Below, in pieces: positions 1 to 64,000 of a DNA stretch of 64,000 bases. The notes beneath the pieces were generated by a model. It saw nothing but the letters and a program-made list of their open reading frames with translations. It had not been told where the DNA came from and did not search any database. The translations under genes were made by a program, and so were the position numbers. The DNA lies in the NCBI RefSeq assembly GCF_018069705.1, contig NZ_CP072943.1:1799453-1863452 (forward strand), given 5' to 3'. The stretch is from Aminithiophilus ramosus (lineage in GTDB: Bacteria; Synergistota; Synergistia; Synergistales; Aminithiophilaceae). Numbering within the stretch: the first letter of the stretch is position 1; each line of letters opens with the position of its first letter.

Positions 1-51
1 GGCCCCGAGATGAAAGTCAACATTCGTCAAAATCTTCCCGCCGCCCGACAC

Positions 52-82
52 AAAGGCCCTTCTCGGCAGAGAAGGGCCTTTT
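52..82. terminator. Rho-independent-like hairpin downstream of tRNA-Pro
   Basis: An inverted repeat with arms AAAGGCCCTTCTC and GAAGGGCCTTT around a short loop lies 11 bases beyond the 3' end of the tRNA, which is read leftwards. The stem is GC-rich. The run of T is longer on the + side (CCTTTT) than on the side used by the tRNA, so it may serve both strands. Confidence 0.6.
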
Positions 83-92
83 CCTGCTTGAT

Positions 93-170
93 TGGTCGGG
101 GCGAGAGGATTTGAACCTCCGGCCTCCTAGTCCCGAACCAGGCGCGCTAACCAGGCTGCGCTACGCCCCG
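93..170 (-). tRNA. tRNA-Pro (anticodon CGG)
   Basis: The reverse complement folds as a tRNA. The acceptor stem is CGGGGCG/CGCCCCG, followed by discriminator A and an encoded CCA at 93-95. The T arm carries GGTTCAAATCC. The anticodon stem CCTGG/CTAGG closes the 7-nt loop TTCGGGA, giving anticodon CGG. A single isolated tRNA reading the proline codon CCG is what a GC-rich genome needs. Confidence 0.9.
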
Positions 171-413
171 AACAGCAGAGATTGTAACACCCCTTCGGGA
201 GAGCGTCAACGCGCAGATAGGCCGGGGCAAGGCCGTTGCGGCATCTCTGACGTTTTGATTCGAACCAGAGCGGGGGTTTTGTTTACTTTTGCTCAGCGTT
301 GGAGTTGTCCCCCTATCGTTCATAGAGTATCATAACCATTAGGCAGATGTATGGTGCGCACTTGTGTTTCGAGTACACCATACAGGTTTTACCATCAACA
401 AGGGGGGATTATT

Positions 414-803
414 TTGAAGTGGTTGAAGGTGGATCCGGATAAGTGTGTCGGCTGCGGGACCTGCATGGAGACCTGCTCGACGACGTGGTTCAAGGAGAAC
501 AATCCCGCGCTCTCCCGAATCCAGGTCACGAAGAAGGACGAGGACCATTACGATCTGAACGCCTGCAACCAGTGCGGCACCTGCATCGACATGTGCCCTG
601 TCGGGGCTCTGGCCCGCGACGGCAACGGCATCATCCGCATGGACGAGAAGAAGTGCGTCGGCTGCCTCATGTGCGTCGGCTTCTGCCCGACGAAGAGCTT
701 CTTCTACCATGCCGCCAGGCGTCCCGAGCCTTTCAAGTGCATCGCCTGCGGGCTCTGCGTCAAGAAGTGCCCCGTCGAAGCCCTCGAAATCGTGACGGAA
801 TAA
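414..803 (+). CDS. Polyferredoxin-type 4Fe-4S protein, partner of AOR
   Basis: The 129-aa protein carries four complete CxxCxxCxxxC motifs, at Cys 11/14/17/21, 51/54/57/61, 81/84/87/91 and 109/112/115/119, so it can hold up to four [4Fe-4S] clusters. I place the start at TTG 414 because AGGGGGG lies 7 bases upstream and the protein then begins MKWLKVDPDKC. An upstream ATG at 351 has no ribosome site and would add an unlikely leader. The AOR gene follows after 26 bases. Small polyferredoxins of this kind carry electrons between the tungsten enzyme and soluble ferredoxin or another oxidoreductase. That role is inferred from the neighbour; the cluster motifs are seen directly. Confidence 0.88.
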   Translation: MKWLKVDPDKCVGCGTCMETCSTTWFKENNPALSRIQVTKKDEDHYDLNACNQCGTCIDMCPVGALARDGNGIIRMDEKKCVGCLMCVGFCPTKSFFYHAARRPEPFKCIACGLCVKKCPVEALEIVTE

Positions 804-829
804 GACGGGACAAAGGAGGTCACAGGGAA

Positions 830-3004
830 ATGACAAAGGAAATGAAGCTCATCGCCGAGTGGTCCTATTCGCCTTCCGAGGTCGTCAAGGGCTACGCGAA
901 TCAGACCCTATACGTCAACGTCGGCAAGCAGGAGTTCGCCGCCAGGCCCGTCTCGGAGGATATGAAACTCAAGTTCACCGGCGGTCGCGGTTTCGACCTC
1001 AAGCTCCTCTGGGACGCCGTCAACGAGAAGACCCGGTGGAACGATCCCGAGAACGAGATCGTCATTTCCGGCGGCCCCCTCTGCGGCACCACGCAGTACC
1101 CCGGCGCCGGCAAATTCTACGCCGCCTTCATCTCTCCCCTTTCGGACCAGACCTACGACAGCAACTCCGGCGGCCACTTCGGCCCCCTGTTGAAGCTCGC
1201 CGGTTTCGACGCCCTCGAGGTCCAGGGCAAGGCCGACAGGGACGTCGTCGTCGTCATCGACGGCGATGCCGCCAAGGTCCAGATCTTCGAATCCGCCTTC
1301 GACGACATCAACGCCTACACCATCACCGAAGAGCTCCACGAGATGTTCTCCGACGGCTCCAACGACGACAAGCGCTTCGTCTCCGTCATCTCCGCCGGCA
1401 AGGCCGCCGAGTCGAGCTACTGGGGCTGCCTCAACACCAGTTTCTGGGACATCCGCCGCAAGGTGGCCCGCCTGAAGCAGGCCGGTCGCGGCGGCGGCGG
1501 CACCATCCTCCGCGACAAGAAGATCGCCGCCCTCGTCGTCAGGAGCCACAAGCTCTCGGGCGACATCAACAAGGCCGTCGACATCCAGGTCCTCCAGGAT
1601 CGGGGCAACAAGCTCCACCGCGAGATCCACGATCTCGACGCCCAGCAGTGCCGGATGCGCACGGCCGGCACGCCCCACCTGAACGAGATCATGAACGAGT
1701 ACCATCTCCTGCCGACGCATAACTACAAGTTCGGCTCCCACAAGGACATCGACAACATCCGCTCCTCCGTCTACGAGAACCTCTTCACCCAGGGCATCCC
1801 CGACGGCTGCTGGTACGGCTGCTCCATGGCCTGCGCCAAGGCCGTCGACAACTACACGATCCAGACGGGCCCCTGCAAGGGCAAGGTCGTCACCGTCGAC
1901 GGCCCCGAGTACGAGACGGCCGTCTCCCTCGGATCCAACGTGGGCGTCTTCGATCCCCTCTGGACGATCGAGGGCAACTTCTACGCCGACCACTACGGCA
2001 TCGATACCATCTCCCTCGGCACGGGCCTTGCCTTCGTCTGCGAGTGCTACGAGAAGGGCTTCATCACCAAGGAGCACACGGGAGGCCTCGATCTTAACTT
2101 CGGCCGGGCCGCCGACCTGATGGAGCTCATCCACCGCATGGCCGAGGGCAAGGACGCGTTCGCCCTCGCCGTCGGCAAGGGCGTCCGCAAGATGAAGAAG
2201 ATCTTCTCCGAGCGCTATGGCGCCCCCTACGAGGAGATGGAGAAGTTCGGCATGGAGGGCCAGGGCGTCGAGGTCTCCGAGTACGTGCCGAAAGAGTCCG
2301 TCGCCCAGTGGGGCGGCTTCTTCCTCACCCTCAAGGGCCCCCAGCACGACGAGGCCTGGCTCATCTTCATGGACCGCGTCAACAAGCAGCTCCCCACCTT
2401 CGAGGACAAGGCCGAGGCCCTTCACTACTTCCCCAACTTCCGGACCTGGTTCTCTCTCGTGGGCCTCTGCAAGCTGCCCTGGAACGACGTCGAGCCCGCC
2501 GACAACGCCACCAAGCACCGCCCTCAGGACGCCGCCCGCGTCCCCGAGCACGTTCAGAACTACGTCGATATCTTCAACGCCGTCACGGGCCGCAACATCG
2601 ACAAGGAAGAGATCGTCACCATGTCGGAGCGCGTCTACAACTTCCAGCGCGTCTTCAACCTCCGCATGGGCAAGGGAACGCGGAAGGACCACAACATCCC
2701 CCTGCGGGCCCTGGGACCCGTCTATGCCGACGAGTGGGAGGCCCGCGCCGAGTACTACGACAACGAGCTGAAGAGCGCCGGCGTCGATCCCGCAGGACTT
2801 GCCGTCGAGGAGAAGATCGCCCGGCTCCAGAAGGCCCGCCTGGCCCAGTGGGAACAGCTCAAGGACACGGTCTACAAGCGTCGCGGCTGGGACCGCAACG
2901 GCATTCCGACGGTGAAGAAGCTCAAGGAGCTGGGCATGGATCTCCCCGAAGTGATCGCCGTCGTCGAGAAGCACGCCCGCCCCGAGGATCAGTGGCAGGA
3001 CTAG
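830..3004 (+). CDS. Aldehyde:ferredoxin oxidoreductase family tungstoenzyme
   Basis: This 724-aa protein begins at ATG 830 behind AAAGGAGGT. It has the AOR N-domain signature GGRGFDLKLLWD (residues 51-62), which surrounds the bispterin cofactor. Candidate [4Fe-4S] ligands are C327, C331 and C335 (a C-x3-C-x3-C spacing rather than the C-x2-C-x3-C of Pyrococcus AOR), with the distal Cys at C547 in SLVGLCKLPW. Characterised AORs are about 600 aa, so this one is about 120 aa longer. The family oxidises aldehydes to carboxylic acids with ferredoxin as acceptor, or the reverse, in the cytoplasm of anaerobes. The ferredoxin upstream and MoaD-like protein downstream support a dedicated complex. The substrate cannot be read from the sequence, but amino-acid-derived aldehydes are likely. 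Confidence 0.92.
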   Translation: MTKEMKLIAEWSYSPSEVVKGYANQTLYVNVGKQEFAARPVSEDMKLKFTGGRGFDLKLLWDAVNEKTRWNDPENEIVISGGPLCGTTQYPGAGKFYAAFISPLSDQTYDSNSGGHFGPLLKLAGFDALEVQGKADRDVVVVIDGDAAKVQIFESAFDDINAYTITEELHEMFSDGSNDDKRFVSVISAGKAAESSYWGCLNTSFWDIRRKVARLKQAGRGGGGTILRDKKIAALVVRSHKLSGDINKAVDIQVLQDRGNKLHREIHDLDAQQCRMRTAGTPHLNEIMNEYHLLPTHNYKFGSHKDIDNIRSSVYENLFTQGIPDGCWYGCSMACAKAVDNYTIQTGPCKGKVVTVDGPEYETAVSLGSNVGVFDPLWTIEGNFYADHYGIDTISLGTGLAFVCECYEKGFITKEHTGGLDLNFGRAADLMELIHRMAEGKDAFALAVGKGVRKMKKIFSERYGAPYEEMEKFGMEGQGVEVSEYVPKESVAQWGGFFLTLKGPQHDEAWLIFMDRVNKQLPTFEDKAEALHYFPNFRTWFSLVGLCKLPWNDVEPADNATKHRPQDAARVPEHVQNYVDIFNAVTGRNIDKEEIVTMSERVYNFQRVFNLRMGKGTRKDHNIPLRALGPVYADEWEARAEYYDNELKSAGVDPAGLAVEEKIARLQKARLAQWEQLKDTVYKRRGWDRNGIPTVKKLKELGMDLPEVIAVVEKHARPEDQWQD

Positions 3005-3005
3005 C

Positions 3006-3203
3006 ATGATCACCGTCAACGGCGAAGGGCTGGCCTGGCAGGAAGGATTGACGGTCCGCGACATCATCGGGATCAAGAGGTTCACCTTTCCCCTGCTGGC
3101 CGTCTGGATCGACGACAGCCCCGTTCCGCGGGACGCCTTCGACTCGACGGCGGTGCCCGACGGCGCGACGGTTCAGATCATCCACATGATCAGCGGAGGA
3201 TAA
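3006..3203 (+). CDS. MoaD/ThiS-like ubiquitin-fold small protein
   Basis: This 65-aa protein starts one base after the AOR stop codon, which implies translational coupling; no separate ribosome site is clear. It ends in ISGG, the Gly-Gly tail that MoaD/ThiS proteins use as a thiocarboxylate sulfur carrier. The pattern VPDGATVQIIHMISGG matches the family's C-terminal strand. It may be a sulfur donor for the tungstopterin of the adjacent AOR or a structural subunit. No MoaE-like partner is present here. Confidence 0.8.
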   Translation: MITVNGEGLAWQEGLTVRDIIGIKRFTFPLLAVWIDDSPVPRDAFDSTAVPDGATVQIIHMISGG

Positions 3204-3209
3204 ATCCGA

Positions 3210-3261
3210 AGGACTAAAAGGCGAGGAAGGCCGATATCGGCCTTCCTCGCCTTTTAGTCCT
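3210..3261. terminator. 52-bp perfect palindrome between convergent genes
   Basis: A perfect inverted repeat with 26-bp arms and no spacer (centre CCGAT|ATCGG) begins 7 bases after the moaD-like stop codon. It ends 51 bases before the end of the convergent gene at 3312. Neither side has a T-tract. It most likely terminates both transcripts. Confidence 0.7.
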
Positions 3262-3311
3262 CGACTCCCTCTCCGGCAACGGCTTCCCGCCGAAGAGCTT
3301 CACCTGCGTCC

Positions 3312-3929
3312 CTAAAGGCCTTCGTCGCTGCACAGCCCCCGGAGGTGATTTTTCCCCTCCCACTTCCAGGGAGTGCCCTCGGCCTCTCGGGGAGCGCCGA
3401 CGGGGACTTCCGTCCACCCCCAGGGGGTGACGAGAAGGAAGCGGAGTTCCACGCCTTGGGCGGCCAGCGCTTTGACGTGAGGGATGTAGTGGATCACTTC
3501 CCCCAGGTGCCAGCTGTCGCCCACGAGCCAGATGCGCTTGCAGTTGGGCCGGCCGAAAAGGGCTCCATGATCGACGGCCAGACGCAGACCTTCTTCGAAA
3601 TCGATGGGACCGAGACAGAGGACGACGGCCTCGGGACATCCCTGAGGGCTCTCGACGGAGGGGAGCAGGTCGGCTCTGTTTCCGAGCCACTCGAGGCGGG
3701 CCGTCAGGCCGTCCATATCGCCCTGAAAAACGCGCTCTCCGTAGCTGAGAAAGCCCTCGTCGACGGGAGCAAGGGCCTCCCCCGAGAGAGCCGATTCCAT
3801 CCACTCCTGGATCTGACAGACGAGCTCCAGGAGGAAATCGGGGTAATCGGGACCTTCCATGGCCTTGAGAACTTTTTCGATCGTCCATTCCCTGTCCTTG
3901 TCGCGGTCGCGGTGCTGGCGTTTCGGCAT
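3312..3929 (-). CDS. Hypothetical protein
   Basis: I do not recognise this 205-aa protein. It starts at ATG 3929 behind GGGGAGGTG. The N-terminus is highly charged (MPKRQHRDRDKDREW) and there is no signal peptide or clear membrane segment. The middle shows alternating hydrophobic strands (ECPEAVVLCLGPIDF-like and KRIWLVGDSWHLG segments), which suggests an alpha/beta fold of the kind that compares or stores values. It is transcribed convergently with the AOR operon and divergently from the isochorismatase-like gene. Its reality is supported by codon-like composition and a good ribosome site. Confidence 0.6.
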   Translation of the reverse strand: MPKRQHRDRDKDREWTIEKVLKAMEGPDYPDFLLELVCQIQEWMESALSGEALAPVDEGFLSYGERVFQGDMDGLTARLEWLGNRADLLPSVESPQGCPEAVVLCLGPIDFEEGLRLAVDHGALFGRPNCKRIWLVGDSWHLGEVIHYIPHVKALAAQGVELRFLLVTPWGWTEVPVGAPREAEGTPWKWEGKNHLRGLCSDEGL

Positions 3930-4024
3930 GACGATTCACCTCCCCTGTCCAATCTTTGGGCGGCCTGAGCATAGCACAAAAAATTGGGAATCGCCATGAG
4001 GTCCTCTTCGGAGGGGGAAGAACG

Positions 4025-4030
4025 TATAAT
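4025..4030 (+). promoter_or_regulatory. Candidate -10 box (TATAAT)
   Basis: A perfect TATAAT lies 30 bases upstream of the isochorismatase-like start, in a short AT-richer gap between divergent genes. The expected -35 position (about 4002-4007) is poor, so this is a -10 call only. Confidence 0.4.
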
Positions 4031-4059
4031 AAGGACACGTGAAAGGAGAGGTGAATGCC

Positions 4060-4614
4060 ATGAGACCCTTCATCATCGACGCCGAGAAGGCGATCCTCCT
4101 CGTCGTCGACGTCCAGGAGAAGCTCATCCCCCTCGTCGCCGACTCCGAGACCGTGGAGAACAGGATCGCCATCCTCGCCCGGGCGGCCGAGATGCTCCAC
4201 CTTCCCGTCAAGATGACGGAGCAGTATCCCCGAGGTCTGGGATCGACGACGGAGCCCGTCGCCTCCTCCCTCTCACGGGAATGGCGACGCTTCGAAAAGA
4301 CCCATTTCTCCTGCTATGCGGAAGAGGGGTTCGCCGAGTATCTCTCCGAACCCGGCAGAGATCAGATCATCGTCTGCGGCGTCGAGGCCCACATCTGCGT
4401 CCTCGCCACCGTCATGGAGCTGCTGGAGCGCGACTACCGCGTCATCGTCGCCGCCGATGCCGTGAGCAGCCGTCAGGAGGAACACCGCAACCTGGCCCTC
4501 GACGCCATGAGCCGGGCCGGAGCTCTCGTCGTGCCCATGGAAACCGTCGTCTATCAGATGCTGAAGCGGTCCGGAACGGTCCCGTTCAAGGCCCTCCTGG
4601 CCTATTTCCGCTGA
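4060..4614 (+). CDS. Isochorismatase-family cysteine hydrolase
   Basis: This 184-aa protein has the family's catalytic triad: D17 in VVDVQEK, K80 in FEKTHFS and C113 in GVEAHICVLA. Its length fits the single-domain YcaC/nicotinamidase-like group. The start at ATG 4060 sits behind AAAGGAGAG. An in-frame GTG at 4039 lies upstream of that ribosome site and is rejected. The reaction in this family is hydrolysis of an amide, isochorismate or related bond; the substrate is unknown here. The next gene follows within 6 bases and malic enzyme overlaps that, so the three are co-transcribed. Confidence 0.88.
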   Translation: MRPFIIDAEKAILLVVDVQEKLIPLVADSETVENRIAILARAAEMLHLPVKMTEQYPRGLGSTTEPVASSLSREWRRFEKTHFSCYAEEGFAEYLSEPGRDQIIVCGVEAHICVLATVMELLERDYRVIVAADAVSSRQEEHRNLALDAMSRAGALVVPMETVVYQMLKRSGTVPFKALLAYFR

Positions 4615-4619
4615 AGGAG

Positions 4620-5501
4620 GTGACGGCAACGCCTCAGGACAGCCTCTATCCGCGACGTTTCATCCGCTTCCTCGGCACGGCCGGTGCCCGTTTCACCATC
4701 ATGCGTCAGCTCAGGGCCTCGGGAGGAATCTGGGTCGGCCTCGGCGATCAGGCCTTCGTCATCGATCCCGGCCCCGGCTCCCTGGTCCGGATCTGCGAGG
4801 CGACGCCCCCTCTGGACGTTCTCGACCTCGCGGCTCTCCTCCTGACCCACCGTCACATCGATCACAGCACGGACCTGAACGTCCTCGCAGAGGCGATGGT
4901 CGAAGGCGGCTTCCGCCGCCACGGTCACGTGGTCCTGCCGCGGGACGGACGGGACGTCTGCTGCCTCCTCCCCTATCTTCAGGAGAAGATCGAGGCCCTC
5001 CATATCTGGGAGGAGGGACAAACGATCGCCCTCCCCGGAGGGGTGACCGTCGAGGGCACGCCTCTCACCCACCACCATGTCGACTGCTTCGGCTTCACCC
5101 TCCAGATCCCGGGCCTCGCCCCCCTGGGGCTCGTCAGCGATACCCGATTCGAAGAGCGATGGGTCGATTTCTACCGTTCCTGCCCCCTGCTGATCGTCAA
5201 CATGACCTTCGCCCATCACCGCGAGGGGATCGACCATCTCTGTCCCGCAGACGTCGCCACGCTCATCGCGAGGCTGGCCCCCAAGCGGGTGATTCTCACG
5301 CACCTCGGCCGCGGCGTCCTGGAGGAGGGTCCGGAGGCGATCGCCCGTGACCTCTCGCGGCCGGGAACGGAAGTGACAGCCGCCACCGACGGAATGGTCA
5401 TCGACCTGGAATCGCTGGAGATCGTCGATCCCTCCCTGTCCCCGGTGACGACGCTTTCGGGAACCGTTCCCATTCCCTTTCTCAAGGAGGGTCTTTCGTG
5501 A
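4620..5501 (+). CDS. Metallo-beta-lactamase fold hydrolase
   Basis: The protein of about 293 aa carries the HxHxDH metal site as HRHIDH (about residues 77-82), plus later histidines in LTHHHVD and ILTHLGRG. It resembles RNase Z/ComEC-like 'SGGIWV...IDPGPGS' MBL proteins that act on phosphodiester or ester bonds. The start is uncertain. GTG 4620 overlaps the end of the AAGGAGG motif at 4614-4620, so initiation may depend on coupling to the upstream stop, or may use a weaker codon just downstream. The stop overlaps the malic enzyme GTG (GTGA), so translation of the two is coupled. Confidence 0.85.
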   Translation: MTATPQDSLYPRRFIRFLGTAGARFTIMRQLRASGGIWVGLGDQAFVIDPGPGSLVRICEATPPLDVLDLAALLLTHRHIDHSTDLNVLAEAMVEGGFRRHGHVVLPRDGRDVCCLLPYLQEKIEALHIWEEGQTIALPGGVTVEGTPLTHHHVDCFGFTLQIPGLAPLGLVSDTRFEERWVDFYRSCPLLIVNMTFAHHREGIDHLCPADVATLIARLAPKRVILTHLGRGVLEEGPEAIARDLSRPGTEVTAATDGMVIDLESLEIVDPSLSPVTTLSGTVPIPFLKEGLS

Positions 5502-6745
5502 CTATCGATCGTTTGCGCGCTTTGGAAATGCACAGAAGGGCACGAGGCAAGATCGGCATTTTCCCGACGATCAACGTCCGCAACGAGGAGGAGCTTGGGT
5601 TGGCCTACCTTCCGGGCAGCGTCGCCCCCTCTCTGGCCATCGAAGAGGAACCGGCCCTGAGTTTCGAGCTGACGGGCAAGGGGAACCGCATCGCCGTCGT
5701 CACCGATGGATCGGCCATCACGGGGCTGGGCGACATCTCGGCCCTGGCCTCCCTGCCCGCCCTGGAGGGCAAGAGCCTTCTCTACAAGCTTTTCGGAGAC
5801 ATCGACGCCATTCCCATCGCCCTCGACAGCAAAATCACCGACGACATCATCTATGCCACGCAACTCATCGCTCCGGCCTTCGGGGCCATCGCCCTCGACG
5901 ACATCGCCGCGCCGCGGACCTTTTCCGTCCTCCGCGAGCTTCGAAACCGCCTTGCCCTCCCCGTCTTCGCCGACGACGAGCAGGGCATGGCCGTCGTCGT
6001 CTGTGCCGCCCTCCACAACGCCCTGACCGTGACGGAGCGCGACAGGGCCTCCTGCCGCGTCGTCGTCTGCGGCGCCGGGGCGACGGGCGTCGCCGTGACT
6101 CACCTTCTGCTGAAGGCAGGCCTCACCGACATCGTCGTCCTTAACAGCACGGGCATCCTGGGGCCGGAGAACGCCGTGATGGACCACGTCCAGGAGGAAA
6201 TGGCCGCCAGGACCAATCCCCGCGGGGTCAAGGGCGGACTGGCCGAGGCCATCAAGGGGGCCCACGCCTTCATCGGTCTCTCCCGAGGCTCCATCCTCTC
6301 GGCCTCCATGGTCCGGACCATGGCCCCGTCGCCCATCCTCTTCCCCCTGGCCCTGCCCGACCCGGAAATCTCGCCCGAAGAGGCCGCCGCCGCCGGAGCC
6401 GCCGTCATCGGCACGGGACTGTACGATTACGACAACGTCCTCCAAAGCCTGCAGGCCTTTCCGGGCATCATGCGGGGCGTCCTCGACGTCCAGGCGACGA
6501 TGGTCTCCGACGGCATGCTTCTGGCCGCCGCCCTGGCCCTGGCCGACACTGTCGACCGGAGAAGGCTCTCGGCGCGGGCCATCGTTCCCGAGCTCTTCTC
6601 CGAAGAGGTGACGCCCCGCATCGCCGAGGCCGTCGCCCAAAAGGCCATCGAAGAGGGCCATGCGCGCCTTCTCCTGCCTCCGAGCCATGTCTACGAGCGA
6701 TCCTGGCAGCGTCTCTACGGCAACTCGCGGCGCAAGAGCCATTAG
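5498..6745 (+). CDS. NAD(P)-dependent malic enzyme
   Basis: The 415-aa protein matches short bacterial malic enzymes. It shows the N-terminal VVTDGSAITGLGDI motif, the divalent-metal segment FADDEQGMAVVV (FHDDQQGTA in most relatives) and a nucleotide-binding GAGATGVAV at about residue 191. It decarboxylates malate to pyruvate with reduction of NAD(P). GTG 5498 is preceded by AAGGAGGG and overlaps the upstream stop. The substitution of Met for Thr in the DEQGM motif is unusual but lies outside the metal ligands. The stop codon's last base is the first base of a 60-bp palindrome. Confidence 0.92.
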   Translation: MTIDRLRALEMHRRARGKIGIFPTINVRNEEELGLAYLPGSVAPSLAIEEEPALSFELTGKGNRIAVVTDGSAITGLGDISALASLPALEGKSLLYKLFGDIDAIPIALDSKITDDIIYATQLIAPAFGAIALDDIAAPRTFSVLRELRNRLALPVFADDEQGMAVVVCAALHNALTVTERDRASCRVVVCGAGATGVAVTHLLLKAGLTDIVVLNSTGILGPENAVMDHVQEEMAARTNPRGVKGGLAEAIKGAHAFIGLSRGSILSASMVRTMAPSPILFPLALPDPEISPEEAAAAGAAVIGTGLYDYDNVLQSLQAFPGIMRGVLDVQATMVSDGMLLAAALALADTVDRRRLSARAIVPELFSEEVTPRIAEAVAQKAIEEGHARLLLPPSHVYERSWQRLYGNSRRKSH

Positions 6746-6804
6746 CCTCATCGCAAAGGCAGAGCCCCTTCCGGCCGGAAGGGGCTCTGCCTTTGCGATG
6801 AGGC
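6745..6804. terminator. 60-bp perfect palindrome between convergent genes
   Basis: A perfect inverted repeat with 30-bp arms and no spacer (centre CCGG|CCGG) fills the whole gap between the malic enzyme stop and the stop of the convergent gene at 6807. There is no T-tract on either side. Confidence 0.7.
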
Positions 6805-6806
6805 CC

Positions 6807-7370
6807 CTACCACCAGAGCCGCGAGAGGAGAAGGGCCGTCGCCGCCAGCGTGACCCATAGAGAGTGGCGCTCGCTCCGCCAGAGGACGGTCCCGTCGAAG
6901 GGGCCTCGCCGACGTTCGGGCCCGGGAATCCGCAGGGGGAGCAGCATGGGCGTCGTCGCCTTGAAGAGGCGGAAGGCGTCGCCGAAACGCTCTTCGAGGA
7001 AGGCCTCCTCGTGAGGAATGATGAGGAGAGGGTAGATGACGGTGAAAGAGACCAGGAAGAGCCCCACTCCCGCGCACCGCGCCGAAAGGGACCAGCCGAG
7101 CCCCATGAGGCCGTTGGCCAGGTAAAGAGGGTTGCGAACCCAGCCGTAGGGGCCCCAGGTGACGAGACGATCGGCCTTCACTTCCTCCCCGCGGTAAAGA
7201 CCGATCGACCCGGCCGCCCAGAAGCGCAGGAGCTGACCGACGAAGACGAGGGACAGTCCCAGCCCGAGGCTGAAACCATTCGGCTCGGCCAGGGCCAGGA
7301 GGAGAAGGAAAAGCCCCGTCCAGAGCCCGCCCCTCATCTTGAAGGCCCAGGCGCGAAGGGATTCAGGCAT
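6807..7370 (-). CDS. Isoprenylcysteine/phospholipid methyltransferase-like membrane protein
   Basis: The 187-aa protein has about five hydrophobic segments. It carries the PEMT/ICMT motif region, with GPYGWVRNPLYLAN followed by PHEEAFLEERFGDAF, which in this family binds S-adenosylmethionine and lines the active site at the membrane face. The start at ATG 7370 overlaps the end of the upstream flippase-like gene (stop at 7363), so the two form an operon. The methyl acceptor is unknown; the neighbour suggests a lipid. Annotation as ICMT-family is secure, exact function is not. Confidence 0.8.
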   Translation of the reverse strand: MPESLRAWAFKMRGGLWTGLFLLLLALAEPNGFSLGLGLSLVFVGQLLRFWAAGSIGLYRGEEVKADRLVTWGPYGWVRNPLYLANGLMGLGWSLSARCAGVGLFLVSFTVIYPLLIIPHEEAFLEERFGDAFRLFKATTPMLLPLRIPGPERRRGPFDGTVLWRSERHSLWVTLAATALLLSRLWW

Positions 7371-8400
7371 CTTTTTTCGCTCCCAGAAGCTCATCGGCCA
7401 ACCCCCAGCCCAGAAGGCGGAGGGCGACGAAGGCGCCGAGGCCGATGGCGATATATTCGGTGAAGAAACGCCAGCCGATGGCCATGACGCCGGCCATGTT
7501 CCAGGGAACGAGGAGGCGGAAGAGGATCGCTCCCCCCCCCTCGGCGACGCCGCTGCCGCCCGGCGTGGGGACAAAATAAAGGACGAAGAGGAAGAGAGCC
7601 TGGGCCATCAGGGCCTGGGCGTAGTGGCAGGGCAGGGAGACAGACCAGATGAGGATGGGGAGGACGGAGAAGATAAGGAAAAGGTGCAGGACGGAGCAGA
7701 AGACGGCAAAGGCGAAATGGTATTTCCCCGTCGAGAAGAAGAGGCGGAAGTTTTCGCCGTAATTGTCGATCTCGCGATTGATGCGGCGGACCGTTCTGAG
7801 GACGGCCCGAGGCTTGACGAAGCCCAGGCGCTTCAGGAGAAGCGTCAGAGCCGTCCCGAGACGTTTCACGAGCTGCGGCCTGACGAGGCTCAGGACGACG
7901 AGCGTCCAGGTCAGGACGACGAAGAGGACGACGTAGGAAAAGATACCCTGCATGAGATGCTGGCCCGAGAGAAATTCCGGCGTCGTCACGATGGCGACGG
8001 GAACGACGAGGCCGAGGATGAAGAGGGTCAGCAGGGTCCGCGTCAGGGTGATGGCGACGCCCTTGCCGATGGGCACGTCGTTCCGGTAGAGCATGTAGAC
8101 CTGGAAAGGGCCGCCTCCGCTCTGCATGGGCGTTATGGCCGAGCCGAAATAGTTGAGGAAGGTGAGCTCCACGCCGAGTCGGAAGCCGATATGCTCGTCG
8201 GCGGCCCGGGAGAGGGCGCAGAAACGGAGGGCATCGACGGACCAGGCCGCCACCATGAGGACCAGGACGAGGAAAAGCCCTCGAGGCTTGGCGGAGAGGA
8301 GAAGATCGACGGTGAAGCGGTCGGCGCTGGAGGCGAGGACCGCTCCGCTGACGGCGAGGGAGATGCCCACGAAGAGGGCGATTCCTTTACGAACGGACAA
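7363..8400 (-). CDS. LPG synthase TM-region/UPF0104 flippase-like membrane protein
   Basis: The 345-aa integral membrane protein has about eight hydrophobic helices. It carries the UPF0104 signatures: the early 'NYFGSAITPMQSGGGPFQVYML' region and the late 'VPTPGGSGVAEGG' motif. The family includes the transmembrane (flippase) half of MprF. The catalytic lysyl-transferase half is absent here, so this is a stand-alone translocase-like protein. I choose TTG 8400, which sits 9 bases after GGGAGG; an ATG at 8408 is out of frame. It overlaps the methyltransferase-like gene downstream. Confidence 0.85.
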   Translation of the reverse strand: MSVRKGIALFVGISLAVSGAVLASSADRFTVDLLLSAKPRGLFLVLVLMVAAWSVDALRFCALSRAADEHIGFRLGVELTFLNYFGSAITPMQSGGGPFQVYMLYRNDVPIGKGVAITLTRTLLTLFILGLVVPVAIVTTPEFLSGQHLMQGIFSYVVLFVVLTWTLVVLSLVRPQLVKRLGTALTLLLKRLGFVKPRAVLRTVRRINREIDNYGENFRLFFSTGKYHFAFAVFCSVLHLFLIFSVLPILIWSVSLPCHYAQALMAQALFLFVLYFVPTPGGSGVAEGGGAILFRLLVPWNMAGVMAIGWRFFTEYIAIGLGAFVALRLLGWGLADELLGAKKDA

Positions 8401-8567
8401 GGAGACATTCCTCCCGGGGGTTCAATCTGGGGCGTATCGAGGCCGAGGCCAGGGTGGCGAAAAGGGGAACCCGCGACGCGGCGAGGACGGAGCCACCTCC
8501 TCTCGCCGCGGGGAGAAGGCGGAACGGGAAGGGGCTTCCGCCCTCTCGGCGGGACGACGCCGGAGAG

Positions 8568-9158
8568 CTAATTGACGTTGCCCTCGGAGAGGTTTCTAAG
8601 AGCCTCGATGCGCGGCGCGAGCCCCTCCAGGGCGGGAACGATTTCCTCTCTGAGCAGAAAGGCCGCCTCGAAGGAGCGGTCTCCCTCGAGGGATCGAGAC
8701 AGTTTCTCCAGTCTCTCCTGAAGGGCCGCCAGAAGGTGGGCCAGCTCCTCCCCCTCGGCGGGCCGGGCTCCCAACAGGGCATGGGTATCGGCAAGGACGC
8801 GGAGGAACCAGCCGATCCCCTCGAGGGCGTCGGAGAGCGTCGACAGAGCCTGGGCCTTCTCCTCGGCCTCGAGACGATCGGCGACGGTCCGAAGGCCCCG
8901 GACAAGCTTCGGGAGATAGCCGACGGCCTCCTGCAGGGAGGAGCGGATCAGATCACGGAGGGAGACCGTGGACACCTCCACGCGGCTGCCTCCCTCCAGG
9001 GCGACGAAGGACGCCTCGTCGAGGACGACGCCATCGACGGAAATCGTCTCAAGGACGCGTCCCCGAGAGGCGCAGGTCGCGAGAACTTCACGGAGGATCT
9101 CCTCTTTGCCCGCGCCGGAACGGAGATCGAGGGCGCTGTCGTCAACGAAGACTTTCAT
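8568..9158 (-). CDS. Hypothetical protein (ubiquitin-like N-terminus, coiled coil)
   Basis: The 196-aa acidic protein starts at ATG 9158 behind GGAGG. The first 70 residues have a beta-rich pattern (MKVFVDDSALDL...ISVDGVVLDE...GSRVEVSTVS) that resembles a small MoaD/ubiquitin-like fold. The rest is helical with many Leu/Glu/Arg repeats, probably a coiled coil. No catalytic motif is visible. In flagellated bacteria such proteins sit near flagellar genes, and fliD lies 0.6 kb away. A flagellar chaperone or assembly role is only a guess. Confidence 0.6.
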   Translation of the reverse strand: MKVFVDDSALDLRSGAGKEEILREVLATCASRGRVLETISVDGVVLDEASFVALEGGSRVEVSTVSLRDLIRSSLQEAVGYLPKLVRGLRTVADRLEAEEKAQALSTLSDALEGIGWFLRVLADTHALLGARPAEGEELAHLLAALQERLEKLSRSLEGDRSFEAAFLLREEIVPALEGLAPRIEALRNLSEGNVN

Positions 9159-9272
9159 CGTTTTTCCTCCCGCCACAATCAATCGTCGCCTCGCCCGTCA
9201 CCGGGCGCGACGCCTGTGCTACCATCTTCATCAGGTTCGTAGGTTATTCTATCACGAGGGGAGGGATATCGA

Positions 9273-9701
9273 GTGAATCCGGGACAAAAGGCCCAGACCG
9301 CCCGCCTCCACGGCAATCCTTGCTGGCTCGTCACCACCGGCGACGACGCCTCCTTCGACCTCTTCCTCCTCCACGGAGGGGGGGAGATCGCCGGAGATCC
9401 CTGGCTCCTGACCCTCCCGGCAGAGAGGGAAACCCCCCTGTCCCGGAACCTGGACCGGTGGGGCGAGTGCGCCCTTCACCTCATCGGGGAGAAAGGGGAC
9501 GAGGCTCTCGCCGCCTCCCTGCTCGGCGGCGCCCTCGTTCCCAAGCGGCGTCGGGGGTATTTCGTCCGGTCGCCCCTTCTTCCGGTCTTTCCCCTGGCCC
9601 TGGAGTGCCTCGTCCGGGAGAGGGTAGTCTGCCTCGACCGGCTCCTTTATATCGCCGAAGTCGCCTTCTTCCACGCCTTTTCCCGCAAAGAGGGAAAATG
9701 A
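9273..9701 (+). CDS. Hypothetical protein, possibly flavin-reductase-like split barrel
   Basis: The 142-aa protein starts at GTG 9273, with GAGGGGAGGG about 8 bases upstream. The C-terminal segment ALECLVRERVVCLDRLLYIAEV resembles the flavin-reductase-like FMN-binding strand pair (LECRL...GDH.LFIGEV). The N-terminal 'NPCWLVTTGD' also fits a split barrel. The protein is short for the family (usually 160-190 aa) and lacks a clear FMN-binding TS motif, so the assignment is tentative. It lies 68 bases upstream of fliD. Confidence 0.5.
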   Translation: MNPGQKAQTARLHGNPCWLVTTGDDASFDLFLLHGGGEIAGDPWLLTLPAERETPLSRNLDRWGECALHLIGEKGDEALAASLLGGALVPKRRRGYFVRSPLLPVFPLALECLVRERVVCLDRLLYIAEVAFFHAFSRKEGK

Positions 9702-9769
9702 CCGTCAAGGCCGACCTCGCCATGGCCGATACCTGATCTAGAGCCCTTGCCAACGAAGGAGGTCTGGAT

Positions 9770-11544
9770 ATGTCCACCATCTCGGATGCCCTTTTCTCCC
9801 TGTCCGGTGCCACGTCGGGAATCGACTGGGGCACCATGGCCGACACGATCATCGAAAACGACAGCAAGCCCATCACCCAGTGGGAAGAGAAACAGGAGAA
9901 GCTGGAGCTCAAGATCAGCCTCTACGAGGAGTTCTCGGCCCTCTTCAAGACCATGCAAAGCTCCCTGACCTCCCTGAAGCTCACGTCGACCTATTCGGCC
10001 AAGGCCACCGAGTTCACCCCCCTGGACGGAGCCTCCTCCAACGTCGGAATCGTCACGGCGACGGCGACGGCCGATGCGGCCATCGCCCAGTACGAGATCG
10101 AAGTCGTCCAGAAGGCCCAGGCCCACCGCATCGCCAGCGACCGCGTCGACGACGCCTCGACGGCTCTCGGGCTGAGCGGCACCTTCTCCGTCGACGTCGG
10201 CACGCTCGGGTCCGTCGATGTCACCGTCGAGGCCTCGGACAGCCTGGCCTCCATCTCGTCGAAGATCAACGAGGCCGCCGCGGCCTGGGGATCGGAAAAC
10301 GAGACGACGGCCCTCGTCTCGGCCTCTCTCGTGGACCGGCGCATCGTCCTCACCAGCGGGCTCACCGGGGCCGACAGCGCGATGACCCTCACCGACGGCG
10401 ACGGCATCCTTGCGAGCCTGGGCTTCCTCGATTCGGGCTCCGTCAAGAACGAGCTCAACGTCGCCCAGGACGCCATCCTCAAGCTCGACGGCCTGACGGT
10501 GACGCGGGAGACGAACGAGATCACCGACCTCATCGACAACGTCACCCTCAACGTCGTCGGCACCGGCAAGGTCCAGATGGACATCACCCTCGACGCCCAG
10601 ACGGCCGTCGAGGGCCTCCAGGCCTTCACCGACAGCTACAACGAGCTGATGGAATGGATCAACATCCGCCTCTCCGAGGAGACCGTCGAGGACCCCGAGT
10701 CCGACTTCGAGCGCGCCTGGGGGCTCCTCCACGGGGACTCCACCCTCTGGCAGGCCAAGTCGACCCTGCGCAACCTCATCACCACCCCCTCAACGTCTCC
10801 TTCGCCAGCCGCACGAGCGATCAGATCTACCGCCAGTTCGGCCCCCTCTCCGCCAGCGACAGCGAGGCCATCATCAAAGAGGACTCCAAGTTCATCCTCT
10901 ACCACGACGGCAAGCAGACGACGATCGACGTCAGCGTCACCGACACGTGGGACACGCTGGCGGCCAAGATCAACAGCTCCGTCGACGACGCGACGGGCGA
11001 ACCCATGGTCCTCAAGGCCACCGTCTCCAACGGCCAGCTCACCCTCAAGGGGGACAAGGGCGTCACCGTCGCCGATCCCGACAACTTCCTGGCCAAGACG
11101 GGCCTCAGGACCTACACCCAGATCGGCCAGGTCGGCATCACGACGGAAGCAGCGGATTACGGCAAGAGCGGCCTCCTGGAGTTCTCCACCGACGACTTCA
11201 TGGAGGCCCTGAAGGACAACCCCAATCAGGTAGGCGAACTGGCCACGCAGCTCATGGCCAAGTTCGGCACCTACATCGACCAGATGGTCAGCAGCTCGAC
11301 CGTCGAAGTCGGCAGCACCGTCACCGTCAAGGGCAAAGTGGCCAACCAGATCAGCGTCTGGGAGACGGAGATCTCCAACCTCGACACGCGCATCAGCGAC
11401 TTCGAGGAGCGCCTGGACCTCAAGAAGCAGCGTCTCCTCACCCAGTTCGCCGCCGCCGAGGTGAGCCTTTCGACGATGACGTCGCAGCTGGAGTGGCTCA
11501 CGAGCCTGACCGACTCGCTGAGCGCCATGAGCGGCTCCTCCTGA
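9770..11544 (+). pseudogene. fliD: Flagellar hook-associated protein 2 (filament cap), frameshifted
   Basis: The N-terminal frame (9770 to about 10789) encodes a FliD N-domain. It has a GIDWGTMADTIIENDSKPI start, a coiled coil and a typical 'LKLDGLTVTRETNEITDLIDNVTLNV' region, here read only in parts. The C-terminal frame (about 10789-11544) encodes the FliD C-domain, ending in a helical ERLDLKKQRLLTQFAAAEVSLSTM segment. The two frames join at a run of five C (10785-10789), where adding one C restores one continuous protein of about 591 aa. The ribosome site AAGGAGG is good. It is either a true -1 frameshift, phase variation at a short C tract, or a sequence error. A hairpin terminator follows at 11595. 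Confidence 0.85.
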
Positions 11545-11594
11545 GCGTCGTCCCTTTGCGGCACGAAGGCCCGTCGGACGGCGGATTCCTTCAA

Positions 11595-11640
11595 CAAGAC
11601 GAAGATCCCCGCCCTTTCCGGAGCGGGGATCTTCGTCTTG
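11595..11640. terminator. Hairpin between fliD and the convergent regulator
   Basis: Eighteen-bp perfect arms (CAAGACGAAGATCCCCGC and its complement) enclose a 10-nt loop. It lies between convergent genes and shares the style of the other long palindromes in this window. Confidence 0.75.
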
Positions 11641-11654
11641 AGAGCGCGGAAAGT

Positions 11655-12308
11655 TCAGCAGGGCATCGACTGGGCCATGCCGGTGCGCCAGGCCAGGACG
11701 GCGATCTGAGTCCGATCCTTCAGCTCCAGTTTGCGGAGGATGTGGCTGACGTGGTTCTTGACGGTCTTCTCGGAGAGCACCATGCGACCGGCGATCTCGC
11801 CGTTGCTCATCCCCTGGGAGATCCAGTAGAGGACCTCCTTCTCCTTGGGCGTCAGCTCCTCGAGAAGATCCCGCTCCTCCCGGCTGCAGTTGAGGCCCAC
11901 GAGGAGCTTGTTCTCCACCTGCGGATCGACGTAGGGCTCGCCGCGGGCCACGGAGCGGAGGGCTGCAAAAAGCTCGGTCATGCCCGAGGATCGGAGGACA
12001 TAGCCCCTCACCCCGGCCGAGGAGAGGGCCGCCAGACGTTCGTCGCCGTCGGAGGCGGCAAGGGCGACGTACTCCAGAGCCCGCGTCGCGTAGGTCAGTT
12101 CGCGCACGACCTGGACGCTTCCGAGCTTGGGGATGTCGACGTCGAACAGAAGGACATCGGGCGCCTTTTCCCGGACGACGCGGAGCGCTTCGAGCCCGTC
12201 TCCCGCCTCGCCCAGAACGACCATATCCGTTTCCATTTCCAGCAGCCTTCTCAGGCCGTCTCGAAAGAGACGGCATTCGCCGGCCACGACGACGCGAATC
12301 TTCTTCAC
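11655..12308 (-). CDS. LuxR/NarL-family response regulator with atypical receiver
   Basis: The 217-aa protein joins a receiver domain (about 1-120) to a LuxR HTH (about 150-210). The HTH includes LTPKEKEVLYWISQG, the NarL-type SNGEIA and VSEKTVKNHVSHI-like helices. The phosphoacceptor position is kept as D56 in VLLFDVD. The usual acidic pair after strand 1 (VDD) is replaced by AGE, and the switch Lys of the GY-LK motif is Arg (GYVLRS), so phosphorylation may be weak or absent. GTG 12308 is chosen because it gives the normal KKIRVVVAG receiver start. No sensor kinase is adjacent; fliD is the convergent neighbour. Confidence 0.88.
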   Translation of the reverse strand: MKKIRVVVAGECRLFRDGLRRLLEMETDMVVLGEAGDGLEALRVVREKAPDVLLFDVDIPKLGSVQVVRELTYATRALEYVALAASDGDERLAALSSAGVRGYVLRSSGMTELFAALRSVARGEPYVDPQVENKLLVGLNCSREERDLLEELTPKEKEVLYWISQGMSNGEIAGRMVLSEKTVKNHVSHILRKLELKDRTQIAVLAWRTGMAQSMPC

Positions 12309-12523
12309 GGGGCACCCCCAGACGACGCGTCGCCGATCGAGCGGGGATAGGATCTCCTTCCTCACCTGTCGACGGCGCGACTGTGCTATAGTTTTGAAGA
12401 GTTTCCGACAGGATCGGCGCCGCGACTTCCCCGACTCCGCACCGAGACTCCGGATCCGATTATAGCCCATATCCCTCCGTCGGAGCACAGGCTCCGGCAG
12501 GACCGAGGAGAGAAGGAGTCGCC

Positions 12524-13276
12524 ATGAGCCTCTCACCCTGCGATTTCTCCGACGCTCTCAGCCGCCCCATCCGCCGTCACCTGGGCCGGGCCGTGGCCCG
12601 GTGGCGCATGATCAGGCCCGGAGAGAGCCTTTTCGTCGGCCTTTCCGGGGGCAAGGACAGCCTCGTCCTCCTGGTGGCCCTGAGGGCGCTGCAAAGGCGA
12701 TCGCCCGTTCCCTTCTCCCTTGTCGCCGGGACTCTGGACCCCACGGGAGGCCGTCTCGACGTGAGCCCCCTGGGCGAGCTCTGCGAGAAGCTCTCCATTC
12801 CCTACAGGACGAAGTCCTTCCCCCTTTTCGACGTCATCCGAGCCCGGGGGGAGACATCGCCCTGCAGTTTCTGCGCCAACTACCGTCGAGGCCTGCTCAA
12901 CGGCATGGCCCGCGAGGCCGGCTGTTCCGTCCTGGCCCTGGCCCACCATCTCGACGACGCCGTGGAGACGGCTCTGCTCAACCTCTGTTTTTCCGGACGG
13001 TTTCGCTCCTTCAAGCCGACGGGCTTTCAGGATCGCTCCGGCATCCGCCTCATCCGCCCCCTCGTGACCGTCGCCGAGGAACGGCTGGCCCAGGAGGCCC
13101 GACGCCTCTCCCTTCCCCTCGTCGAATCGCCCTGCCCCTTCGCGGGACAGAGCGAGAGGGAGACCATGAAGGGATTCATCCGAGATTTCCGTCGACGCAA
13201 TCCGGGCGTCCGGGAGAACATTCTCAACGCCCTCGAGAGCCTTGACTCTCAAGACCGCTGGGAGGTGCCCCTGTGA
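12524..13276 (+). CDS. TtcA-family PP-loop ATPase (tRNA 2-thiolation type)
   Basis: This 250-aa protein has the PP-loop SGGKDS at residues 41-46. It also has the three TtcA cysteines expected to hold a [4Fe-4S] cluster: C114 and C117 (PCSFC) and C204 (ESPCPF). The motif AHHLDDAVETALLNL is typical of the family. TtcA makes 2-thiocytidine at tRNA position 32. The start is ATG 12524 behind GGAGAGAAGGAG. Its stop overlaps the GTG of the next gene (GTGA), so it is translationally coupled to two ATP-grasp-like proteins. That is not the usual context of ttcA and may mean a different thiolation or adenylation target. Confidence 0.88.
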   Translation: MSLSPCDFSDALSRPIRRHLGRAVARWRMIRPGESLFVGLSGGKDSLVLLVALRALQRRSPVPFSLVAGTLDPTGGRLDVSPLGELCEKLSIPYRTKSFPLFDVIRARGETSPCSFCANYRRGLLNGMAREAGCSVLALAHHLDDAVETALLNLCFSGRFRSFKPTGFQDRSGIRLIRPLVTVAEERLAQEARRLSLPLVESPCPFAGQSERETMKGFIRDFRRRNPGVRENILNALESLDSQDRWEVPL

Positions 13277-14982
13277 ACGACCCCTCGCTCTATCAGTCCT
13301 TCGACCCCAAGGAATACTATCGGCATCGCGATTGGCTCATCGGCTCCGGCGACGTGGGAGGCAAGGCCAAGGGACTGGCCTTCGCCTTTTCCGTCCTTCA
13401 CGATCGGGGACTTCTCGATGCCGTCCACCTGCCTCAGGCGACCTATGTCGTCACGACGGAGATTTTCGAGGTCTTCATGGCCGACAACCGCCTCGAAGAG
13501 ATCGTCCGGTCGTCCGGAGACTATTTCGACATCGTCGACGCCTTCGAAAGGGGCCATTTCCGGCCGGCCGTCCGCGAGATCTTCCGGCAGATCCTCACCG
13601 TCATCCGGACTCCCGTGGCCGTCCGCTCCTCTTCCGTCCTGGAAGACGACGTGACCCTCTCCTTCGCCGGCAAATACGCCACTCACTTCTTCGGCAACAC
13701 GGGCACGGACGAATTCCGCCTCCGCCGCCTGGAGCGGGCCGTCAAGCAGGTCTTCGCCTCGGCCTTCAACCCCGCCGCCAAGGAGTATCGGCGCAAGCAC
13801 GGCATCAAACTCGCCGCGGAGCGGATGGCCGTCCTCATCCAGCCCATCGTGGGGCGCATCCGCGACGGCCTCTTCTATCCCGAGCTGGCCGCCGCGGCCT
13901 TCTCCAAGGTCTTCCGCCGCCCCTCGCCACGGGTCCGCAAGGAGCAGGGCGTCATGCGCGTCTGCTTCGGCCTGGGGACACGCACCGTCGACCGGGCCTT
14001 CGCCCGCACCTTTTTCCTCTCCAACCCCCACATCCGCCCCGAGGGAAACCGGCCGGCCGACATCGCCTCCCACGCCCAGGAGGAGTTCGACTACGTCGAC
14101 CTGAACCACGGCTTCTTCCTCTCGGCCCGGATCGAGTACTTCCTCAAGCAGATGACGTCGCAGCACAAGATGGCTCCGGCCTTCGTCGAATGGTACGACG
14201 GAGACATGCTCCACTGGCTCCACAGCGACGCTCCCGGTCAGGGACGTTGCCGTCCCGTCCTTTCCTTCTCCGACTTCCCCCGGAGATGTTCGGGCTTTTT
14301 CCGCCGCGTCAAGGAACTGCTGACGACCTTCGAGGAGGCCATGAGGCTCCCCGTCGACATCGAGCTCACCTACGAGACGGCCCTCGACGAGCTGACCCTC
14401 GTCCAGCTCCGCCCTCTCTCCGTTTTCGAAGAGCTGGGCCGGAGGGAGATCCCCGACGACCTTCCGCCGGAGCGCATCCTCCTCAGGGGCAATCGGATGG
14501 TGTCCAACGGCTCCCTCGAGGGGGCCAAGGCCCTCGTTCTCGTCGATCCCTACCTCTACGGCACCAGCCCCGACTTCTACGAGGTGGCCCGGGCCGTGGG
14601 GGAGCTCAATCAGCAGCTCGAGAACGAGCGCTACATCCTCGTCGGTCCCGGAAGGTGGGGAAGCGCCAATCCGACGCTGGGCGTCCCCGTCCAGTACAGC
14701 GAGCTCTCCAACAGCGGCTGTCTCGTCGAAGTGGGGATCCCCAACGCGGGGATGACGCCCGAGCTCTCCTTCGGCACCCATTTCTTCCTCGACCTCGACG
14801 TGGACAACATCCTCTACCTCCCCGTCTTCTCCGGCGAGGAGGGCAACGTCTTCAACCGCGAGTGGTTCCGCAGCCACCCCTACGAAGAGGGGGCACATCC
14901 CAGCGTCCGCATCTACCGGGGACACTTCGACGTCCTCCTCGACGGCGAGAAAGAAGTGGGCGTCGTCGTGAGCCGAGAGTGA
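13273..14982 (+). CDS. PEP synthase/PPDK-like ATP-binding-domain protein, copy 1
   Basis: The 569-aa protein has the PPDK_N (ATP-grasp-like) nucleotide-binding features: GGKAKGLAFA (about 29-38), VAVRSSSVLED (115-125) and FAGKY (131-135). It has no swivelling phosphohistidine domain and no PEP/pyruvate TIM barrel, so it cannot be a PEP synthase. The C-terminal part carries a different conserved block, with GPGRWGSANPTLGVPV at about 456-471 and FGTHFFLDLDVDN at about 500-512. Proteins with this arrangement occur in several anaerobic phyla and have no assigned reaction that I know of. It overlaps the ttcA-like stop and the start region of copy 2. Confidence 0.8.
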   Translation: MNDPSLYQSFDPKEYYRHRDWLIGSGDVGGKAKGLAFAFSVLHDRGLLDAVHLPQATYVVTTEIFEVFMADNRLEEIVRSSGDYFDIVDAFERGHFRPAVREIFRQILTVIRTPVAVRSSSVLEDDVTLSFAGKYATHFFGNTGTDEFRLRRLERAVKQVFASAFNPAAKEYRRKHGIKLAAERMAVLIQPIVGRIRDGLFYPELAAAAFSKVFRRPSPRVRKEQGVMRVCFGLGTRTVDRAFARTFFLSNPHIRPEGNRPADIASHAQEEFDYVDLNHGFFLSARIEYFLKQMTSQHKMAPAFVEWYDGDMLHWLHSDAPGQGRCRPVLSFSDFPRRCSGFFRRVKELLTTFEEAMRLPVDIELTYETALDELTLVQLRPLSVFEELGRREIPDDLPPERILLRGNRMVSNGSLEGAKALVLVDPYLYGTSPDFYEVARAVGELNQQLENERYILVGPGRWGSANPTLGVPVQYSELSNSGCLVEVGIPNAGMTPELSFGTHFFLDLDVDNILYLPVFSGEEGNVFNREWFRSHPYEEGAHPSVRIYRGHFDVLLDGEKEVGVVVSRE

Positions 14983-15008
14983 TGACGACTTCGGGGGGGG
15001 ACTCGAAC

Positions 15009-16769
15009 ATGATCGACAGAGGACGGACTACCGAGAGCTATTTCGCCTGGAACCCGCGTGACAACCCCCTTCTGGCTCCCCTCATCGTCGGCGGAGGATC
15101 GATCGGCGGCAAGGGACGCTCCCTCCTTTTCGCCCTCGAGAGCCTGAGGCGTCAGGGAGATCCCCTTTTCGACGAGGTGCGACTCCCGCCCGCCCTCTAC
15201 GTCGGAGCCGGCGCCTTCGAGGATTTCCTCTCCGACCTTCCCCACGCCGAGTCCCTGCTGAGGGAAGAGCCCGAAGAGATCGAGAGGTCCTTCCTCGGCA
15301 CCCCCCTTCCGCCCTACGTCACGGCGGGCCTTCGGCGTTTTCTCGCCGGCGTCGACGAGCCCATCGTCCTCCGCTCCAGCAGCCTTCTCGAGGACTCGCT
15401 TCAGCACTCCTTCGCCGGAAAGTACCGGTCGACCTTCCTCTTCAACGCCGGGACTCTCGATGAACGCCTTTCCGCCGCCGAGGACGAAGTGCGACGCATC
15501 TACGCCCGCATCTTCTTCCCCGCCGCGACAAGCTACCGGAAAAAACACGGCCTCGGCTACGACGCCATGGGGCTCATCGCCATGCGCATCTCGGGACGAT
15601 GGCGAGGCCCCTTCTACTATCCCACGCTGGGAGGCGTCGGCTTTTCGCGGAACTTCCGCCGCTGGACGACGCGGATCCGCTCCGAGGACGGCGTCCTGCG
15701 CCTCGTCTTCGGCCTGGGAACGATGAGCACCAAAAGAGGCTACGCCCGGACCTACTCCCTGACCAACCCGTCGCTGCGTCCCGAAGGGCTCGATCCCTAC
15801 AAGGTCATGCGCCACGCCCAGGAGCGGTTTCAGGTCATCGACAGCCGCACCCGGGCTCTGGAGATCTACAACATCCAGGACGTCTGGCGCGACATCCTCC
15901 CCTATCACCCCTGCTTCGGCACCTTCGCCCAGGTCTACCACCAGGACTGCGAGGACGGCTATTTCTCCTCCGTCGATCGTTCCTTCATGCCCGGCAGGGA
16001 GAAGAAACTCTCCTTCACCTTCGACGCCTTCCCCAAACGGCACAAAATCTTCTTCGACAGGATGAAGCTCCTCCTGAAGACCCTGGAGGACTCCATGGGC
16101 GTCCCCGCCGACATCGAGTTCGCCTATGAGCCCTGCGAGGACCGCCTGGAGCTTCTCCAGTCCCGCCCCCTCTGGGACGGCGACGACCGGCAGGGACAGG
16201 GCATACCCGAAGTGGGCGAAAGACGGCTCCTCCTGAAGGCCAGCAGAATGGTCACCAACGGCTCCGTCGAACACGTCCCCTGGATCGTCTACGTCGACCA
16301 CCGGGTCTACTCCGTCTCCAGCGACTTTCACGCCATCGCCCGGGCCATCGGCGAGATGAACGAGACTATGGGGGAAAGCCGCTACATCCTCATCGCCCCC
16401 GGCCGGGTGGGATCGAGCAATCCCGAGCTGGGCGTTCCCGTCCACTACAACGAGCTGACGCGCTGCTGCTGCATCGTCGAATTGGGCATCCCCCGCGAGG
16501 GCTACATGCCCGAACTCTCCTACGGTACCCATTTCTTCTCCGACCTGGAAGTGGACAACGTCCTCTACATGCCCGTCTACGAGGGAGAATCGGGCGACAT
16601 CTTCAACCGCGACTTCTTCGAGAACAGCCCCTTCGAGGCGGGACCTCACGAGGCGATCCGCCTCATCCGAGGTGACTTCTCCGTCTTCATGTGCGGTTTC
16701 AAGAACAAGGGCATCGTCGTCGCCGAGGCCCTGCCGGACGAAAGGGGACGGCAGATCCCTTCCGGATAG
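15009..16769 (+). CDS. PEP synthase/PPDK-like ATP-binding-domain protein, copy 2
   Basis: This 586-aa paralogue of the upstream gene has the same order of motifs: GGSIGGKGRSLLFA near the N-terminus, VLRSSSLLEDSLQHSFAGKY, GPGRVGSSNPELGVPV and YGTHFFSDLEVDN. Trp in the GRWGS block is Val here, and overall identity to copy 1 is clearly low, so the pair is an old duplication, perhaps forming a hetero-oligomer. I choose ATG 15009, which has a run of eight G 9 bases upstream; ATG 14982, overlapping the previous stop (ATGA), is an alternative. Its end is followed by a long palindrome. The phosphohistidine and PEP domains are missing here too. Confidence 0.8.
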   Translation: MIDRGRTTESYFAWNPRDNPLLAPLIVGGGSIGGKGRSLLFALESLRRQGDPLFDEVRLPPALYVGAGAFEDFLSDLPHAESLLREEPEEIERSFLGTPLPPYVTAGLRRFLAGVDEPIVLRSSSLLEDSLQHSFAGKYRSTFLFNAGTLDERLSAAEDEVRRIYARIFFPAATSYRKKHGLGYDAMGLIAMRISGRWRGPFYYPTLGGVGFSRNFRRWTTRIRSEDGVLRLVFGLGTMSTKRGYARTYSLTNPSLRPEGLDPYKVMRHAQERFQVIDSRTRALEIYNIQDVWRDILPYHPCFGTFAQVYHQDCEDGYFSSVDRSFMPGREKKLSFTFDAFPKRHKIFFDRMKLLLKTLEDSMGVPADIEFAYEPCEDRLELLQSRPLWDGDDRQGQGIPEVGERRLLLKASRMVTNGSVEHVPWIVYVDHRVYSVSSDFHAIARAIGEMNETMGESRYILIAPGRVGSSNPELGVPVHYNELTRCCCIVELGIPREGYMPELSYGTHFFSDLEVDNVLYMPVYEGESGDIFNRDFFENSPFEAGPHEAIRLIRGDFSVFMCGFKNKGIVVAEALPDERGRQIPSG

Positions 16770-16785
16770 GGAGCTTCAGCTTGCC

Positions 16786-16840
16786 CGATCGAGGCCCGTG
16801 CCGGAGAGGACGTCATCCTCTCCGGCACGGGCCTCGATCG
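16786..16840. terminator. 55-bp palindrome between convergent genes
   Basis: Perfect 25-bp arms enclose a 5-base loop (CGTCA), 16 bases after the stop of the + operon. The following 136 bases up to the convergent sufB-like stop show no gene. Confidence 0.7.
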
Positions 16841-16976
16841 TCTCTCTCCTCTGAGCGGAACCCTACCGTCTCCTGGAAAGCGCCGCAGCGTCCCGGAAAG
16901 ATGACCTCTTTCCGTCGCCGCCGGGACCGACAGGGGGAAAAGAGCTCCCCAGGAACTTTTTCGGAGTCTTTTACGT

Positions 16977-17924
16977 CTACCGGAGCAGTCCCGAGACGAT
17001 GACGTCGATGGCCTCGTCCTCGGAGAGTCCCTTGGCCATGAGGCCGGCGATCTTGTCGTCGGCGATCCGCCCGATGGCGGCCTCGTGGGTGATTTCCGCC
17101 TCGGGGTGAGAGGCCTTGACGACGGGAGAGGCCTCGGCCTGAGCCTTTCCCTGGACGATTTCCGTGCAGTCCAAATGGCCGCGGGCTCCGGCTGCGGCGC
17201 CGTCGATGAGGCCCAGGAAACGGCCCCGGCTCTCGTCGGTGAGAACGACGCGCGCCTTGATCAGGGCCGAACTCCCCTCGCCGGTGAGGCGGACCATATC
17301 ACGGACCTCGCAGTTGTCGTCGTACTTGCCGTAGACCTTGGAGGTCACCTCGACGCGGCTCTTGACGCCCCAGGCCTCGACGTCGAAGTCGAGATTGAGG
17401 TCTCCCACGCGCCCCTCGACGAGGGTGAAGTCGCCCCGATAGAGGGAGCCGGGCCCCACGCGCACCCGGCTCACGGGTCGGACCTCGATGCGCCCCTCTT
17501 TGCTGTGGATGTGGACCTCGCGGTAGGCGAAGGAGGCGTCGGAGCCGATCTCGATGGTCCCCTCCATGGCGTGGAGAAAGAGGGTGGCGTTGGGAAAGAT
17601 GCAGTGGGCCATGAAGACGGCCCGGGCCCCGTCTTCGATGACGACGTGGCTGTTGATGACCTGCCTGCCCTCCTTCCCCAGATGGCCGAAGCAGAGATTG
17701 ACGGGCTTGGGCAGGATGACGCCCCGCCTGACGGTGATCGAGGCGTCGATGCCCTCGTCGGTCTCCGTCGCCTCGATGTGGACGCCCGGCACCTGATGGG
17801 CGCCGAGGATCTCGTTGCCGTGGACGACGACATAGATGGCATCGTCGCTGCGAAAGGCCTCGTGGGCCGCGCCGGTCCTCTCGGCGATCTCGATGAGGGC
17901 GGCCATCTTATCCTGGACGGTCAT
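16977..17924 (-). CDS. SufB/SufD-like Fe-S scaffold (minimal SUF/SMS type)
   Basis: The 315-aa protein is a beta-helix SufB/SufD-family member. It has the SufBD-type ending ASHPEAEITHEAAIGRIADDKIAGLMAKGLSEDEAIDVIVSG, of which the ITHEAAIGRI portion is diagnostic, and a DDNCEVRD segment. It is much shorter than E. coli SufB (495 aa) or SufD (423 aa). With SufC as its only partner, it matches the two-gene SMS/SufBC systems of archaea and strict anaerobes. ATG 17924 overlaps the sufC stop (ATGA), so the proteins are made together. It is expected to form an ATP-driven scaffold for [4Fe-4S] clusters. No SufS, SufE or SufU is adjacent. Confidence 0.87.
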   Translation of the reverse strand: MTVQDKMAALIEIAERTGAAHEAFRSDDAIYVVVHGNEILGAHQVPGVHIEATETDEGIDASITVRRGVILPKPVNLCFGHLGKEGRQVINSHVVIEDGARAVFMAHCIFPNATLFLHAMEGTIEIGSDASFAYREVHIHSKEGRIEVRPVSRVRVGPGSLYRGDFTLVEGRVGDLNLDFDVEAWGVKSRVEVTSKVYGKYDDNCEVRDMVRLTGEGSSALIKARVVLTDESRGRFLGLIDGAAAGARGHLDCTEIVQGKAQAEASPVVKASHPEAEITHEAAIGRIADDKIAGLMAKGLSEDEAIDVIVSGLLR

Positions 17925-18664
17925 TCCGAGCACCCCTCCATTCCCAGGGCAACGGCCTCCTGGCAGGGTTCGCACTGAGAGAGGAAGTAGCGCTTCACGG
18001 CCTCGGCGCTCCCCTCGAGGACGACGGCGCCGCTGCACATGAGGTAGGAGCGGTCGCACTGGGCGGCCACGTCCTCTCTGTGGGTGATGATGAGCACTCC
18101 GTGCCCCTCGCGGGCCAGAAGGCGGAAAACCTGCATGATCTCGCCCAGCGCCAGGAGATCGACGCCCGAGTCGGGCTCGTCGAGGATGGAGAGACGGGGC
18201 TTCATGAGGTAGACCGAGGCGAGCTCGATGCGCTTCCGCTCCCCCCCGGAGAGGTTCTTGTCGACCATGCGCTCCAGGTAGACCTTGGGATCGAGGAGGA
18301 CGAGGGAGAGGGCCGAGGCCAGATCCTTTTCGCCGGCCCCCTTGGACGAGAGGCGGAGGTAGTCGCGGACGGAGACCCCCTCGTAGCGGGCCGGATGCTG
18401 CCAGGCCAGGGTCAGCCCCGCCTTCCCCCTCTCGGTGATGGAAAGATCGGTGATCTCCTTGCCGAGGAAACGGATGCGTCCCTCCAGAGGACGGTAGTTG
18501 GCCAGCCCCATGACGGCGTAGGCCAGGCTCGACTTCCCGGCGCCGTTGCGGCCCAGGACGCCGGTGATCTGACCCGCCTCGGCCTTGAGGGACAGGCGGT
18601 TAAGGATCTTCTTCCCCTCTCGGACGACGGAGATTCCTTCAACTTCCAGAAGCGCAGAGGACAC
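17921..18664 (-). CDS. sufC: SufC-like ABC ATPase of Fe-S assembly, Cys-tailed
   Basis: The 247-aa cytoplasmic ABC ATPase has Walker A GRNGAGKS (38-45), Q-loop WQHP (88-91), signature LSGGE (138-142) and Walker B LSILDEPDSGVD (158-169). The SGVD form after Walker B is typical of SufC. The start GTG 18664 has only a weak GGTGG ribosome site. An unusual C-terminal tail adds CEPC and a further Cys four residues from the end, which could bind a metal or cluster. It is coupled to the SufB-like protein. Confidence 0.9.
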   Translation of the reverse strand: MSSALLEVEGISVVREGKKILNRLSLKAEAGQITGVLGRNGAGKSSLAYAVMGLANYRPLEGRIRFLGKEITDLSITERGKAGLTLAWQHPARYEGVSVRDYLRLSSKGAGEKDLASALSLVLLDPKVYLERMVDKNLSGGERKRIELASVYLMKPRLSILDEPDSGVDLLALGEIMQVFRLLAREGHGVLIITHREDVAAQCDRSYLMCSGAVVLEGSAEAVKRYFLSQCEPCQEAVALGMEGCSE

Positions 18665-18686
18665 GGGACCACCAACCTTTCAGCTT

Positions 18687-20069
18687 CTAGCAGGAGACCG
18701 TTCGGCTCTCGATGCGGGCGAAGGCCTCCGTCGATTTTCGACCCTCTTCCTCGAAACCCTTCCGCCCCATGAGACCGTAGGTGAAGCGCTTGCCCTGCTC
18801 GACGCCGGGCTGGTCGAAGGGGTCGACGGATAAAAGCCGCCCCGTGAGGGCCGTGACGACCTCGTAGAGGTAGACGAGCCCGCCGAGACGGAAGGCGTCG
18901 AGGCGAGGGATCTCGAGCCAGAGGACGGGCCGCCCCAGAGAGGCCAGAGTGGCCGCCGTGGCCCGTGCCTCGGCCTGGAGCATGGCGCCCATCTCCTGAC
19001 CGCCCAGATAGGCCAGGGGCGCCAGGGAGGCATCGGATGGAGAGGGCAGGATCAGCCTCTCTCCCCGGTCGGCCACATCGATTATCGTGAACAGTTTATC
19101 ATCAGGGCCGGCCGTGTAAAGCTGCACCTGCGAATGCTGATCGACGGCCCCCAGGGCCCGCAGAGGCGTGCTTCCCTTCCCCTCCTTGCCCAGGCTCTCG
19201 CCCCAGAGCTGGGCGAACCACTCGGTGAAGTCGCGCAGGCCGTCGGCGTAGGGCATGAGGACCGTCATGTTCCTTCCTCGGAGAAAGTGAAGCCAATGGA
19301 GCCCCGCCAAGAGCCAGGCCGGATTCTCCTCCATCGTCCCTGCGCCGAGGAGGACCTCGTCCATGGCCCGCGCTCCGGCCTGGAGGTCGGTCACGTCGAC
19401 GCCCAGGGCCGCCGAGGCGGCGAGCCCCACGGCGGAAAGGACCGAGTAGCGGCCGCCGACCGTCGAAGGAAGAGGAAGGCTCCGGCACTTCTTCTCGGCC
19501 ACGAAGGCCCGCAGAAGGCCCTTTTCGGGGTCGGTGACGACGAGAAGCTGCTTCAGGGCCCTCTCCTCGCCCAGAACCTTTTTGAGATTCTCCCAGAGCC
19601 AGAGGAAGTTGGCCATCGTCTCGGCCGTGCTTCCCGATTTGCTGACGACGACGAGGGCCGTCCGAGAGGGATCGACCATCTCCCAGAGCGCCCGCGTTCC
19701 GGCCGGGTCGGCGTTGTCGGCGACGTAGAGGCGCGGCCCCCGCTCGGAGCGGCTCAGCTCGTTGTGACAGGGGTGGAGAAGGGCGTTGGCCACCATGAGG
19801 CTGCCCAGGGCCGAACCGCCGATGCCCACCTGGATGACGGCGTCGAAAGCGGCAAGCCACTGGCCGGCCTCGATGACCTCGGCCAGGTCGGCCTGCGGCA
19901 GGTCAAGCCAGCCGAAGCCGTCACGCCGGCGGTTGGCGTCGGAACGGAGCCAGCCGTCGGCGTCGCGGAGGGCCTCCTCGAGGGCGTCCCACTCCGACCC
20001 GTTCCGGGGAACGCTCCCTCCCTCCGGAAGGGCCGCGCCGAAGTCCAATTTGAGCAAATTTTGCGTCAT
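18687..20069 (-). CDS. pgi: Glucose-6-phosphate isomerase
   Basis: The 460-aa protein has the two SIS-type halves of phosphoglucose isomerase, with VGIGGSALGS, VVSKSGSTAETMANF (phosphate binding) and the second signature near LYEVVTALTGRLLSVDPFDQPGVEQGK. It interconverts glucose-6-phosphate and fructose-6-phosphate. ATG 20069 has GGAGGAGA 8 bases upstream. It is transcribed just ahead of sufC but 22 bases separate them, so the three may share a transcript. Confidence 0.93.
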   Translation of the reverse strand: MTQNLLKLDFGAALPEGGSVPRNGSEWDALEEALRDADGWLRSDANRRRDGFGWLDLPQADLAEVIEAGQWLAAFDAVIQVGIGGSALGSLMVANALLHPCHNELSRSERGPRLYVADNADPAGTRALWEMVDPSRTALVVVSKSGSTAETMANFLWLWENLKKVLGEERALKQLLVVTDPEKGLLRAFVAEKKCRSLPLPSTVGGRYSVLSAVGLAASAALGVDVTDLQAGARAMDEVLLGAGTMEENPAWLLAGLHWLHFLRGRNMTVLMPYADGLRDFTEWFAQLWGESLGKEGKGSTPLRALGAVDQHSQVQLYTAGPDDKLFTIIDVADRGERLILPSPSDASLAPLAYLGGQEMGAMLQAEARATAATLASLGRPVLWLEIPRLDAFRLGGLVYLYEVVTALTGRLLSVDPFDQPGVEQGKRFTYGLMGRKGFEEEGRKSTEAFARIESRTVSC

Positions 20070-20170
20070 TATCCTGTCTCCTCCTCGTAAAAGCAGATGG
20101 GCACTGGCTCGGTCCTGAAGAGACGTCGGCGGGGCCGAACGCGCGCCCGCTCCAATCTTCTCCCGCACGT

Positions 20171-20199
20171 TTGCCTTGGAACGAGAGACATATTACTAT
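20171..20199 (+). promoter_or_regulatory. Candidate sigma70 promoter for nfnAB
   Basis: TTGCCT (20171-20176) and TACTAT (20194-20199) are separated by 17 bases, in the gap between the divergent pgi and nfnA genes. This would give a leader of about 145 bases before nfnA. Confidence 0.45.
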
Positions 20200-20348
20200 G
20201 GGGCAATGCTGTCGGACTGGACCGCCCAGGGGGGGCGTCCTTCCCTCTCAAGGGTACCCTATGACCCCGAAAGATCAATGGTCAACGCGGCCCCGAGAGA
20301 CCTTTTTTCCACGGGGACCTTCACCAAGACAGGCGAGGAGGCTCTTTC

Positions 20349-21182
20349 ATGTACAAGATCGTGAGCAAGCGGCTCATCGCCCCCAAGGAATTCGACCTCT
20401 GGATCGAAGCTCCGCGGGTGGCCCGCAACGGGAAAGCCGGGCAGTTCGTCGTCATCCGCGCCTCGGAAAAGGGTGAGAGGATTCCTCTCACCATCGCCGA
20501 CTACGACCGGGAGGGAGGTCGCATCCGCATCATCTTCCAGGTCGTCGGCAAGACGACGAAGGAGATGTCCCTTCTCGACGAGGGCGATTGCCTCCACGAT
20601 ATTTTAGGCCCTCTGGGCAACCCCAGCGAGATCGAAACGCTGGGAACGGTACTCATGGTGGGAGGAGGCGTCGGCATCGCCGCTCTCTACCCCATCATCA
20701 AGGAATTGAAGGCGGCCGGCAACCGGGTCATCACCATTCTCGGCGGCCGCACGTCCGATCTGGTCATCCTCAAGGAAGAGTGCGCCGCCCACTCCGACGA
20801 GCTCATCGTCACCACCGACGACGGCTCGGAGGGAATGAAGGGCGTCGTCACCGACGCCATGCAGGTCCTGGCCGAAAGGGGCGAGAAGATCGCCCAGTCC
20901 TGGATCATCGGTCCCACGATCATGATGAAGTTCGCCTCTCTCAAGGCCAAGGAGCTGGCCATCCCCTGCTGGGTCTCGCTGAACCCGATCATGATCGACG
21001 GCACGGGCATGTGCGGCTGCTGCCGCGTCAGCGTCAACGACGAGATCCGTTTCGCCTGCGTCGACGGCCCCGAGTTCGACGGATGGGGCGTCAACTGGAA
21101 CGAATTCATGAACCGCATGGGCCAGTACAAGGACGAGGAGAAAATCTCCCTCGAAAAATACCAGTCCGAGGTGGGTGAATAG
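20349..21182 (+). CDS. NfnA-like FAD/[2Fe-2S] subunit (ferredoxin-NADP reductase type)
   Basis: The 277-aa protein has an N-terminal FAD-binding beta barrel (IPLTIADYD) and an NAD(P) domain (VGGGVGIAALYPI). The C-terminal Cys set is C222, C224, C225 (MCGCC) and C237 (FACVDG), the [2Fe-2S] site of the PyrK/NfnA/SudB group. With the next gene it makes the electron-bifurcating NADH-dependent ferredoxin:NADP+ oxidoreductase or a close relative. The start is ATG 20349 behind AGGCGAGGAGG. The downstream gene begins 2 bases after the stop, so a complex is likely. Confidence 0.88.
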   Translation: MYKIVSKRLIAPKEFDLWIEAPRVARNGKAGQFVVIRASEKGERIPLTIADYDREGGRIRIIFQVVGKTTKEMSLLDEGDCLHDILGPLGNPSEIETLGTVLMVGGGVGIAALYPIIKELKAAGNRVITILGGRTSDLVILKEECAAHSDELIVTTDDGSEGMKGVVTDAMQVLAERGEKIAQSWIIGPTIMMKFASLKAKELAIPCWVSLNPIMIDGTGMCGCCRVSVNDEIRFACVDGPEFDGWGVNWNEFMNRMGQYKDEEKISLEKYQSEVGE

Positions 21183-21184
21183 CC

Positions 21185-22588
21185 ATGGCTCGCACGATCG
21201 CTCCCAAGAAAACCCCCATTGCCGAGCAGGATCCTCTGGCTCGCGGCAAGAATTTCGACGAGGTCTGTCTCGGCTACACCCTCGAAGAGGCCCGCATCGA
21301 GGCGACGCGCTGTCTCCAGTGCAAGACGGCTCCCTGCGTCGGCGGCTGTCCCGTGGCCATCGACATTCCCGGATTCATCAAGGCTCTGGCCGAGGGAGAT
21401 CTTCCCAAGTCCTGGGAGATCCTCAGCGACGCCACGGCCCTCCCCGCCGTCTGCGGTCGCGTCTGCCCCCAGGAGACTCAGTGCGAGGGCGTCTGCACCG
21501 TCGGCAAAATCAAGGGCAAGGAGCCCGTGGCCATCGGCAAGCTGGAGCGCTTCGTCGCCGATTGGAAGGCCTCCCAGCCCGAAGAGGCCATCACTCCGCC
21601 CGTTCAGGACAAGGGCAAGGTGGCCGTCATCGGCTCCGGACCTGCGGGACTCACCGTCGCCGGCGATCTGGCCAAGATGGGCTACAAGGTGACCGTTTTC
21701 GAGGCCCTCCATGAGCCCGGCGGCGTCCTCATGTACGGCATCCCCGAGTTCCGTCTGCCCAAGGCGATCGTCCGCCGCGAGATCGGCAACATCAGGAAGC
21801 TCGGCGTCGACGTCGAGGTCAACGCCGTCGTGGGCCGGACCCTTTCCATGGAGGAGATCCGCGACGGCTTCGACGCCGTCTTCATCGGCACCGGTGCCGG
21901 CGCGCCTCACTTCATGAACCTTCCCGGGACGAACCTCAACGGCGTCTTCTCCGCCAGCGAGTACCTGACGCGGATCAACCTCATGCACGCCTACGAGTTC
22001 CCGACCTACGACACGCCGACGAAGACGTCGAAGAAGGTCGTCGTCGTCGGCGGCGGCAACGTGGCCATGGACGCCGCCCGTTCGGCCCTCCGCCTCGGCG
22101 CCGACGAGGTCTCCGTCGTCTACCGCCGCTCCGTCGAGGAGCTGCCGGCCCGAGTCGAGGAGTACCACCACGCCGTCGAGGAGGGGATCGTCTTCAACTT
22201 TCTCACCAACCCCGTCGAGTACGTCGGCGACGAGAAGGGACGCCTCAAGGCCGTCCGCTGCATCCGCATGGAGCTGGGCGAGCCCGACGCCTCGGGACGG
22301 CGCCGTCCCGTTCCCGTCAAGGACAGCGATTTCACCATCGAGGCCGACACCGTCATCGAGGCCATCGGTCAGGGCTCGAACAAGGTCCTCCTCAACGCCT
22401 TCCCCGAGCTGAAGCTCAACAAGTGGGGCTACATCGACGCCGACGAGAAGACGGGCGAGACGAACCTGCCCGGCGTTTACGCCGGAGGCGACATCGTGAC
22501 GGGAGCCGCCACGGTCATTCTCGCCATGGGCGTGGGCCGCGACGCGGCCCGGGCCATCGACGGCTATCTCAAGTCGAAAAAAGGCTGA
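21185..22588 (+). CDS. NfnB/GltA-like NADPH oxidoreductase subunit
   Basis: The 467-aa protein carries the N-terminal double [4Fe-4S] domain of glutamate synthase small subunits (C43, C46, C51, C55, then C90, C94, C100, C104). FAD-binding GSGPAG follows at about 150-155, then NAD(P)-binding VVVVGGGNVAMDAA and the C-terminal AGGDIVTGAATVILAMG. No large glutamate synthase subunit is present. An NfnA-like partner is, so NfnB of the flavin-based bifurcating transhydrogenase is more likely than GOGAT. Confidence 0.9.
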   Translation: MARTIAPKKTPIAEQDPLARGKNFDEVCLGYTLEEARIEATRCLQCKTAPCVGGCPVAIDIPGFIKALAEGDLPKSWEILSDATALPAVCGRVCPQETQCEGVCTVGKIKGKEPVAIGKLERFVADWKASQPEEAITPPVQDKGKVAVIGSGPAGLTVAGDLAKMGYKVTVFEALHEPGGVLMYGIPEFRLPKAIVRREIGNIRKLGVDVEVNAVVGRTLSMEEIRDGFDAVFIGTGAGAPHFMNLPGTNLNGVFSASEYLTRINLMHAYEFPTYDTPTKTSKKVVVVGGGNVAMDAARSALRLGADEVSVVYRRSVEELPARVEEYHHAVEEGIVFNFLTNPVEYVGDEKGRLKAVRCIRMELGEPDASGRRRPVPVKDSDFTIEADTVIEAIGQGSNKVLLNAFPELKLNKWGYIDADEKTGETNLPGVYAGGDIVTGAATVILAMGVGRDAARAIDGYLKSKKG

Positions 22589-22599
22589 AGTCATCCGAA

Positions 22600-22638
22600 A
22601 GGACAAAGGGGAGGGGCGATCCCCCTCCCCTTTGTCCT
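22600..22638 (+). terminator. Hairpin after nfnB
   Basis: Seventeen-bp perfect arms (AGGACAAAGGGGAGGGG) enclose a 5-base loop, starting 12 bases after the nfnB stop. It separates nfnAB from the small gene at 22666. Confidence 0.75.
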
Positions 22639-22665
22639 ATACTCGTAGAGGAGGAGGCGCCGCCG

Positions 22666-22878
22666 ATGGCGACGGAAGAAGAAAGACCGGACTGGAAGGC
22701 TTTCCGCGACGAAGTCCTCGACAGGGCAAGGGAGCGAGGAGACGACGGTTTCCTCCGCTACGCCTCGTCCATGACGGACCGCGCTTGGCGTCATGTCGTC
22801 GAGGAGGGCGTCTTTTCCCCCTCTCAGGCCGAAGAACGCCTCCGGGGCTTCTACCTTGAAGATCTCAAGTTCCGCTGA
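22666..22878 (+). CDS. Small hypothetical protein (70 aa)
   Basis: This short, highly charged helical protein starts at ATG 22666 behind GAGGAGG. It is rich in Glu, Arg and Asp, has no Cys and no membrane segment, and contains the aromatic clusters DRAWRHVVEE and GFYLEDLKFR. I do not recognise it. The clear ribosome site and the preceding terminator support it as a separate gene. Confidence 0.5.
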   Translation: MATEEERPDWKAFRDEVLDRARERGDDGFLRYASSMTDRAWRHVVEEGVFSPSQAEERLRGFYLEDLKFR

Positions 22879-23071
22879 GCCGACACGGGACTTTCGCAAA
22901 AGACAAGGACGGTCGTCCCCCGACGACGGGAGGAAGGAGCACGAGCTTGTCCCCTCTCCCTTCGAAGCCGACCTTCGGAACATCACGGCCACGCCTTAGG
23001 CGTTCACGGAATTCTGCGGCGAAAGGCAAGGATCGGCTCTCATCGACGGCAGAGAAAAGGGAGACAAGGGC

Positions 23072-24505
23072 ATGCTGAGAATGATTGATCTTTCGAAAAA
23101 GATGAAAAGAGGAGAGGCCGCCCCCCTCCTGGAGGGGCTGACCCAGGAGATCGGAGCCCTTCAGCGGGATTTCCTGCGGCGCAAGATCCCCTCCGTCGTC
23201 ATCGTCGAGGGATGGGCCGCATCGGGGCGGGGGCGTCTCGTCAATACCCTCCTTCTGGCCCTCGATCCCCGAGGCTACTCCTTCCACTACGTCGAGCCCT
23301 CGCACAGGGACAGCACCTCCCTCATCCCCTACTGGCGCCTCGTCCCCGCCGAGGGGCGTATCGCCATCTTCGGCCGGAGCTGGTACCACGACGCCTGGAA
23401 CCTGGGCGACGAACGAACCTTCCGCGACATCGTCGCCTTCGAGCGCCAGCTCGCCGAGGGGGGCGTCTTCGTCTTCAAGGTCTTCCTCCACATCGGCCGG
23501 AAGGAACAGCGCCGACGCCTGAAGGAGCGCCTCCGGGATTCCGACGCCGCCTGGTCCGTCGAGCCCGACGAACAGCAGCAGAACGAAAACTACGACAGCC
23601 GCTTCGAGGCCGCCGAAAGGCTCTTCAGGGCCACGGAGACGGAATGGGCTCCCTGGACGATCGTTCCCGCCGAAGAGGAGCGGTACGCCGCCGTCATCTT
23701 TCTGACGGCCCTGCGCGACGCCATGAGGGCCCGCCTCTCCTGCGACGGCGACGGACGGGGGACGGCTCTGCCCGAGACGTCCGTGCACAGCTCCGTCCTG
23801 GAGTCGCTGGACTACTCGGCCACCCTGCCCAAGAAGAGCTATGAAAAACGGATAGGAGAACTCCAGAAAGAGCTCCACACCCTGCAGATCGAGACCTTCC
23901 GTCGAGGCCTCCCCGTCGTCGCCGTCTTCGAGGGCGTCGACGCCGCAGGCAAGGGCGGAGCCATCAGACGTCTGACCGAAAGCCTCTACCCGCGGGGGTA
24001 CGAAGTCGTCCCCGTCGGCGCTCCCAACGACATCGAGAGGGCCCACCCCTATCTCTGGCGCTTCTGGCGCGCCTTCCCCGAAAAGGGAAGTTTCGTCGTC
24101 TTCGATCGCAGCTGGTACGGCCGCGTCCTCGTCGAACGCGTCGAAGGCTTCTGCCGCGAGGCGGAGTGGCGCCGCGCCTACAGGGAGATCAACGAAATGG
24201 AACGCCACCTCGTCACGGGAGGGACGGTCGTCGTCAAATTCTGGCTTCAGATCAGCCCCGAAGAGCAGCTCCGCCGCTTCGAAAGCCGTCGGGACGACCC
24301 GGCCCGCACGTGGAAGCTGACCGACGAGGACTGGCGCAACCGGGAGAAGTGGCCCCTCTACCAGGAGGCGGCGGCGGAGATGCTGGCCCGGACGAGCACG
24401 CCCGAGGCTCCCTGGACCCTCGTGGCCACAGACTGCAAGCGCCTCGCCCGCGTCACCATCCTGGAGCGGCTTCGCGACGCCATCGCCGCCGGCCTGGGCA
24501 GGTAG
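23072..24505 (+). CDS. Two-domain polyphosphate kinase 2 (polyphosphate:AMP phosphotransferase type)
   Basis: The 477-aa protein has two fused PPK2 domains. The C-terminal one has an intact Walker A (GVDAAGKGG, about 288-296), then DRSWYGRVLVERVEGF and a WLQISPEEQLRRFESR lid. The N-terminal one keeps the fold (FGRSWYHDAWN) but its P-loop is GWAASGRGR, without the conserved Lys-Gly pair. Class II (two-domain) PPK2 enzymes phosphorylate AMP to ADP with polyphosphate, usually with only one domain catalytic, which fits. The start is ATG 23072, with GGGAGAC upstream; ATG 23084 is possible. Confidence 0.9.
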   Translation: MLRMIDLSKKMKRGEAAPLLEGLTQEIGALQRDFLRRKIPSVVIVEGWAASGRGRLVNTLLLALDPRGYSFHYVEPSHRDSTSLIPYWRLVPAEGRIAIFGRSWYHDAWNLGDERTFRDIVAFERQLAEGGVFVFKVFLHIGRKEQRRRLKERLRDSDAAWSVEPDEQQQNENYDSRFEAAERLFRATETEWAPWTIVPAEEERYAAVIFLTALRDAMRARLSCDGDGRGTALPETSVHSSVLESLDYSATLPKKSYEKRIGELQKELHTLQIETFRRGLPVVAVFEGVDAAGKGGAIRRLTESLYPRGYEVVPVGAPNDIERAHPYLWRFWRAFPEKGSFVVFDRSWYGRVLVERVEGFCREAEWRRAYREINEMERHLVTGGTVVVKFWLQISPEEQLRRFESRRDDPARTWKLTDEDWRNREKWPLYQEAAAEMLARTSTPEAPWTLVATDCKRLARVTILERLRDAIAAGLGR

Positions 24506-24513
24506 GGCTGGAC

Positions 24514-24571
24514 ATCGGAGACGAATCAAGGGGGACCCCCGAGAGGGGGTCCCCCTTGATTCGTCTCCGAT
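24514..24571. terminator. 58-bp palindrome between convergent ppk2 and prfC
   Basis: Twenty-seven-bp perfect arms enclose a GAGA tetraloop. It lies 8 bases after the ppk2 stop and 17 before the end of prfC. Confidence 0.75.
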
Positions 24572-24588
24572 ACTCGGCAGACGCGACC

Positions 24589-26202
24589 CTAAAGGTGCTC
24601 GCAGCTGCTCTTGAAGACGATTTCGGGCCACTTTTTCATGACGTACTTCAGCTCCCAGTCGCTGGGAGCCAGGTAGACGAGGTTTTCGTTGCGATCGAGG
24701 GCCAGGCTGTTGCCGTAGTAGCTCTCGAACTCGGCCAGCTTTCTGCGGTCCTCTCCCTCGATCCAGCGAGCCACGGCGTAATTGACGGCCTCGTAATCGG
24801 CCTCGACGCCGTACTCCGTCCTGAGGCGGGCCACGGCCACGTCGAACTGGAGGACACCGACGGCGCCGAGGATGTAGCTGTTGTCGCCGAGAGGCCGGAA
24901 GAGCTGGACGGCCCCCTCCTCGGAGAGCTGAAGGAGCCCCTTCTGAAGCTGCTTGGCCTTCAGCGGCGAGAGGAGACGGACGCGACGGAAATGTTCGGGG
25001 GCGAAGCTGGGAATTCCCGTGAAACGGAGGGGCTCCTTCTCGGTGAAGGTATCTCCGATCTTGATCGTCCCGTGGTTGTGGATGCCGATGATGTCTCCGG
25101 GCCAGGCCTCGTCGACGCCCGTCCGGTCCTGGGCCATGAAGATGATGGGGTTGGTCAGGGAGATCTCCTTGCCGAGGCGGTGGTGGATCACCTTCATCCC
25201 CCGGGTGAAACGGCCCGAGCAGACGCGGAGGAAGGCCAGACGGTCACGATGGGCCAGGTCCATGTTGGCCTGGATCTTGAAGACGAAGCCGGAGAAGGCC
25301 TCCTCTCCGGGATCGACCATGCGGGTCGTCGTCTCTCTCGGCCTCGGGGCCGGAGCGATCTCGACGAAGGCGTCGAGCATCTCCCGGACGCCGAAGTTGT
25401 TGATGGCGCTGCCGAAAAAGAGGGGGGTCTGATTGCCCCTGAGAAACTGAGCCTCGTCGAAGGGGTCGGCGGCTCCCTGGAGGAGGGCCAGGTCCTCGCG
25501 GAGCTGGTCGGCCTGGAGGCCCAGATGGGCTTCCAGAAGGGGATCGTCGAGATCGCGGAGGGTGACCAGATCGGCGGGAAGGCGATCCTGGCCGGAACGG
25601 AAGAGGTTGAGCTCCTTCCGATAGAGGCTGTAGGTCCCCTTGAAGCGCTTGCCCATGCCGATGGGCCACGTCAGGGGCGCGCACTCGATCTGAAGCTTGT
25701 CCTCGATCTCGGCCAGAAGGTCGAGGGGCTCCATCCCCTCCCGGTCGAGCTTGTTGATGAAGGTGATGATGGGCGTGTTGCGCATCCGGCAGACTTCCAT
25801 GAGCTTCAGCGTCTGGGGCTCGACGCCCTTGACGCTGTCGATGACCATGACGGCGCTGTCGACGGCCGTCAGTACCCGGTAGGTGTCCTCGGAGAAATCC
25901 TGATGGCCCGGCGTATCGAGAAGGTTGATCTCGTAATCGCCGTAATGGAACTTCATCACCGAACTGGTGACGGAAATTCCCCGCTCCCTCTCTATGGCCA
26001 TCCAGTCGCTCGTGGCGTGGCGCTCGGCCTTGCGGGCCTTGACGGCACCGGCCATCTGGATCGCCCCCCCGAAGAGGAGAAGCTTCTCCGTGAGCGTCGT
26101 CTTGCCCGCGTCGGGGTGGCTGATGATGCCGAAGGTGCGACGGCGTCGCACTTCCTCGGCGATCCGTCCCCTCTCCGCCGAAACCTCAGAAATCCGTTCC
26201 AT
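24589..26202 (-). CDS. prfC: Peptide chain release factor 3
   Basis: The 537-aa translational GTPase has G1 HPDAGKTT (about 29-36), G3 [10 protein letters not shown]4 INKLDREG and the RF3-typical [10 protein letters not shown] effector segment. It recycles RF1/RF2 from the ribosome after termination. ATG 26202 is chosen for its GGGAG site 7 bases upstream; an ATG at 26250 would add 16 residues without a better site. Length and C-terminus ([13 protein letters not shown] region) match the family. Confidence 0.94.
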
Positions 26203-26230
26203 GGCCAGTCTCCCATCCCTGTTCTGATCT

Positions 26231-26574
26231 AAAAGGTGACGAATCATCATCGCCTGAAGGGCTTCCTTTGTCAAACGGCGTCGCCCCTGGACCCGCAGGC
26301 TCCTTCGGGGAAGAAGGTCCGGAGGAGGCGCAGCTCCTCCGGGGCCTCCATGAGGGTTCCGTAGCGGATGCGCTCCTGTTCGAGGCAAAGGTTCCGTCCG
26401 GGCCTGTCGAAACGGAGGTCGCCTAGAGGGCCGCTTCCTCGGCGTCGAGACGGGACAGCGCACGGCGCTGGGGCTCCTTTTCCCGGAAGGCGAGGTGATC
26501 CGTCAGCGTCTTTCGATCTACGAGGGAATTCCGCGCCCGAGAGGAAGAACATCGGAGCCGGAAGAAGCGGGAGG
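26231..26574 (-). pseudogene. Possible remnant of a minus-strand gene
   Basis: This stretch between prfC and the kinase terminator holds no intact gene. On the minus strand two adjacent frames read like protein. One gives [20 protein letters not shown] followed shortly by a stop near 26422. The next frame continues [20 protein letters not shown] and runs to a stop at 26271. Joining them needs a frameshift at the first stop. I cannot name the parent gene. It could be chance, since GC-rich sequence keeps frames open. Confidence 0.3.
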
Positions 26575-26610
26575 AAAGAGGAGAGGCTCCTCAGCGAGCC
26601 CCTCCTCTTT
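26575..26610 (-). terminator. Terminator of the kinase/aldolase/TRAP operon
   Basis: A stem of about 15 bp with one mismatch (AAAGAGGAG-GGCTC arms) closes a six-base loop. The kinase stop codon (26591-26593) lies inside the loop, and the 3' side ends in CTCTTT. Confidence 0.65.
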
Positions 26611-28150
26611 GTTCCTTCAGCCGCTGCAGAACCTTGAAATCGCCCTTCAGATCCTCGTAGAGACGGCAGTAGAGGGCGAAAGAGTCGCGGTAGCAAGCCA
26701 CGTATTCCTTCCGGGGCGAGAGAACCGCTCCCCCTTCGGCGGCGCTGCGGGCCATCTCCCTGGGGCTGTCGATGAGCCCCACTCCATAGGCGGCGAGGAT
26801 GGCGTCGCCCAGCGTCTCCGTCTCGTTGACTTTGAGACGCACGATGGGGCGCTCGAGGACATCGGCGAAGACCTGGCTCCAGACGGGACTGTTGGCGATG
26901 CCTCCGCCCAGAGAGAGATAGTTCGACGACCTGCTTCCCGCGCCGAGGACGATCTCCATCCCCTGCCTGATGGAAAAGGCCACGCCCTCCATGATGGCCC
27001 GGACCATATCGCCGTAGGAACTGCCCAGATGGAGCCCGAAGAAGACGCCGCGGGCGTCGGGATCCCATATGGGACAGCGCTCGCCCGAGAGGTAGGGCAG
27101 ATAGATCAGCCCCCCCGCGCCGGGAAGAGATTTTCCCGCCTCGTCGTCGATGGCCTCGTAGAGGGAGCGCCCCGACCTTCGGGCCCGCTCCTCCAGCACC
27201 CCCCCGAAAAGATCGCGAAACCAGCGGAGAGAGACGCCCGCCCCGTTCGTCGCCTCCACGTTGAGCCACTGGCCCTCGATGGCGTGGCGGCAGTTCATGA
27301 GGCGATCGTCGAAGAGGGGCCTGTCCGTCGTGTGGCAGAGACGCCCGCAGGTTCCCATGGCCAGAAAGGCGTCACCGGCCTCGACGGCTCCGGCGCCGAC
27401 GGCGGCCGCCACCGTATCCATCGCTCCGGCCACGACGGGCGTCCCCTCGATGAGTCCCGTCAGGGCCGCCGCCGCCTTCGTCACGCCGCCGACGATTTCG
27501 TGGGCCCTGTAGGGGCGGGGCAACATTTCGACGGGTATGGCCGCGTCGCGGGCGAGGGCCTCGTCCCACGTGCCCGATCGGATATCCGAAAGAAGCGTGA
27601 ACCCCATCCGAGAGGTGTTGATGGAGAACTCCCCCGTGAGCTTGCAGATGATGAAGCCGCTGGGGACGAGGAACTTGTAGGTCCTCTCCATGATGTCGGG
27701 GCGGTTGTTGAGGTACCAGCGCAACGTCGGCAGGGAGAAGGTCCCCCGGGCGATGCGGTTTCCCGTCACGGCGTAAACGCGCTCGGCCCCGATGTGTTCC
27801 TCGATCCACTCCACTTCGCCGGCGGCCCGCTGATCGAGCTGGAGAATGGCGTTGTGGAGATGGCGTCCCTCACGGTCCACGGGGATGAAGGAGTTGGTGC
27901 AGCTCACGCCGACGGCGGCCACGGCTCTCGCCTCGACATCGCCCGAGGCGATGACGGACTTCACGTTGTCGACGACGGCCCTCCACCAGTCGGAGGGATC
28001 CTCTTCGACCCATCCCTCGCGGGGATGGATCATGGCATACTCCCGGTAGGCCCCGGCCACGGGAAAGCCGCCCAGATCGTAAAAGGTACATTTGGTTCCC
28101 GTCGTGCCGATATCGATGCCCAGGACGATTTTCTTCACGGCCTCGCTCAC
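26591..28150 (-). CDS. FGGY-family carbohydrate kinase
   Basis: The 519-aa protein has the FGGY phosphate-1 motif GIDIGTTGTK (11-20), a central GAMDTVAAAVGAGAV region and the adenosine-binding SLGGGIANSPVWSQ near residue 415. It resembles xylulokinase-like members and is expected to phosphorylate a ketose, aldose or polyol in the cytoplasm. It is last in an operon with a class II aldolase and a DctPQM TRAP transporter under a GntR regulator. The phosphorylated product is thus likely the aldolase substrate. No isomerase is present, so the imported compound is probably already a ketose or sugar acid. Confidence 0.9.
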   Translation of the reverse strand: MSEAVKKIVLGIDIGTTGTKCTFYDLGGFPVAGAYREYAMIHPREGWVEEDPSDWWRAVVDNVKSVIASGDVEARAVAAVGVSCTNSFIPVDREGRHLHNAILQLDQRAAGEVEWIEEHIGAERVYAVTGNRIARGTFSLPTLRWYLNNRPDIMERTYKFLVPSGFIICKLTGEFSINTSRMGFTLLSDIRSGTWDEALARDAAIPVEMLPRPYRAHEIVGGVTKAAAALTGLIEGTPVVAGAMDTVAAAVGAGAVEAGDAFLAMGTCGRLCHTTDRPLFDDRLMNCRHAIEGQWLNVEATNGAGVSLRWFRDLFGGVLEERARRSGRSLYEAIDDEAGKSLPGAGGLIYLPYLSGERCPIWDPDARGVFFGLHLGSSYGDMVRAIMEGVAFSIRQGMEIVLGAGSRSSNYLSLGGGIANSPVWSQVFADVLERPIVRLKVNETETLGDAILAAYGVGLIDSPREMARSAAEGGAVLSPRKEYVACYRDSFALYCRLYEDLKGDFKVLQRLKEQRGGAR

Positions 28151-28174
28151 TCCCTCTTTCTCCTTGACGGCTCC

Positions 28175-28792
28175 CTAGCGATAGAGGAGGGAAAGGGCCT
28201 TCCGCTCCTCCTCGCCGAGGGGACGCCCCCTTCCGTCGAGGATGAAATGAAGACGGGCGTTCTCCTCGATCTCCTCGACGACGTTGAGGGCCCTCTCCGG
28301 AGAGGAGCCGACGGCCAGGATTCCGTGATTGGCCAACAAAACCGAGTTGCGCCCGTCGATGACGGAGGCCACCCTATCGGCGAGCTCCTCCGATCCGGGC
28401 ACCATGTAGGGGAGCAGGGGAAGATTTCCCACCTGAATGGCGTAGCCCGGCGTGTAGACGGCCATGGCGCAGTCGGAGTCGGGAAGATCGAGACAGGAAA
28501 GGGCGACGGCGTAGGAACTGTGGACATGGATGACGACGCTGACATCGTCGCGACAGTAACAGCGCAGGTGCATGCGCCACTCCTTCGAGGGACGCCCCTC
28601 CCCCTCCCAGCTGCCGTCGCGGTTCAGGAAGATGAGATCCCTCTCCCTGATGGCTCCGAGGTTCCTTCCCGATGGGGTTATGAGAAGGCGATCGCCGAAA
28701 CGGAAGCTGACGTTGCCGCCGGAACCGCTGACGAAGCCTCTCCGCTGCAGATCGTGACAGAGATCGAGAAAAACCGACGTCCATTCCTCCAC
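28175..28792 (-). CDS. Class II (zinc) aldolase, fuculose/ribulose-phosphate type
   Basis: The 205-aa protein has the AraD/FucA fold signature SGSGGNVSFR (22-31). Zinc ligands are H89 and H91 in VIHVHSSYA and a later His in LLANHGILAVG, with a candidate catalytic Glu at 71 (SKEWRMHL). The family cleaves L-fuculose-1-phosphate or related sugar phosphates to dihydroxyacetone phosphate and an aldehyde, or epimerises ribulose-5-phosphate. Lactaldehyde or glycolaldehyde could feed the AOR elsewhere in the window, but that is speculative. ATG 28792 is used. Confidence 0.87.
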   Translation of the reverse strand: MEEWTSVFLDLCHDLQRRGFVSGSGGNVSFRFGDRLLITPSGRNLGAIRERDLIFLNRDGSWEGEGRPSKEWRMHLRCYCRDDVSVVIHVHSSYAVALSCLDLPDSDCAMAVYTPGYAIQVGNLPLLPYMVPGSEELADRVASVIDGRNSVLLANHGILAVGSSPERALNVVEEIEENARLHFILDGRGRPLGEEERKALSLLYR

Positions 28793-28882
28793 CCTGGGAA
28801 ACCCTCTTTCCTCTTTGAAATCGTCCCTCGTTTGCGTTTTTGCGATCCTGACGTAAAAAAAGAACCGGTCCGGCCGGGGCCG

Positions 28883-30160
28883 TCATCGCATGGCGGCGGG
28901 CAGCCAGAGCGTCAGGGCCGGGACGTAGGTTGTCAGCAGGAGCACGGCCAGCCCAACGGCCATGAAGGCGATCGAGGCCCGGAGCGTCTCCTCCAGTCTG
29001 GCCTCGGCGATTCCGTTGCCCAGAAGGGCGCAGAGCCCCACCGGAGGCGTCACGAGGCCGATGCAGAGATTGAGACACATGACGACGCCGAACTGGACGA
29101 CGGAAAGTCCGCAGGCCAGGGCGATGGGCAGAAGGATGGGCGTGAAGATGACGACGGCCACGTTGGCCTCCATGAACATTCCCACGACGAGGAGGAAGAC
29201 GTTGATCAGGAGAAGGAGCAGGACGGGGCTGCTCGTGACGGAGAGAAGGCCCTGAGAGATGGCCTCGGGGACCTTGGCGACGGCCAGGACCCAGCTCGAC
29301 ACCTTGGAGCATCCGACCAGAAAGAGCATGATCGTCGAAGTGATGCAGCTTTCGTAGAAAATCCGTCCGACCTGACCGATGCGGATGTTCCGATAGACGA
29401 AGACGCCGACGACGAAGGCATAGACGGCCGAGACGGCCGCCGCCTCCGTCGGCGTGAAGACGCCCCCGAAAATGCCGCCGAGGATGATGACGGGCATCAG
29501 GAGGGCCCAGATGCTCTTGCGCGTCTCCCTGAGGATGACAGGCACGCTCAGCTTTTCGCTCACGGGGAGGTTGAGCCTTCTCGCCATGAAATAGGTGTAG
29601 ACGATGAATCCCGTCGTCAGCATCAGGCCGGGAATGACGGCGGCGAGGAAGAGATCCTTGATGGAGCTCTGGACGGAGCTGCCGTAGACGATGAGGATGA
29701 TGCTGGGCGGGATGAGGGGACCCAGTATGGAAGAGCTTCCGGCGATGGCGGCGGCGAAGGAGGCGGGATAGCCCTCCTTTTTCATGGCCGGAATCGTGAT
29801 GCCGCCGATGGCCGTCACCGTGGCCGTGCCCGACCCGGATATGGAGGAAAAGATGGCCGAGGCCACGACGGTGATGATGCCCAGACTGCCCCGCATCCAG
29901 CCGGCGACGGCCGTGGCGAAACGCATGATCTTGTCGTTGATGCCGCCGGCCGTCATCAGATTGCCGGCAAGGACGAAAAAGGGAATCGCCAGCATGGGAA
30001 AGGAATCGAGACCGGCGAAAATTTTCTGAGGAATGATGATCAGCTGGAAATGGCCCATGATGATGGCGCTCATGGAGGCGATTCCTATGGCGAAAGCGAC
30101 GGGCACGCTGAGCGCGATGAGGACGATCATCCCCACGAGCAGGAGAACACCGATCTCCAT
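28883..30160 (-). CDS. dctM: TRAP transporter large permease (DctM)
   Basis: The 425-aa inner-membrane protein has about 12 hydrophobic helices. It has typical DctM motifs, with 'SGSGTATVTAIGGITIPAMKK' (read in part) and 'GPLIPPSIILIVYGS', and a C-terminal CIGLVTPPVGLC. It carries out sodium-driven uptake with the DctP and DctQ neighbours. The gap to dctQ is 12 bases, so the operon is tight. Confidence 0.93.
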   Translation of the reverse strand: MEIGVLLLVGMIVLIALSVPVAFAIGIASMSAIIMGHFQLIIIPQKIFAGLDSFPMLAIPFFVLAGNLMTAGGINDKIMRFATAVAGWMRGSLGIITVVASAIFSSISGSGTATVTAIGGITIPAMKKEGYPASFAAAIAGSSSILGPLIPPSIILIVYGSSVQSSIKDLFLAAVIPGLMLTTGFIVYTYFMARRLNLPVSEKLSVPVILRETRKSIWALLMPVIILGGIFGGVFTPTEAAAVSAVYAFVVGVFVYRNIRIGQVGRIFYESCITSTIMLFLVGCSKVSSWVLAVAKVPEAISQGLLSVTSSPVLLLLLINVFLLVVGMFMEANVAVVIFTPILLPIALACGLSVVQFGVVMCLNLCIGLVTPPVGLCALLGNGIAEARLEETLRASIAFMAVGLAVLLLTTYVPALTLWLPAAMR

Positions 30161-30172
30161 TTTTTCCGCCCC

Positions 30173-30667
30173 CTATTCCGCCAGACCGGTCGAAGGGCTC
30201 TTGACGTTGATTTCCAGAAGCCTTTCGACGAGGGCGAGAAGCATCAGAACGGCACCGACAGGGATGCTCATGTACATGAACGACATGGGAACGTGCAGAC
30301 CCGCCGAGAGCTGATTGCCCGTCTTAAGGGCGATCTTGAACCCGTATACGGCCAGACAAAAAAGGAATGACCCCATAGCCAGACAGACGAAATTATTCAG
30401 GACCCATTTCGATCTATCTGAAAACCCGTCGACAAGAAAATCGATCTTGATGTGTTTGGAATTTCTCATGGCACTTGCCGACCCAAGCAGCACCACCCAT
30501 ATGAAGGCATATCGGGCGAACTCTTCAGCCCATATGTTGGCGGCTTGGAATGCGTACCTCAAGACGACCTGGTAGAAGATGACGATCGTCATCAGCATCA
30601 GCAAAACGGAAATTATTCCATTGATCAGCTTTTCTCCGACATCAAAAACCTTCGTCATCCTGTGCAT
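30173..30667 (-). CDS. dctQ: TRAP transporter small permease (DctQ)
   Basis: The 164-aa protein has four hydrophobic helices and the DctQ hallmark WAEEFARYAFIWVVLLG, where a conserved Trp-Ala-Glu-Glu packs against DctM. ATG 30667 is chosen because GGGAGG lies 9 bases upstream; an ATG at 30694 has no ribosome site. The GC content falls locally compared with its neighbours. Confidence 0.9.
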   Translation of the reverse strand: MHRMTKVFDVGEKLINGIISVLLMLMTIVIFYQVVLRYAFQAANIWAEEFARYAFIWVVLLGSASAMRNSKHIKIDFLVDGFSDRSKWVLNNFVCLAMGSFLFCLAVYGFKIALKTGNQLSAGLHVPMSFMYMSIPVGAVLMLLALVERLLEINVKSPSTGLAE

Positions 30668-30744
30668 CACGAAGAGCCTCCCCCAAGACCTCAATGGGCC
30701 CCGCCGGCAGGGAGTAACCCCGCGACAGAGCCCACCTCAACGGT

Positions 30745-31749
30745 TTACTGCACCGATTTGATCTTATCGACCCATTCGACCAGATCGGGGAAATTGTCCT
30801 CGACGATCGTCTTCGTGGCCTCGCGGAAGCCGTCGATCTCGGGATCGATAATCTCCGCTCCGGCGTCCGCCCATTTCGTGAAACATTCGCCCTCGCCGTC
30901 GGTGATGAGCCGGCTCGCATAGGCGGCGGCCTCGTTTCCGGCATCGATGATGGCCTGACGGATATCTTCCGGAAGTTTCTCGAAATAGCCCTTGTTCATC
31001 ATGAAAACGTCGGCACTCCAGCGATGATTGGTCCTGATGAGGTATTTGCAGGCATCGGCCAGGCCGAAGTTGTAGGAAAGAATGGGAGGGTTCTCCTGGG
31101 CCTCGACGACGCCCTGCTGGATGCCCGTCAGGACCTCGCTCATGGCCATGGGCGTCGGGGTGGCCCCCAGGGCCTGCCAGGTCTTGACGCTCATGTCGTC
31201 GGCGGGTACGCGGATCTTGAGGCCTTTCATCCCGTCCACATCGGTGAAGCGCTTCGTCGACGTAACGACGCGGACGCCCCGGTAGGAGGGACCGAAGAGC
31301 TCCATTCCGGCCTTCTCTCCGGCCTCGGCGAGGAGTTTTTCACCCATCTCGCCGTTCCACATGTTGTCGAAGTGAGCCCTGTCGCGGAACATGAAGGGGA
31401 TGAGGTCGAGAAGGGAGAGACGGGTGTAGGAGGCGATCGTCCCGAACCCTTCGATGACGACCTCGTTCGTCCCCAGCTGAAGCCCCTCGATGACCTCGCG
31501 GACATCGCCGAGGACGCCGGCGCCGTAAACCTCGATTTTCACCCTGCCGCCCGTCTTCTCCTCGACGAGTTCCTTGAACTTCAGGGCCTCCTTGTGCTTG
31601 GGATCGGTCTCGGCGTTGATGTGAGCGAGACGCATGACGATCGCGCCGTCTGCGGCCTCCGCGACGGAAACCTCCGACGGGAACAGACCCCACGAGAGAA
31701 ACGCCGCCGCCAGAGCCAGACCGGTCAGAGCCACCAGAATTTTTCTCAT
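30745..31749 (-). CDS. dctP: TRAP substrate-binding protein (DctP)
   Basis: The 334-aa protein starts at ATG 31749 behind GAAGGAGG. It has a signal peptide (MRKILVALTGLALAAAFLSW, cleavage probably near AEAA at about 30-33), so the mature protein is periplasmic. The DctP pattern is clear: LGTNEVVIEGFG, then PADDMSVKTWQALGATPTPM, with a conserved Arg in GLKIRVPAD that salt-bridges the carboxylate of the ligand. A carboxylate such as a sugar acid is therefore likely. It is the first transport gene after the divergent-type leader of the gntR gene and is 82 bases ahead of dctQ. Confidence 0.92.
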   Translation of the reverse strand: MRKILVALTGLALAAAFLSWGLFPSEVSVAEAADGAIVMRLAHINAETDPKHKEALKFKELVEEKTGGRVKIEVYGAGVLGDVREVIEGLQLGTNEVVIEGFGTIASYTRLSLLDLIPFMFRDRAHFDNMWNGEMGEKLLAEAGEKAGMELFGPSYRGVRVVTSTKRFTDVDGMKGLKIRVPADDMSVKTWQALGATPTPMAMSEVLTGIQQGVVEAQENPPILSYNFGLADACKYLIRTNHRWSADVFMMNKGYFEKLPEDIRQAIIDAGNEAAAYASRLITDGEGECFTKWADAGAEIIDPEIDGFREATKTIVEDNFPDLVEWVDKIKSVQ

Positions 31750-31885
31750 GCCACTCGACCTCCTTCTGTGATGGGAACCGCAAAACGCGAAAAACACCTC
31801 ATCTAGATTCCACATGTCCGAAGCCTCGCCTCGGACATCGTCGCCCCACGGACTCCGCCGTCGGGAAGGGCTGCCCCTTCCTCTC

Positions 31886-32713
31886 CTAATTCCCGAAGCT
31901 TTCGGCCAGAGCTTTCATGTGCTCGATCTTCCCTCTGGAAGAGGCATCGATGGCATAGTCCTCGCAAGCCCGGATCACATGTGTTTTGACGGCCCGGACA
32001 AACCTCCGCTCGTCGAGAGCCGCAAGGGCATCGATGATCTCCCTGTGTTCCACCTGATTGAGCTCGAAGTTCTTCCGAGTCAAAGGCATCTGATTGTTAT
32101 TGAGATAGGCGAAAAACGTGAATTTATTGGAATCAAGATCCTGATAGACCGAGACAAGTTTGGAGTTACGACAGACCGACATATACCGCTGATGGAAATA
32201 GGCCTCTTCCCGAACCCACGCCTCATAGTCGAGGCGATCGGGATCGGAGAGAACGCGGTTCATTCCCTCCCAGGCCTGCAACAGATCTCCGATGAGTTCG
32301 CCGTCCTCTCCGGCCCCCCCGATCACTTCCCGTGCGTAAAAGACCTCGCACATCAGACGGACGCCGAGATTTTCGATCAGGTCATCATTGGTGAACCTGC
32401 GGACGACCATGCTCTTCCGCGGAGAGGATTCGACGTAACCCTCGGCGATGAGGCGGGTCAGGGCATCTTTGACGGGCGTGTGGCTGATGCCCATGGCCTC
32501 GGAAAGCTCCCGGACGATCAGTTTCTGGCCCGGGAGATACCGGCCGGAATAGATGTCGGAGCGGATCCTGTCGGCCACCAGACCGGCCAGGGATGTCTTC
32601 GCGAATTCCTGAATGTCGGGGCGGGAGGCCTCCCTCCTCGCGAGGGCGGGGCGAATCACCTTGGGATCGACGTCTCCGGCCTTCAGACCTTCCTTCGCCT
32701 CTTCAGTCTTCAT
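31886..32713 (-). CDS. GntR/FadR-family transcriptional regulator
   Basis: The 275-aa protein has a winged-helix GntR domain at about 45-110 (IRSDIYSGRYLPGQKLIVRE and SHTPVKDALTRL) and an FCD ligand domain in the C-terminal half. It has an unusual N-terminal extension of about 40 residues before the HTH. It lies just upstream of dctP in the same direction and probably represses the kinase/aldolase/TRAP operon until the sugar acid or a phosphorylated intermediate binds. Confidence 0.88.
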   Translation of the reverse strand: MKTEEAKEGLKAGDVDPKVIRPALARREASRPDIQEFAKTSLAGLVADRIRSDIYSGRYLPGQKLIVRELSEAMGISHTPVKDALTRLIAEGYVESSPRKSMVVRRFTNDDLIENLGVRLMCEVFYAREVIGGAGEDGELIGDLLQAWEGMNRVLSDPDRLDYEAWVREEAYFHQRYMSVCRNSKLVSVYQDLDSNKFTFFAYLNNNQMPLTRKNFELNQVEHREIIDALAALDERRFVRAVKTHVIRACEDYAIDASSRGKIEHMKALAESFGN

Positions 32714-32790
32714 GGCGATCGCCTCACTTTTACCTAAAGATTTTTACTCAAATATATCAACTTCCTCATCTTATCACGGCGTCCCTCAAT

Positions 32791-32817
32791 CGGCAACGGG
32801 GAAAAACCCCGTTGCCG
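32791..32817. terminator. Short hairpin upstream of gntR
   Basis: Eleven-bp perfect arms (CGGCAACGGGG) enclose five A. It sits 78 bases upstream of the gntR start in an AT-richer stretch. It could be a terminator for an incoming transcript or a structure in the gntR leader. Confidence 0.45.
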
Positions 32818-32878
32818 AGCGAGCCCCTCCTCCTTCTCCTCTCTCTCTTTCCCCTTCTTCGCTCCCTCCTCGACGGTC

Positions 32879-32906
32879 GACGCCGGTCTCTTTCAAGACC
32901 GGCGTC
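32879..32906 (-). terminator. Hairpin 15 bases beyond the small reading frame at 32922
   Basis: Perfect 11-bp arms GACGCCGGTCT/AGACCGGCGTC close a 6-base loop. The position fits the end of a leftward transcript from 33206. Confidence 0.5.
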
Positions 32907-32921
32907 GGGATTTCCACACCT

Positions 32922-33206
32922 TCATCTATAAGAGGACACAGAAAGGATCGATCTCTCCCGTCGTCCTTTTACGTCAGGGCCGGGGAAAGGGCCGTGACGC
33001 TTCGTCCCTCCCTCTCGGTCTTCGGCGTCTCGGCCCCTGTCGGCGACCAGACGATCGTCGCAATCGACCCGCAGCTCCCGGGCCGTGACGACGAACCGCT
33101 GGAAACGGTCCTCGAGGGCCATGTCGTCCGGAAAGATCTCCTCGCCGGCCCGGACACGCCCGATTTCTTCGCCGAGGACCTGACATCGGCGTTCCAGCTC
33201 CCCCAA
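32922..33206 (-). CDS. Possible small hypothetical protein
   Basis: A 94-codon frame from TTG 33206 encodes an acidic, helical N-terminal part (RCQVLGEEIGRVRAGEEIF) followed by a low-complexity basic tail. The same frame stays open upstream and would add a CQIC pair, so the true start is unclear. A hairpin follows its stop. The frame is open on the opposite strand as well, so coding is uncertain. Confidence 0.3.
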   Translation of the reverse strand: MGELERRCQVLGEEIGRVRAGEEIFPDDMALEDRFQRFVVTARELRVDCDDRLVADRGRDAEDREGGTKRHGPFPGPDVKGRRERSILSVSSYR

Positions 33207-33264
33207 CCGCGCCGCGGGATCGGCCTCGCTGCCCTGGCAGATCTGGCACAGGAGTTCTAAAGGG

Positions 33265-33557
33265 GCAAAAGGCGGAACCGGAAACCGGGGGAAGAGCGGC
33301 AGGGGACAGAAAAAGCCGAAGTGGTTATACTTTGAGAAATCGTTCAGACCCTAAGCGTTTGTCGTTCCTTTCAGGAAAAAGATCGAACGGGTCTGGTTCG
33401 CGGTGTTCGACAACTCGCCTCGAGGGTGAGGCTTTCTCGATAGGACATCGGTCAACCGGAGTCAGGCAAACCCCGACAGGCTCGCGTTCCCTTCCCGTCG
33501 GGAAACGGGACAAAAAGAGGCGGCGAGGCCGGTCGGCGAACGACAGGAGGGAAAGAC
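33265..33557. other. Intergenic region upstream of the aldolase gene
   Basis: About 290 bases without a convincing gene. It holds a possible promoter (33303-33331) and a leader of roughly 220 bases before the aldolase. No riboswitch motif is recognised. Confidence 0.5.
33303..33331 (+). promoter_or_regulatory. Candidate promoter for the class I aldolase
   Basis: GGGACA (33303-33308) and TATACT (33326-33331) are separated by 17 bases. The -10 is good and the -35 partial. Confidence 0.4.
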
Positions 33558-34610
33558 ATGATCGAAGCCATCAGGCGTCACCTCGGCCTCCGGGCCGACT
33601 ATCTGCTGGAGCATAAGGCCAAATTTCCCGCCGATCCGCTCCATCTGCCCGGGAGGGACTTCGTCGGGCGCGTCCTCGCCCCCTCGAACCGCCCCGTTTC
33701 CGTCCTCCGCAACATGCAGCTTCTCTTCGACAGGGGGCGCCTGGCCGGCACGGGCTATCTCTCCATCCTCCCCGTCGATCAGGGGATCGAACATGGGGCG
33801 GGTGCCGCCTTCGCCCCCAATCCGATCTACTTCGACCCGGGAAAAATCGTCGAGCTCGCCCTGGAGGGAGGCTGCAACGCCGTCGCCTCCACCCCCGGCG
33901 CCCTGGCCGCCGTGGCCCGTCGCTATGCCCACCGCATCCCCTTCATCGTCAAGATCAACCACAACGAGCTGCTCTCCTATCCCAACAGTTACGACGAGAT
34001 TCTCTTCGGCGACGTGGATCAGGCCTTCGAAATGGGAGCCGTCGCCGTCGGGGCCACCATCTATTTCGGGTCGGTCGAAAGCCGCAGGCAGATACGGGAA
34101 ATCGGCCAGGCCTTCCGTCATGCCCACAGACTGGGACTCGTGACGATTCTCTGGGCCTATCTGCGCAACAGCGCCTTCGAGACGCACGAGGCCGATTATC
34201 ACCTGGCCGCGGACCTGACGGGCCAGGCCAATTACCTCTCGGTCACTCTCGAGGCCGACATCGTCAAGCAGAAGCTCCCTCTCAACAACGGCGGTTTCCG
34301 GGCCCTTCGCTTCGGCAAGACGGACGAGAAAGTCTACAGCGAGCTCTCGTCGGATCATCCCATCGATCTCACCCGCTACCAGCTCATCAACTGCCACATG
34401 GGTCGGGCCGGGCTGATCAATTCCGGCGGCGCCTCCTCGGGAGAAGATGATCTGGCCGAGGCCGTCGCCACCGCCGTCATCAACAAGAGAGCCGGAGGCA
34501 TGGGGCTCATCTCGGGACGCAAGGCCTTCCAGCGTCCCATGAAAGAGGGGGTGGCCCTGCTCCAGGCCATTCAGGACGTCTACCTCTGCGACGAGGTCAC
34601 CCTGGCCTGA
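33558..34610 (+). CDS. Class I fructose-bisphosphate aldolase (archaeal/DhnA type)
   Basis: The 350-aa protein matches the DhnA/FbaB-like class I aldolases. It has [20 protein letters not shown] near residue 70, then [22 protein letters not shown] and [12 protein letters not shown] near the C-terminus (phosphate binding). The family makes a Schiff base at a Lys inside the TIM barrel. It splits fructose-1,6-bisphosphate to DHAP and glyceraldehyde-3-phosphate. The start is ATG 33558, with GGAGGGAAAG upstream. It is a single gene with its own promoter and two hairpins after it. Confidence 0.9.
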
Positions 34611-34654
34611 GAAGAGGCTCCTCCCCCTTCCGAAGGACCTCCTCGGGGAGACGA

Positions 34655-34734
34655 CGTCCTCGTCGAGAGTCCGACGAGGACGGAACCGCCGCCGACAGGA
34701 GAGGGACAGGAGCCGTCGAAGGCCCCTGTCCCTC
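34655..34734 (+). terminator. Two tandem hairpins after the aldolase gene
   Basis: The first hairpin (about 34656-34682) pairs CGTCCTCGTCG with CGACGAGGACG around AGAGTC. The second (34701-34734) pairs GAGGGACAGGAGCC with a near-perfect complement containing one mismatch. Together they probably end the aldolase transcript. Confidence 0.55.
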
Positions 34735-35127
34735 GATGTTTTCCTTTTCGACGCCTCTGCCTAAAGGAGAACGCCGCCTCTTCGTCGCCGGGAAACGTCC
34801 GCCGAGGGGAATTTCCCTTTCCGGCCTCTTCCGATCTTCCTCGATCCCTCGCGAAGGCCGAAGCCCTCCGCCCCGTCCCTTTTTCAAAAATATCGGTGGG
34901 GATAAAATCTCAACCAAAGGACGAGCTCGTCAAATCAAGATCAAGGGACCCCCGCGTGACATTCTTCCCCTCCATTTCCCTGACATCGGGGAACGGACGT
35001 CCCCTCCTCAGTTCGCTCCTTTCCCGATTCCGGCACAAAATGGTCCCTGCGTCGCAGGAAGAGAGGATAGCCCCTTCGAACGGTCTGGCCCGACAAAAAA
35101 TCAGTAAAAATTCCTACCCGGATCCTC
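34735..35127. other. Long intergenic region, no gene recognised
   Basis: About 390 bases between the aldolase terminator and the promoter of the next gene. Reading frames here are open only because of composition; none has a ribosome site or a protein-like pattern. The stretch is more AT-rich after 34880. Confidence 0.5.
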
Positions 35128-35156
35128 TTTCAAAAGCCCCTGAAAGAGGTTATAAT
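35128..35156 (+). promoter_or_regulatory. Promoter for the small protein genes
   Basis: A perfect TATAAT at 35151-35156 lies 17 bases after TTTCAA (35128-35133), and 36 bases before the start at 35193. Confidence 0.5.
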
Positions 35157-35192
35157 ACTGACCACACCATCTTGAGTCAGGGGGAGAATGAA

Positions 35193-35453
35193 ATGCCGAG
35201 ACCGAAGGGAATCCGCAGCAAAAGAAGAAGCGAGCTCGAGTTGATTGCCGAGTACGAGGAGAAGATCGAAAAGCTGAGAGAACGCCTCGTTCGCAAGAAC
35301 TCCGTTGCCCTCGCCGAGATCATGGCCGACATCCTTTCCGCGGTAGGACACGACTTGAACGATTTCATGGACACCTACGACAGAGCCGAAGGCGACGAGG
35401 CCCGGGCTCAGCTTATTATGGGCGTCTGCGAGGCCTACGCGAAGCTTCAGTAG
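35193..35453 (+). CDS. Small helical protein (86 aa)
   Basis: The protein begins MPRPKGIRSKRRSELELIAE, a basic arm followed by a long amphipathic helix (YEEKIEKLRERLVRKN). An acidic half follows (DFMDTYDRAEGDEARAQL). ATG 35193 has AGGGGGA upstream and a strong -10 box nearby. The basic arm suggests nucleic-acid binding and the helix suggests dimer formation. I do not recognise a named family. The next gene, also small and DNA-binding-like, follows after 81 bases in the same transcript. Confidence 0.6.
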   Translation: MPRPKGIRSKRRSELELIAEYEEKIEKLRERLVRKNSVALAEIMADILSAVGHDLNDFMDTYDRAEGDEARAQLIMGVCEAYAKLQ

Positions 35454-35534
35454 GACTCCGACCGCGTTGTGCAAAGGAGAAAAGTCTCTGATCTTTACAG
35501 GCCCTCGGAAGGGCTGAAGGGGGGAGACGTTCCG

Positions 35535-35714
35535 ATGGAAGCGGCCGAAAAGATTCTGCAGACCATGAAAGAAGCAGGAGAACCTCTCAACGCCGGTAAA
35601 ATCGCCGAGATGACGGGACTTGATCGCAAAGTCGTCGATAAGACGATGGCCATCCTGAAAAAAGACGGCCTCATCGAATCTCCGAAACGCTGTTTCTGGC
35701 AGCCCAAGGCCTGA
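35535..35714 (+). CDS. Small winged-helix DNA-binding protein (59 aa)
   Basis: The 59-aa protein is almost only a winged helix-turn-helix: ILQTMKEAGEPLNAGKIAEM (helices 1-2), GLDRKVVDKTMAILKKDGLI (recognition helix) and a wing ending SPKRCFWQPKA. The pattern is like MarR/ArsR minimal domains or the archaeal-type transcription factor folds. The start is ATG 35535 behind GGGGGAGA; an upstream ATG at 35469 lacks one. A hairpin follows its stop. Its target is unknown; it may act on its own promoter. Confidence 0.7.
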   Translation: MEAAEKILQTMKEAGEPLNAGKIAEMTGLDRKVVDKTMAILKKDGLIESPKRCFWQPKA

Positions 35715-35718
35715 AAGA

Positions 35719-35762
35719 GGAACGAGGTCGATGTGCCCGGGAGGGCACCTCGACCTCGTTCC
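35719..35762. terminator. Hairpin between convergent genes
   Basis: A long interrupted stem pairs GGAACGAGGTCGA with TCGACCTCGTTCC. The inner GTGCCC/GGGCAC arms close a GGGA loop. It lies 4 bases after the small HTH gene's stop. Confidence 0.75.
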
Positions 35763-35790
35763 TTATTGCGATTGCGGCCTATCGGGAGTT

Positions 35791-36720
35791 CTAAAGTCCC
35801 AGAAACGTGGGGTTGGCGGCCATGAAATCGAGAGCTCTGAAATCGATTTCCTCAAGGGGCAGATCGGGGCTATCGGTCAGCAGGGCGTCAATCTGCCCCT
35901 TTTCCTCCTCCAGGACTTCCATCAGGCCGGCCTCGTCGAGAAGGGGCCTCATCTCCGCCAAAACCTCTTCGGGAAGGCGGTCGGTCAGATAGCCGAAGGC
36001 CATTGCCGCCGTCGTGAGCCAGCCCAGAGCCTTCTCGTCGTCGAGCCAGGCTGCGGCGAAGAGCCCGGCCAGAGCGCAGATTTCCGCCTCGTCCTCTTCT
36101 TCTTCGTCTGGCTCCACCCAGAAGTCGAGCAGGTAGAAGGGCAGCTCGGGAGCCGTCCCCAGCGCATCGAGAAGGGCCTCGGCAGCCCCCTTGTCGTCTC
36201 CTTTGCGGAAAAGGGCCAGAGCCCGACCGTAGGCCCCTTCGACGGAGAGGCAGCCCTCCTCCTCCTCGGACTGGCCCTCCTCTCCCTCGACAAGGGCGAG
36301 GAGTTCATCGAAACGCCCCAGACGGAGAAGGGCCGTGTAAAGCAGCGGCCTCCCCAGAGTGGCACCCTCTTCCGTATCGAAGGCCATCAGTTCTCGGGCC
36401 ACGTCAGGGACCTCTTCGGGGACGTCCATGAGGAGGGCGCTCCCCAGGCGGTGGAGAACGCTCACATAAAAGAGGCCGTCATCCTCCTCCGGGTCGTAGA
36501 CCTCCCCCTCTCCCGGGGCGAGAAGTTCCCGGGCCCGGCGGAGGGCGCCGAGCCGCTCCTCGTCGTCTTCCGTCGCGTCGGACAGGAGGACGAGGGCGTC
36601 GGCGTTGTCGCCGTCGAGCTCGAGAACCTGCCGGGCCAGCTCGTAGGCCTCCTGGGCCTCTTCGGCCTCGAAGGCCCTGTCGAGCAGCGCTTCTATCTGT
36701 TGAGTCACCTTGTCGTTCAC
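35791..36720 (-). CDS. Acidic TPR-like protein
   Basis: The 309-aa protein is very acidic (many runs of Glu/Asp, such as EPDEEEEDEAEIC) and almost wholly helical. The N-terminal helices (AEEAQEAYELARQVLELDGD followed by NADALVLLSDA) form a typical tetratricopeptide repeat, and later parts look like further divergent repeats. No signal peptide or enzyme motif is present. It probably acts as a protein-binding adaptor. Starts at ATG 36720. Confidence 0.7.
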   Translation of the reverse strand: MNDKVTQQIEALLDRAFEAEEAQEAYELARQVLELDGDNADALVLLSDATEDDEERLGALRRARELLAPGEGEVYDPEEDDGLFYVSVLHRLGSALLMDVPEEVPDVARELMAFDTEEGATLGRPLLYTALLRLGRFDELLALVEGEEGQSEEEEGCLSVEGAYGRALALFRKGDDKGAAEALLDALGTAPELPFYLLDFWVEPDEEEEDEAEICALAGLFAAAWLDDEKALGWLTTAAMAFGYLTDRLPEEVLAEMRPLLDEAGLMEVLEEEKGQIDALLTDSPDLPLEEIDFRALDFMAANPTFLGL

Positions 36721-36842
36721 GGTAAAAACTCACCTCTTCCGCATGAAGTGGCCTGAGTCTAACATGTCGGGGGCCGCTCAGGAAGAAGGGAATTCCCGCC
36801 AGTCTCCCCTCCCCCGGGGAGACATCCTAAGGAGGAATCATT

Positions 36843-37742
36843 TTGGTCAAGGTCCTCGAACCGGGCAAAAGCCGTATCGGGTTTATCGGAACGGGCGTCA
36901 TGGGGCTCTCCATGGCCCGCAACCTGATGAGGGCCGGCTACGGGCTCACCGTCCATAACCGCACCGAACATAGGGCACGCCCTCTGCTCGACGAGGGGGC
37001 ATCCTGGGCCCCGACGCCGTCCGATGCCGCCGCCGGAAGCGACGCCGTCATCACCATCGTCGGATTCCCCCGCGACGTCGAATCGGTCTATCTCGGCGAA
37101 GAGGGGATCCTGAAGGGCGCCGTGGCGGGGACGCTCCTCATCGACATGACCACGTCCAGCCCCCTTCTGGCGAAAAGGCTCTACGACGAGGCCAGGGCAC
37201 GAGGGATGTCCATGCTCGACGCTCCCGTCTCGGGCGGAGACAGGGGCGCCCGGGAGGGAACCCTCTCCATCATGGCCGGCGGCGACGAGGAAGCCTTCGG
37301 GGCCGCACTGCCCCTCTTTAGGGCCATGGGCGGGAACGTCGTCCTTCAGGGAGGGGCGGGAGCGGGCCAACACACCAAAATGGCCAACCAGATCACCATC
37401 GCCTCAGGCATGATCGGCGTCTGCGAGGCCCTGGCCTACGCCGAAAGGGCGGGGCTCGATCCCTTCCGCGTCCTCGACTCCATTGCCGGAGGGGCGGCCG
37501 GGAGCTGGTCCCTCTCCAACTACGGCCCCAGGATCCTCAAGGGCGATTTCCAGCCCGGCTTCTATATAAAGCACTTCGTCAAGGACATGGAGCTGGCCGC
37601 CCAGTCGGCCCGCGAGATGGCTCTCGACGCTCCGGGACTGGATCTGGCCCTCAGGCTCTACAGGGAACTCCTCGATAAAGGCTGGGGAGAAGAGGGGACA
37701 CAGGCCCTTTTCCGGCTCTTCCGGGAGGACCTTCGGCCCTGA
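36843..37742 (+). CDS. Beta-hydroxyacid dehydrogenase (3-hydroxyisobutyrate dehydrogenase family)
   Basis: The 299-aa protein has the Rossmann motif GFIGTGVMG (13-21), the substrate signature LDAPVSGGDRGAREGTLSIM and the catalytic Lys K179 in GQHTKMANQ. It oxidises a 3-hydroxy acid such as 3-hydroxyisobutyrate, tartronate semialdehyde reductase-like substrates or a related compound with NAD(P). The start is TTG 36843, with AAGGAGGAA 5 bases before it. The family cannot be narrowed further from the sequence. Confidence 0.9.
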   Translation: MVKVLEPGKSRIGFIGTGVMGLSMARNLMRAGYGLTVHNRTEHRARPLLDEGASWAPTPSDAAAGSDAVITIVGFPRDVESVYLGEEGILKGAVAGTLLIDMTTSSPLLAKRLYDEARARGMSMLDAPVSGGDRGAREGTLSIMAGGDEEAFGAALPLFRAMGGNVVLQGGAGAGQHTKMANQITIASGMIGVCEALAYAERAGLDPFRVLDSIAGGAAGSWSLSNYGPRILKGDFQPGFYIKHFVKDMELAAQSAREMALDAPGLDLALRLYRELLDKGWGEEGTQALFRLFREDLRP

Positions 37743-37808
37743 CTTCCGGCCGCCGCACGAGGGCCTCGCCGGGAAGAGCGGTCTCCCGATCCCGCCGGCC
37801 CTCCCCTT

Positions 37809-37843
37809 CCGACACGCGAGAGGGGGCCCCTCTCGCGTGTCGG
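37809..37843. terminator. 35-bp palindrome between convergent genes
   Basis: Seventeen-bp perfect arms (CCGACACGCGAGAGGGG) flank a single G. It is 66 bases after the dehydrogenase stop and 31 before the end of the YgiQ-like gene. Confidence 0.7.
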
Positions 37844-37874
37844 CCATGAAAGGCCTCGCGTCCCGAGAGGAGAT

Positions 37875-39761
37875 TCAACGTTTCCGACCCGGCCCGGCCC
37901 CCCTCGAAGAGGAGGGCCTTCTCTTACGGCGTCCGCCCCTTTCGGCCCCCGCAAGGACCTCGCCGGGGCGGGGGCGGATGAGACAGAGGGGACCGAAGCC
38001 GATGAGATCCTTCCGACCCGTTCGCTCCAGGGCCTCGCGGACGAGGTCGTAGTTTTTCGGGTTCCGGTACTGGAGAAGGGCCCGCTGAAGGGCCTTCTCG
38101 CGGCTGTCTCGGGGAACGTGGACGGCCCTCATCGTCATCGGATCGAGGCCGCTGTAGTACATGGCCGTTGCCAGGCTGCCCGGCGTGGGGATGAAGTCCT
38201 GGACCTGCTCGGGCGTGAAGTCGATGTCGCGGAGATACTCGGCCAGCTCGACGGCGTCTTCGAGGGTGCTTCCGGGGTGGCTGGAGAGGAAGTAGGGGAC
38301 GAGATACTGCTTCTTGCCCAGAGCCTCGTTGACGGCCCCGTAGGCCCTGCGGAAGGCATCGAAGACGGCCCGGGGCGGTTTGTTCATCGTCTTCAGCACC
38401 CGAGGCGAGACGTGCTCCGGCGCCACCTTGAGCTGACCGCTGATGTGATGGCGGCAGAGTTCCTCGAGAAAGGTCCCGTCGTCGTCGGCCATGAGGTAGT
38501 CGAAACGGATGCCCGACCGGACGAAGACCTTTTTCACCCGCGGCAGCTCCCGCAGCCGACGGAGAAGGGCCAGGAAGGGCCCGTGGTCGACGACGAGGCG
38601 GTTGCAGGCCTTCCAGCCGATGCAGTCTTTGCCCTTGCAGGCGCCCCTCTCGGCCTGGTCTGCGCAGGCGGGGGCGAAAAAGTTGGCCGTCGGCCCTCCG
38701 ACGTCGTGGATGTAGCCTTTGAAGTCGGGCCGTTTCGTCATGCGCCGCGCCTCCTCCAGAAGGGAGGCCTCGCTGCGGCTCTGGATGATCCGGCCCTGGT
38801 GGCTCGTGAGGGCGCAGAAGGCACAGCCGCCATAGCAGCCTCGGTGGGTGACGAGGCTGAAACGGACCTCCTCGATGGCCGGAACGCCACCGGCCTCGTC
38901 GTAGCGGGGGTGCCAGGTCCCGACGTAGGGCAGCTCGTAGAGGGCATCCAGCTCCGCCGTCGTCAGAGGGCGGGCCGGTCTGTGCTGGACGAGCCAGCGG
39001 GCTCCGTGACGCTGGACGACGGTCTTCCCCCTAAGAGGGTCCTGCTGTTCGTACTGGATGCGGAAGGCCTCGGCGAAGGCCTCCCGGCTCTCGGAGACGG
39101 CCTCGAAAGAGGGAGACTCCACATAGTCCCAGAGGCCGTCGGTGGAGGAGACGAGGCGACAGGTGCCGTCGACGTCGGCGACGGCATCGACGGGAACGCC
39201 CATCGCGAGGAGGCGGGCGATCTCTCCCATGGCCAGCTCTCCCATGCCGTAGACGAGAAGATCGGCACCGCTGTCGACGAGGATCGAGCGCCGCACAGAG
39301 TCGGACCAGTAGTCGTAGTGGGCGAAACGCCTCAGACTGGCCTCGATTCCGCCGATGACGAGAGGGACGTCGGGCCAGGCCTGGCGGGCCCGCTGACAGT
39401 AGGCGAAGGTGGCCCTGTCGGGGCGGAGATCGCCGCGCCCTCCCGGCGAATAGGCGTCGCGGCTTCGCCGCTTTTTGGCCGCCGTGTAGCGGTTGAGCAT
39501 GGAATCCAGGTTTCCGGCCGAGACGAGAACGGCCAGCCGGGGCCTCCCGTAGGCGAGAAAATCTCCGGGGCCATGCCAGTCGGGCTGGGCCAGAAGGGCC
39601 ACGCGATAGCCCAGGCTTTCGAGATGGCGGCCGATGAGGGCATGGCCGAAGCTGGGGTGATCGACGTAGGCATCCCCGGTGACGAGAAGAAAATCGTAGA
39701 AGTCCCACCCTCGCGATCGGATCTCGCGAGGCGAAAGGGGCAAGAAATCCTTTTCCGACAT
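37875..39761 (-). CDS. YgiQ-family (UPF0313) radical SAM protein
   Basis: The 628-aa protein has an N-terminal cobalamin-binding-like domain (LVTGDAYVDHPSFG). The radical SAM cluster motif CYGGCAFC follows at C309, C313, C316, then the C-terminal YgiQ signature with RSGIRFDYLMADDD and GQLKVAPEHVSPRVLK. The family has no fixed reaction; it is probably a modification enzyme. ATG 39761 is chosen because AAGGACGG lies upstream; an ATG at 39806 does not have one. The C-terminal 20 residues are a basic, low-complexity tail. Confidence 0.9.
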   Translation of the reverse strand: MSEKDFLPLSPREIRSRGWDFYDFLLVTGDAYVDHPSFGHALIGRHLESLGYRVALLAQPDWHGPGDFLAYGRPRLAVLVSAGNLDSMLNRYTAAKKRRSRDAYSPGGRGDLRPDRATFAYCQRARQAWPDVPLVIGGIEASLRRFAHYDYWSDSVRRSILVDSGADLLVYGMGELAMGEIARLLAMGVPVDAVADVDGTCRLVSSTDGLWDYVESPSFEAVSESREAFAEAFRIQYEQQDPLRGKTVVQRHGARWLVQHRPARPLTTAELDALYELPYVGTWHPRYDEAGGVPAIEEVRFSLVTHRGCYGGCAFCALTSHQGRIIQSRSEASLLEEARRMTKRPDFKGYIHDVGGPTANFFAPACADQAERGACKGKDCIGWKACNRLVVDHGPFLALLRRLRELPRVKKVFVRSGIRFDYLMADDDGTFLEELCRHHISGQLKVAPEHVSPRVLKTMNKPPRAVFDAFRRAYGAVNEALGKKQYLVPYFLSSHPGSTLEDAVELAEYLRDIDFTPEQVQDFIPTPGSLATAMYYSGLDPMTMRAVHVPRDSREKALQRALLQYRNPKNYDLVREALERTGRKDLIGFGPLCLIRPRPGEVLAGAERGGRRKRRPSSSRGAGPGRKR

Positions 39762-39812
39762 GTTTTGTCCGTCCTTCCCTGCTGCGGACCTCCCATTATA
39801 GGCCAAGGCGCG

Positions 39813-40283
39813 TCAGCGAGGCAGGGAGTGGCTACGTTCGTGGTCGAGGAGCCACTGTTTGACGGAGAGACCTCCGCCGTAACCGACGAGGGAACCGTCG
39901 GAACCGATGACGCGGTGACAGGGGACGACGATGGCCAGAGGGTTATTGTGGTTCGCTCCCCCCACGGCCCTGACGGCCCTGGGCCTGCCGATGCGGCGGG
40001 CGATCTCGCCGTAGCTGGCCGTCGTCCCGTAGGGAATCTCGCAGAGGGCGGCCCAGACGAGGCGCTGGAAATCGGTCCCGTCGAGGGCGAAGGGAAGGTC
40101 GAAGACGCGGAGGCTTCCCGCGAAATACCCCCCCATCTGCTCCCTGGCCCGCTCCAGCAGGGGCGAGGGGCTGTCCCCGCCGGGGCTTTCTCCGGGTCTC
40201 AGGATGTGGATTTCGGAAAGCCCCTCATCGACGGCCTTGAGGCGGATGATGCCGACGGGACTGGACAGGTGAATCTGGCTCAC
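39813..40283 (-). CDS. ogt: Methylated-DNA-protein-cysteine methyltransferase
   Basis: The 156-aa protein has the invariant PCHRVIG motif with acceptor C122, preceded by IPYGTTASYGEIARRIG. It transfers methyl groups from O6-methylguanine to its own cysteine. GTG 40283 follows GGAGGTTTCCCC. It is shorter at the N-terminus than E. coli Ogt. It sits 51 bases upstream of the YgiQ-like gene and just after the methyltransferase gene, probably in one transcript. Confidence 0.93.
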   Translation of the reverse strand: MSQIHLSSPVGIIRLKAVDEGLSEIHILRPGESPGGDSPSPLLERAREQMGGYFAGSLRVFDLPFALDGTDFQRLVWAALCEIPYGTTASYGEIARRIGRPRAVRAVGGANHNNPLAIVVPCHRVIGSDGSLVGYGGGLSVKQWLLDHERSHSLPR

Positions 40284-40310
40284 GGGGAAACCTCCTTCCG
40301 AAAAGGCCTG

Positions 40311-41006
40311 TCAGGGACGCCGGCGCAGGACGAAGAAAGCGTAGCCCACCTCGTCGCCGTGGCGTCTCCAGAGATCGATCTCACGCCGCTCGGCGGCGAT
40401 GGCCGTCTCCATGGCTTCGTCGCCCTCGTATTCCCCTTCGAGAAAATCCAGGCGCGCCTCAAGGGGAAGGTAGTAGTCGCACCAGTCCTCCCGGGGAAGG
40501 ACGAAATGATCGAGCACATCGAAGCCGGCTCTCCGGGCGCGAAGGAGGGTCTCGTCGACGGTCGTCATCGTCGGGTATTCCTCTCCCCAGAATCGGCCGA
40601 CCTCCGGAGAAGGGCTGTCGACGAGATAGACGGCGTCGGAGAGGGCCATGAAACCCCCTTCCCTCAGGAGAGGACGCCAGAGGGTCAGCCCCCTCTCGAA
40701 GCCGACGACGTAGACGGCCCCCTCGGACCAGATCAGATCGAAGCTCGCCTCGGGAAAGGGCATGGAGGCCATGTCGCCCTCGACGACGGTCAGTCTGTGG
40801 GAGAGCCCCGCCTCCAGGGCCTCCAGGACGAGGCGGTCCAGGTAGGGACGATGGATATCGAGGGCGAACAGAGGCCCTGCCAGGGCCTGAAGAAGCACTT
40901 TCGTCGCCGATCCCGGCCCGCAGCCGATGTCGAGGGTCCAGACCTCCCCCTCTAAAGAGGGCAGCGAGGCGAGAGCCCGTTCCGTCGAGGCCGTCGAGCC
41001 CGGCAC
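40311..41006 (-). CDS. SAM-dependent class I methyltransferase
   Basis: From GTG 41006 this is a 231-aa protein with Rossmann motif I LDIGCGPGSATK (about 25-36), motif II FALDIH and the post-I segment DMASMPFPEASFDLIWSEGA. Related proteins begin about 16 residues earlier with a conserved EKEFLLIHS helix. That helix is present in frame upstream here (about 41007-41051) without an ATG, GTG or TTG. The true start may thus be ATC 41051, which has GAGGGAGG 8 bases before it. The substrate is unknown. Confidence 0.85.
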   Translation of the reverse strand: MPGSTASTERALASLPSLEGEVWTLDIGCGPGSATKVLLQALAGPLFALDIHRPYLDRLVLEALEAGLSHRLTVVEGDMASMPFPEASFDLIWSEGAVYVVGFERGLTLWRPLLREGGFMALSDAVYLVDSPSPEVGRFWGEEYPTMTTVDETLLRARRAGFDVLDHFVLPREDWCDYYLPLEARLDFLEGEYEGDEAMETAIAAERREIDLWRRHGDEVGYAFFVLRRRP

Positions 41007-41152
41007 CTCCCGCTCCAGCTCGCTGTGTATCAGAAGAAATTCCTTTTCGATGAGACTCGCCTCCCTCTTCCCGTGCTCGCGGCAAGAAAAAAAATGTTAT
41101 GCTACTGTCCGTCAGCCATCCATTCCAGTCCCAGCGAAGGGAGCGACCTCCA

Positions 41153-41704
41153 TTGGCACCAGACCGACGGCTCCCGCCGGCCAACATCCGCCTCGAAATC
41201 CTAACAGACCTCGTTCAGGGCGCCCAGCGGGGGCTCAGTCAGTTCGTCGCCTCCCTGGGCCACGAACTCTCCCTGGACAAGGCCTCCGTCCTGCTGTCGG
41301 ACCAGATGCCCGAGGGGCGCATCGTCGCCATGCTGGGCTACGTGGGCCAGCTTCAGGGAGGCCTCTCGCTGGTCCTGAACGAGGAATCCTTCGAGGTCTT
41401 CTTCAAAGCCCTCTCGGGAGGGTTCATGGAGGCCGACCTGGACAACCCCATCGTCGTCAGCGCCGCAGGAGAGATGCTCAACATGATCGGCGGCAAGATG
41501 GCCATCGGGCTCTCCGAGAGAGGATACGCCATGGACCTGACGCCGCCTCAGGTCTTTCAGGGCGACACGATCCGCCAGGCCGCCCTTCCCACGAACCGCC
41601 GCTTCATCCTCCCCTACCGAATCGTCGGGACGGGCGGCAAGTTCTTTTTCACTATCATGGCCCTCCGTCAGGCCGACGATATCGAGAACCCTCCTCCATT
41701 GTAG
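41153..41704 (+). CDS. cheX: CheX-like chemotaxis phosphatase
   Basis: The 183-aa protein shows the CheC/CheX/FliY phosphatase motif E-x2-N in SAAGEMLNMIGGKMA, where the Glu and Asn attack CheY-phosphate. The length fits CheX (about 150-180 aa, one active-site motif). TTG 41153 is chosen because AAGGGAG lies 9 bases upstream; upstream frames are weaker. It is monocistronic and away from the broken cheB/cheD region. Confidence 0.8.
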   Translation: MAPDRRLPPANIRLEILTDLVQGAQRGLSQFVASLGHELSLDKASVLLSDQMPEGRIVAMLGYVGQLQGGLSLVLNEESFEVFFKALSGGFMEADLDNPIVVSAAGEMLNMIGGKMAIGLSERGYAMDLTPPQVFQGDTIRQAALPTNRRFILPYRIVGTGGKFFFTIMALRQADDIENPPPL

Positions 41705-41757
41705 ACCAAGGGCGCGGAGGCGTCATCGGCTTGAGCCGCCCCGGCCGAGCCGTAAGA

Positions 41758-41792
41758 ACGAGGGGGCCCGCTTTCGGCGCGGGCCCCCTCGT
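41758..41792. terminator. Hairpin between convergent cheX and the thiolase operon
   Basis: Thirteen to fourteen-bp arms (ACGAGGGGGCCCG and its complement) enclose a short TTTCGG-type loop. It serves the ends of both transcripts. Confidence 0.75.
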
Positions 41793-41820
41793 CGCATCAC
41801 GCGTCGCGGTAGAGACGTCC

Positions 41821-43005
41821 TCAGCCGAGGCACCTCACGACGAGGGCCACGCCCTGGCCGCCCCCGATGCAGGCGCTGGCGATGCCCAGCTCGCCCTTCC
41901 TCCGCCTGAGCGCATAGAGAAGGGTCGTGACGATCTTGGCGCCTGAGGCCCCGATGGGATGGCCTAAAGCGATGGCGCCGCCGTGGACGTTGAGCCTCTC
42001 CCTGTCGAAGGGCATGACGCGATGACAGGCGATGACCTGAGCGGCGAAGGCCTCGTTGATTTCGATGAGATCCATGTCCTCCATGGCAAGGCCGGCCCTG
42101 GCCAGGGCTTTGGGCATTGCCAGCGTGGGACCGAGACCGAAGCGCTCGGCCTCGAGAGCCGCCGAGGCATAGCCGACGATCTCGGCCAGAGGCCTGAGGC
42201 CCTGCGACTGGGCCCAGTCTCCGTCGGCGATGACGAGGGCGCTGGCGGCATCGCAGAGGGCCGAACTGGAACCGGCCGTGATGGTACCCCCTTTTTTGAA
42301 GATCGCCGGGAGCTTGCTCAGGGCCTCTTCCGTCGTGTCGGCCCTGGGGATTTCGTCTCGGTCAAGGACGATATCGCCCTTTTTTCTGTCCCTGTAGGTC
42401 AGGGGAAAAATCTCCTCGTCGAAGAAGCCCTGATCCATGGCCCGTGCCGCTTTTCTGTGGCTGTCGAGGGCGAAGGCGTCCTGCTCCTCTCGCGTGATGG
42501 ACAACTCCTCGACGAGGGCCTCCGTGGCCTCCCCCATCAGCTTGCCCGCCACGGGACAGAGGAAACCGTCTCGGTGAAGGACATCGAGGGCCTTTTTCTC
42601 GCCCATCCTGAACCCCCAACGGGCATCGGGGAGAAGGTAGGGGACGTTGGAGGCGCTCTCCATGCCGCCGACGACGACGGCCTTGGCGTCGCCGAGGCGA
42701 ATCCTGTCGCTGCCCAGCATCATGGTGCGGATGCCCGACCCGCAGCGGATGTTGACGGTAAAGGCCGGAACGGACTGGGGCAATCCGCCCTTGTAAAGGG
42801 CTATGCGGGCCGGGTTGGCCCCCACTCCCGCCTGCCAGCCGTTGCCCAGGATCACCTCGTCGATGACCTCTCCCGTGAGACCGCTCCGACTGACGGCTTC
42901 GGCGACGGCAAATCCGCCGAGATCGGAGGCCTCGAAGCGGGACAGCCCTCCGCCGAACTTGCCTCCGGCCGTCCGACAGGCGCTGAGAATGACGACGCGA
43001 GCCAT
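41821..43005 (-). CDS. Acetyl-CoA acetyltransferase (thiolase)
   Basis: The 394-aa thiolase II has the nucleophile C88 in NIRCGSG, the catalytic His in GGAIALGHPIGASGA and the second Cys in the CIGGGQG terminus (ASACIGGGQGVALV). It splits acetoacetyl-CoA or a longer 3-ketoacyl-CoA. It is last in the operon, 2 bases after the CoA-transferase B subunit, and ends in a palindrome. ATG 43005 follows GGAGGAGTG. Confidence 0.93.
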   Translation of the reverse strand: MARVVILSACRTAGGKFGGGLSRFEASDLGGFAVAEAVSRSGLTGEVIDEVILGNGWQAGVGANPARIALYKGGLPQSVPAFTVNIRCGSGIRTMMLGSDRIRLGDAKAVVVGGMESASNVPYLLPDARWGFRMGEKKALDVLHRDGFLCPVAGKLMGEATEALVEELSITREEQDAFALDSHRKAARAMDQGFFDEEIFPLTYRDRKKGDIVLDRDEIPRADTTEEALSKLPAIFKKGGTITAGSSSALCDAASALVIADGDWAQSQGLRPLAEIVGYASAALEAERFGLGPTLAMPKALARAGLAMEDMDLIEINEAFAAQVIACHRVMPFDRERLNVHGGAIALGHPIGASGAKIVTTLLYALRRRKGELGIASACIGGGQGVALVVRCLG

Positions 43006-43007
43006 CT

Positions 43008-43688
43008 TCACTCCTCCTCCGTACCCTGCATCAAAGGCAGGGGATCGGCCACCGAGTAGTCGGCTTCGGTGACGGTTTTGAGCTCTTCGAGGGACACATC
43101 GGGGGCGATTTCGATGAGGGTCATCTCTCCCCTTGCGACGCGGAAGACGGCATATTCGGTGACGACGAGACTCACCACGCCTCGGGCCGTCAGGGGCAGA
43201 GCGCACTTCTTGAGGATCTTGGCCTCTCCCTTCTTCGTCGTATGCGTCGTGGCGATGATGACCTGGCGGGCCCCGGTGACGAGGTCCATGGCACCGCCCA
43301 TGCCGGGAACCATCTTGCCCGGAACCATCCAGTTCGCCAGATCTCCCTCCTGGCTCACCTCGAGGGCCCCCAGGACGGTGGCGTCGACATGGCCGCCGCG
43401 GATGAGACCGAAACTGAGATCGCTGGCCACGAGGGCGCTTCCCGGAAGAAGGGTGAGATGACGTCCTCCGGCTCCGATGAAACGAAGGTCCGGTTTTTCC
43501 GGAGCGGGACCGGCGCCGACGACGCCGTTTTCCGTCTGAAAAATGACGCGGACCTCTTCCGGAATGTAGTCGGAGACGAGCGTCGGTATGCCGATTCCGA
43601 GATTGACGACGGCGCCGTCGCCGAATTCCTTGGCGATGCGACGGGCGATGCGGTTGCGGACGAGGTCTTCGTTAAGTTCTGGCAGCAT
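43008..43688 (-). CDS. 3-oxoacid/acetate CoA-transferase, subunit B
   Basis: The 226-aa protein has the CoA-transferase family I signature VNLGIGIPTLVSDYIP and the active-site Glu in QTENGVVG (E53), which forms the glutamyl-CoA intermediate. It pairs with the A subunit just upstream, overlapping its last 17 bases. In context the best substrate is acetoacetate or another 3-oxoacid. Confidence 0.92.
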   Translation of the reverse strand: MLPELNEDLVRNRIARRIAKEFGDGAVVNLGIGIPTLVSDYIPEEVRVIFQTENGVVGAGPAPEKPDLRFIGAGGRHLTLLPGSALVASDLSFGLIRGGHVDATVLGALEVSQEGDLANWMVPGKMVPGMGGAMDLVTGARQVIIATTHTTKKGEAKILKKCALPLTARGVVSLVVTEYAVFRVARGEMTLIEIAPDVSLEELKTVTEADYSVADPLPLMQGTEEE

Positions 43689-44361
43689 AGTAGAGGTCCT
43701 CCTTCACCACGAGCGCGTCGATGAGGATCCCCGGCGTGACGACGTCGTTGGGATCGATCTCCCCCACCTCGACGACGGAATCGACTTCGGCGACGACGTA
43801 GTCGGCGGCCATGGCCATGGCCGGATTGAAGTTGCGGTTGGTGCCGAAGTAGGTCAGGTTCCCCCGGCGATCGGCCTTGTGGGCCCTCACGAAGGCCACA
43901 TCGGCCCGAAGGGGAAGCTCGAGAATGTACTTGCGGCCCTCCACTTCGAGGACCTCCTTCCCCTCCTCGACGACGGTTCCCACCCCGGTGGGCGTCAGAA
44001 ATCCCCCCAGCCCGAAGCCGGCAGCCCTTATGCGCTCGACGAAGGTTCCCTGAGGACAGAGTTCGAGCTCCATGAGACCGTCATGAAAGAGCTTTCCCGT
44101 CTTCTTGTTGAGCCCCACGTGGGAGGCGATGACCTTTTTGACCTGCCCTCGGGCGACGAGCCTGCCGTGGCCGACGTCCTCATAGGCCGTATCGTTCGAA
44201 ATGAGAGTCAGATCGCCTGTTCCGGCCTCGACGAGGGCCTCCACAAGACTGTAGGGAATCCCTCCGTAGTTGAATCCGCCCACCATGACCCTCGAACCGG
44301 CCTTGACGGACCGTACGGCTTCGGCTGCGGAAAGAACGGGTTTGATCACCTTGCGGGACAT
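43672..44361 (-). CDS. 3-oxoacid/acetate CoA-transferase, subunit A
   Basis: The 229-aa protein has the A-subunit signature VMVGGFNYGGIP and a typical FLTPTGVGTVVEEGKE segment. ATG 44361 follows AGGAGG. It forms the heteromer with subunit B. It is fourth in the operon after the fused TRAP permease. Confidence 0.92.
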   Translation of the reverse strand: MSRKVIKPVLSAAEAVRSVKAGSRVMVGGFNYGGIPYSLVEALVEAGTGDLTLISNDTAYEDVGHGRLVARGQVKKVIASHVGLNKKTGKLFHDGLMELELCPQGTFVERIRAAGFGLGGFLTPTGVGTVVEEGKEVLEVEGRKYILELPLRADVAFVRAHKADRRGNLTYFGTNRNFNPAMAMAADYVVAEVDSVVEVGEIDPNDVVTPGILIDALVVKEDLYYAART

Positions 44362-44389
44362 AGAGGCACACCTCCTGATCTCATGGACC

Positions 44390-46348
44390 CTAGACGCTTG
44401 CGGGGAGACTTTTCCTGGGCGACCGGGCCTTCTGAAGGGCGAAAACGGCGGCGACGACGGCGACGGCGATGCCGTTGGCCACAAGCGACGGGTAGATGAT
44501 GAGGAAGGGCACGGCCAGGAAGGCGAGCCTCTCGACGAGATTCAAGTCGGTGACGAAATATCCCTGAACGCCGGCCGAAAGGGCGATGATGGCGACGAGA
44601 GCCGTGGCGCAGCCCAGAACGATCATGACGGGATTGCCCTGGAGAAGCAGATAGGGGTTGTAGACGAACATGTAGGGAACGAGGAACCCGGCGACGGCCG
44701 TGACAAGGGCCGTGAAGCCCGTCTTGAGGGGGTTGGATTTGGATATGCCCGACGCGGCGTAGGTGGCAAGAGCCACCGGCGGCGTCACATCGGCCAGAAC
44801 GCCGAAATAGAGGCAGAAAAGGTGGGCCGACATCATGGGGACGCCCATCTGGGCCAGGGCAGGAGCGGCCAGAGTGGACGTGATGATGTACTGGGCCGTC
44901 GTCGGAACGCCCATGCCGAGAATGATGGAGCCGACCATGGTCAGCATCAGGGCCAGAGGCAGCACGCCGCCGGAGAGACTGAGGACGAAGGAGGAGAAGG
45001 CCAGTCCGACGCCGGTGATGCCGATGACGCCGATGACGATGCCCGAACAGGCGCAGGCCGCGGCCACCTCGATGGCGCCGATGGCGCCGTTGATGAGGGC
45101 GTCGAGAACGCGCCGGGGCGTCATGCGGTACTCCTTCTTGCCCATCCAGGAGACGGCGACGAGGAGAACGATGGACCAGAAGACGGCCTTGACGGGAGAA
45201 TAGCCCAGGGCCAGGAAAATGATGAGCGTCACGATGGGGAAGAGAAGGTGCCATCCCTCCCGAAGGATCAGCTTGGCCTTGGGAAGCTTCTCGGCATCGA
45301 GTTTGACCATGCGCTTCTTGCCGGCACGAAAGTGAACCATGGCCATGATGGAGATGAAGTAGAGCGTGGCCGGAATGGCGGCGGCGACGACGATCTCCCA
45401 ATAGGCGATGCCGAGAAACTGGGCCATGATGAAGGCCGCCGCCCCCATGACGGGAGGCATGACCTGGCCGCCTGTCGAGGCGGCGGCGACGATGGCCCCG
45501 GCGAACTCGCTGCTGTAGCCCGACTGCTTCATGAGGGGGATGGTGAAAGCCCCCGTCGTCACGGCATTGGCACAGGAGCTGCCCGAGACGGTTCCCATCA
45601 GTCCGCTGGCGACGACGGCCGCCTTGCCGGGCCCTCCCTGGCTTCTGCCCGTGAGGGCCACGGCGAGGTCGATGAAGAACTGGCCCGCTCCTGAGGAGCT
45701 CAGGAAAGCGCCGAAGAGGACGAAGAGGAAGATGAACGAGGCCGAAACGCCCAGGGGAACGCCGAAAATACCGTCCGTCCGCAGATACTGAAAGGGTGCG
45801 ATCTCCTCCAGGGGGAAGCCTCCGTGGGCGAGAAGGCCGGGGAAATAGGGGCCGTAAAGGGCATAGACCAGGGCGATGATGGCCATGATGGGCAGAGGCC
45901 ATCCCATGGAGCGCCGGGCCCCCTCGAGGACGAGGAAGATCATGGCCAGCCCCATGTAGATGTCGGAGGCGATGGGCAGTCCCTCGCGGAAGGCGATGGC
46001 GTCCCAGTTGAGGACGATATTGAGGCAGCCGGCGGCCATGACGGCGGCACAGAGCCAGTCCCAGATGTCGATGCGGTCCTTGGGACGTCCCTGCGCCACG
46101 GGATAGAGAAGGAAAAGGAGAACGCCCATGAAAAGCCAGTGAATTCCGCGCTGATGCATGGCCGGAAGGAGGCCGAAGGCGGCCGTGTAGAGATGAAAGA
46201 GAGAGGCCGAAAGGGCCAGACCGGAGACGACATAGCCCTGCCACCCCTTGAGGGTCCGCCGCTTGCCTCCCTCGACATCCTCGACGGGAAGGGCGGCCTC
46301 CGGAGAAAGAAGGGGCTCGGTATTCTCGATGCGTACGCTGTCTGCCAT
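44390..46348 (-). CDS. TAXI-type TRAP transporter fused permease (DctQM)
   Basis: The 652-aa inner-membrane protein has the small (DctQ-like, about 40-200) and large (DctM-like, about 200-650) permease fused, as usual for TAXI systems. About 16-18 hydrophobic helices are visible. The motifs SGSSCANAVTTGAFTIPLMK and GMGVPTTAQYIITST are family hallmarks. ATG 46348 lies behind GGGAGG. It works with the periplasmic binding protein encoded next upstream. Confidence 0.92.
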   Translation of the reverse strand: MADSVRIENTEPLLSPEAALPVEDVEGGKRRTLKGWQGYVVSGLALSASLFHLYTAAFGLLPAMHQRGIHWLFMGVLLFLLYPVAQGRPKDRIDIWDWLCAAVMAAGCLNIVLNWDAIAFREGLPIASDIYMGLAMIFLVLEGARRSMGWPLPIMAIIALVYALYGPYFPGLLAHGGFPLEEIAPFQYLRTDGIFGVPLGVSASFIFLFVLFGAFLSSSGAGQFFIDLAVALTGRSQGGPGKAAVVASGLMGTVSGSSCANAVTTGAFTIPLMKQSGYSSEFAGAIVAAASTGGQVMPPVMGAAAFIMAQFLGIAYWEIVVAAAIPATLYFISIMAMVHFRAGKKRMVKLDAEKLPKAKLILREGWHLLFPIVTLIIFLALGYSPVKAVFWSIVLLVAVSWMGKKEYRMTPRRVLDALINGAIGAIEVAAACACSGIVIGVIGITGVGLAFSSFVLSLSGGVLPLALMLTMVGSIILGMGVPTTAQYIITSTLAAPALAQMGVPMMSAHLFCLYFGVLADVTPPVALATYAASGISKSNPLKTGFTALVTAVAGFLVPYMFVYNPYLLLQGNPVMIVLGCATALVAIIALSAGVQGYFVTDLNLVERLAFLAVPFLIIYPSLVANGIAVAVVAAVFALQKARSPRKSLPASV

Positions 46349-46435
46349 CGTGGAAAAACCTCCCGATTCGATTTCGGCGATCATAAAAGAAATAGGGGGG
46401 AGAGAGCCTCTCCCCCCGACGGGATCGGAAGAGAG

Positions 46436-47395
46436 CTACTTCGTCTCGACTTCGAAGCCCTGCTCCTTGAAATACTTGGCGGCACCGGCCGTGAAGGGAA
46501 TGATCCCCACGCTGGCCTCTTCGGGGACGAAGTGGGCGGCCTGCTGTGTCACCTTGACGAACTCCTCGCGGTGTTCGATGAGGGTCTTGACGAGGTCGTA
46601 GCCCAGCTTCTCGTCCATATCGGCGTTGACGGCCAGGAAGTTGCCGTCGGCGACGGTGAGGACATCCTCGGTCTGGCCGGGATAGGTCTCCTTGGGAATC
46701 CTGTAGGCGAAGAGGAAGGGATGGGCGGCCGTGACCTTGTCGACGAGATCCTGGGGCAAGGGCACGAGGACGACGTCGCGGACGGCCGAAACTTCGAGGA
46801 CGGCCGAGCCCGGCGTGGCGAAGTTCCAGAAGACGGCGTCGACGTTGCCGTCCTTGAGGGCCATGACACCCTCGGGCTGGGTGAGCTGCTGCTTGTTGAT
46901 GTCCTTGTCGGGATCGATGCCGGCGGCGGCGAGAATCATCTGCGTCAGGACCTGGTCGCCGCCTCCGGGGGCGCCGAGGGATATCTTCTTGCCCCGGATG
47001 TCCTCGAAGGAGGTGATGCCCGTCTTCGTCGTCGTCACGAGATGATGGGGAGCGGGGTACATGTGCATGAGAATCCGCAGGGGCAGCTCGCCGTCCTGTT
47101 CGAAGGCGTCGAGGCCCTTGTAGGCCTGATAGAGGGTCGAACCCATGGTCATGCCGATCTGGGCGCGGCCAGCCGCGAGAAGACGGCAGTTCTCGCGGGA
47201 GGCCGAGGTGGAACGGGACGTGGCCTTGACGCCGATGTCGGCCTTGGAGAGCACCTCGGCCATGGCGCCGCCGAGGGGATAGTAGGTGCCCCCGACACCG
47301 CCGGAGCCGATGGTCACGAAGGTGACGGCGAAGGCCGAACCGGCCATGGCGAAAAGGCCTGCAACGATCAGGGCAACAACGAGGCTCTTTTTCAT
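46436..47395 (-). CDS. TAXI-family TRAP solute-binding protein
   Basis: The 319-aa protein has a signal peptide (MKKSLVVALIVAGLFAMAGS then AFA cleavage). The TAXI mature start is FVTIGSGGVGGTYYPLGGAM, the family pattern TGSGxxGGxYxPxG. It catches the substrate in the periplasm for the fused permease. TAXI ligands known so far are mostly carboxylates and glutamate-like compounds, so an amino acid fits the neighbouring aminotransferase. Confidence 0.92.
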   Translation of the reverse strand: MKKSLVVALIVAGLFAMAGSAFAVTFVTIGSGGVGGTYYPLGGAMAEVLSKADIGVKATSRSTSASRENCRLLAAGRAQIGMTMGSTLYQAYKGLDAFEQDGELPLRILMHMYPAPHHLVTTTKTGITSFEDIRGKKISLGAPGGGDQVLTQMILAAAGIDPDKDINKQQLTQPEGVMALKDGNVDAVFWNFATPGSAVLEVSAVRDVVLVPLPQDLVDKVTAAHPFLFAYRIPKETYPGQTEDVLTVADGNFLAVNADMDEKLGYDLVKTLIEHREEFVKVTQQAAHFVPEEASVGIIPFTAGAAKYFKEQGFEVETK

Positions 47396-47490
47396 TACGT
47401 TGTCTTCCTCCTTCTACCAGATGAGGTTTCCTGAAACGACGACACGCTCAGCGACAAACGGACAGGAACAGGCCCTCTTCGAGCCCTTGC

Positions 47491-48831
47491 TCAGGAAAGG
47501 AGCTTCTTCGACGCGGCGTCGAGCCCCTCTTCAAGCCTTTTGAGAATTTCGTCGATTTCGGCTGCCGTCGCGACGAGGGGCGGCGCGATGAGGAAGTTGT
47601 CCCCCTCGACGCCGTCGATCATGCCTCCGCCGGGGTAGATGACGAGCCCCCGTTCGAGGCATTCTTTCGTCGCCAGGGCGGAGGCGCCCCTGGGCTTGGG
47701 GAAAGGCGCGCGCGTCGCCCTGTCGGCGACGAGCTCGACTCCCCACATGAGTCCCTTGCCGCGGACCTCTCCCACCATGGGATTGGTCGCCTCGATCTTC
47801 CTGAGGCCTGTTGCGAGGCGCTCGCCCTGGGCGCGGGCGTTCTCGACGACATGGTGTTTTTTCATGTAGCGGAAGACGGCGGCCGTCGCCGCTCCGCTCA
47901 GGGGGTTGCCGTTATAGGTGTGGCCGTGAAGGAAGGCTCCGCTGCCGTCGCGAAGCGTCTCGGCGATGGCGTTTCTGACGATGATGCCTCCCGTGGGAAC
48001 GTAGCCGGCGGCCATCCCCTTGGCGGTGACGATGATATCGGGCGTCACCTTCCAGTGGTCGACGCAGAAATTGGCTCCCGTGCGGCCGCAGCCCGTCATG
48101 ACCTCGTCGGCGATGAGGAGGATGTCGTAACGGTCGCAGACCTCTCGGATCATGGGCCAGTACTCCTCGGGCGGCGTCAGGGCGCCGACGGTCGATCCCA
48201 CGATGGGCTCGGCGATGAAGGCCGACACGTACTGGGGACCGATCCGTCGAATCGTCTTTTCCAGCTCCCTGGCGCAGAGGAGACCGCAGGAGGGATACGT
48301 CGCCTCGAAGGGACAGCGGTAGCAGTAATGGGCCGCGATCTTGGGCGCCTCGAGAAAGAGGGGGGAGAACAGGCGGCGGCGCGCCATGCTTCCGGCGAGG
48401 CCCATGGTGCCGATGGTGCTGCCGTGGTAGGAATTCCAGCGGGCGATGACCTGAGCCTTCGATGTGGTCGCTCCGTCGCGCTCGACGTAATACTGGCGGG
48501 CCAGCTTGACGGCCGACTCGATGGCCTCGCTGCCTCCGCTGACGAACCAGACGTAGTCCAGCCCCTCGGGAGCCATGGAGGCCACCTCCCGTGCCGCCTC
48601 CTCCGTCGCCTCCGTGCGCCACCGTGAGGGGTGGGCGAACTCGATCCTGCCGAGCTGGGCCGTGACGGCCTCGATGATCTCGGGACAGCCATGGCCCAGA
48701 TTGGAGATGAGGGCGCCGCTGCAGCCGTCGATATACCGGCGACCGCTCTCATCTTCGAGATAGATGCCCTCGCCCTTGACGATGATGGGAGCCTGGGTCT
48801 TGAAACTGCGTGGAAGAACCTTTCCGTCCAA
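47491..48831 (-). CDS. Class III (omega) PLP aminotransferase
   Basis: The 446-aa protein has the PLP-binding Lys at about K271 in VTAKGMAAGYVPTG, preceded by LLIADEVMTGCGRTG. An internal CYRCPF...CGLLC cysteine segment is typical of a subgroup. Class III enzymes use omega- or beta-amino acids (beta-alanine, 3-aminobutyrate, GABA, taurine and others) with pyruvate or 2-oxoglutarate. It is the first gene of the six-gene operon, so substrate transamination is likely its first step. The start is ATG 48831. Confidence 0.92.
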   Translation of the reverse strand: MDGKVLPRSFKTQAPIIVKGEGIYLEDESGRRYIDGCSGALISNLGHGCPEIIEAVTAQLGRIEFAHPSRWRTEATEEAAREVASMAPEGLDYVWFVSGGSEAIESAVKLARQYYVERDGATTSKAQVIARWNSYHGSTIGTMGLAGSMARRRLFSPLFLEAPKIAAHYCYRCPFEATYPSCGLLCARELEKTIRRIGPQYVSAFIAEPIVGSTVGALTPPEEYWPMIREVCDRYDILLIADEVMTGCGRTGANFCVDHWKVTPDIIVTAKGMAAGYVPTGGIIVRNAIAETLRDGSGAFLHGHTYNGNPLSGAATAAVFRYMKKHHVVENARAQGERLATGLRKIEATNPMVGEVRGKGLMWGVELVADRATRAPFPKPRGASALATKECLERGLVIYPGGGMIDGVEGDNFLIAPPLVATAAEIDEILKRLEEGLDAASKKLLS

Positions 48832-48897
48832 GGTAGATCAGCTCCTTGCCGCCACTATTGCATGCTTTGAAGTAATAGCGCCGTCTTTTTATAACCG

Positions 48898-48913
48898 TGC
48901 AGGATTTCCTGCA
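48898..48913 (-). promoter_or_regulatory. Palindromic operator candidate
   Basis: TGCAGGA-AA-TCCTGCA (minus-strand reading) is a perfect inverted repeat with 7-bp arms and 2 central bases. It starts immediately after the -10 box of the aminotransferase promoter, overlapping the likely transcription start. Binding there would block the polymerase. The nearby RpiR or GntR regulator is the natural candidate. Confidence 0.6.
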
Positions 48914-48916
48914 TCA

Positions 48917-48946
48917 ATTATATAGACGATAGTACCTTGTTGTCAA
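48917..48946 (-). promoter_or_regulatory. Near-consensus sigma70 promoter of the aminotransferase operon
   Basis: Read on the minus strand: TTGACA (48941-48946), an 18-base spacer, and TATAAT (48917-48922). Both boxes are perfect. It lies about 85 bases upstream of the aminotransferase start in the most AT-rich patch of the region. Confidence 0.85.
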
Positions 48947-48985
48947 AAAAAGGCAAGGCTGACCATCCTTGATCTTTATTTTAAT

Positions 48986-49030
48986 AGAGAACACGAGGGG
49001 GAGCCCCTGGGGCTCCCCCTCGTGTTCTCT
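48986..49030 (-). terminator. 45-bp palindrome after the RpiR gene
   Basis: Twenty-two-bp perfect arms flank a single T. It lies between the RpiR stop (49044) and the promoter of the downstream operon, so transcription is insulated. The minus-strand side ends in a TATTAAAAT patch. Confidence 0.8.
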
Positions 49031-49043
49031 CCGACGGTCCGTC

Positions 49044-49895
49044 TCAGTCGCGACGGACCGTCTCCTGGTAGATTTTGGCCTGGGCCCAGACCTCCTCCAG
49101 CCGCTGGAGACGTTCCGAGGCGAGAGGGCCGAGGCGATCCGTCACCCGCAGGAGAAGGGCATTGAGAAGGCCCAGGGGGATGACGAAGGAGTCGATGTAG
49201 GAAATGTGCGACGAGGGGACGGTGACGACATAGTCGGCCCCTTCGGCCAGGGGGCTCGAATGGGAGTCGGTGATGGCCGCCGTGAGGAGCCCCTGATCGT
49301 GGGCGAAGGCCAGACACTCGACGGTCTGCCTCGTGTAGCGGGGAAAGCTGATGCCGACGAAGAGGCTGCCCCTGCGGGCCGAGACGGCCTGCTCCTGGAA
49401 AAGATCGCCCTCCAGGCTGTGGACTTCAGGCAAAAACCAGGAGAGGTAGGTCCCGAAATAGGCCACGAGGGCACGGGCGCTTCGAAGGCCGATGAGGTAG
49501 ACCGAGGGCGCCTCGCAGAGGGCCTGAGCCAGGGCCTCGATGGGGCCGTCGTCGAGGGAGGCCAGGGAGCTCAGCCCGCGCTGAAGATCCTGGCGCAGGA
49601 CGGACTGGACGAGATTCGTCCCCTCGCCCATGGTCTGATAGAGCTGGAGACGTTCCAGGGCCGAAAGTTGGTCGCGCAGCGCCTCCTGAAGGGCGTTGCG
49701 CAGCTCGGGAAATCCGGGAAACCCCAAAGAGACGGCGAAGCGGATCACCGTCGATTCGCTGACGCCCACCTGCTCGCCCAGCTGGGCCGCCGTGAGAAAG
49801 GCGGCCTCGCGCGGTCGCGTCAACAGGAAGCGGGCGACGGCCTGTTGCCCCGAGGGGAGCCGCTCCAGCCTGCTTTTTATCCTTTCCCAAAGCAT
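49044..49895 (-). CDS. RpiR-family transcriptional regulator
   Basis: The 283-aa protein has the RpiR HTH in its N-terminal 80 residues (LTAAQLGEQVGVSESTVIRF, LGFPGFPELRNAL) and a SIS sugar-phosphate-binding domain at about 120-250 (VYLIGLRSARALVAYF, SLFVGISFPRYTRQTV). Since its SIS ligand is usually a phosphorylated compound, a link to the operon is uncertain. The position immediately upstream of the aminotransferase promoter supports control of it. Confidence 0.9.
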   Translation of the reverse strand: MLWERIKSRLERLPSGQQAVARFLLTRPREAAFLTAAQLGEQVGVSESTVIRFAVSLGFPGFPELRNALQEALRDQLSALERLQLYQTMGEGTNLVQSVLRQDLQRGLSSLASLDDGPIEALAQALCEAPSVYLIGLRSARALVAYFGTYLSWFLPEVHSLEGDLFQEQAVSARRGSLFVGISFPRYTRQTVECLAFAHDQGLLTAAITDSHSSPLAEGADYVVTVPSSHISYIDSFVIPLGLLNALLLRVTDRLGPLASERLQRLEEVWAQAKIYQETVRRD

Positions 49896-49924
49896 TGCGA
49901 TGCCTGCCTCCTGACGTCGAAATT

Positions 49925-50446
49925 TCAGAACGGATCCGAAGCCTCCATCTTTTCCTCCGGTCCTTCGGAGGGCTCGAGTTCGAAAAGGTAGGCCTGCCCC
50001 GCCTCGTCGGTTCCGATGAGAGTGAAGCCCAGCCTGGCCAGAACCTCCATGGCGCCGAGCTCATCCCTCAGGGTCTTGGCCCTGATCGAGCGGGCCCATC
50101 GGCTTTCGAAAGCCCAGGCGACGAGGGCCTCGGCCCCCTCCGTGGCAAGGCCGCGCCGCTGGAAACCGGGCAGGACCTCGTAGCGCAGCTCGACGGCCCC
50201 GCTTTCGTCGGGAAGGTCGCGAAAACCGCAGAGGCCGACGAGAGAGGGACGGCGGCGTCCGGCCCCCTTGAGGATCATGAACCAGACGAGAAGACCCGAC
50301 GAGCGAAAGCCCACCTCCTCCAGAGCCGCAGGAGGCCAGACCTCAGGAACCGTCGTCCCGAGAAGGGAGGCCAACAGGGTTCCGTCGCGAAGCTCCACGC
50401 CTCCGGGCAGACGCTCCAGAGGGACGAGGCGAAGGCGTTCCGTCAC
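49925..50446 (-). CDS. GNAT-family N-acetyltransferase
   Basis: The 173-aa protein starts at GTG 50446 with the RimJ/RimL-type N-terminus TERLRLVPLE. It has the acetyl-CoA signature in the LRYEVLPGFQRRGLATEGAE region (Q/R-x-x-G-x-A). A GTG at 50509 overlapping the GntR stop is an alternative start. It lies between the RpiR and GntR genes, all in the same direction. The acceptor is unknown. Confidence 0.85.
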   Translation of the reverse strand: MTERLRLVPLERLPGGVELRDGTLLASLLGTTVPEVWPPAALEEVGFRSSGLLVWFMILKGAGRRRPSLVGLCGFRDLPDESGAVELRYEVLPGFQRRGLATEGAEALVAWAFESRWARSIRAKTLRDELGAMEVLARLGFTLIGTDEAGQAYLFELEPSEGPEEKMEASDPF

Positions 50447-50505
50447 GAGGCCGCCTCGATAACGGCGACAACGGGGAATGACGCCTCGAGAGCGGGCGAG
50501 GGCCG

Positions 50506-51243
50506 TCACGAGTCCTCTCCCCGAAGACGGGAGAAGCCGCCCCCCTCGGCCTTCAGACGTTCCAGAATCTCCAGATGGAGGGCGTAATAGGAGCGGACGA
50601 AGGGTTCCTGAACCGAGAAGGACCAGTGGACATCGCGGATGATCCGGGACGCCCCCTCGAAATCCCTCCGCCGGAGCGCCTCCAGGAGGGCCACATGTTC
50701 GCTGTGGTTTTTCTCCTCCCATGCGGCCACGAGATGCTCGTTGCGAGGAAATTCGTAGAGGCGCTGTTTGAAGATCTCGAGCTGGCCGAGGAGATCCTCG
50801 TTTTCCGAGAGTTCGAGAAAGCCTCCGTGAAAGCGCAGGTTGAGTTCGAGATATTCGGCGATTCTTCCCTCCTGAAGGCGAAGGGCCATCAGGTCGTTGA
50901 TCTCGGCCATCATCGCCACCCTCTCGTCGGTGAAACGGGAGGCGACTTCGAGGATGACCGACCCCTCCAAGGCTCCGATGAGCTGATAGATGTTGCGGAT
51001 CTGGTCGAGGCTGAGGGCGTTCACGACCGCTCCCCGCCTTGGAAAAATGGTGACGAACCCCTCCGACGAGAGCTGGACCAGGGCCTCCCTCAGAGGCGTC
51101 GTGCTGATGCCCAGGGCATCGCTGACCTCTTTCAGATTAAAAAAAGATCCGGGCAGAAGGTGGCCTTCATTCATCTGCCGTCGCAAATAATCGTAAACGA
51201 TCTCACGGAGTGACCTGATGGGCGGCACGATTCTCGACAGCAT
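50506..51243 (-). CDS. GntR-family transcriptional regulator (FCD type)
   Basis: The 245-aa protein has the winged helix at about 15-80 (YDYLRRQMNEGHLLPGSFFN, ISTTPLREALVQLSSEGFV) and an FCD domain with two His in LRFHGGFLELS and KNHSEHVALLEAL, which would bind a metal. ATG 51243 is supported by GGAGGACG. It probably responds to an organic or amino acid and could control the divergent peptidase gene or the upstream operon. Confidence 0.88.
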   Translation of the reverse strand: MLSRIVPPIRSLREIVYDYLRRQMNEGHLLPGSFFNLKEVSDALGISTTPLREALVQLSSEGFVTIFPRRGAVVNALSLDQIRNIYQLIGALEGSVILEVASRFTDERVAMMAEINDLMALRLQEGRIAEYLELNLRFHGGFLELSENEDLLGQLEIFKQRLYEFPRNEHLVAAWEEKNHSEHVALLEALRRRDFEGASRIIRDVHWSFSVQEPFVRSYYALHLEILERLKAEGGGFSRLRGEDS

Positions 51244-51579
51244 GCTCTTTCGTCCTCCACACTGAGCCGATCTGAGGCGTGCACAGAGTGCCTCTCTTTG
51301 ATGACTAGGATACCACAGGGGAAGGGCTTTCCCCTTCCCGGAACCGCAAAGGAATCTCCTCGCCTCAGGGCCTCCGTCGGCGAGACCTTCTCCATCAGGA
51401 TACGCGCCGGCTCGGCAGGGGAGGGGAAACGCCATCCCCCGAGGCACTGCGGCGAAAGGGCCGCCGAGTTGAAGAAAGGCCCGGACGCACACCCCTGAGG
51501 CCATCGCGACGACACCCGAAGGGAGAGATTTGAAGGGGCAAACGCCGCCGGGCCACCCCCCAGGACAGCCTGTCGGGAA
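51244..51579. other. Intergenic region between divergent gntR and peptidase genes
   Basis: About 340 bases without a convincing gene. A short hairpin (51319-51339, GGGAAGGG arms) lies near the gntR end. The rest is GC-rich and no further motif is recognised before the promoter at 51580. Confidence 0.5.
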
Positions 51580-51608
51580 TTGCCCTCTCAGATTTCGTGT
51601 GATATATT
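51580..51608 (+). promoter_or_regulatory. Promoter of the M24 peptidase gene
   Basis: TTGCCC (51580-51585) and TATATT (51603-51608) with a 17-base spacer lie in an AT-rich patch about 95 bases before the start. Confidence 0.55.
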
Positions 51609-51703
51609 GTATTTCATAGAGTTTTTTACGGTCAACACCTTCGGTAAAAGGGAGAGGGAGCGCCCGCGAGGCGGTCCCTCAGATGAAAGGAAGGGTAAAT
51701 CAC

Positions 51704-52816
51704 ATGCTGAACAGGGACAAAATCGCGGCCGTCGCCGCCGACATGAGAGCCAGAGGCGTCGACGTCTTCATCATCGGCACATCGACAGATCTCGAGTACG
51801 TCAGCGGTCTGGCCATGCACGATTGCGAGCGTTTCAAGGCCCTTTTCGTCAAGGCCGACGGCGGCACCTTCTGCCTCGTCCCCCACATCTACCTTCAGGA
51901 GTTTCAGTCGGGCATGCCCGACACGACGCCCCTCTACGTCTGGGAGGATCACGACTGGTTCTACTCCGCCCTTGCCCGCGCCTTCGAGGAACAGGGCATC
52001 CCGGCGGGGGCCAAGGTGGCCGTCAACGACAGCGTCCGCGCCGTCGACGCCATCGAGGTGGCCGGCCGCCAGAAGGTGGAGCTCGTCAACGGGTGGCACT
52101 ACCTGGACGCCATGAGATCCCACAAGGATGCCGACGAGGCGGCGGCCATGCTCCGTGCCGGTCAGATCGCCGACGAGGCGCTGACGGCCCTTCTCCCCTT
52201 CATCCGTCCCGGCAGGACGGAGAGGGAGCTCAAGCGGCGTCTCCTCGACCTTTTCGAGGAGAAGGGAGCCCAGGGGATCTCTTTCACCCCCATCGTGGCC
52301 CGAGGGGCCAATGCGGCCATGGCCCACTACAACAAAGAAGACGGCATCGTCGGTGATCACGATACGGTCCTCTTCGACTTCGGCTGCCGCTACAAAGGCT
52401 ACTGTTCGGACATGACCCGGACCCTCTTCGTCGGCGAGGCGACGGAGGAGGAGCGGACGCTTTACGAGATCGTCCGCCGCGCCCAGGCCGCAGGTGAGGC
52501 CGCCGTGCGCCCCGGAGTGACGTCCCAGGAAGTGGACCGGGCGGCACGACGCGTCATCGAAGAGGCCGGCTACGGCGCCTATTTCAACAACCGTCTGGGC
52601 CACGGCATCGGCCTCGCCGTCCACGAGACGCCCTACATCATGGAAGGGAATGAACAGGTCCTGGAGCCGGGCATGACTTTCAGCATCGAGCCGGGCATCT
52701 ACATTCCGGGCAAGATCGGCATCCGCATCGAGAACATCGTCCTCGTCACCGACGAAGGCTGTCGGCCCCTGAACGTCTTCCCCCGGGAGATCGTCAACGT
52801 CCTCGACTTCGAGTAG
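51704..52816 (+). CDS. M24-family metallopeptidase (Xaa-Pro aminopeptidase/prolidase-like)
   Basis: The 370-aa protein has the five metal ligands in order: two Asp in DFGCRYKGYCSDMTRT, His in GHGIGLAVHE, Glu in FSIEPGIYI and Glu in RIENIVL. The N-terminal creatinase-like domain holds GVDVFIIGTSTDLEYVSG. It removes N-terminal residues before proline or splits Xaa-Pro dipeptides in the cytoplasm, fitting peptide fermentation. ATG 51704 has GGAAGGG about 9 bases upstream; an ATG at 51683 is less likely. Confidence 0.92.
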   Translation: MLNRDKIAAVAADMRARGVDVFIIGTSTDLEYVSGLAMHDCERFKALFVKADGGTFCLVPHIYLQEFQSGMPDTTPLYVWEDHDWFYSALARAFEEQGIPAGAKVAVNDSVRAVDAIEVAGRQKVELVNGWHYLDAMRSHKDADEAAAMLRAGQIADEALTALLPFIRPGRTERELKRRLLDLFEEKGAQGISFTPIVARGANAAMAHYNKEDGIVGDHDTVLFDFGCRYKGYCSDMTRTLFVGEATEEERTLYEIVRRAQAAGEAAVRPGVTSQEVDRAARRVIEEAGYGAYFNNRLGHGIGLAVHETPYIMEGNEQVLEPGMTFSIEPGIYIPGKIGIRIENIVLVTDEGCRPLNVFPREIVNVLDFE

Positions 52817-52819
52817 GCC

Positions 52820-55487
<2,668 letters not shown>

Positions 55488-56728
55488 GGAACCTCTGAAA
55501 AAAGCGCCTTTCATGAAGTCGCATCAGCGATGATGTAATCGGTAGAATAGAGCTGTAGCGCCGAGGTCATCATCCCCTTTCCAAGGAGTGCGAGACGCGA
55601 GATCAGCGACAGAAAACCCTTGCCGACGCCCAGACCTTCGAGAGATACAGGAAGCCTACCCGGTGAGAGACGTGTCTCTGTCGAAATGGAGGCTGTGGTC
55701 CCCTGGAAGGATCTCTGCGCGCTCATCGCTCCCTTCTATCCCAAGGCCGAACGAGGTCGTCCACCGGTTGGATTGGAGCGGATGCTCCGAATCCACCTCC
55801 AGTGCCGGTTCAACCTCAGCGACCCGGCAGCGGAAGAAGCCCTCTACGACATGGAATCGATGAGGCGCTTCGTCGGCATCGACGTCGGGAACGAGCCTGT
55901 CCCCGACGAGACGGCCATCTGCAAGTTTCGCCACCTTCTCGAAGCGCACGACCTGGGGAAACGGATCTTCCGTGAGGTCTGCTCACCTGCAATCGAAAGG
56001 ACTGCGCCTTGCCGAGGGAACCGTCATGGACGCCACCATCATCGCCGCGCCCTCGTCGACGAAGGACAAGGAGAAGAAGCGAGACCCCGACATGCATCAG
56101 GTAAAGAAAGGGAACCCGTGCGACTTCGGCATGAAGGTCCACATCGGGGTGGACAAAGACAGCAAGCTGGTCCACAGCCTCGCGACCACGGCGGCGAATG
56201 TCCACGACTCCCCGATGGTCGGAGACCTTCTCCACGGAGCGAAAAAAGGGAGTCCGGGGCGATTCGGCCTACATAGGCAAGACGGAGACGATCCGGGAAA
56301 AGGCACCCGATGCCGTCGACAAGGCCGAAAAAGAGGGTCACGGAACAGGAAACTGACCGACGAAGAACAGTCTCACAATCGTATGCTGTCCAAAACGAGG
56401 GCAAAGGTGGAGCATGTCTTTTGAAGAGCGAAGCGGGTCTTCGGATTCACCAAGGTGCGTTACAAGGGGCTCAAGAAGAACACAAGCCATGTCCACGTGA
56501 TTTTTGCCCTGTCCAACCTGTACATGGTGAGAAGGCTTTTATTGGAGATGGATAGGGCGTAGTGTCTTCAAAAGCCGGCAAAAAGACAACCATAAGACAA
56601 AAAGAGCCTGGAATAGCTCCACATAGGCAACTTGTCTGACACAACCGGCTGAAAGGGCACACAACGTACGCGTTCAGCCACCAAGAGGTACTGTTGGAGC
56701 TCGCCGGGACTTTTTTTCAGAGGTTCCC
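55488..56728 (+). mobile_element. Decayed IS5-family insertion sequence
   Basis: This 1241-bp element is bounded by 17-bp perfect terminal inverted repeats GGGAACCTCTGAAAAAA (55488-55504 and complement ending at 56728). It carries a broken IS5-group transposase. The flanks (CTTA on the left, TAAA on the right) share only TA, so no normal 4-bp YTAR duplication is seen. That points to an adjacent deletion or recombination, consistent with the loss of cheD. Confidence 0.85.
55585..56562 (+). pseudogene. IS5-group transposase pseudogene
   Basis: Pieces of a typical IS5 transposase are spread over three frames: TLADAQTFERYRK, then [79 protein letters not shown] and GFTKVRYKGLKKN. Lesions are TGA at 55664-55666 and at 56422-56424 (both where CGA is expected), and frameshifts near 55975, 56250 and 56340. 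It cannot make a functional protein. The many lesions mean it is much older than the neighbouring element in cheB. Confidence 0.9.
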
Positions 56729-56859
56729 TAAATCAAACTATTTCATAAATCCATTACATTCAAGTCATTTTATAAACTCTACCATGCCGGCTATCTCGGT
56801 CAAGAAGACAGACATTTCAAGTTAATTAATTAAAGACAAATCTCACGGCACCTACAAAA
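56729..56859. other. AT-rich flank of the IS5 element
   Basis: About 130 bases with clearly lower GC than the rest of the window (for example TTAATTAATTAAAG at 56822-56835). No gene is seen, and in particular no cheD continuation. It may be foreign DNA or a former promoter region. Confidence 0.5.
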
Positions 56860-56897
56860 GGGGAGAGGGCCCTCTCGATCCGGCGAGCCCTCTCCCC
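56860..56897 (-). terminator. Terminator of the DUF4403-like gene
   Basis: Eleven-bp perfect arms GGGGAGAGGGC/GCCCTCTCCCC close a 16-base loop. Read leftwards, the stem is followed by TTTTG. Confidence 0.8.
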
Positions 56898-56989
56898 CTG
56901 CGTCGCTCTTCTTTCCTCACCGAAGGACCGTCGCCTCAAGAGGCTTTCGGTACGCCTCTCCGGCGAGGTCCGGCGCCGCCGCCGGTCGG

Positions 56990-58438
56990 TCAGAAGGGAC
57001 TGTCGCGGACGATTTTCGTCTTTCCCTCAAGGCGGACGTCGATGCGGAGCCCTTCGCGGGAGGCATAGACCTCGTCTATGGCGAGGGTCTGAAGGTCGGT
57101 GAGGAGGACGAAGCCCTCGCCGAGCTCGGTTCGGCTCAGAACGGCGGCGAGGCGGATCCGCTCCTCCGCCAGCCTCTCCCCCAGCGGGAAGACGAGTTTT
57201 TCGGAAAGGCGCTCCCGCAGCGTGCTCTGGAGCAGGCTGGCGGCAAGACGGGCAAGCCCTCGCGTGGTGTTTTCGTCGTAATCGAAGTCGGCCAGCCGCA
57301 GCGTTTCCTCCGAGGCGCTCCAGACGGGGCGGCCTCGAAGGTAGATCGTCCCCTCAAGCCCCAAGAGGCTCTTTCCGCCCTTGACGTCGAGGGCGGCGAA
57401 GAGGAACCCTCCCCCTCCGGAAAGGGAGAGGCCCTTCACGGAGAGGCGCAGAGCGTTTCCGAGGTCGAAGCTCTTCCCCGCCAGGTCTTCCTCGACGGTC
57501 TCCCTCAGGGCCTCGTAGGCGATGACGAGGGGGACGCGGAGATCGACGCCGTCCGAAGGAGAGGGGCCCGAAAGCTCCCCGGGCAGGGGGGAGGGAACCC
57601 CCTCCTCGGGCCGTTCCGTGCCGATGGAAAGGCGCGATCTCAATCCAGCCCGCAGTTCGATCCGTCCCGAATCGATGACGAGGGGCTCGAGGCAGAGTCT
57701 CTCGGGCTCGATCCTGAGCCAGAGGGGCGGCTCGGAGGAAAGTTCGACGGGACGATGAAGGCGCGCCCAGAGGCCCTCCAGGCGGGACCGCGTCTGCAGG
57801 GCCTCGTCGAGACGTCTTCCGAGTTCCTCCGATCGCCTCTCCATCTCGCCTTCGACAAGGCGTTCCACCAGGGAGCCGATGGGCAGGGAGCGGCCCAGGA
57901 TCTCCATCGTCGGCTCGCTCACCCAGACGAGATCGACGGACGGGATCAGATGGAGCGTCCCGTCTCCGTCGAGACGGGGACGGAGGCGGACGGAGGTCAC
58001 GAGAGATCCCGACGGCTCCTGGGTGAAACTGGGCCGAAGGCCCAGGACCTCTCCACTCCAGCGCACCGAAGAGGAGAAGGCAAGGGGAAGATCGACGGCG
58101 ACGGTCCCTCCCTCGAGCCTTACGGCCAAGGGACCGTCGCGGACGACGACGAGGTCGGCCCGGGCCTCGCCGAAGGGAACATCGAGTGTCCTATCCCTGT
58201 CTTCGTATCGCTCGACATCGATCTCCTTCTCGATGAGGGCGGCCACTTCCCCGGCCTCCATGACGAGAGAAAGAACGAGGAGGGAGGGCTCGGGCGGCGC
58301 CTCCCGGACCTCGTCGACGGGAGGCACGGGAGGAGGGATATCGAGAGGGGGAAGACGATGACCGACGACCCGCAAAAGGAGGACGAGAGCGACGAGGGCA
58401 CAAAGAAGCAGACTTGCCCAAAGAGCCTTTCTTTTCAA
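56990..58438 (-). CDS. DUF4403-like exported protein
   Basis: The 482-aa protein has an N-terminal membrane anchor or signal (KALWASLLLCALVALVLLLR) followed by a Pro-rich linker (PPLDIPPPVPPVDE). A long beta-rich body with repeated 'L-L-V...LEGT' strands resembles DUF4403 / BPI-like lipid-binding proteins. It is expected in the periplasm or at the membrane. TTG 58438 is chosen because it opens directly on the KRKALW signal and has an AAGGCGG site. Function unknown; lipid or envelope trafficking is possible. Confidence 0.7.
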   Translation of the reverse strand: MKRKALWASLLLCALVALVLLLRVVGHRLPPLDIPPPVPPVDEVREAPPEPSLLVLSLVMEAGEVAALIEKEIDVERYEDRDRTLDVPFGEARADLVVVRDGPLAVRLEGGTVAVDLPLAFSSSVRWSGEVLGLRPSFTQEPSGSLVTSVRLRPRLDGDGTLHLIPSVDLVWVSEPTMEILGRSLPIGSLVERLVEGEMERRSEELGRRLDEALQTRSRLEGLWARLHRPVELSSEPPLWLRIEPERLCLEPLVIDSGRIELRAGLRSRLSIGTERPEEGVPSPLPGELSGPSPSDGVDLRVPLVIAYEALRETVEEDLAGKSFDLGNALRLSVKGLSLSGGGGFLFAALDVKGGKSLLGLEGTIYLRGRPVWSASEETLRLADFDYDENTTRGLARLAASLLQSTLRERLSEKLVFPLGERLAEERIRLAAVLSRTELGEGFVLLTDLQTLAIDEVYASREGLRIDVRLEGKTKIVRDSPF

Positions 58439-58490
58439 CGGGGCACCGCCTTTCTTCGTTCTTTGAGGAAGGAACCCGCGCAGCCGCAGG

Positions 58491-59174
58491 TCAGGAAAAA
58501 CCGTCCTTTTCCGGACCTGCGGTCCCGTCGAGGCTCTCCCCCCTCCGATAGGCAACCCAGGAAAGCCCCAGGAGGGGAAGAAGGAGGGCAACGGCGACGG
58601 GAACCGTCCGCCACTCCGGCGGAAGCAGAGGGTAGAGGCCAAGCAGGCCGAAGAGGATGAAGACCGCCGCCGAGGCGAGCCGCAGAATTCTGCGGGGAAG
58701 GCGACGACAGAAAGCCGCCCCGGCCAGGACGGCCGGTCCGTTGGCGATCATCATCCCCGTCGTGCCGCCAAGCCAGACGGGAAGGAAACTGCCGAAACGG
58801 GCGGAGAGGGCGACGGAGGCCAGCTGCGTCTTGTCTCCCAGCTCGGCCAGGGAAAAGGCGAGAAAGACCGTGACGAAGGGACCGTAACGGGAAGACCGAT
58901 CCTCTTCCCGATCGGAACCGGCAGCCAGGGTCCAGAGGCCGAAGAGGACGAAAGAGAGGGAGGCCCCTCCCTGCAGAAGCCCCTCGGAGACCAGAGAGGG
59001 AAGGTAGGCCCCCACGGCGGCGGCCACCAGATGACTGGCCAGGCTGCCGGCGAAAACCCCCAAGAGCACCTTCCGCCAGGGATAGCGGCAGGCCAGGGCC
59101 ATGGCGAGAAGCTGCGTCTTGTCTCCCATCTCGGCCAAGACGACGAAGGCGACGGAAACCCAGTAGGCCGTCAC
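58491..59174 (-). CDS. GDT1/TMEM165-family (UPF0016) cation exporter, MneA-like
   Basis: The 227-aa membrane protein has six helices and the two copies of the family motif E-x-G-D-K-T-Q: EMGDKTQLLA near the N-terminus and ELGDKTQLAS in the second half. These acidic residues carry Mn2+ (or Ca2+) in characterised members, which export manganese. GTG 59174 has only a weak AGAGG site. A hairpin with a T-tract ends 22 bases before it (see leader element), so expression is probably regulated in the leader. Confidence 0.9.
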   Translation of the reverse strand: MTAYWVSVAFVVLAEMGDKTQLLAMALACRYPWRKVLLGVFAGSLASHLVAAAVGAYLPSLVSEGLLQGGASLSFVLFGLWTLAAGSDREEDRSSRYGPFVTVFLAFSLAELGDKTQLASVALSARFGSFLPVWLGGTTGMMIANGPAVLAGAAFCRRLPRRILRLASAAVFILFGLLGLYPLLPPEWRTVPVAVALLLPLLGLSWVAYRRGESLDGTAGPEKDGFS

Positions 59175-59194
59175 GAAACAGAACCTCTACGTCC

Positions 59195-59237
59195 CAAAAA
59201 GGAGCCCCCCGTGAAAGACGAAATAGGACGGGCTCCC
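59195..59237 (-). promoter_or_regulatory. Leader hairpin with T-tract (attenuator or riboswitch platform)
   Basis: Read leftwards, GGAGCCC (59230-59236) pairs with GGGCTCC (59201-59207) across a loop of about 22 bases, followed at once by TTTTT (59196-59200). This has the form of an intrinsic terminator inside the leader of the exporter gene. I see no sequence match to the yybP-ykoY Mn2+ riboswitch. Confidence 0.5.
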
Positions 59238-59266
59238 GAAGAGAAAAGGTGCGCCCGCCCCTCCCG

Positions 59267-59294
59267 ATTTTAAAGCCCCTCACCTAGCCGTCAA
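59267..59294 (-). promoter_or_regulatory. Promoter of the cation exporter gene
   Basis: Read leftwards, TTGACG (59289-59294) and TAAAAT (59267-59272) are separated by 16 bases. It predicts a leader of about 85 bases that includes the hairpin at 59195-59237. Confidence 0.55.
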
Positions 59295-59383
59295 GAGAGA
59301 GTGAAGCTCCCGAAAGGGATTCCTCTGGGACGGAGAGGCTCCGAGGAGTAAAATGGGACCATCTCGCTCACGGAGGCTCTCCC

Positions 59384-60469
59384 TTGAAAGAAGATCGTCG
59401 CCTGCGCCGGATCGAAATGGCCTCTCAGAGAATGACCGTCCTCTTCCTCGCCATTCTGACCCTCATCGCCCTCGGCATGGTCCTCCGGTCGGGGAGGGGC
59501 GTCGTCCTTCCTCTCCTTCTGGCCATGCTCCTTTCCAACATCTTCGTCCCCTTCGTCCGCCGCACGAAGGCCAGAGGCATTCCGCCCATTCTGACCATCT
59601 CCGTCATTTTGAGCCTTTTCGTCGGGATCTGCCTGCTTGCCGTCCTCTCCATCAACGCGCGCGTCGTGGCCCTGGCCCAGGCCTTCCCCCGCTACTACGC
59701 CCGTCTCCTCTCGCTGGTCCAGTCCCTGGCCAACGATTTCGACCTTCCCGTCCATTTTTGGGAGGGACTCAATCTGGGAGACAAGGCCGCAGCCTACCTT
59801 CTCAACCTCTCGGGATCGGCCGTCTCCCTTCTCTCCAATCTCGTGCTGGTCATCATTTTCATGGTCTTCATCCTCCTGGGATCGCCCTATTTCACCTACA
59901 AGCTCCGCAAGGCCTTCTCCCTTTCCGGCGCCGAACGGATCGACCACATCATCGACGGAATCTCCTCCCAGATCAGCCGCTACCTCCTGACGCAAACGCT
60001 CATCAGTGCCGGTACGGGACTGATGGTCTGGTTTTTCCTGGCCTTCTTCGTCGGCGTCGATTTCCCCATCACCTGGGGACTGCTGGCCTTCTTCCTCAAC
60101 TTCATCCCCACCATCGGCTCCATCGTCGCTTCCATGCCGCCCATCCTTTTCGCCCTCGTCCAGTTTTACCCCGACTGGGGCCCCTTCGTCACGGCGAGCC
60201 TGGGACTTCTCCTGATCCAGTTCGTCATGGGGAACCTCCTGACGCCCAAACTCATGGGCGACCGGCTCAACCTGAGCCCCGTCGTCGTCCTCATATCCCT
60301 CCTGCTCTGGGGGTGGCTCTGGGGCGTCGCCGGAGCCCTTCTCTCCGTCCCCATCACGGCCGTCGTCAAGATCATCTGCGAAAACGTCGAGGCCCTGACA
60401 CCCCTGAGTGCCCTCATGGGATCGGGACGGAGCTACCAGCGGGAATTCGAAAAGGACGCTCCCTCCTGA
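59384..60469 (+). CDS. AI-2E family transporter (UPF0118)
   Basis: The 361-aa membrane protein has about eight helices. It has the family's conserved C-terminal segments: FFLNFIPTIGSIVASMPPIL and the later GNLLTPKLMGDRLNLSPVVV. The family includes AI-2 exporters and Na+/H+ antiporters, so the substrate is open. TTG 59384 is chosen since GGAGG lies 7 bases upstream. It is transcribed divergently from the exporter gene and ends in a 60-bp palindrome. Confidence 0.9.
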   Translation: MKEDRRLRRIEMASQRMTVLFLAILTLIALGMVLRSGRGVVLPLLLAMLLSNIFVPFVRRTKARGIPPILTISVILSLFVGICLLAVLSINARVVALAQAFPRYYARLLSLVQSLANDFDLPVHFWEGLNLGDKAAAYLLNLSGSAVSLLSNLVLVIIFMVFILLGSPYFTYKLRKAFSLSGAERIDHIIDGISSQISRYLLTQTLISAGTGLMVWFFLAFFVGVDFPITWGLLAFFLNFIPTIGSIVASMPPILFALVQFYPDWGPFVTASLGLLLIQFVMGNLLTPKLMGDRLNLSPVVVLISLLLWGWLWGVAGALLSVPITAVVKIICENVEALTPLSALMGSGRSYQREFEKDAPS

Positions 60470-60472
60470 TTT

Positions 60473-60532
60473 CCCCCTGAAACGAAAGGGAGAGGCGAGC
60501 GGTCGCTCGCCTCTCCCTTTCGTTTCAGGGGG
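60473..60532. terminator. 60-bp palindrome between convergent genes
   Basis: Perfect 29-bp arms enclose two bases (GT). It fills the gap from 3 bases after the transporter stop to 6 bases before the end of the small convergent gene. Confidence 0.75.
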
Positions 60533-60538
60533 GATCGG

Positions 60539-60721
60539 TCATATCAGAGAGAAAGACCGGGAGGGATCGCTCTCCTCCCGGCGAAGACCGAGGAGGACGG
60601 GTTTCCACGTCCTCTCCAGGCCCGGCGACATCTCGGCCAGACGACAAAAGAGATCGAAAGCAAGGGACTGCAACTCCACGCCTCTGTCGGAACCCTCAAA
60701 GGACTCAAGAACGCCTGCCAT
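60539..60721 (-). CDS. Small hypothetical protein (60 aa)
   Basis: The protein starts at ATG 60721 behind GGGAGGTGGG. It contains a helical, partly amphipathic LQSLAFDLFCRLAEMSPGLE and a short basic-acidic tail ending SFSLI. It is unnamed; the promoter at 60782-60811 and the palindrome after its stop support it as an expressed gene. Confidence 0.5.
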   Translation of the reverse strand: MAGVLESFEGSDRGVELQSLAFDLFCRLAEMSPGLERTWKPVLLGLRREESDPSRSFSLI

Positions 60722-60781
60722 GAATCCCACCTCCCGCCGCGAACGTCGGCTCTGCATGGGGCGGCTCCCGATTTTGTGGCA

Positions 60782-60811
60782 ATTATACTACAATATGCCC
60801 GTCGCTGTCCA
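60782..60811 (-). promoter_or_regulatory. Promoter of the 60-aa protein gene
   Basis: Read leftwards, TGGACA (60806-60811) and a perfect TATAAT (60782-60787) are 18 bases apart, in an AT-rich patch 61 bases before the start. Confidence 0.6.
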
Positions 60812-60945
60812 CAATGACGAGGGCCAAATGCCCTACATTCCATAAAAAAAGAACCCCTTCCGCCAATCGCACAAGAGGCGCTCTTTTCTGATATGCTTTT
60901 CCCGGCTTTCGGGTCTGCCGAAAAGAGGAGGGCGACGCTCAAGGC

Positions 60946-61536
60946 ATGTCTTTCATCAAACGGCTTTTCGGGATTCCTCCCGAACGACCTCCCTGGGAGG
61001 GGCTCGTCGTGCATCTCGCCGACACGCCTAGCTGCAGCTACCGCTACCTGAGGCGTCTTCTACGCCGACTGAGGCCCGACTGGATCGTCCACACGGGCGA
61101 TCTCGTCGACGACGTCAAACTCGGCCTCTATCCCCAGCTGGAGAAGCTCTATGCCGAGCGCCTCTCGCGGCTTCTCGATATACTGGAGGAGGGACCGTCT
61201 CAGGTGATCCTCGTCATGGGAAACCACGACGCGGCCTCCCGCGTTCGCGCCCGGGCGCGGTCGAGCCAGATTCTGACGGAACCGGCGAATCTCACCCTCG
61301 GCAGGCTCTCCCTTCGCGTCGCCCACGGGCCGGAGGGGATCATGACCGACCCTCAACCGATGAATCTGTTCGGCCACGACCTGACCCTTCGAAGCGGGAT
61401 GAGAGAGGAGAAGCTCTTTCTCAACGGCATAGAAGGCATACACCTCATCTGCCCGACGACGGGCCTTTTCCGCCGTCTCCGCTACCCCATCGGCACCGAC
61501 GACAGCCGCCTTCTCCGAAGGCGCTGCCGCCCCTGA
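60946..61536 (+). CDS. Calcineurin-like metallophosphoesterase
   Basis: The 196-aa protein has the metallophosphoesterase order: a degenerate first motif (HLADTPS in place of D-x-H), HTGDLVDD, MGNHDAASR and LFGHDL. The loss of the first His suggests an altered metal site. The start is ATG 60946. Substrate is unknown. The next gene follows after about 40-70 bases, so the two may be one operon. Confidence 0.75.
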   Translation: MSFIKRLFGIPPERPPWEGLVVHLADTPSCSYRYLRRLLRRLRPDWIVHTGDLVDDVKLGLYPQLEKLYAERLSRLLDILEEGPSQVILVMGNHDAASRVRARARSSQILTEPANLTLGRLSLRVAHGPEGIMTDPQPMNLFGHDLTLRSGMREEKLFLNGIEGIHLICPTTGLFRRLRYPIGTDDSRLLRRRCRP

Positions 61537-61603
61537 CAAGGTCCCTCGAGGGACGGAGAAAGGAGAGATCGCCCTGTTTGCGCTCGTTCGAACCACAGCC
61601 CGC

Positions 61604-62587
61604 GTGCTCTATCTCAAATGCGCCGACGTCCGTCCCGTGGAGGCCTTCCTTCAGTCCCGCGTCGCCGCCAGGTCCTTCGACCCCGGCTTCGACCAGAGGG
61701 GTTTCGACGAGCAGAGCACTCTCGTCTTCCTCGAGCGGGAGCGGCCTCGAGAGCGCCTCGTCCTGATCCAGGCCGCCCCCGACGAGGTCTTCGCCGAGCT
61801 GATCAACGGAGGCATGGCCCCTCTCCTCTGCCGCGCCGATCTGGCTCCCGGCACGATCCTCATGCGCCTGACGGGAAAAATCGAGAGGGCCCTCAAAAAA
61901 ATCAAGGAGGAGTTCAAAGCCCGGGAGATCATCCCCGACTTTCTCCTCCCCCCTTCAGAGCGTGACGAAACGGCCCTGTTCTTCACCAAACGCCCTCTGA
62001 ACCAATCTCTGGGCCTCGACGAGCTCTACCCCCTGGGGCTCATGGTCCCCGGAGAGAGGAACGCCCTCTTTCCCGTCCTGCGCGAACGGGCCCGCGAATA
62101 CCTCGAGGAGACCCTGGAAGGACAGAAATGGACGGAGGCGGAAGTGCGCATCTACGACGTCTACGGCCACTACGACGTCCAGGTCAATCGCTTCCTCGTC
62201 GCCTTCCGCGACCTGGAACTGGGCATCGTCGTCGAGGAGAGCTGGGGGAAGGACTACCCCCTGGCCATGATGGCCATCCCCATCTACCGGCTGCGCATCT
62301 TCACGCCCCTGCCCATGGGAGAGATCAAGCGGCTGGCCATCGGCCTCGAATTTCACCCCGACGGGGTGAGGCTGGCCGACATCGACGTCTTCGAGAACGG
62401 AGAACGCCTCAACTGGTCCGACTTCAAGGGCAAGGGAGAACTCGCGACCCGGCCGGGACTCATCTCCCACCTGCGTCGCGAGCTCCACGGCCGTCTTTCG
62501 CCGAAGGCCCTGACCCAGGTGCTCGCCCTCGAGGAGGAGGCCCGCCGTCTCATCCCGGCCAACGTCCTCCTCCCCCGGGAGGAGTGA
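61604..62587 (+). CDS. Hypothetical protein
   Basis: From GTG 61604 the 327-aa protein has no recognised domain. It shows a mixed alpha/beta pattern with motifs YDVYGHYDVQVNRFLVAFRD and LAIGLEFHPDGVRLADIDVF, rich in aromatic residues. An in-frame CTG at 61574, with AGGAG 8 bases upstream, would give a hydrophobic N-terminus (FALVRTTARVLYLKCADVRP) and may be the true start. No membrane segments or catalytic motif are evident. Confidence 0.6.
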   Translation: MLYLKCADVRPVEAFLQSRVAARSFDPGFDQRGFDEQSTLVFLERERPRERLVLIQAAPDEVFAELINGGMAPLLCRADLAPGTILMRLTGKIERALKKIKEEFKAREIIPDFLLPPSERDETALFFTKRPLNQSLGLDELYPLGLMVPGERNALFPVLRERAREYLEETLEGQKWTEAEVRIYDVYGHYDVQVNRFLVAFRDLELGIVVEESWGKDYPLAMMAIPIYRLRIFTPLPMGEIKRLAIGLEFHPDGVRLADIDVFENGERLNWSDFKGKGELATRPGLISHLRRELHGRLSPKALTQVLALEEEARRLIPANVLLPREE

Positions 62588-62597
62588 CCGGCCGGAC

Positions 62598-63380
62598 TCA
62601 GACGAGGACTTTCCCCCTTCGACGCGAAGAGACAGCGGAGACGACGAGCCAGACGAGACCGACGAGGAAGGCGGCCCCGCCGACGAGCTGCCCCGTCCGA
62701 AGGCCCATGATGCGGTCGCCCTCGCGCAGGAAATCGAGGAGGAAACGCATTCCGCCGTAGAAGATCATGAACAGGGGCCAGAGGAGGGCTCCGTCTCGGG
62801 CACGGCGCTCCAGGGGAGGCCAGACGCGCTCGGCCAGAAAAAGCGCGAAGAGGATCAGCCCCGCCCCCAGGCTCTCGTAGAGCTGGGAGGGATGACGGAA
62901 GAGGCCGGGGGGATCGAAGGGGAAGTGCATTCCGAAGGGATGGCCCGTGACGAAGCCGTAGCAGCAGCCGTTGAGGAAGCAGCCCCACCGGCCGACGAAG
63001 ATCAGCGCCGCAGCGGGAAGGGCGGCCGCCTCGGCCAGGGGCCAGATGGGGCTGCCCTCTCTGCGGAGGAGGAAAAGGGCCGTCAGACCGCCGCCGAGGA
63101 AGGCCGTCATCGACGACATGCCCCCCTCCCAGAAGCGGAGGATCCGGCTCGGATCGGCGGCGTAAACCTCCCAGAAGTCGAGATAGCCTCCGAGGCGGGC
63201 GCCGATCATCATCCCGATGAAGCCCCAGAAGAGCACCTTCGAGACTCGGGCCGCCCCCATGCCGTAAGCGCTCTCGGCACGGTGCCGCGTCCACTCGAGG
63301 GCGAGGCAGAGAGCCGCCGTCCAGATCAGGTAGTAGCTGTGGACGGGAATCTTGCCCAGATGGAAGAGGACGGGATACAC
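62598..63380 (-). CDS. lgt: Prolipoprotein diacylglyceryl transferase
   Basis: The 260-aa inner-membrane protein has about seven helices. It has the family start LFHLGKIPVHSYYLIW and the signature GRWGCFLNGCCYG, then HPSQLYESLG. It moves a diacylglyceryl group to the lipobox Cys of prolipoproteins. The start at 63380 lies 12 bases after the khpB stop, so the two genes share a transcript. Confidence 0.9.
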   Translation of the reverse strand: MYPVLFHLGKIPVHSYYLIWTAALCLALEWTRHRAESAYGMGAARVSKVLFWGFIGMMIGARLGGYLDFWEVYAADPSRILRFWEGGMSSMTAFLGGGLTALFLLRREGSPIWPLAEAAALPAAALIFVGRWGCFLNGCCYGFVTGHPFGMHFPFDPPGLFRHPSQLYESLGAGLILFALFLAERVWPPLERRARDGALLWPLFMIFYGGMRFLLDFLREGDRIMGLRTGQLVGGAAFLVGLVWLVVSAVSSRRRGKVLV

Positions 63381-63392
63381 GTCTGGCCGCCT

Positions 63393-64000
63393 TCAGCGAC
63401 GGCCGCGGCCGTCTCCCCGAGGCCAGACGACGACCTTGCGGTAGGGATCCTCCCCGGCCGAACGGGTCTCCACGTCGCCTCTGTCCTTCAGGGCCAGGTG
63501 GACGATGCGGCGCTCCCAGCTCGTCATGGGCTCCATCCGCACAGGCCGCCGACGGCGCAGGGCGTCGTCGGCGGCGGCCTGCGCCTGTTTCTCCAGGCTG
63601 TCGATGCGGCTCTGACGGTAGCCCTCGCTGTCGAGGCGGATCCTTTCCCCCTCGGGGCCGTCGCGAAGGATGAGGTTGAGCAGATACTCCATGGCCTTGA
63701 GAACCTCTCCGTAACGGCCGATGACGAGGTTCCCGTCGGCGCCGGTCACGACGATCCGCCCCTCTTCGATGGAGGGACTCGCATCGAGCCCCATCCGGGT
63801 CAGCAGCTCCCGGGCCGTTGCCCTGGCCCTGAAAAGCTGCAGGGGGAAAAGGGGACTGACCTCCACTTTCAGCTTCTTCCCGAAAAGCCCGAAGAGGCGT
63901 TTCTCCTCCTCGACGAGACTGACGGAAACTTCATCGGCCCCGATCCCCCATTGAGACGCGGCGAGGGATTTGGCCTCCTCCAGAGAACTGGCTTCGATGA
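63393..64000 (-). CDS. khpB: Jag/KhpB RNA-binding protein (5' end outside the window)
   Basis: About 202 codons are visible; the start lies beyond 64000. The N-terminal Jag domain (SSLEEAKSLAASQWG) is followed by a KH domain (VTGADGNLVIGRYGEVLKAM) and a C-terminal R3H-type motif (SWERRIVHLALKDRGDVETR). It binds RNA and acts in cell envelope regulation, commonly next to yidC and rnpA. The missing part should contain only a few more residues, as the family start is near SIEASS. Confidence 0.9.
   Translation of the reverse strand, partial: IEASSLEEAKSLAASQWGIGADEVSVSLVEEEKRLFGLFGKKLKVEVSPLFPLQLFRARATARELLTRMGLDASPSIEEGRIVVTGADGNLVIGRYGEVLKAMEYLLNLILRDGPEGERIRLDSEGYRQSRIDSLEKQAQAAADDALRRRRPVRMEPMTSWERRIVHLALKDRGDVETRSAGEDPYRKVVVWPRGDGRGRR

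Follow-up and report, generated by a model that had tools for sequence, protein, structure and literature searches.

A widely conserved pair of PPDK_N-type ATP-grasp proteins with a new C-terminal domain in Synergistota

Two adjoining genes of Aminithiophilus ramosus, here called A and B, encode what we consider an uncharacterised variant of the dikinase superfamily, a widely conserved pair of paralogues in which the ATP-grasp domain is followed by a new C-terminal domain. Typical of the superfamily, to which PEP synthase, PPDK, rifampin phosphotransferase and the phenol kinases belong, are small-molecule acceptors and a stereotyped swivelling histidine domain. In the A/B family, which occurs in Synergistota, often as two paralogues, and in Bacteroidota, the ATP half is intact and the carrier domain is replaced or reshaped, which points to an unassigned phosphotransfer activity. 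The predicted activity is accessible with two purified proteins. A literature search found no paper on the family. Our preferred reading, which is a tentative one, is that A and B go back to an ancient duplication and are of an unorthodox dikinase type, that they work together in a phosphoryl relay via a phosphorylated H503, and that the TtcA-like protein encoded upstream (PP) serves a separate pathway.

The window, i.e., the whole stretch of 64,000 nucleotides that was analysed, contains the three genes in tight packing (Table 1), as the initial annotation had read them. In the ORF reading of the window, the stop of PP and the start of A share a GTGA overlap, and A and B overlap by a single nucleotide (TGATG at 14980-14984). 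The true start of B is uncertain. It is either position 14982 or the ATG at 15009, which yields 586 aa and is preceded by a G-rich stretch; the similarity of orthologues to B begins around residue 6-20 of the long form. The inverted repeat behind B is probably a two-way terminator that closes the unit and ends transcription from both sides. A simple scan revealed no sigma-70 consensus and no clear terminator consensus above chance. The locus is not a product of chance, since orthologues with 45-100% identity are found in dozens of genera. Divergently from PP, a response regulator of the NarL/DegU type is encoded at 11655-12536; no histidine kinase was seen beside it here, and in some genera one adjoins it (L035, L056, L066, L074).

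Table 1. Features of the PP-A-B locus, with positions counted in the window
Feature	Position	Strand	Remarks
PP	12524-13276	+	ORF, 250 aa; TtcA-like PP-loop protein
A	13273-14982	+	ORF, 569 aa, GTG start; PPDK_N ATP-grasp domain and novel C-terminal domain
B	14982-16769	+	ORF, up to 595 aa; paralogue of A
A, ATP-grasp (PPDK_N) domain	13351-14448	+	Residues ~28-391; Pfam and conserved residues
A, C-terminal domain (PGRWGS ... ELSFGTHFF)	14425-14979	+	Without known family; H503 codon 14779-14781
B, C-terminal domain (PGRVGS ... ELSYGTHFF)	16179-16766	+	Without known family
Perfect 25-bp inverted repeat, 5-nt loop	16786-16840	.	Between convergent B and sufB-like (sufB/D-core) gene

Pfam assigns both proteins to PPDK_N (110 bits for A, 97 bits for B), and no other family scores above its cut-off; A and B share 42% identity. 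In an alignment of 60 sequences (32 A, a count that takes in the single copies of family f11, 25 B and 3 from Bacteroidota) K31, R118, S119, E364 and R380 are invariant, Q378 is found in 59/60, and position 137 is T or S in 60/60. Rifampin phosphotransferase (RPH) needs Lys22, Arg117 and Thr136 for its first half-reaction (PMC4844700). These residues, as well as Glu297 of the same enzyme (PMC4844700), have counterparts in A and B by position and motif. Because the catalytic residues are conserved, use of ATP can be predicted for both proteins, and the conclusion that they still bind and split ATP appears well supported by the sequence comparison. A profile search of the PDB with A/B retrieved mainly the ATP-grasp domains of PEP synthase, RPH and HpeI. 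Foldseek with a full-length model retrieved RPH, PpsA and PPDK, and only the ATP-grasp relatives were matched.

The initial annotation had described A and B as PPDK_N proteins with a conserved C-terminal block and without the canonical phosphohistidine and PEP/pyruvate domains, and Pfam and motif searches agree with it: the canonical swivelling domain PF00391 is not matched by Pfam in A or B, the phosphohistidine motif T/SxxGGxxxH (PMC12167813) is absent from both, and the PEP/pyruvate TIM barrel has no Pfam match, the two proteins ending after a tail of ~185 aa. With PEP synthase (PpsA) and PPDK they share the catalytic residues of PPDK_N and a weak similarity where the following domain begins, but they have their own GRWGS...GTHFF tail in place of the motif and the barrel. 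With rifampin phosphotransferase (PMC4844700) they have the ATP-grasp residues in common, but neither its rifampin-binding domain nor its His swivel domain is recognisable. The genome also encodes one canonical PPDK, and the role of gluconeogenic enzyme therefore does not have to be filled by A and B.

The tail comprises the last 185 aa of A and the last 196 aa of B. It finds no Pfam match, even at E=5, and no PDB chain by sequence. Its invariant residues include N446, P459-G460-R461, G463-S464, G470, E486, P496, S499, G501, H503 and F504. H503, which is part of the GTHFF motif, is the single histidine that is invariant across all 60 sequences, those of Bacteroidota among them. Compared with PEP synthases, the full-length profile scored 201.5; with the tail columns shuffled the score was 194.7 +/- 1.6, and 0/200 shuffles reached the real score. 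The whole gain in the comparison with the PpsA profile came from residues 390-425 of A: when this segment was shuffled, 0/100 reached the real score, and shuffling of 426-569 caused no change. Judged by these profiles, the initial ~35 tail residues (390-425) appear to resemble the first hairpin of a swivelling domain. In residues 426-569 of A, H503 included, profile shuffling could not detect any swivelling-domain similarity. The C-terminal profile alone gave no signal against phosphohistidine domains, and the hhalign register places a residue other than H503 at the phosphohistidine position. The AlphaFold models were weak (pLDDT 58.2 and 59.5 in two runs with eight sequences each at most), and Foldseek with the weak C-terminal model found no match.

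Most likely, A and B act together, either within one complex or within a single pathway. ATP would be cleaved in the ATP-grasp domain, the phosphoryl group would be placed on H503 of the tail, and H503 would hand it to an acceptor on another protein or on the A/B partner. The role of H503 as phosphoryl carrier is a conjecture, drawn from its being the sole invariant histidine and from the known chemistry of the dikinase family. Against an H503 swivel stand the absent T/SxxGGxxxH motif, the lack of swivel similarity at 426-569 and the hhalign register.

A division of labour between such proteins has precedents. The phenol kinase HpeHI is split between a small ATP-grasp protein and its separate carrier/acceptor partner; HpeI consists of the ATP-grasp domain only, HpeH of a swivel and a substrate domain (PMC12167813). 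By analogy with the two-component dikinases HpeHI, CreHI and phenylphosphate synthase PpsAB (PMC12167813), in which a reduced ATP-grasp protein is combined with a separate acceptor, a similar arrangement is proposed for A and B, and the A/B profile matches HpeI (PDB 9goj). Unlike HpeHI, however, A and B are two paralogues, each with an ATP-grasp domain and a new tail, and there is no HpeH-like gene nearby. Nor does an HpeH-like partner with swivel and acceptor domains recur beside A or B elsewhere, and no gene that could be an acceptor candidate is constant around A or B in the loci compared. Another split dikinase is perhaps encoded on a plasmid of Thermomicrobium roseum (L118:2532-3503), where a stand-alone PPDK_N protein of ~323 aa lies in an operon with cyclase, FAD-binding and fumarylacetoacetase-like genes.

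Instead of relaying a phosphoryl group, A and B could be ATP-grasp ligases or kinases that act directly; the tail would then bind the substrate, no phosphohistidine would be formed, and H503 and the PGRWGS loop would bind substrate or phosphate. We regard this as possible, if rather improbable. Most of the tail is indeed devoid of a swivelling-domain signal, and its cluster of invariant Gly, Arg, Ser and Asn residues resembles a ligand site. The PPDK_N enzymes that we found described, however, use a His swivel domain (PMC12167813, PMC4844700), and the sole positive similarity outside the ATP-grasp domain is to the start of such a domain.

In the phylogenetic tree, A forms a clade with a support of 98/95 and B, without the single copies of family f11, one with 100/100. 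The f11 single copies branch off basally in the B lineage (99/90). The Bacteroidota proteins fall far outside. A and B are ancient paralogues, and the separation of the clades implies that the duplication is older than most of the order. The Bacteroidota homologues (e.g., WP_041525632.1), which go by the name of 'PEP/pyruvate-binding domain-containing protein', show 27-29% identity over 96% of A, the whole tail with GTHFF included; the family is, therefore, not specific to Synergistota. They share tail and ATP-grasp domain with A but differ in fusion, gene number and neighbours: a single gene encodes ~985 aa, with a receiver-like N-terminal half followed by PPDK_N and the same tail. The N-terminal receiver-like domain scores 28 bits with Response_reg, the cut-off being 30; in the second receiver the acidic pair, the Asp and the Lys are visible, by eye only. 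In three such loci (L075:6714-9668 (P0001), L120 and L076) the first receiver-like domain is apparently without the phospho-Asp and the second apparently complete, an uncommon arrangement reminiscent of signalling proteins. The neighbours in Parabacteroides (L075) are gdhA and a rapZ-like gene, not thiolation genes. No receiver fusion was seen in Synergistota.

The architecture of the Bacteroidota homologues, with its near-threshold receiver-like N-terminus, might suggest a signalling or regulatory function for A and B, which would sense ATP/AMP or feed phosphoryl groups to receiver domains. That a response regulator adjoins PP/B, in some genera along with a histidine kinase, would fit. This reading is nonetheless unlikely: the response regulator gene points away from PP/B and borders PP even when B is absent, the fusion is confined to the Bacteroidota proteins among those seen, and the second receiver was assigned by eye only. 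Very unlikely is the bolder version, according to which A/B and their Bacteroidota homologues form a new class of ATP-grasp histidine kinases, the GTHFF histidine being phosphorylated in a new phosphocarrier domain and passing its phosphoryl group to proteins (receivers in Bacteroidota), not to a metabolite.

That A and B belong together is indicated by their distribution. Our survey set comprised 188 Synergistota genomes, 116 of good quality. Genes of the A/B family occur in 105/188 genomes (62/116 good ones), and PP in 175/188 (113/116), dozens of genomes with PP having neither A nor B. The placement counts are slightly low, being taken from the matches listed with some genomes fragmented: A was placed in at least 91 genomes, B in at least 73 and both in at least 69, to which the single copies of family f11 have to be added. 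A-B tandems exist in at least 35 genomes, and tandems with PP elsewhere in at least 25. In at least 24 genomes (families f2, f5, f7, f8) PP immediately precedes B, and A is located elsewhere or is lacking. The contiguous order PP-A-B was found in 6 of the 95 placed genomes with A and/or B, among the matches listed (families f1 and f4, 2 genera). A without B is seen in 22 genomes among the matches listed, some of these genomes being incomplete, which implies that A can act without B.

Gene order points in the same direction; names of genes outside the window were assigned by eye from the translations. In most families the PP block reads response regulator - PP - (B) - sufBC - pgi - glutaredoxin-like. 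Where A-B is located elsewhere or absent, the block is unchanged except for the missing B (families f3, f6, f9, f10 and part of f8). The PP-B adjacency is confined to one conserved syntenic block and, for this reason, may be a single old placement. A lone A is usually found 3' of asnS with a gap of ~30-60 nt, in another conserved block (f2, f5, f7, f10 and part of f8). A-B tandems, by contrast, occur in at least five unrelated contexts: in the PP/suf block (families f1, f4), as apgM-A-B-rluD (families f3, f9), beside ppk-gppA (part of f8), beside a rarD-like gene (f6) and beside a gpmA-like gene (g52). Partners that remain adjacent in several different settings make a stronger case for joint function than partners seen side by side in one slow-changing block. 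The pairing is supported by the genomes with both genes, the tandems, their varied contexts and the separate clades alike. Since the trio is rarely contiguous and PP-B occurs in one block only, the supported unit is A-B, not PP-A-B.

The initial annotation had gone further and joined all three genes in one ATP-dependent pathway connected to RNA thiolation, in which A and B would supply PP with an activated substrate or an activated sulfur carrier. Of course, the genes overlap at this locus, PP directly precedes B in the genomes mentioned and A-B in at least 6 more, and in several families A follows asnS, another tRNA gene. The check for co-occurrence across Synergistota, however, found the trio split in most relatives and PP often without A/B (175 against 105 of the 188 genomes); the PP locus retains its flanks where B is missing, the adjacency of PP and B may reflect that one old placement, and no need for such a partner is described for TtcA enzymes elsewhere (PMC5372745). 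As a general unit we have rejected the three-gene pathway, contiguity being limited to 6 listed genomes and the PP block persisting without B, and as an explanation for this locus it is highly doubtful. What survives of the proposed undescribed system is the A-B pair, which is conserved, looks ATP-competent and has no description that we could find; the thiolation pathway does not. According to the preferred reading, PP would share a unit with A-B here through a conserved neighbourhood that came to host the locus of B and later that of A, not through a common pathway.

PP itself is, by its sequence features, a PP-loop ATPase of the TtcA/NcsA/TtuA group and the probable candidate for the [4Fe-4S] tRNA thiolase of the genome, in which it is the sole TtcA-family match. 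It scores 58 bits with Pfam ATP_bind_3, and its closest solved relative is a [4Fe-4S] U34-tRNA thiolase (PDB 6scy, E=1.8e-20). The TtcA cysteines noted at the outset were confirmed: C114, C117 and C204 are present and, like the SGGKDS loop, invariant in 15/15 orthologues. In TtcA, Cys 122/125/222 have a role in cluster binding (PMC5372745), and the PP-loop with the three-cysteine pattern is common to PP and the TtcA, NcsA and TtuA tRNA thiolases. With the TtcA model NF007972, however, PP reaches 162 bits and, thereby, not the curated cut-off of 272, as is also the case in most matching control genomes. "TtcA-like" is, therefore, correct, and "TtcA" unproven.

The idea that A and B are functionless, decaying PEP synthases can practically be dismissed: the C-terminal half of PEP synthase is missing and the genome already has its canonical PPDK, but conservation contradicts decay, the residues of ATP site and tail being invariant over deep divergence and the reading frames intact in most matches.

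Some further links were considered and abandoned. A link to motility, suggested by a nearby fliD, fails with genus g16, which has FliD but no A/B. An association with polyphosphate kinase, strong with genomes as the unit of counting (odds ratio 12, p=4e-11), is attributed to relatedness, because it disappears when counted by genus (p=0.25, counts read by hand). No viral copies of A/B were confirmed, and PADLOC gave no match to anti-phage defence.

Two minor observations concern neighbouring genes. In three genera of family f8 (L037, L039, L040) the A-B tandem is directly divergent from a polyphosphate kinase and a Ppx/GppA-type gene. At five other loci (L049, L053, L057, L058, L063) the asnS-A operon faces one or two glutamate dehydrogenase genes.
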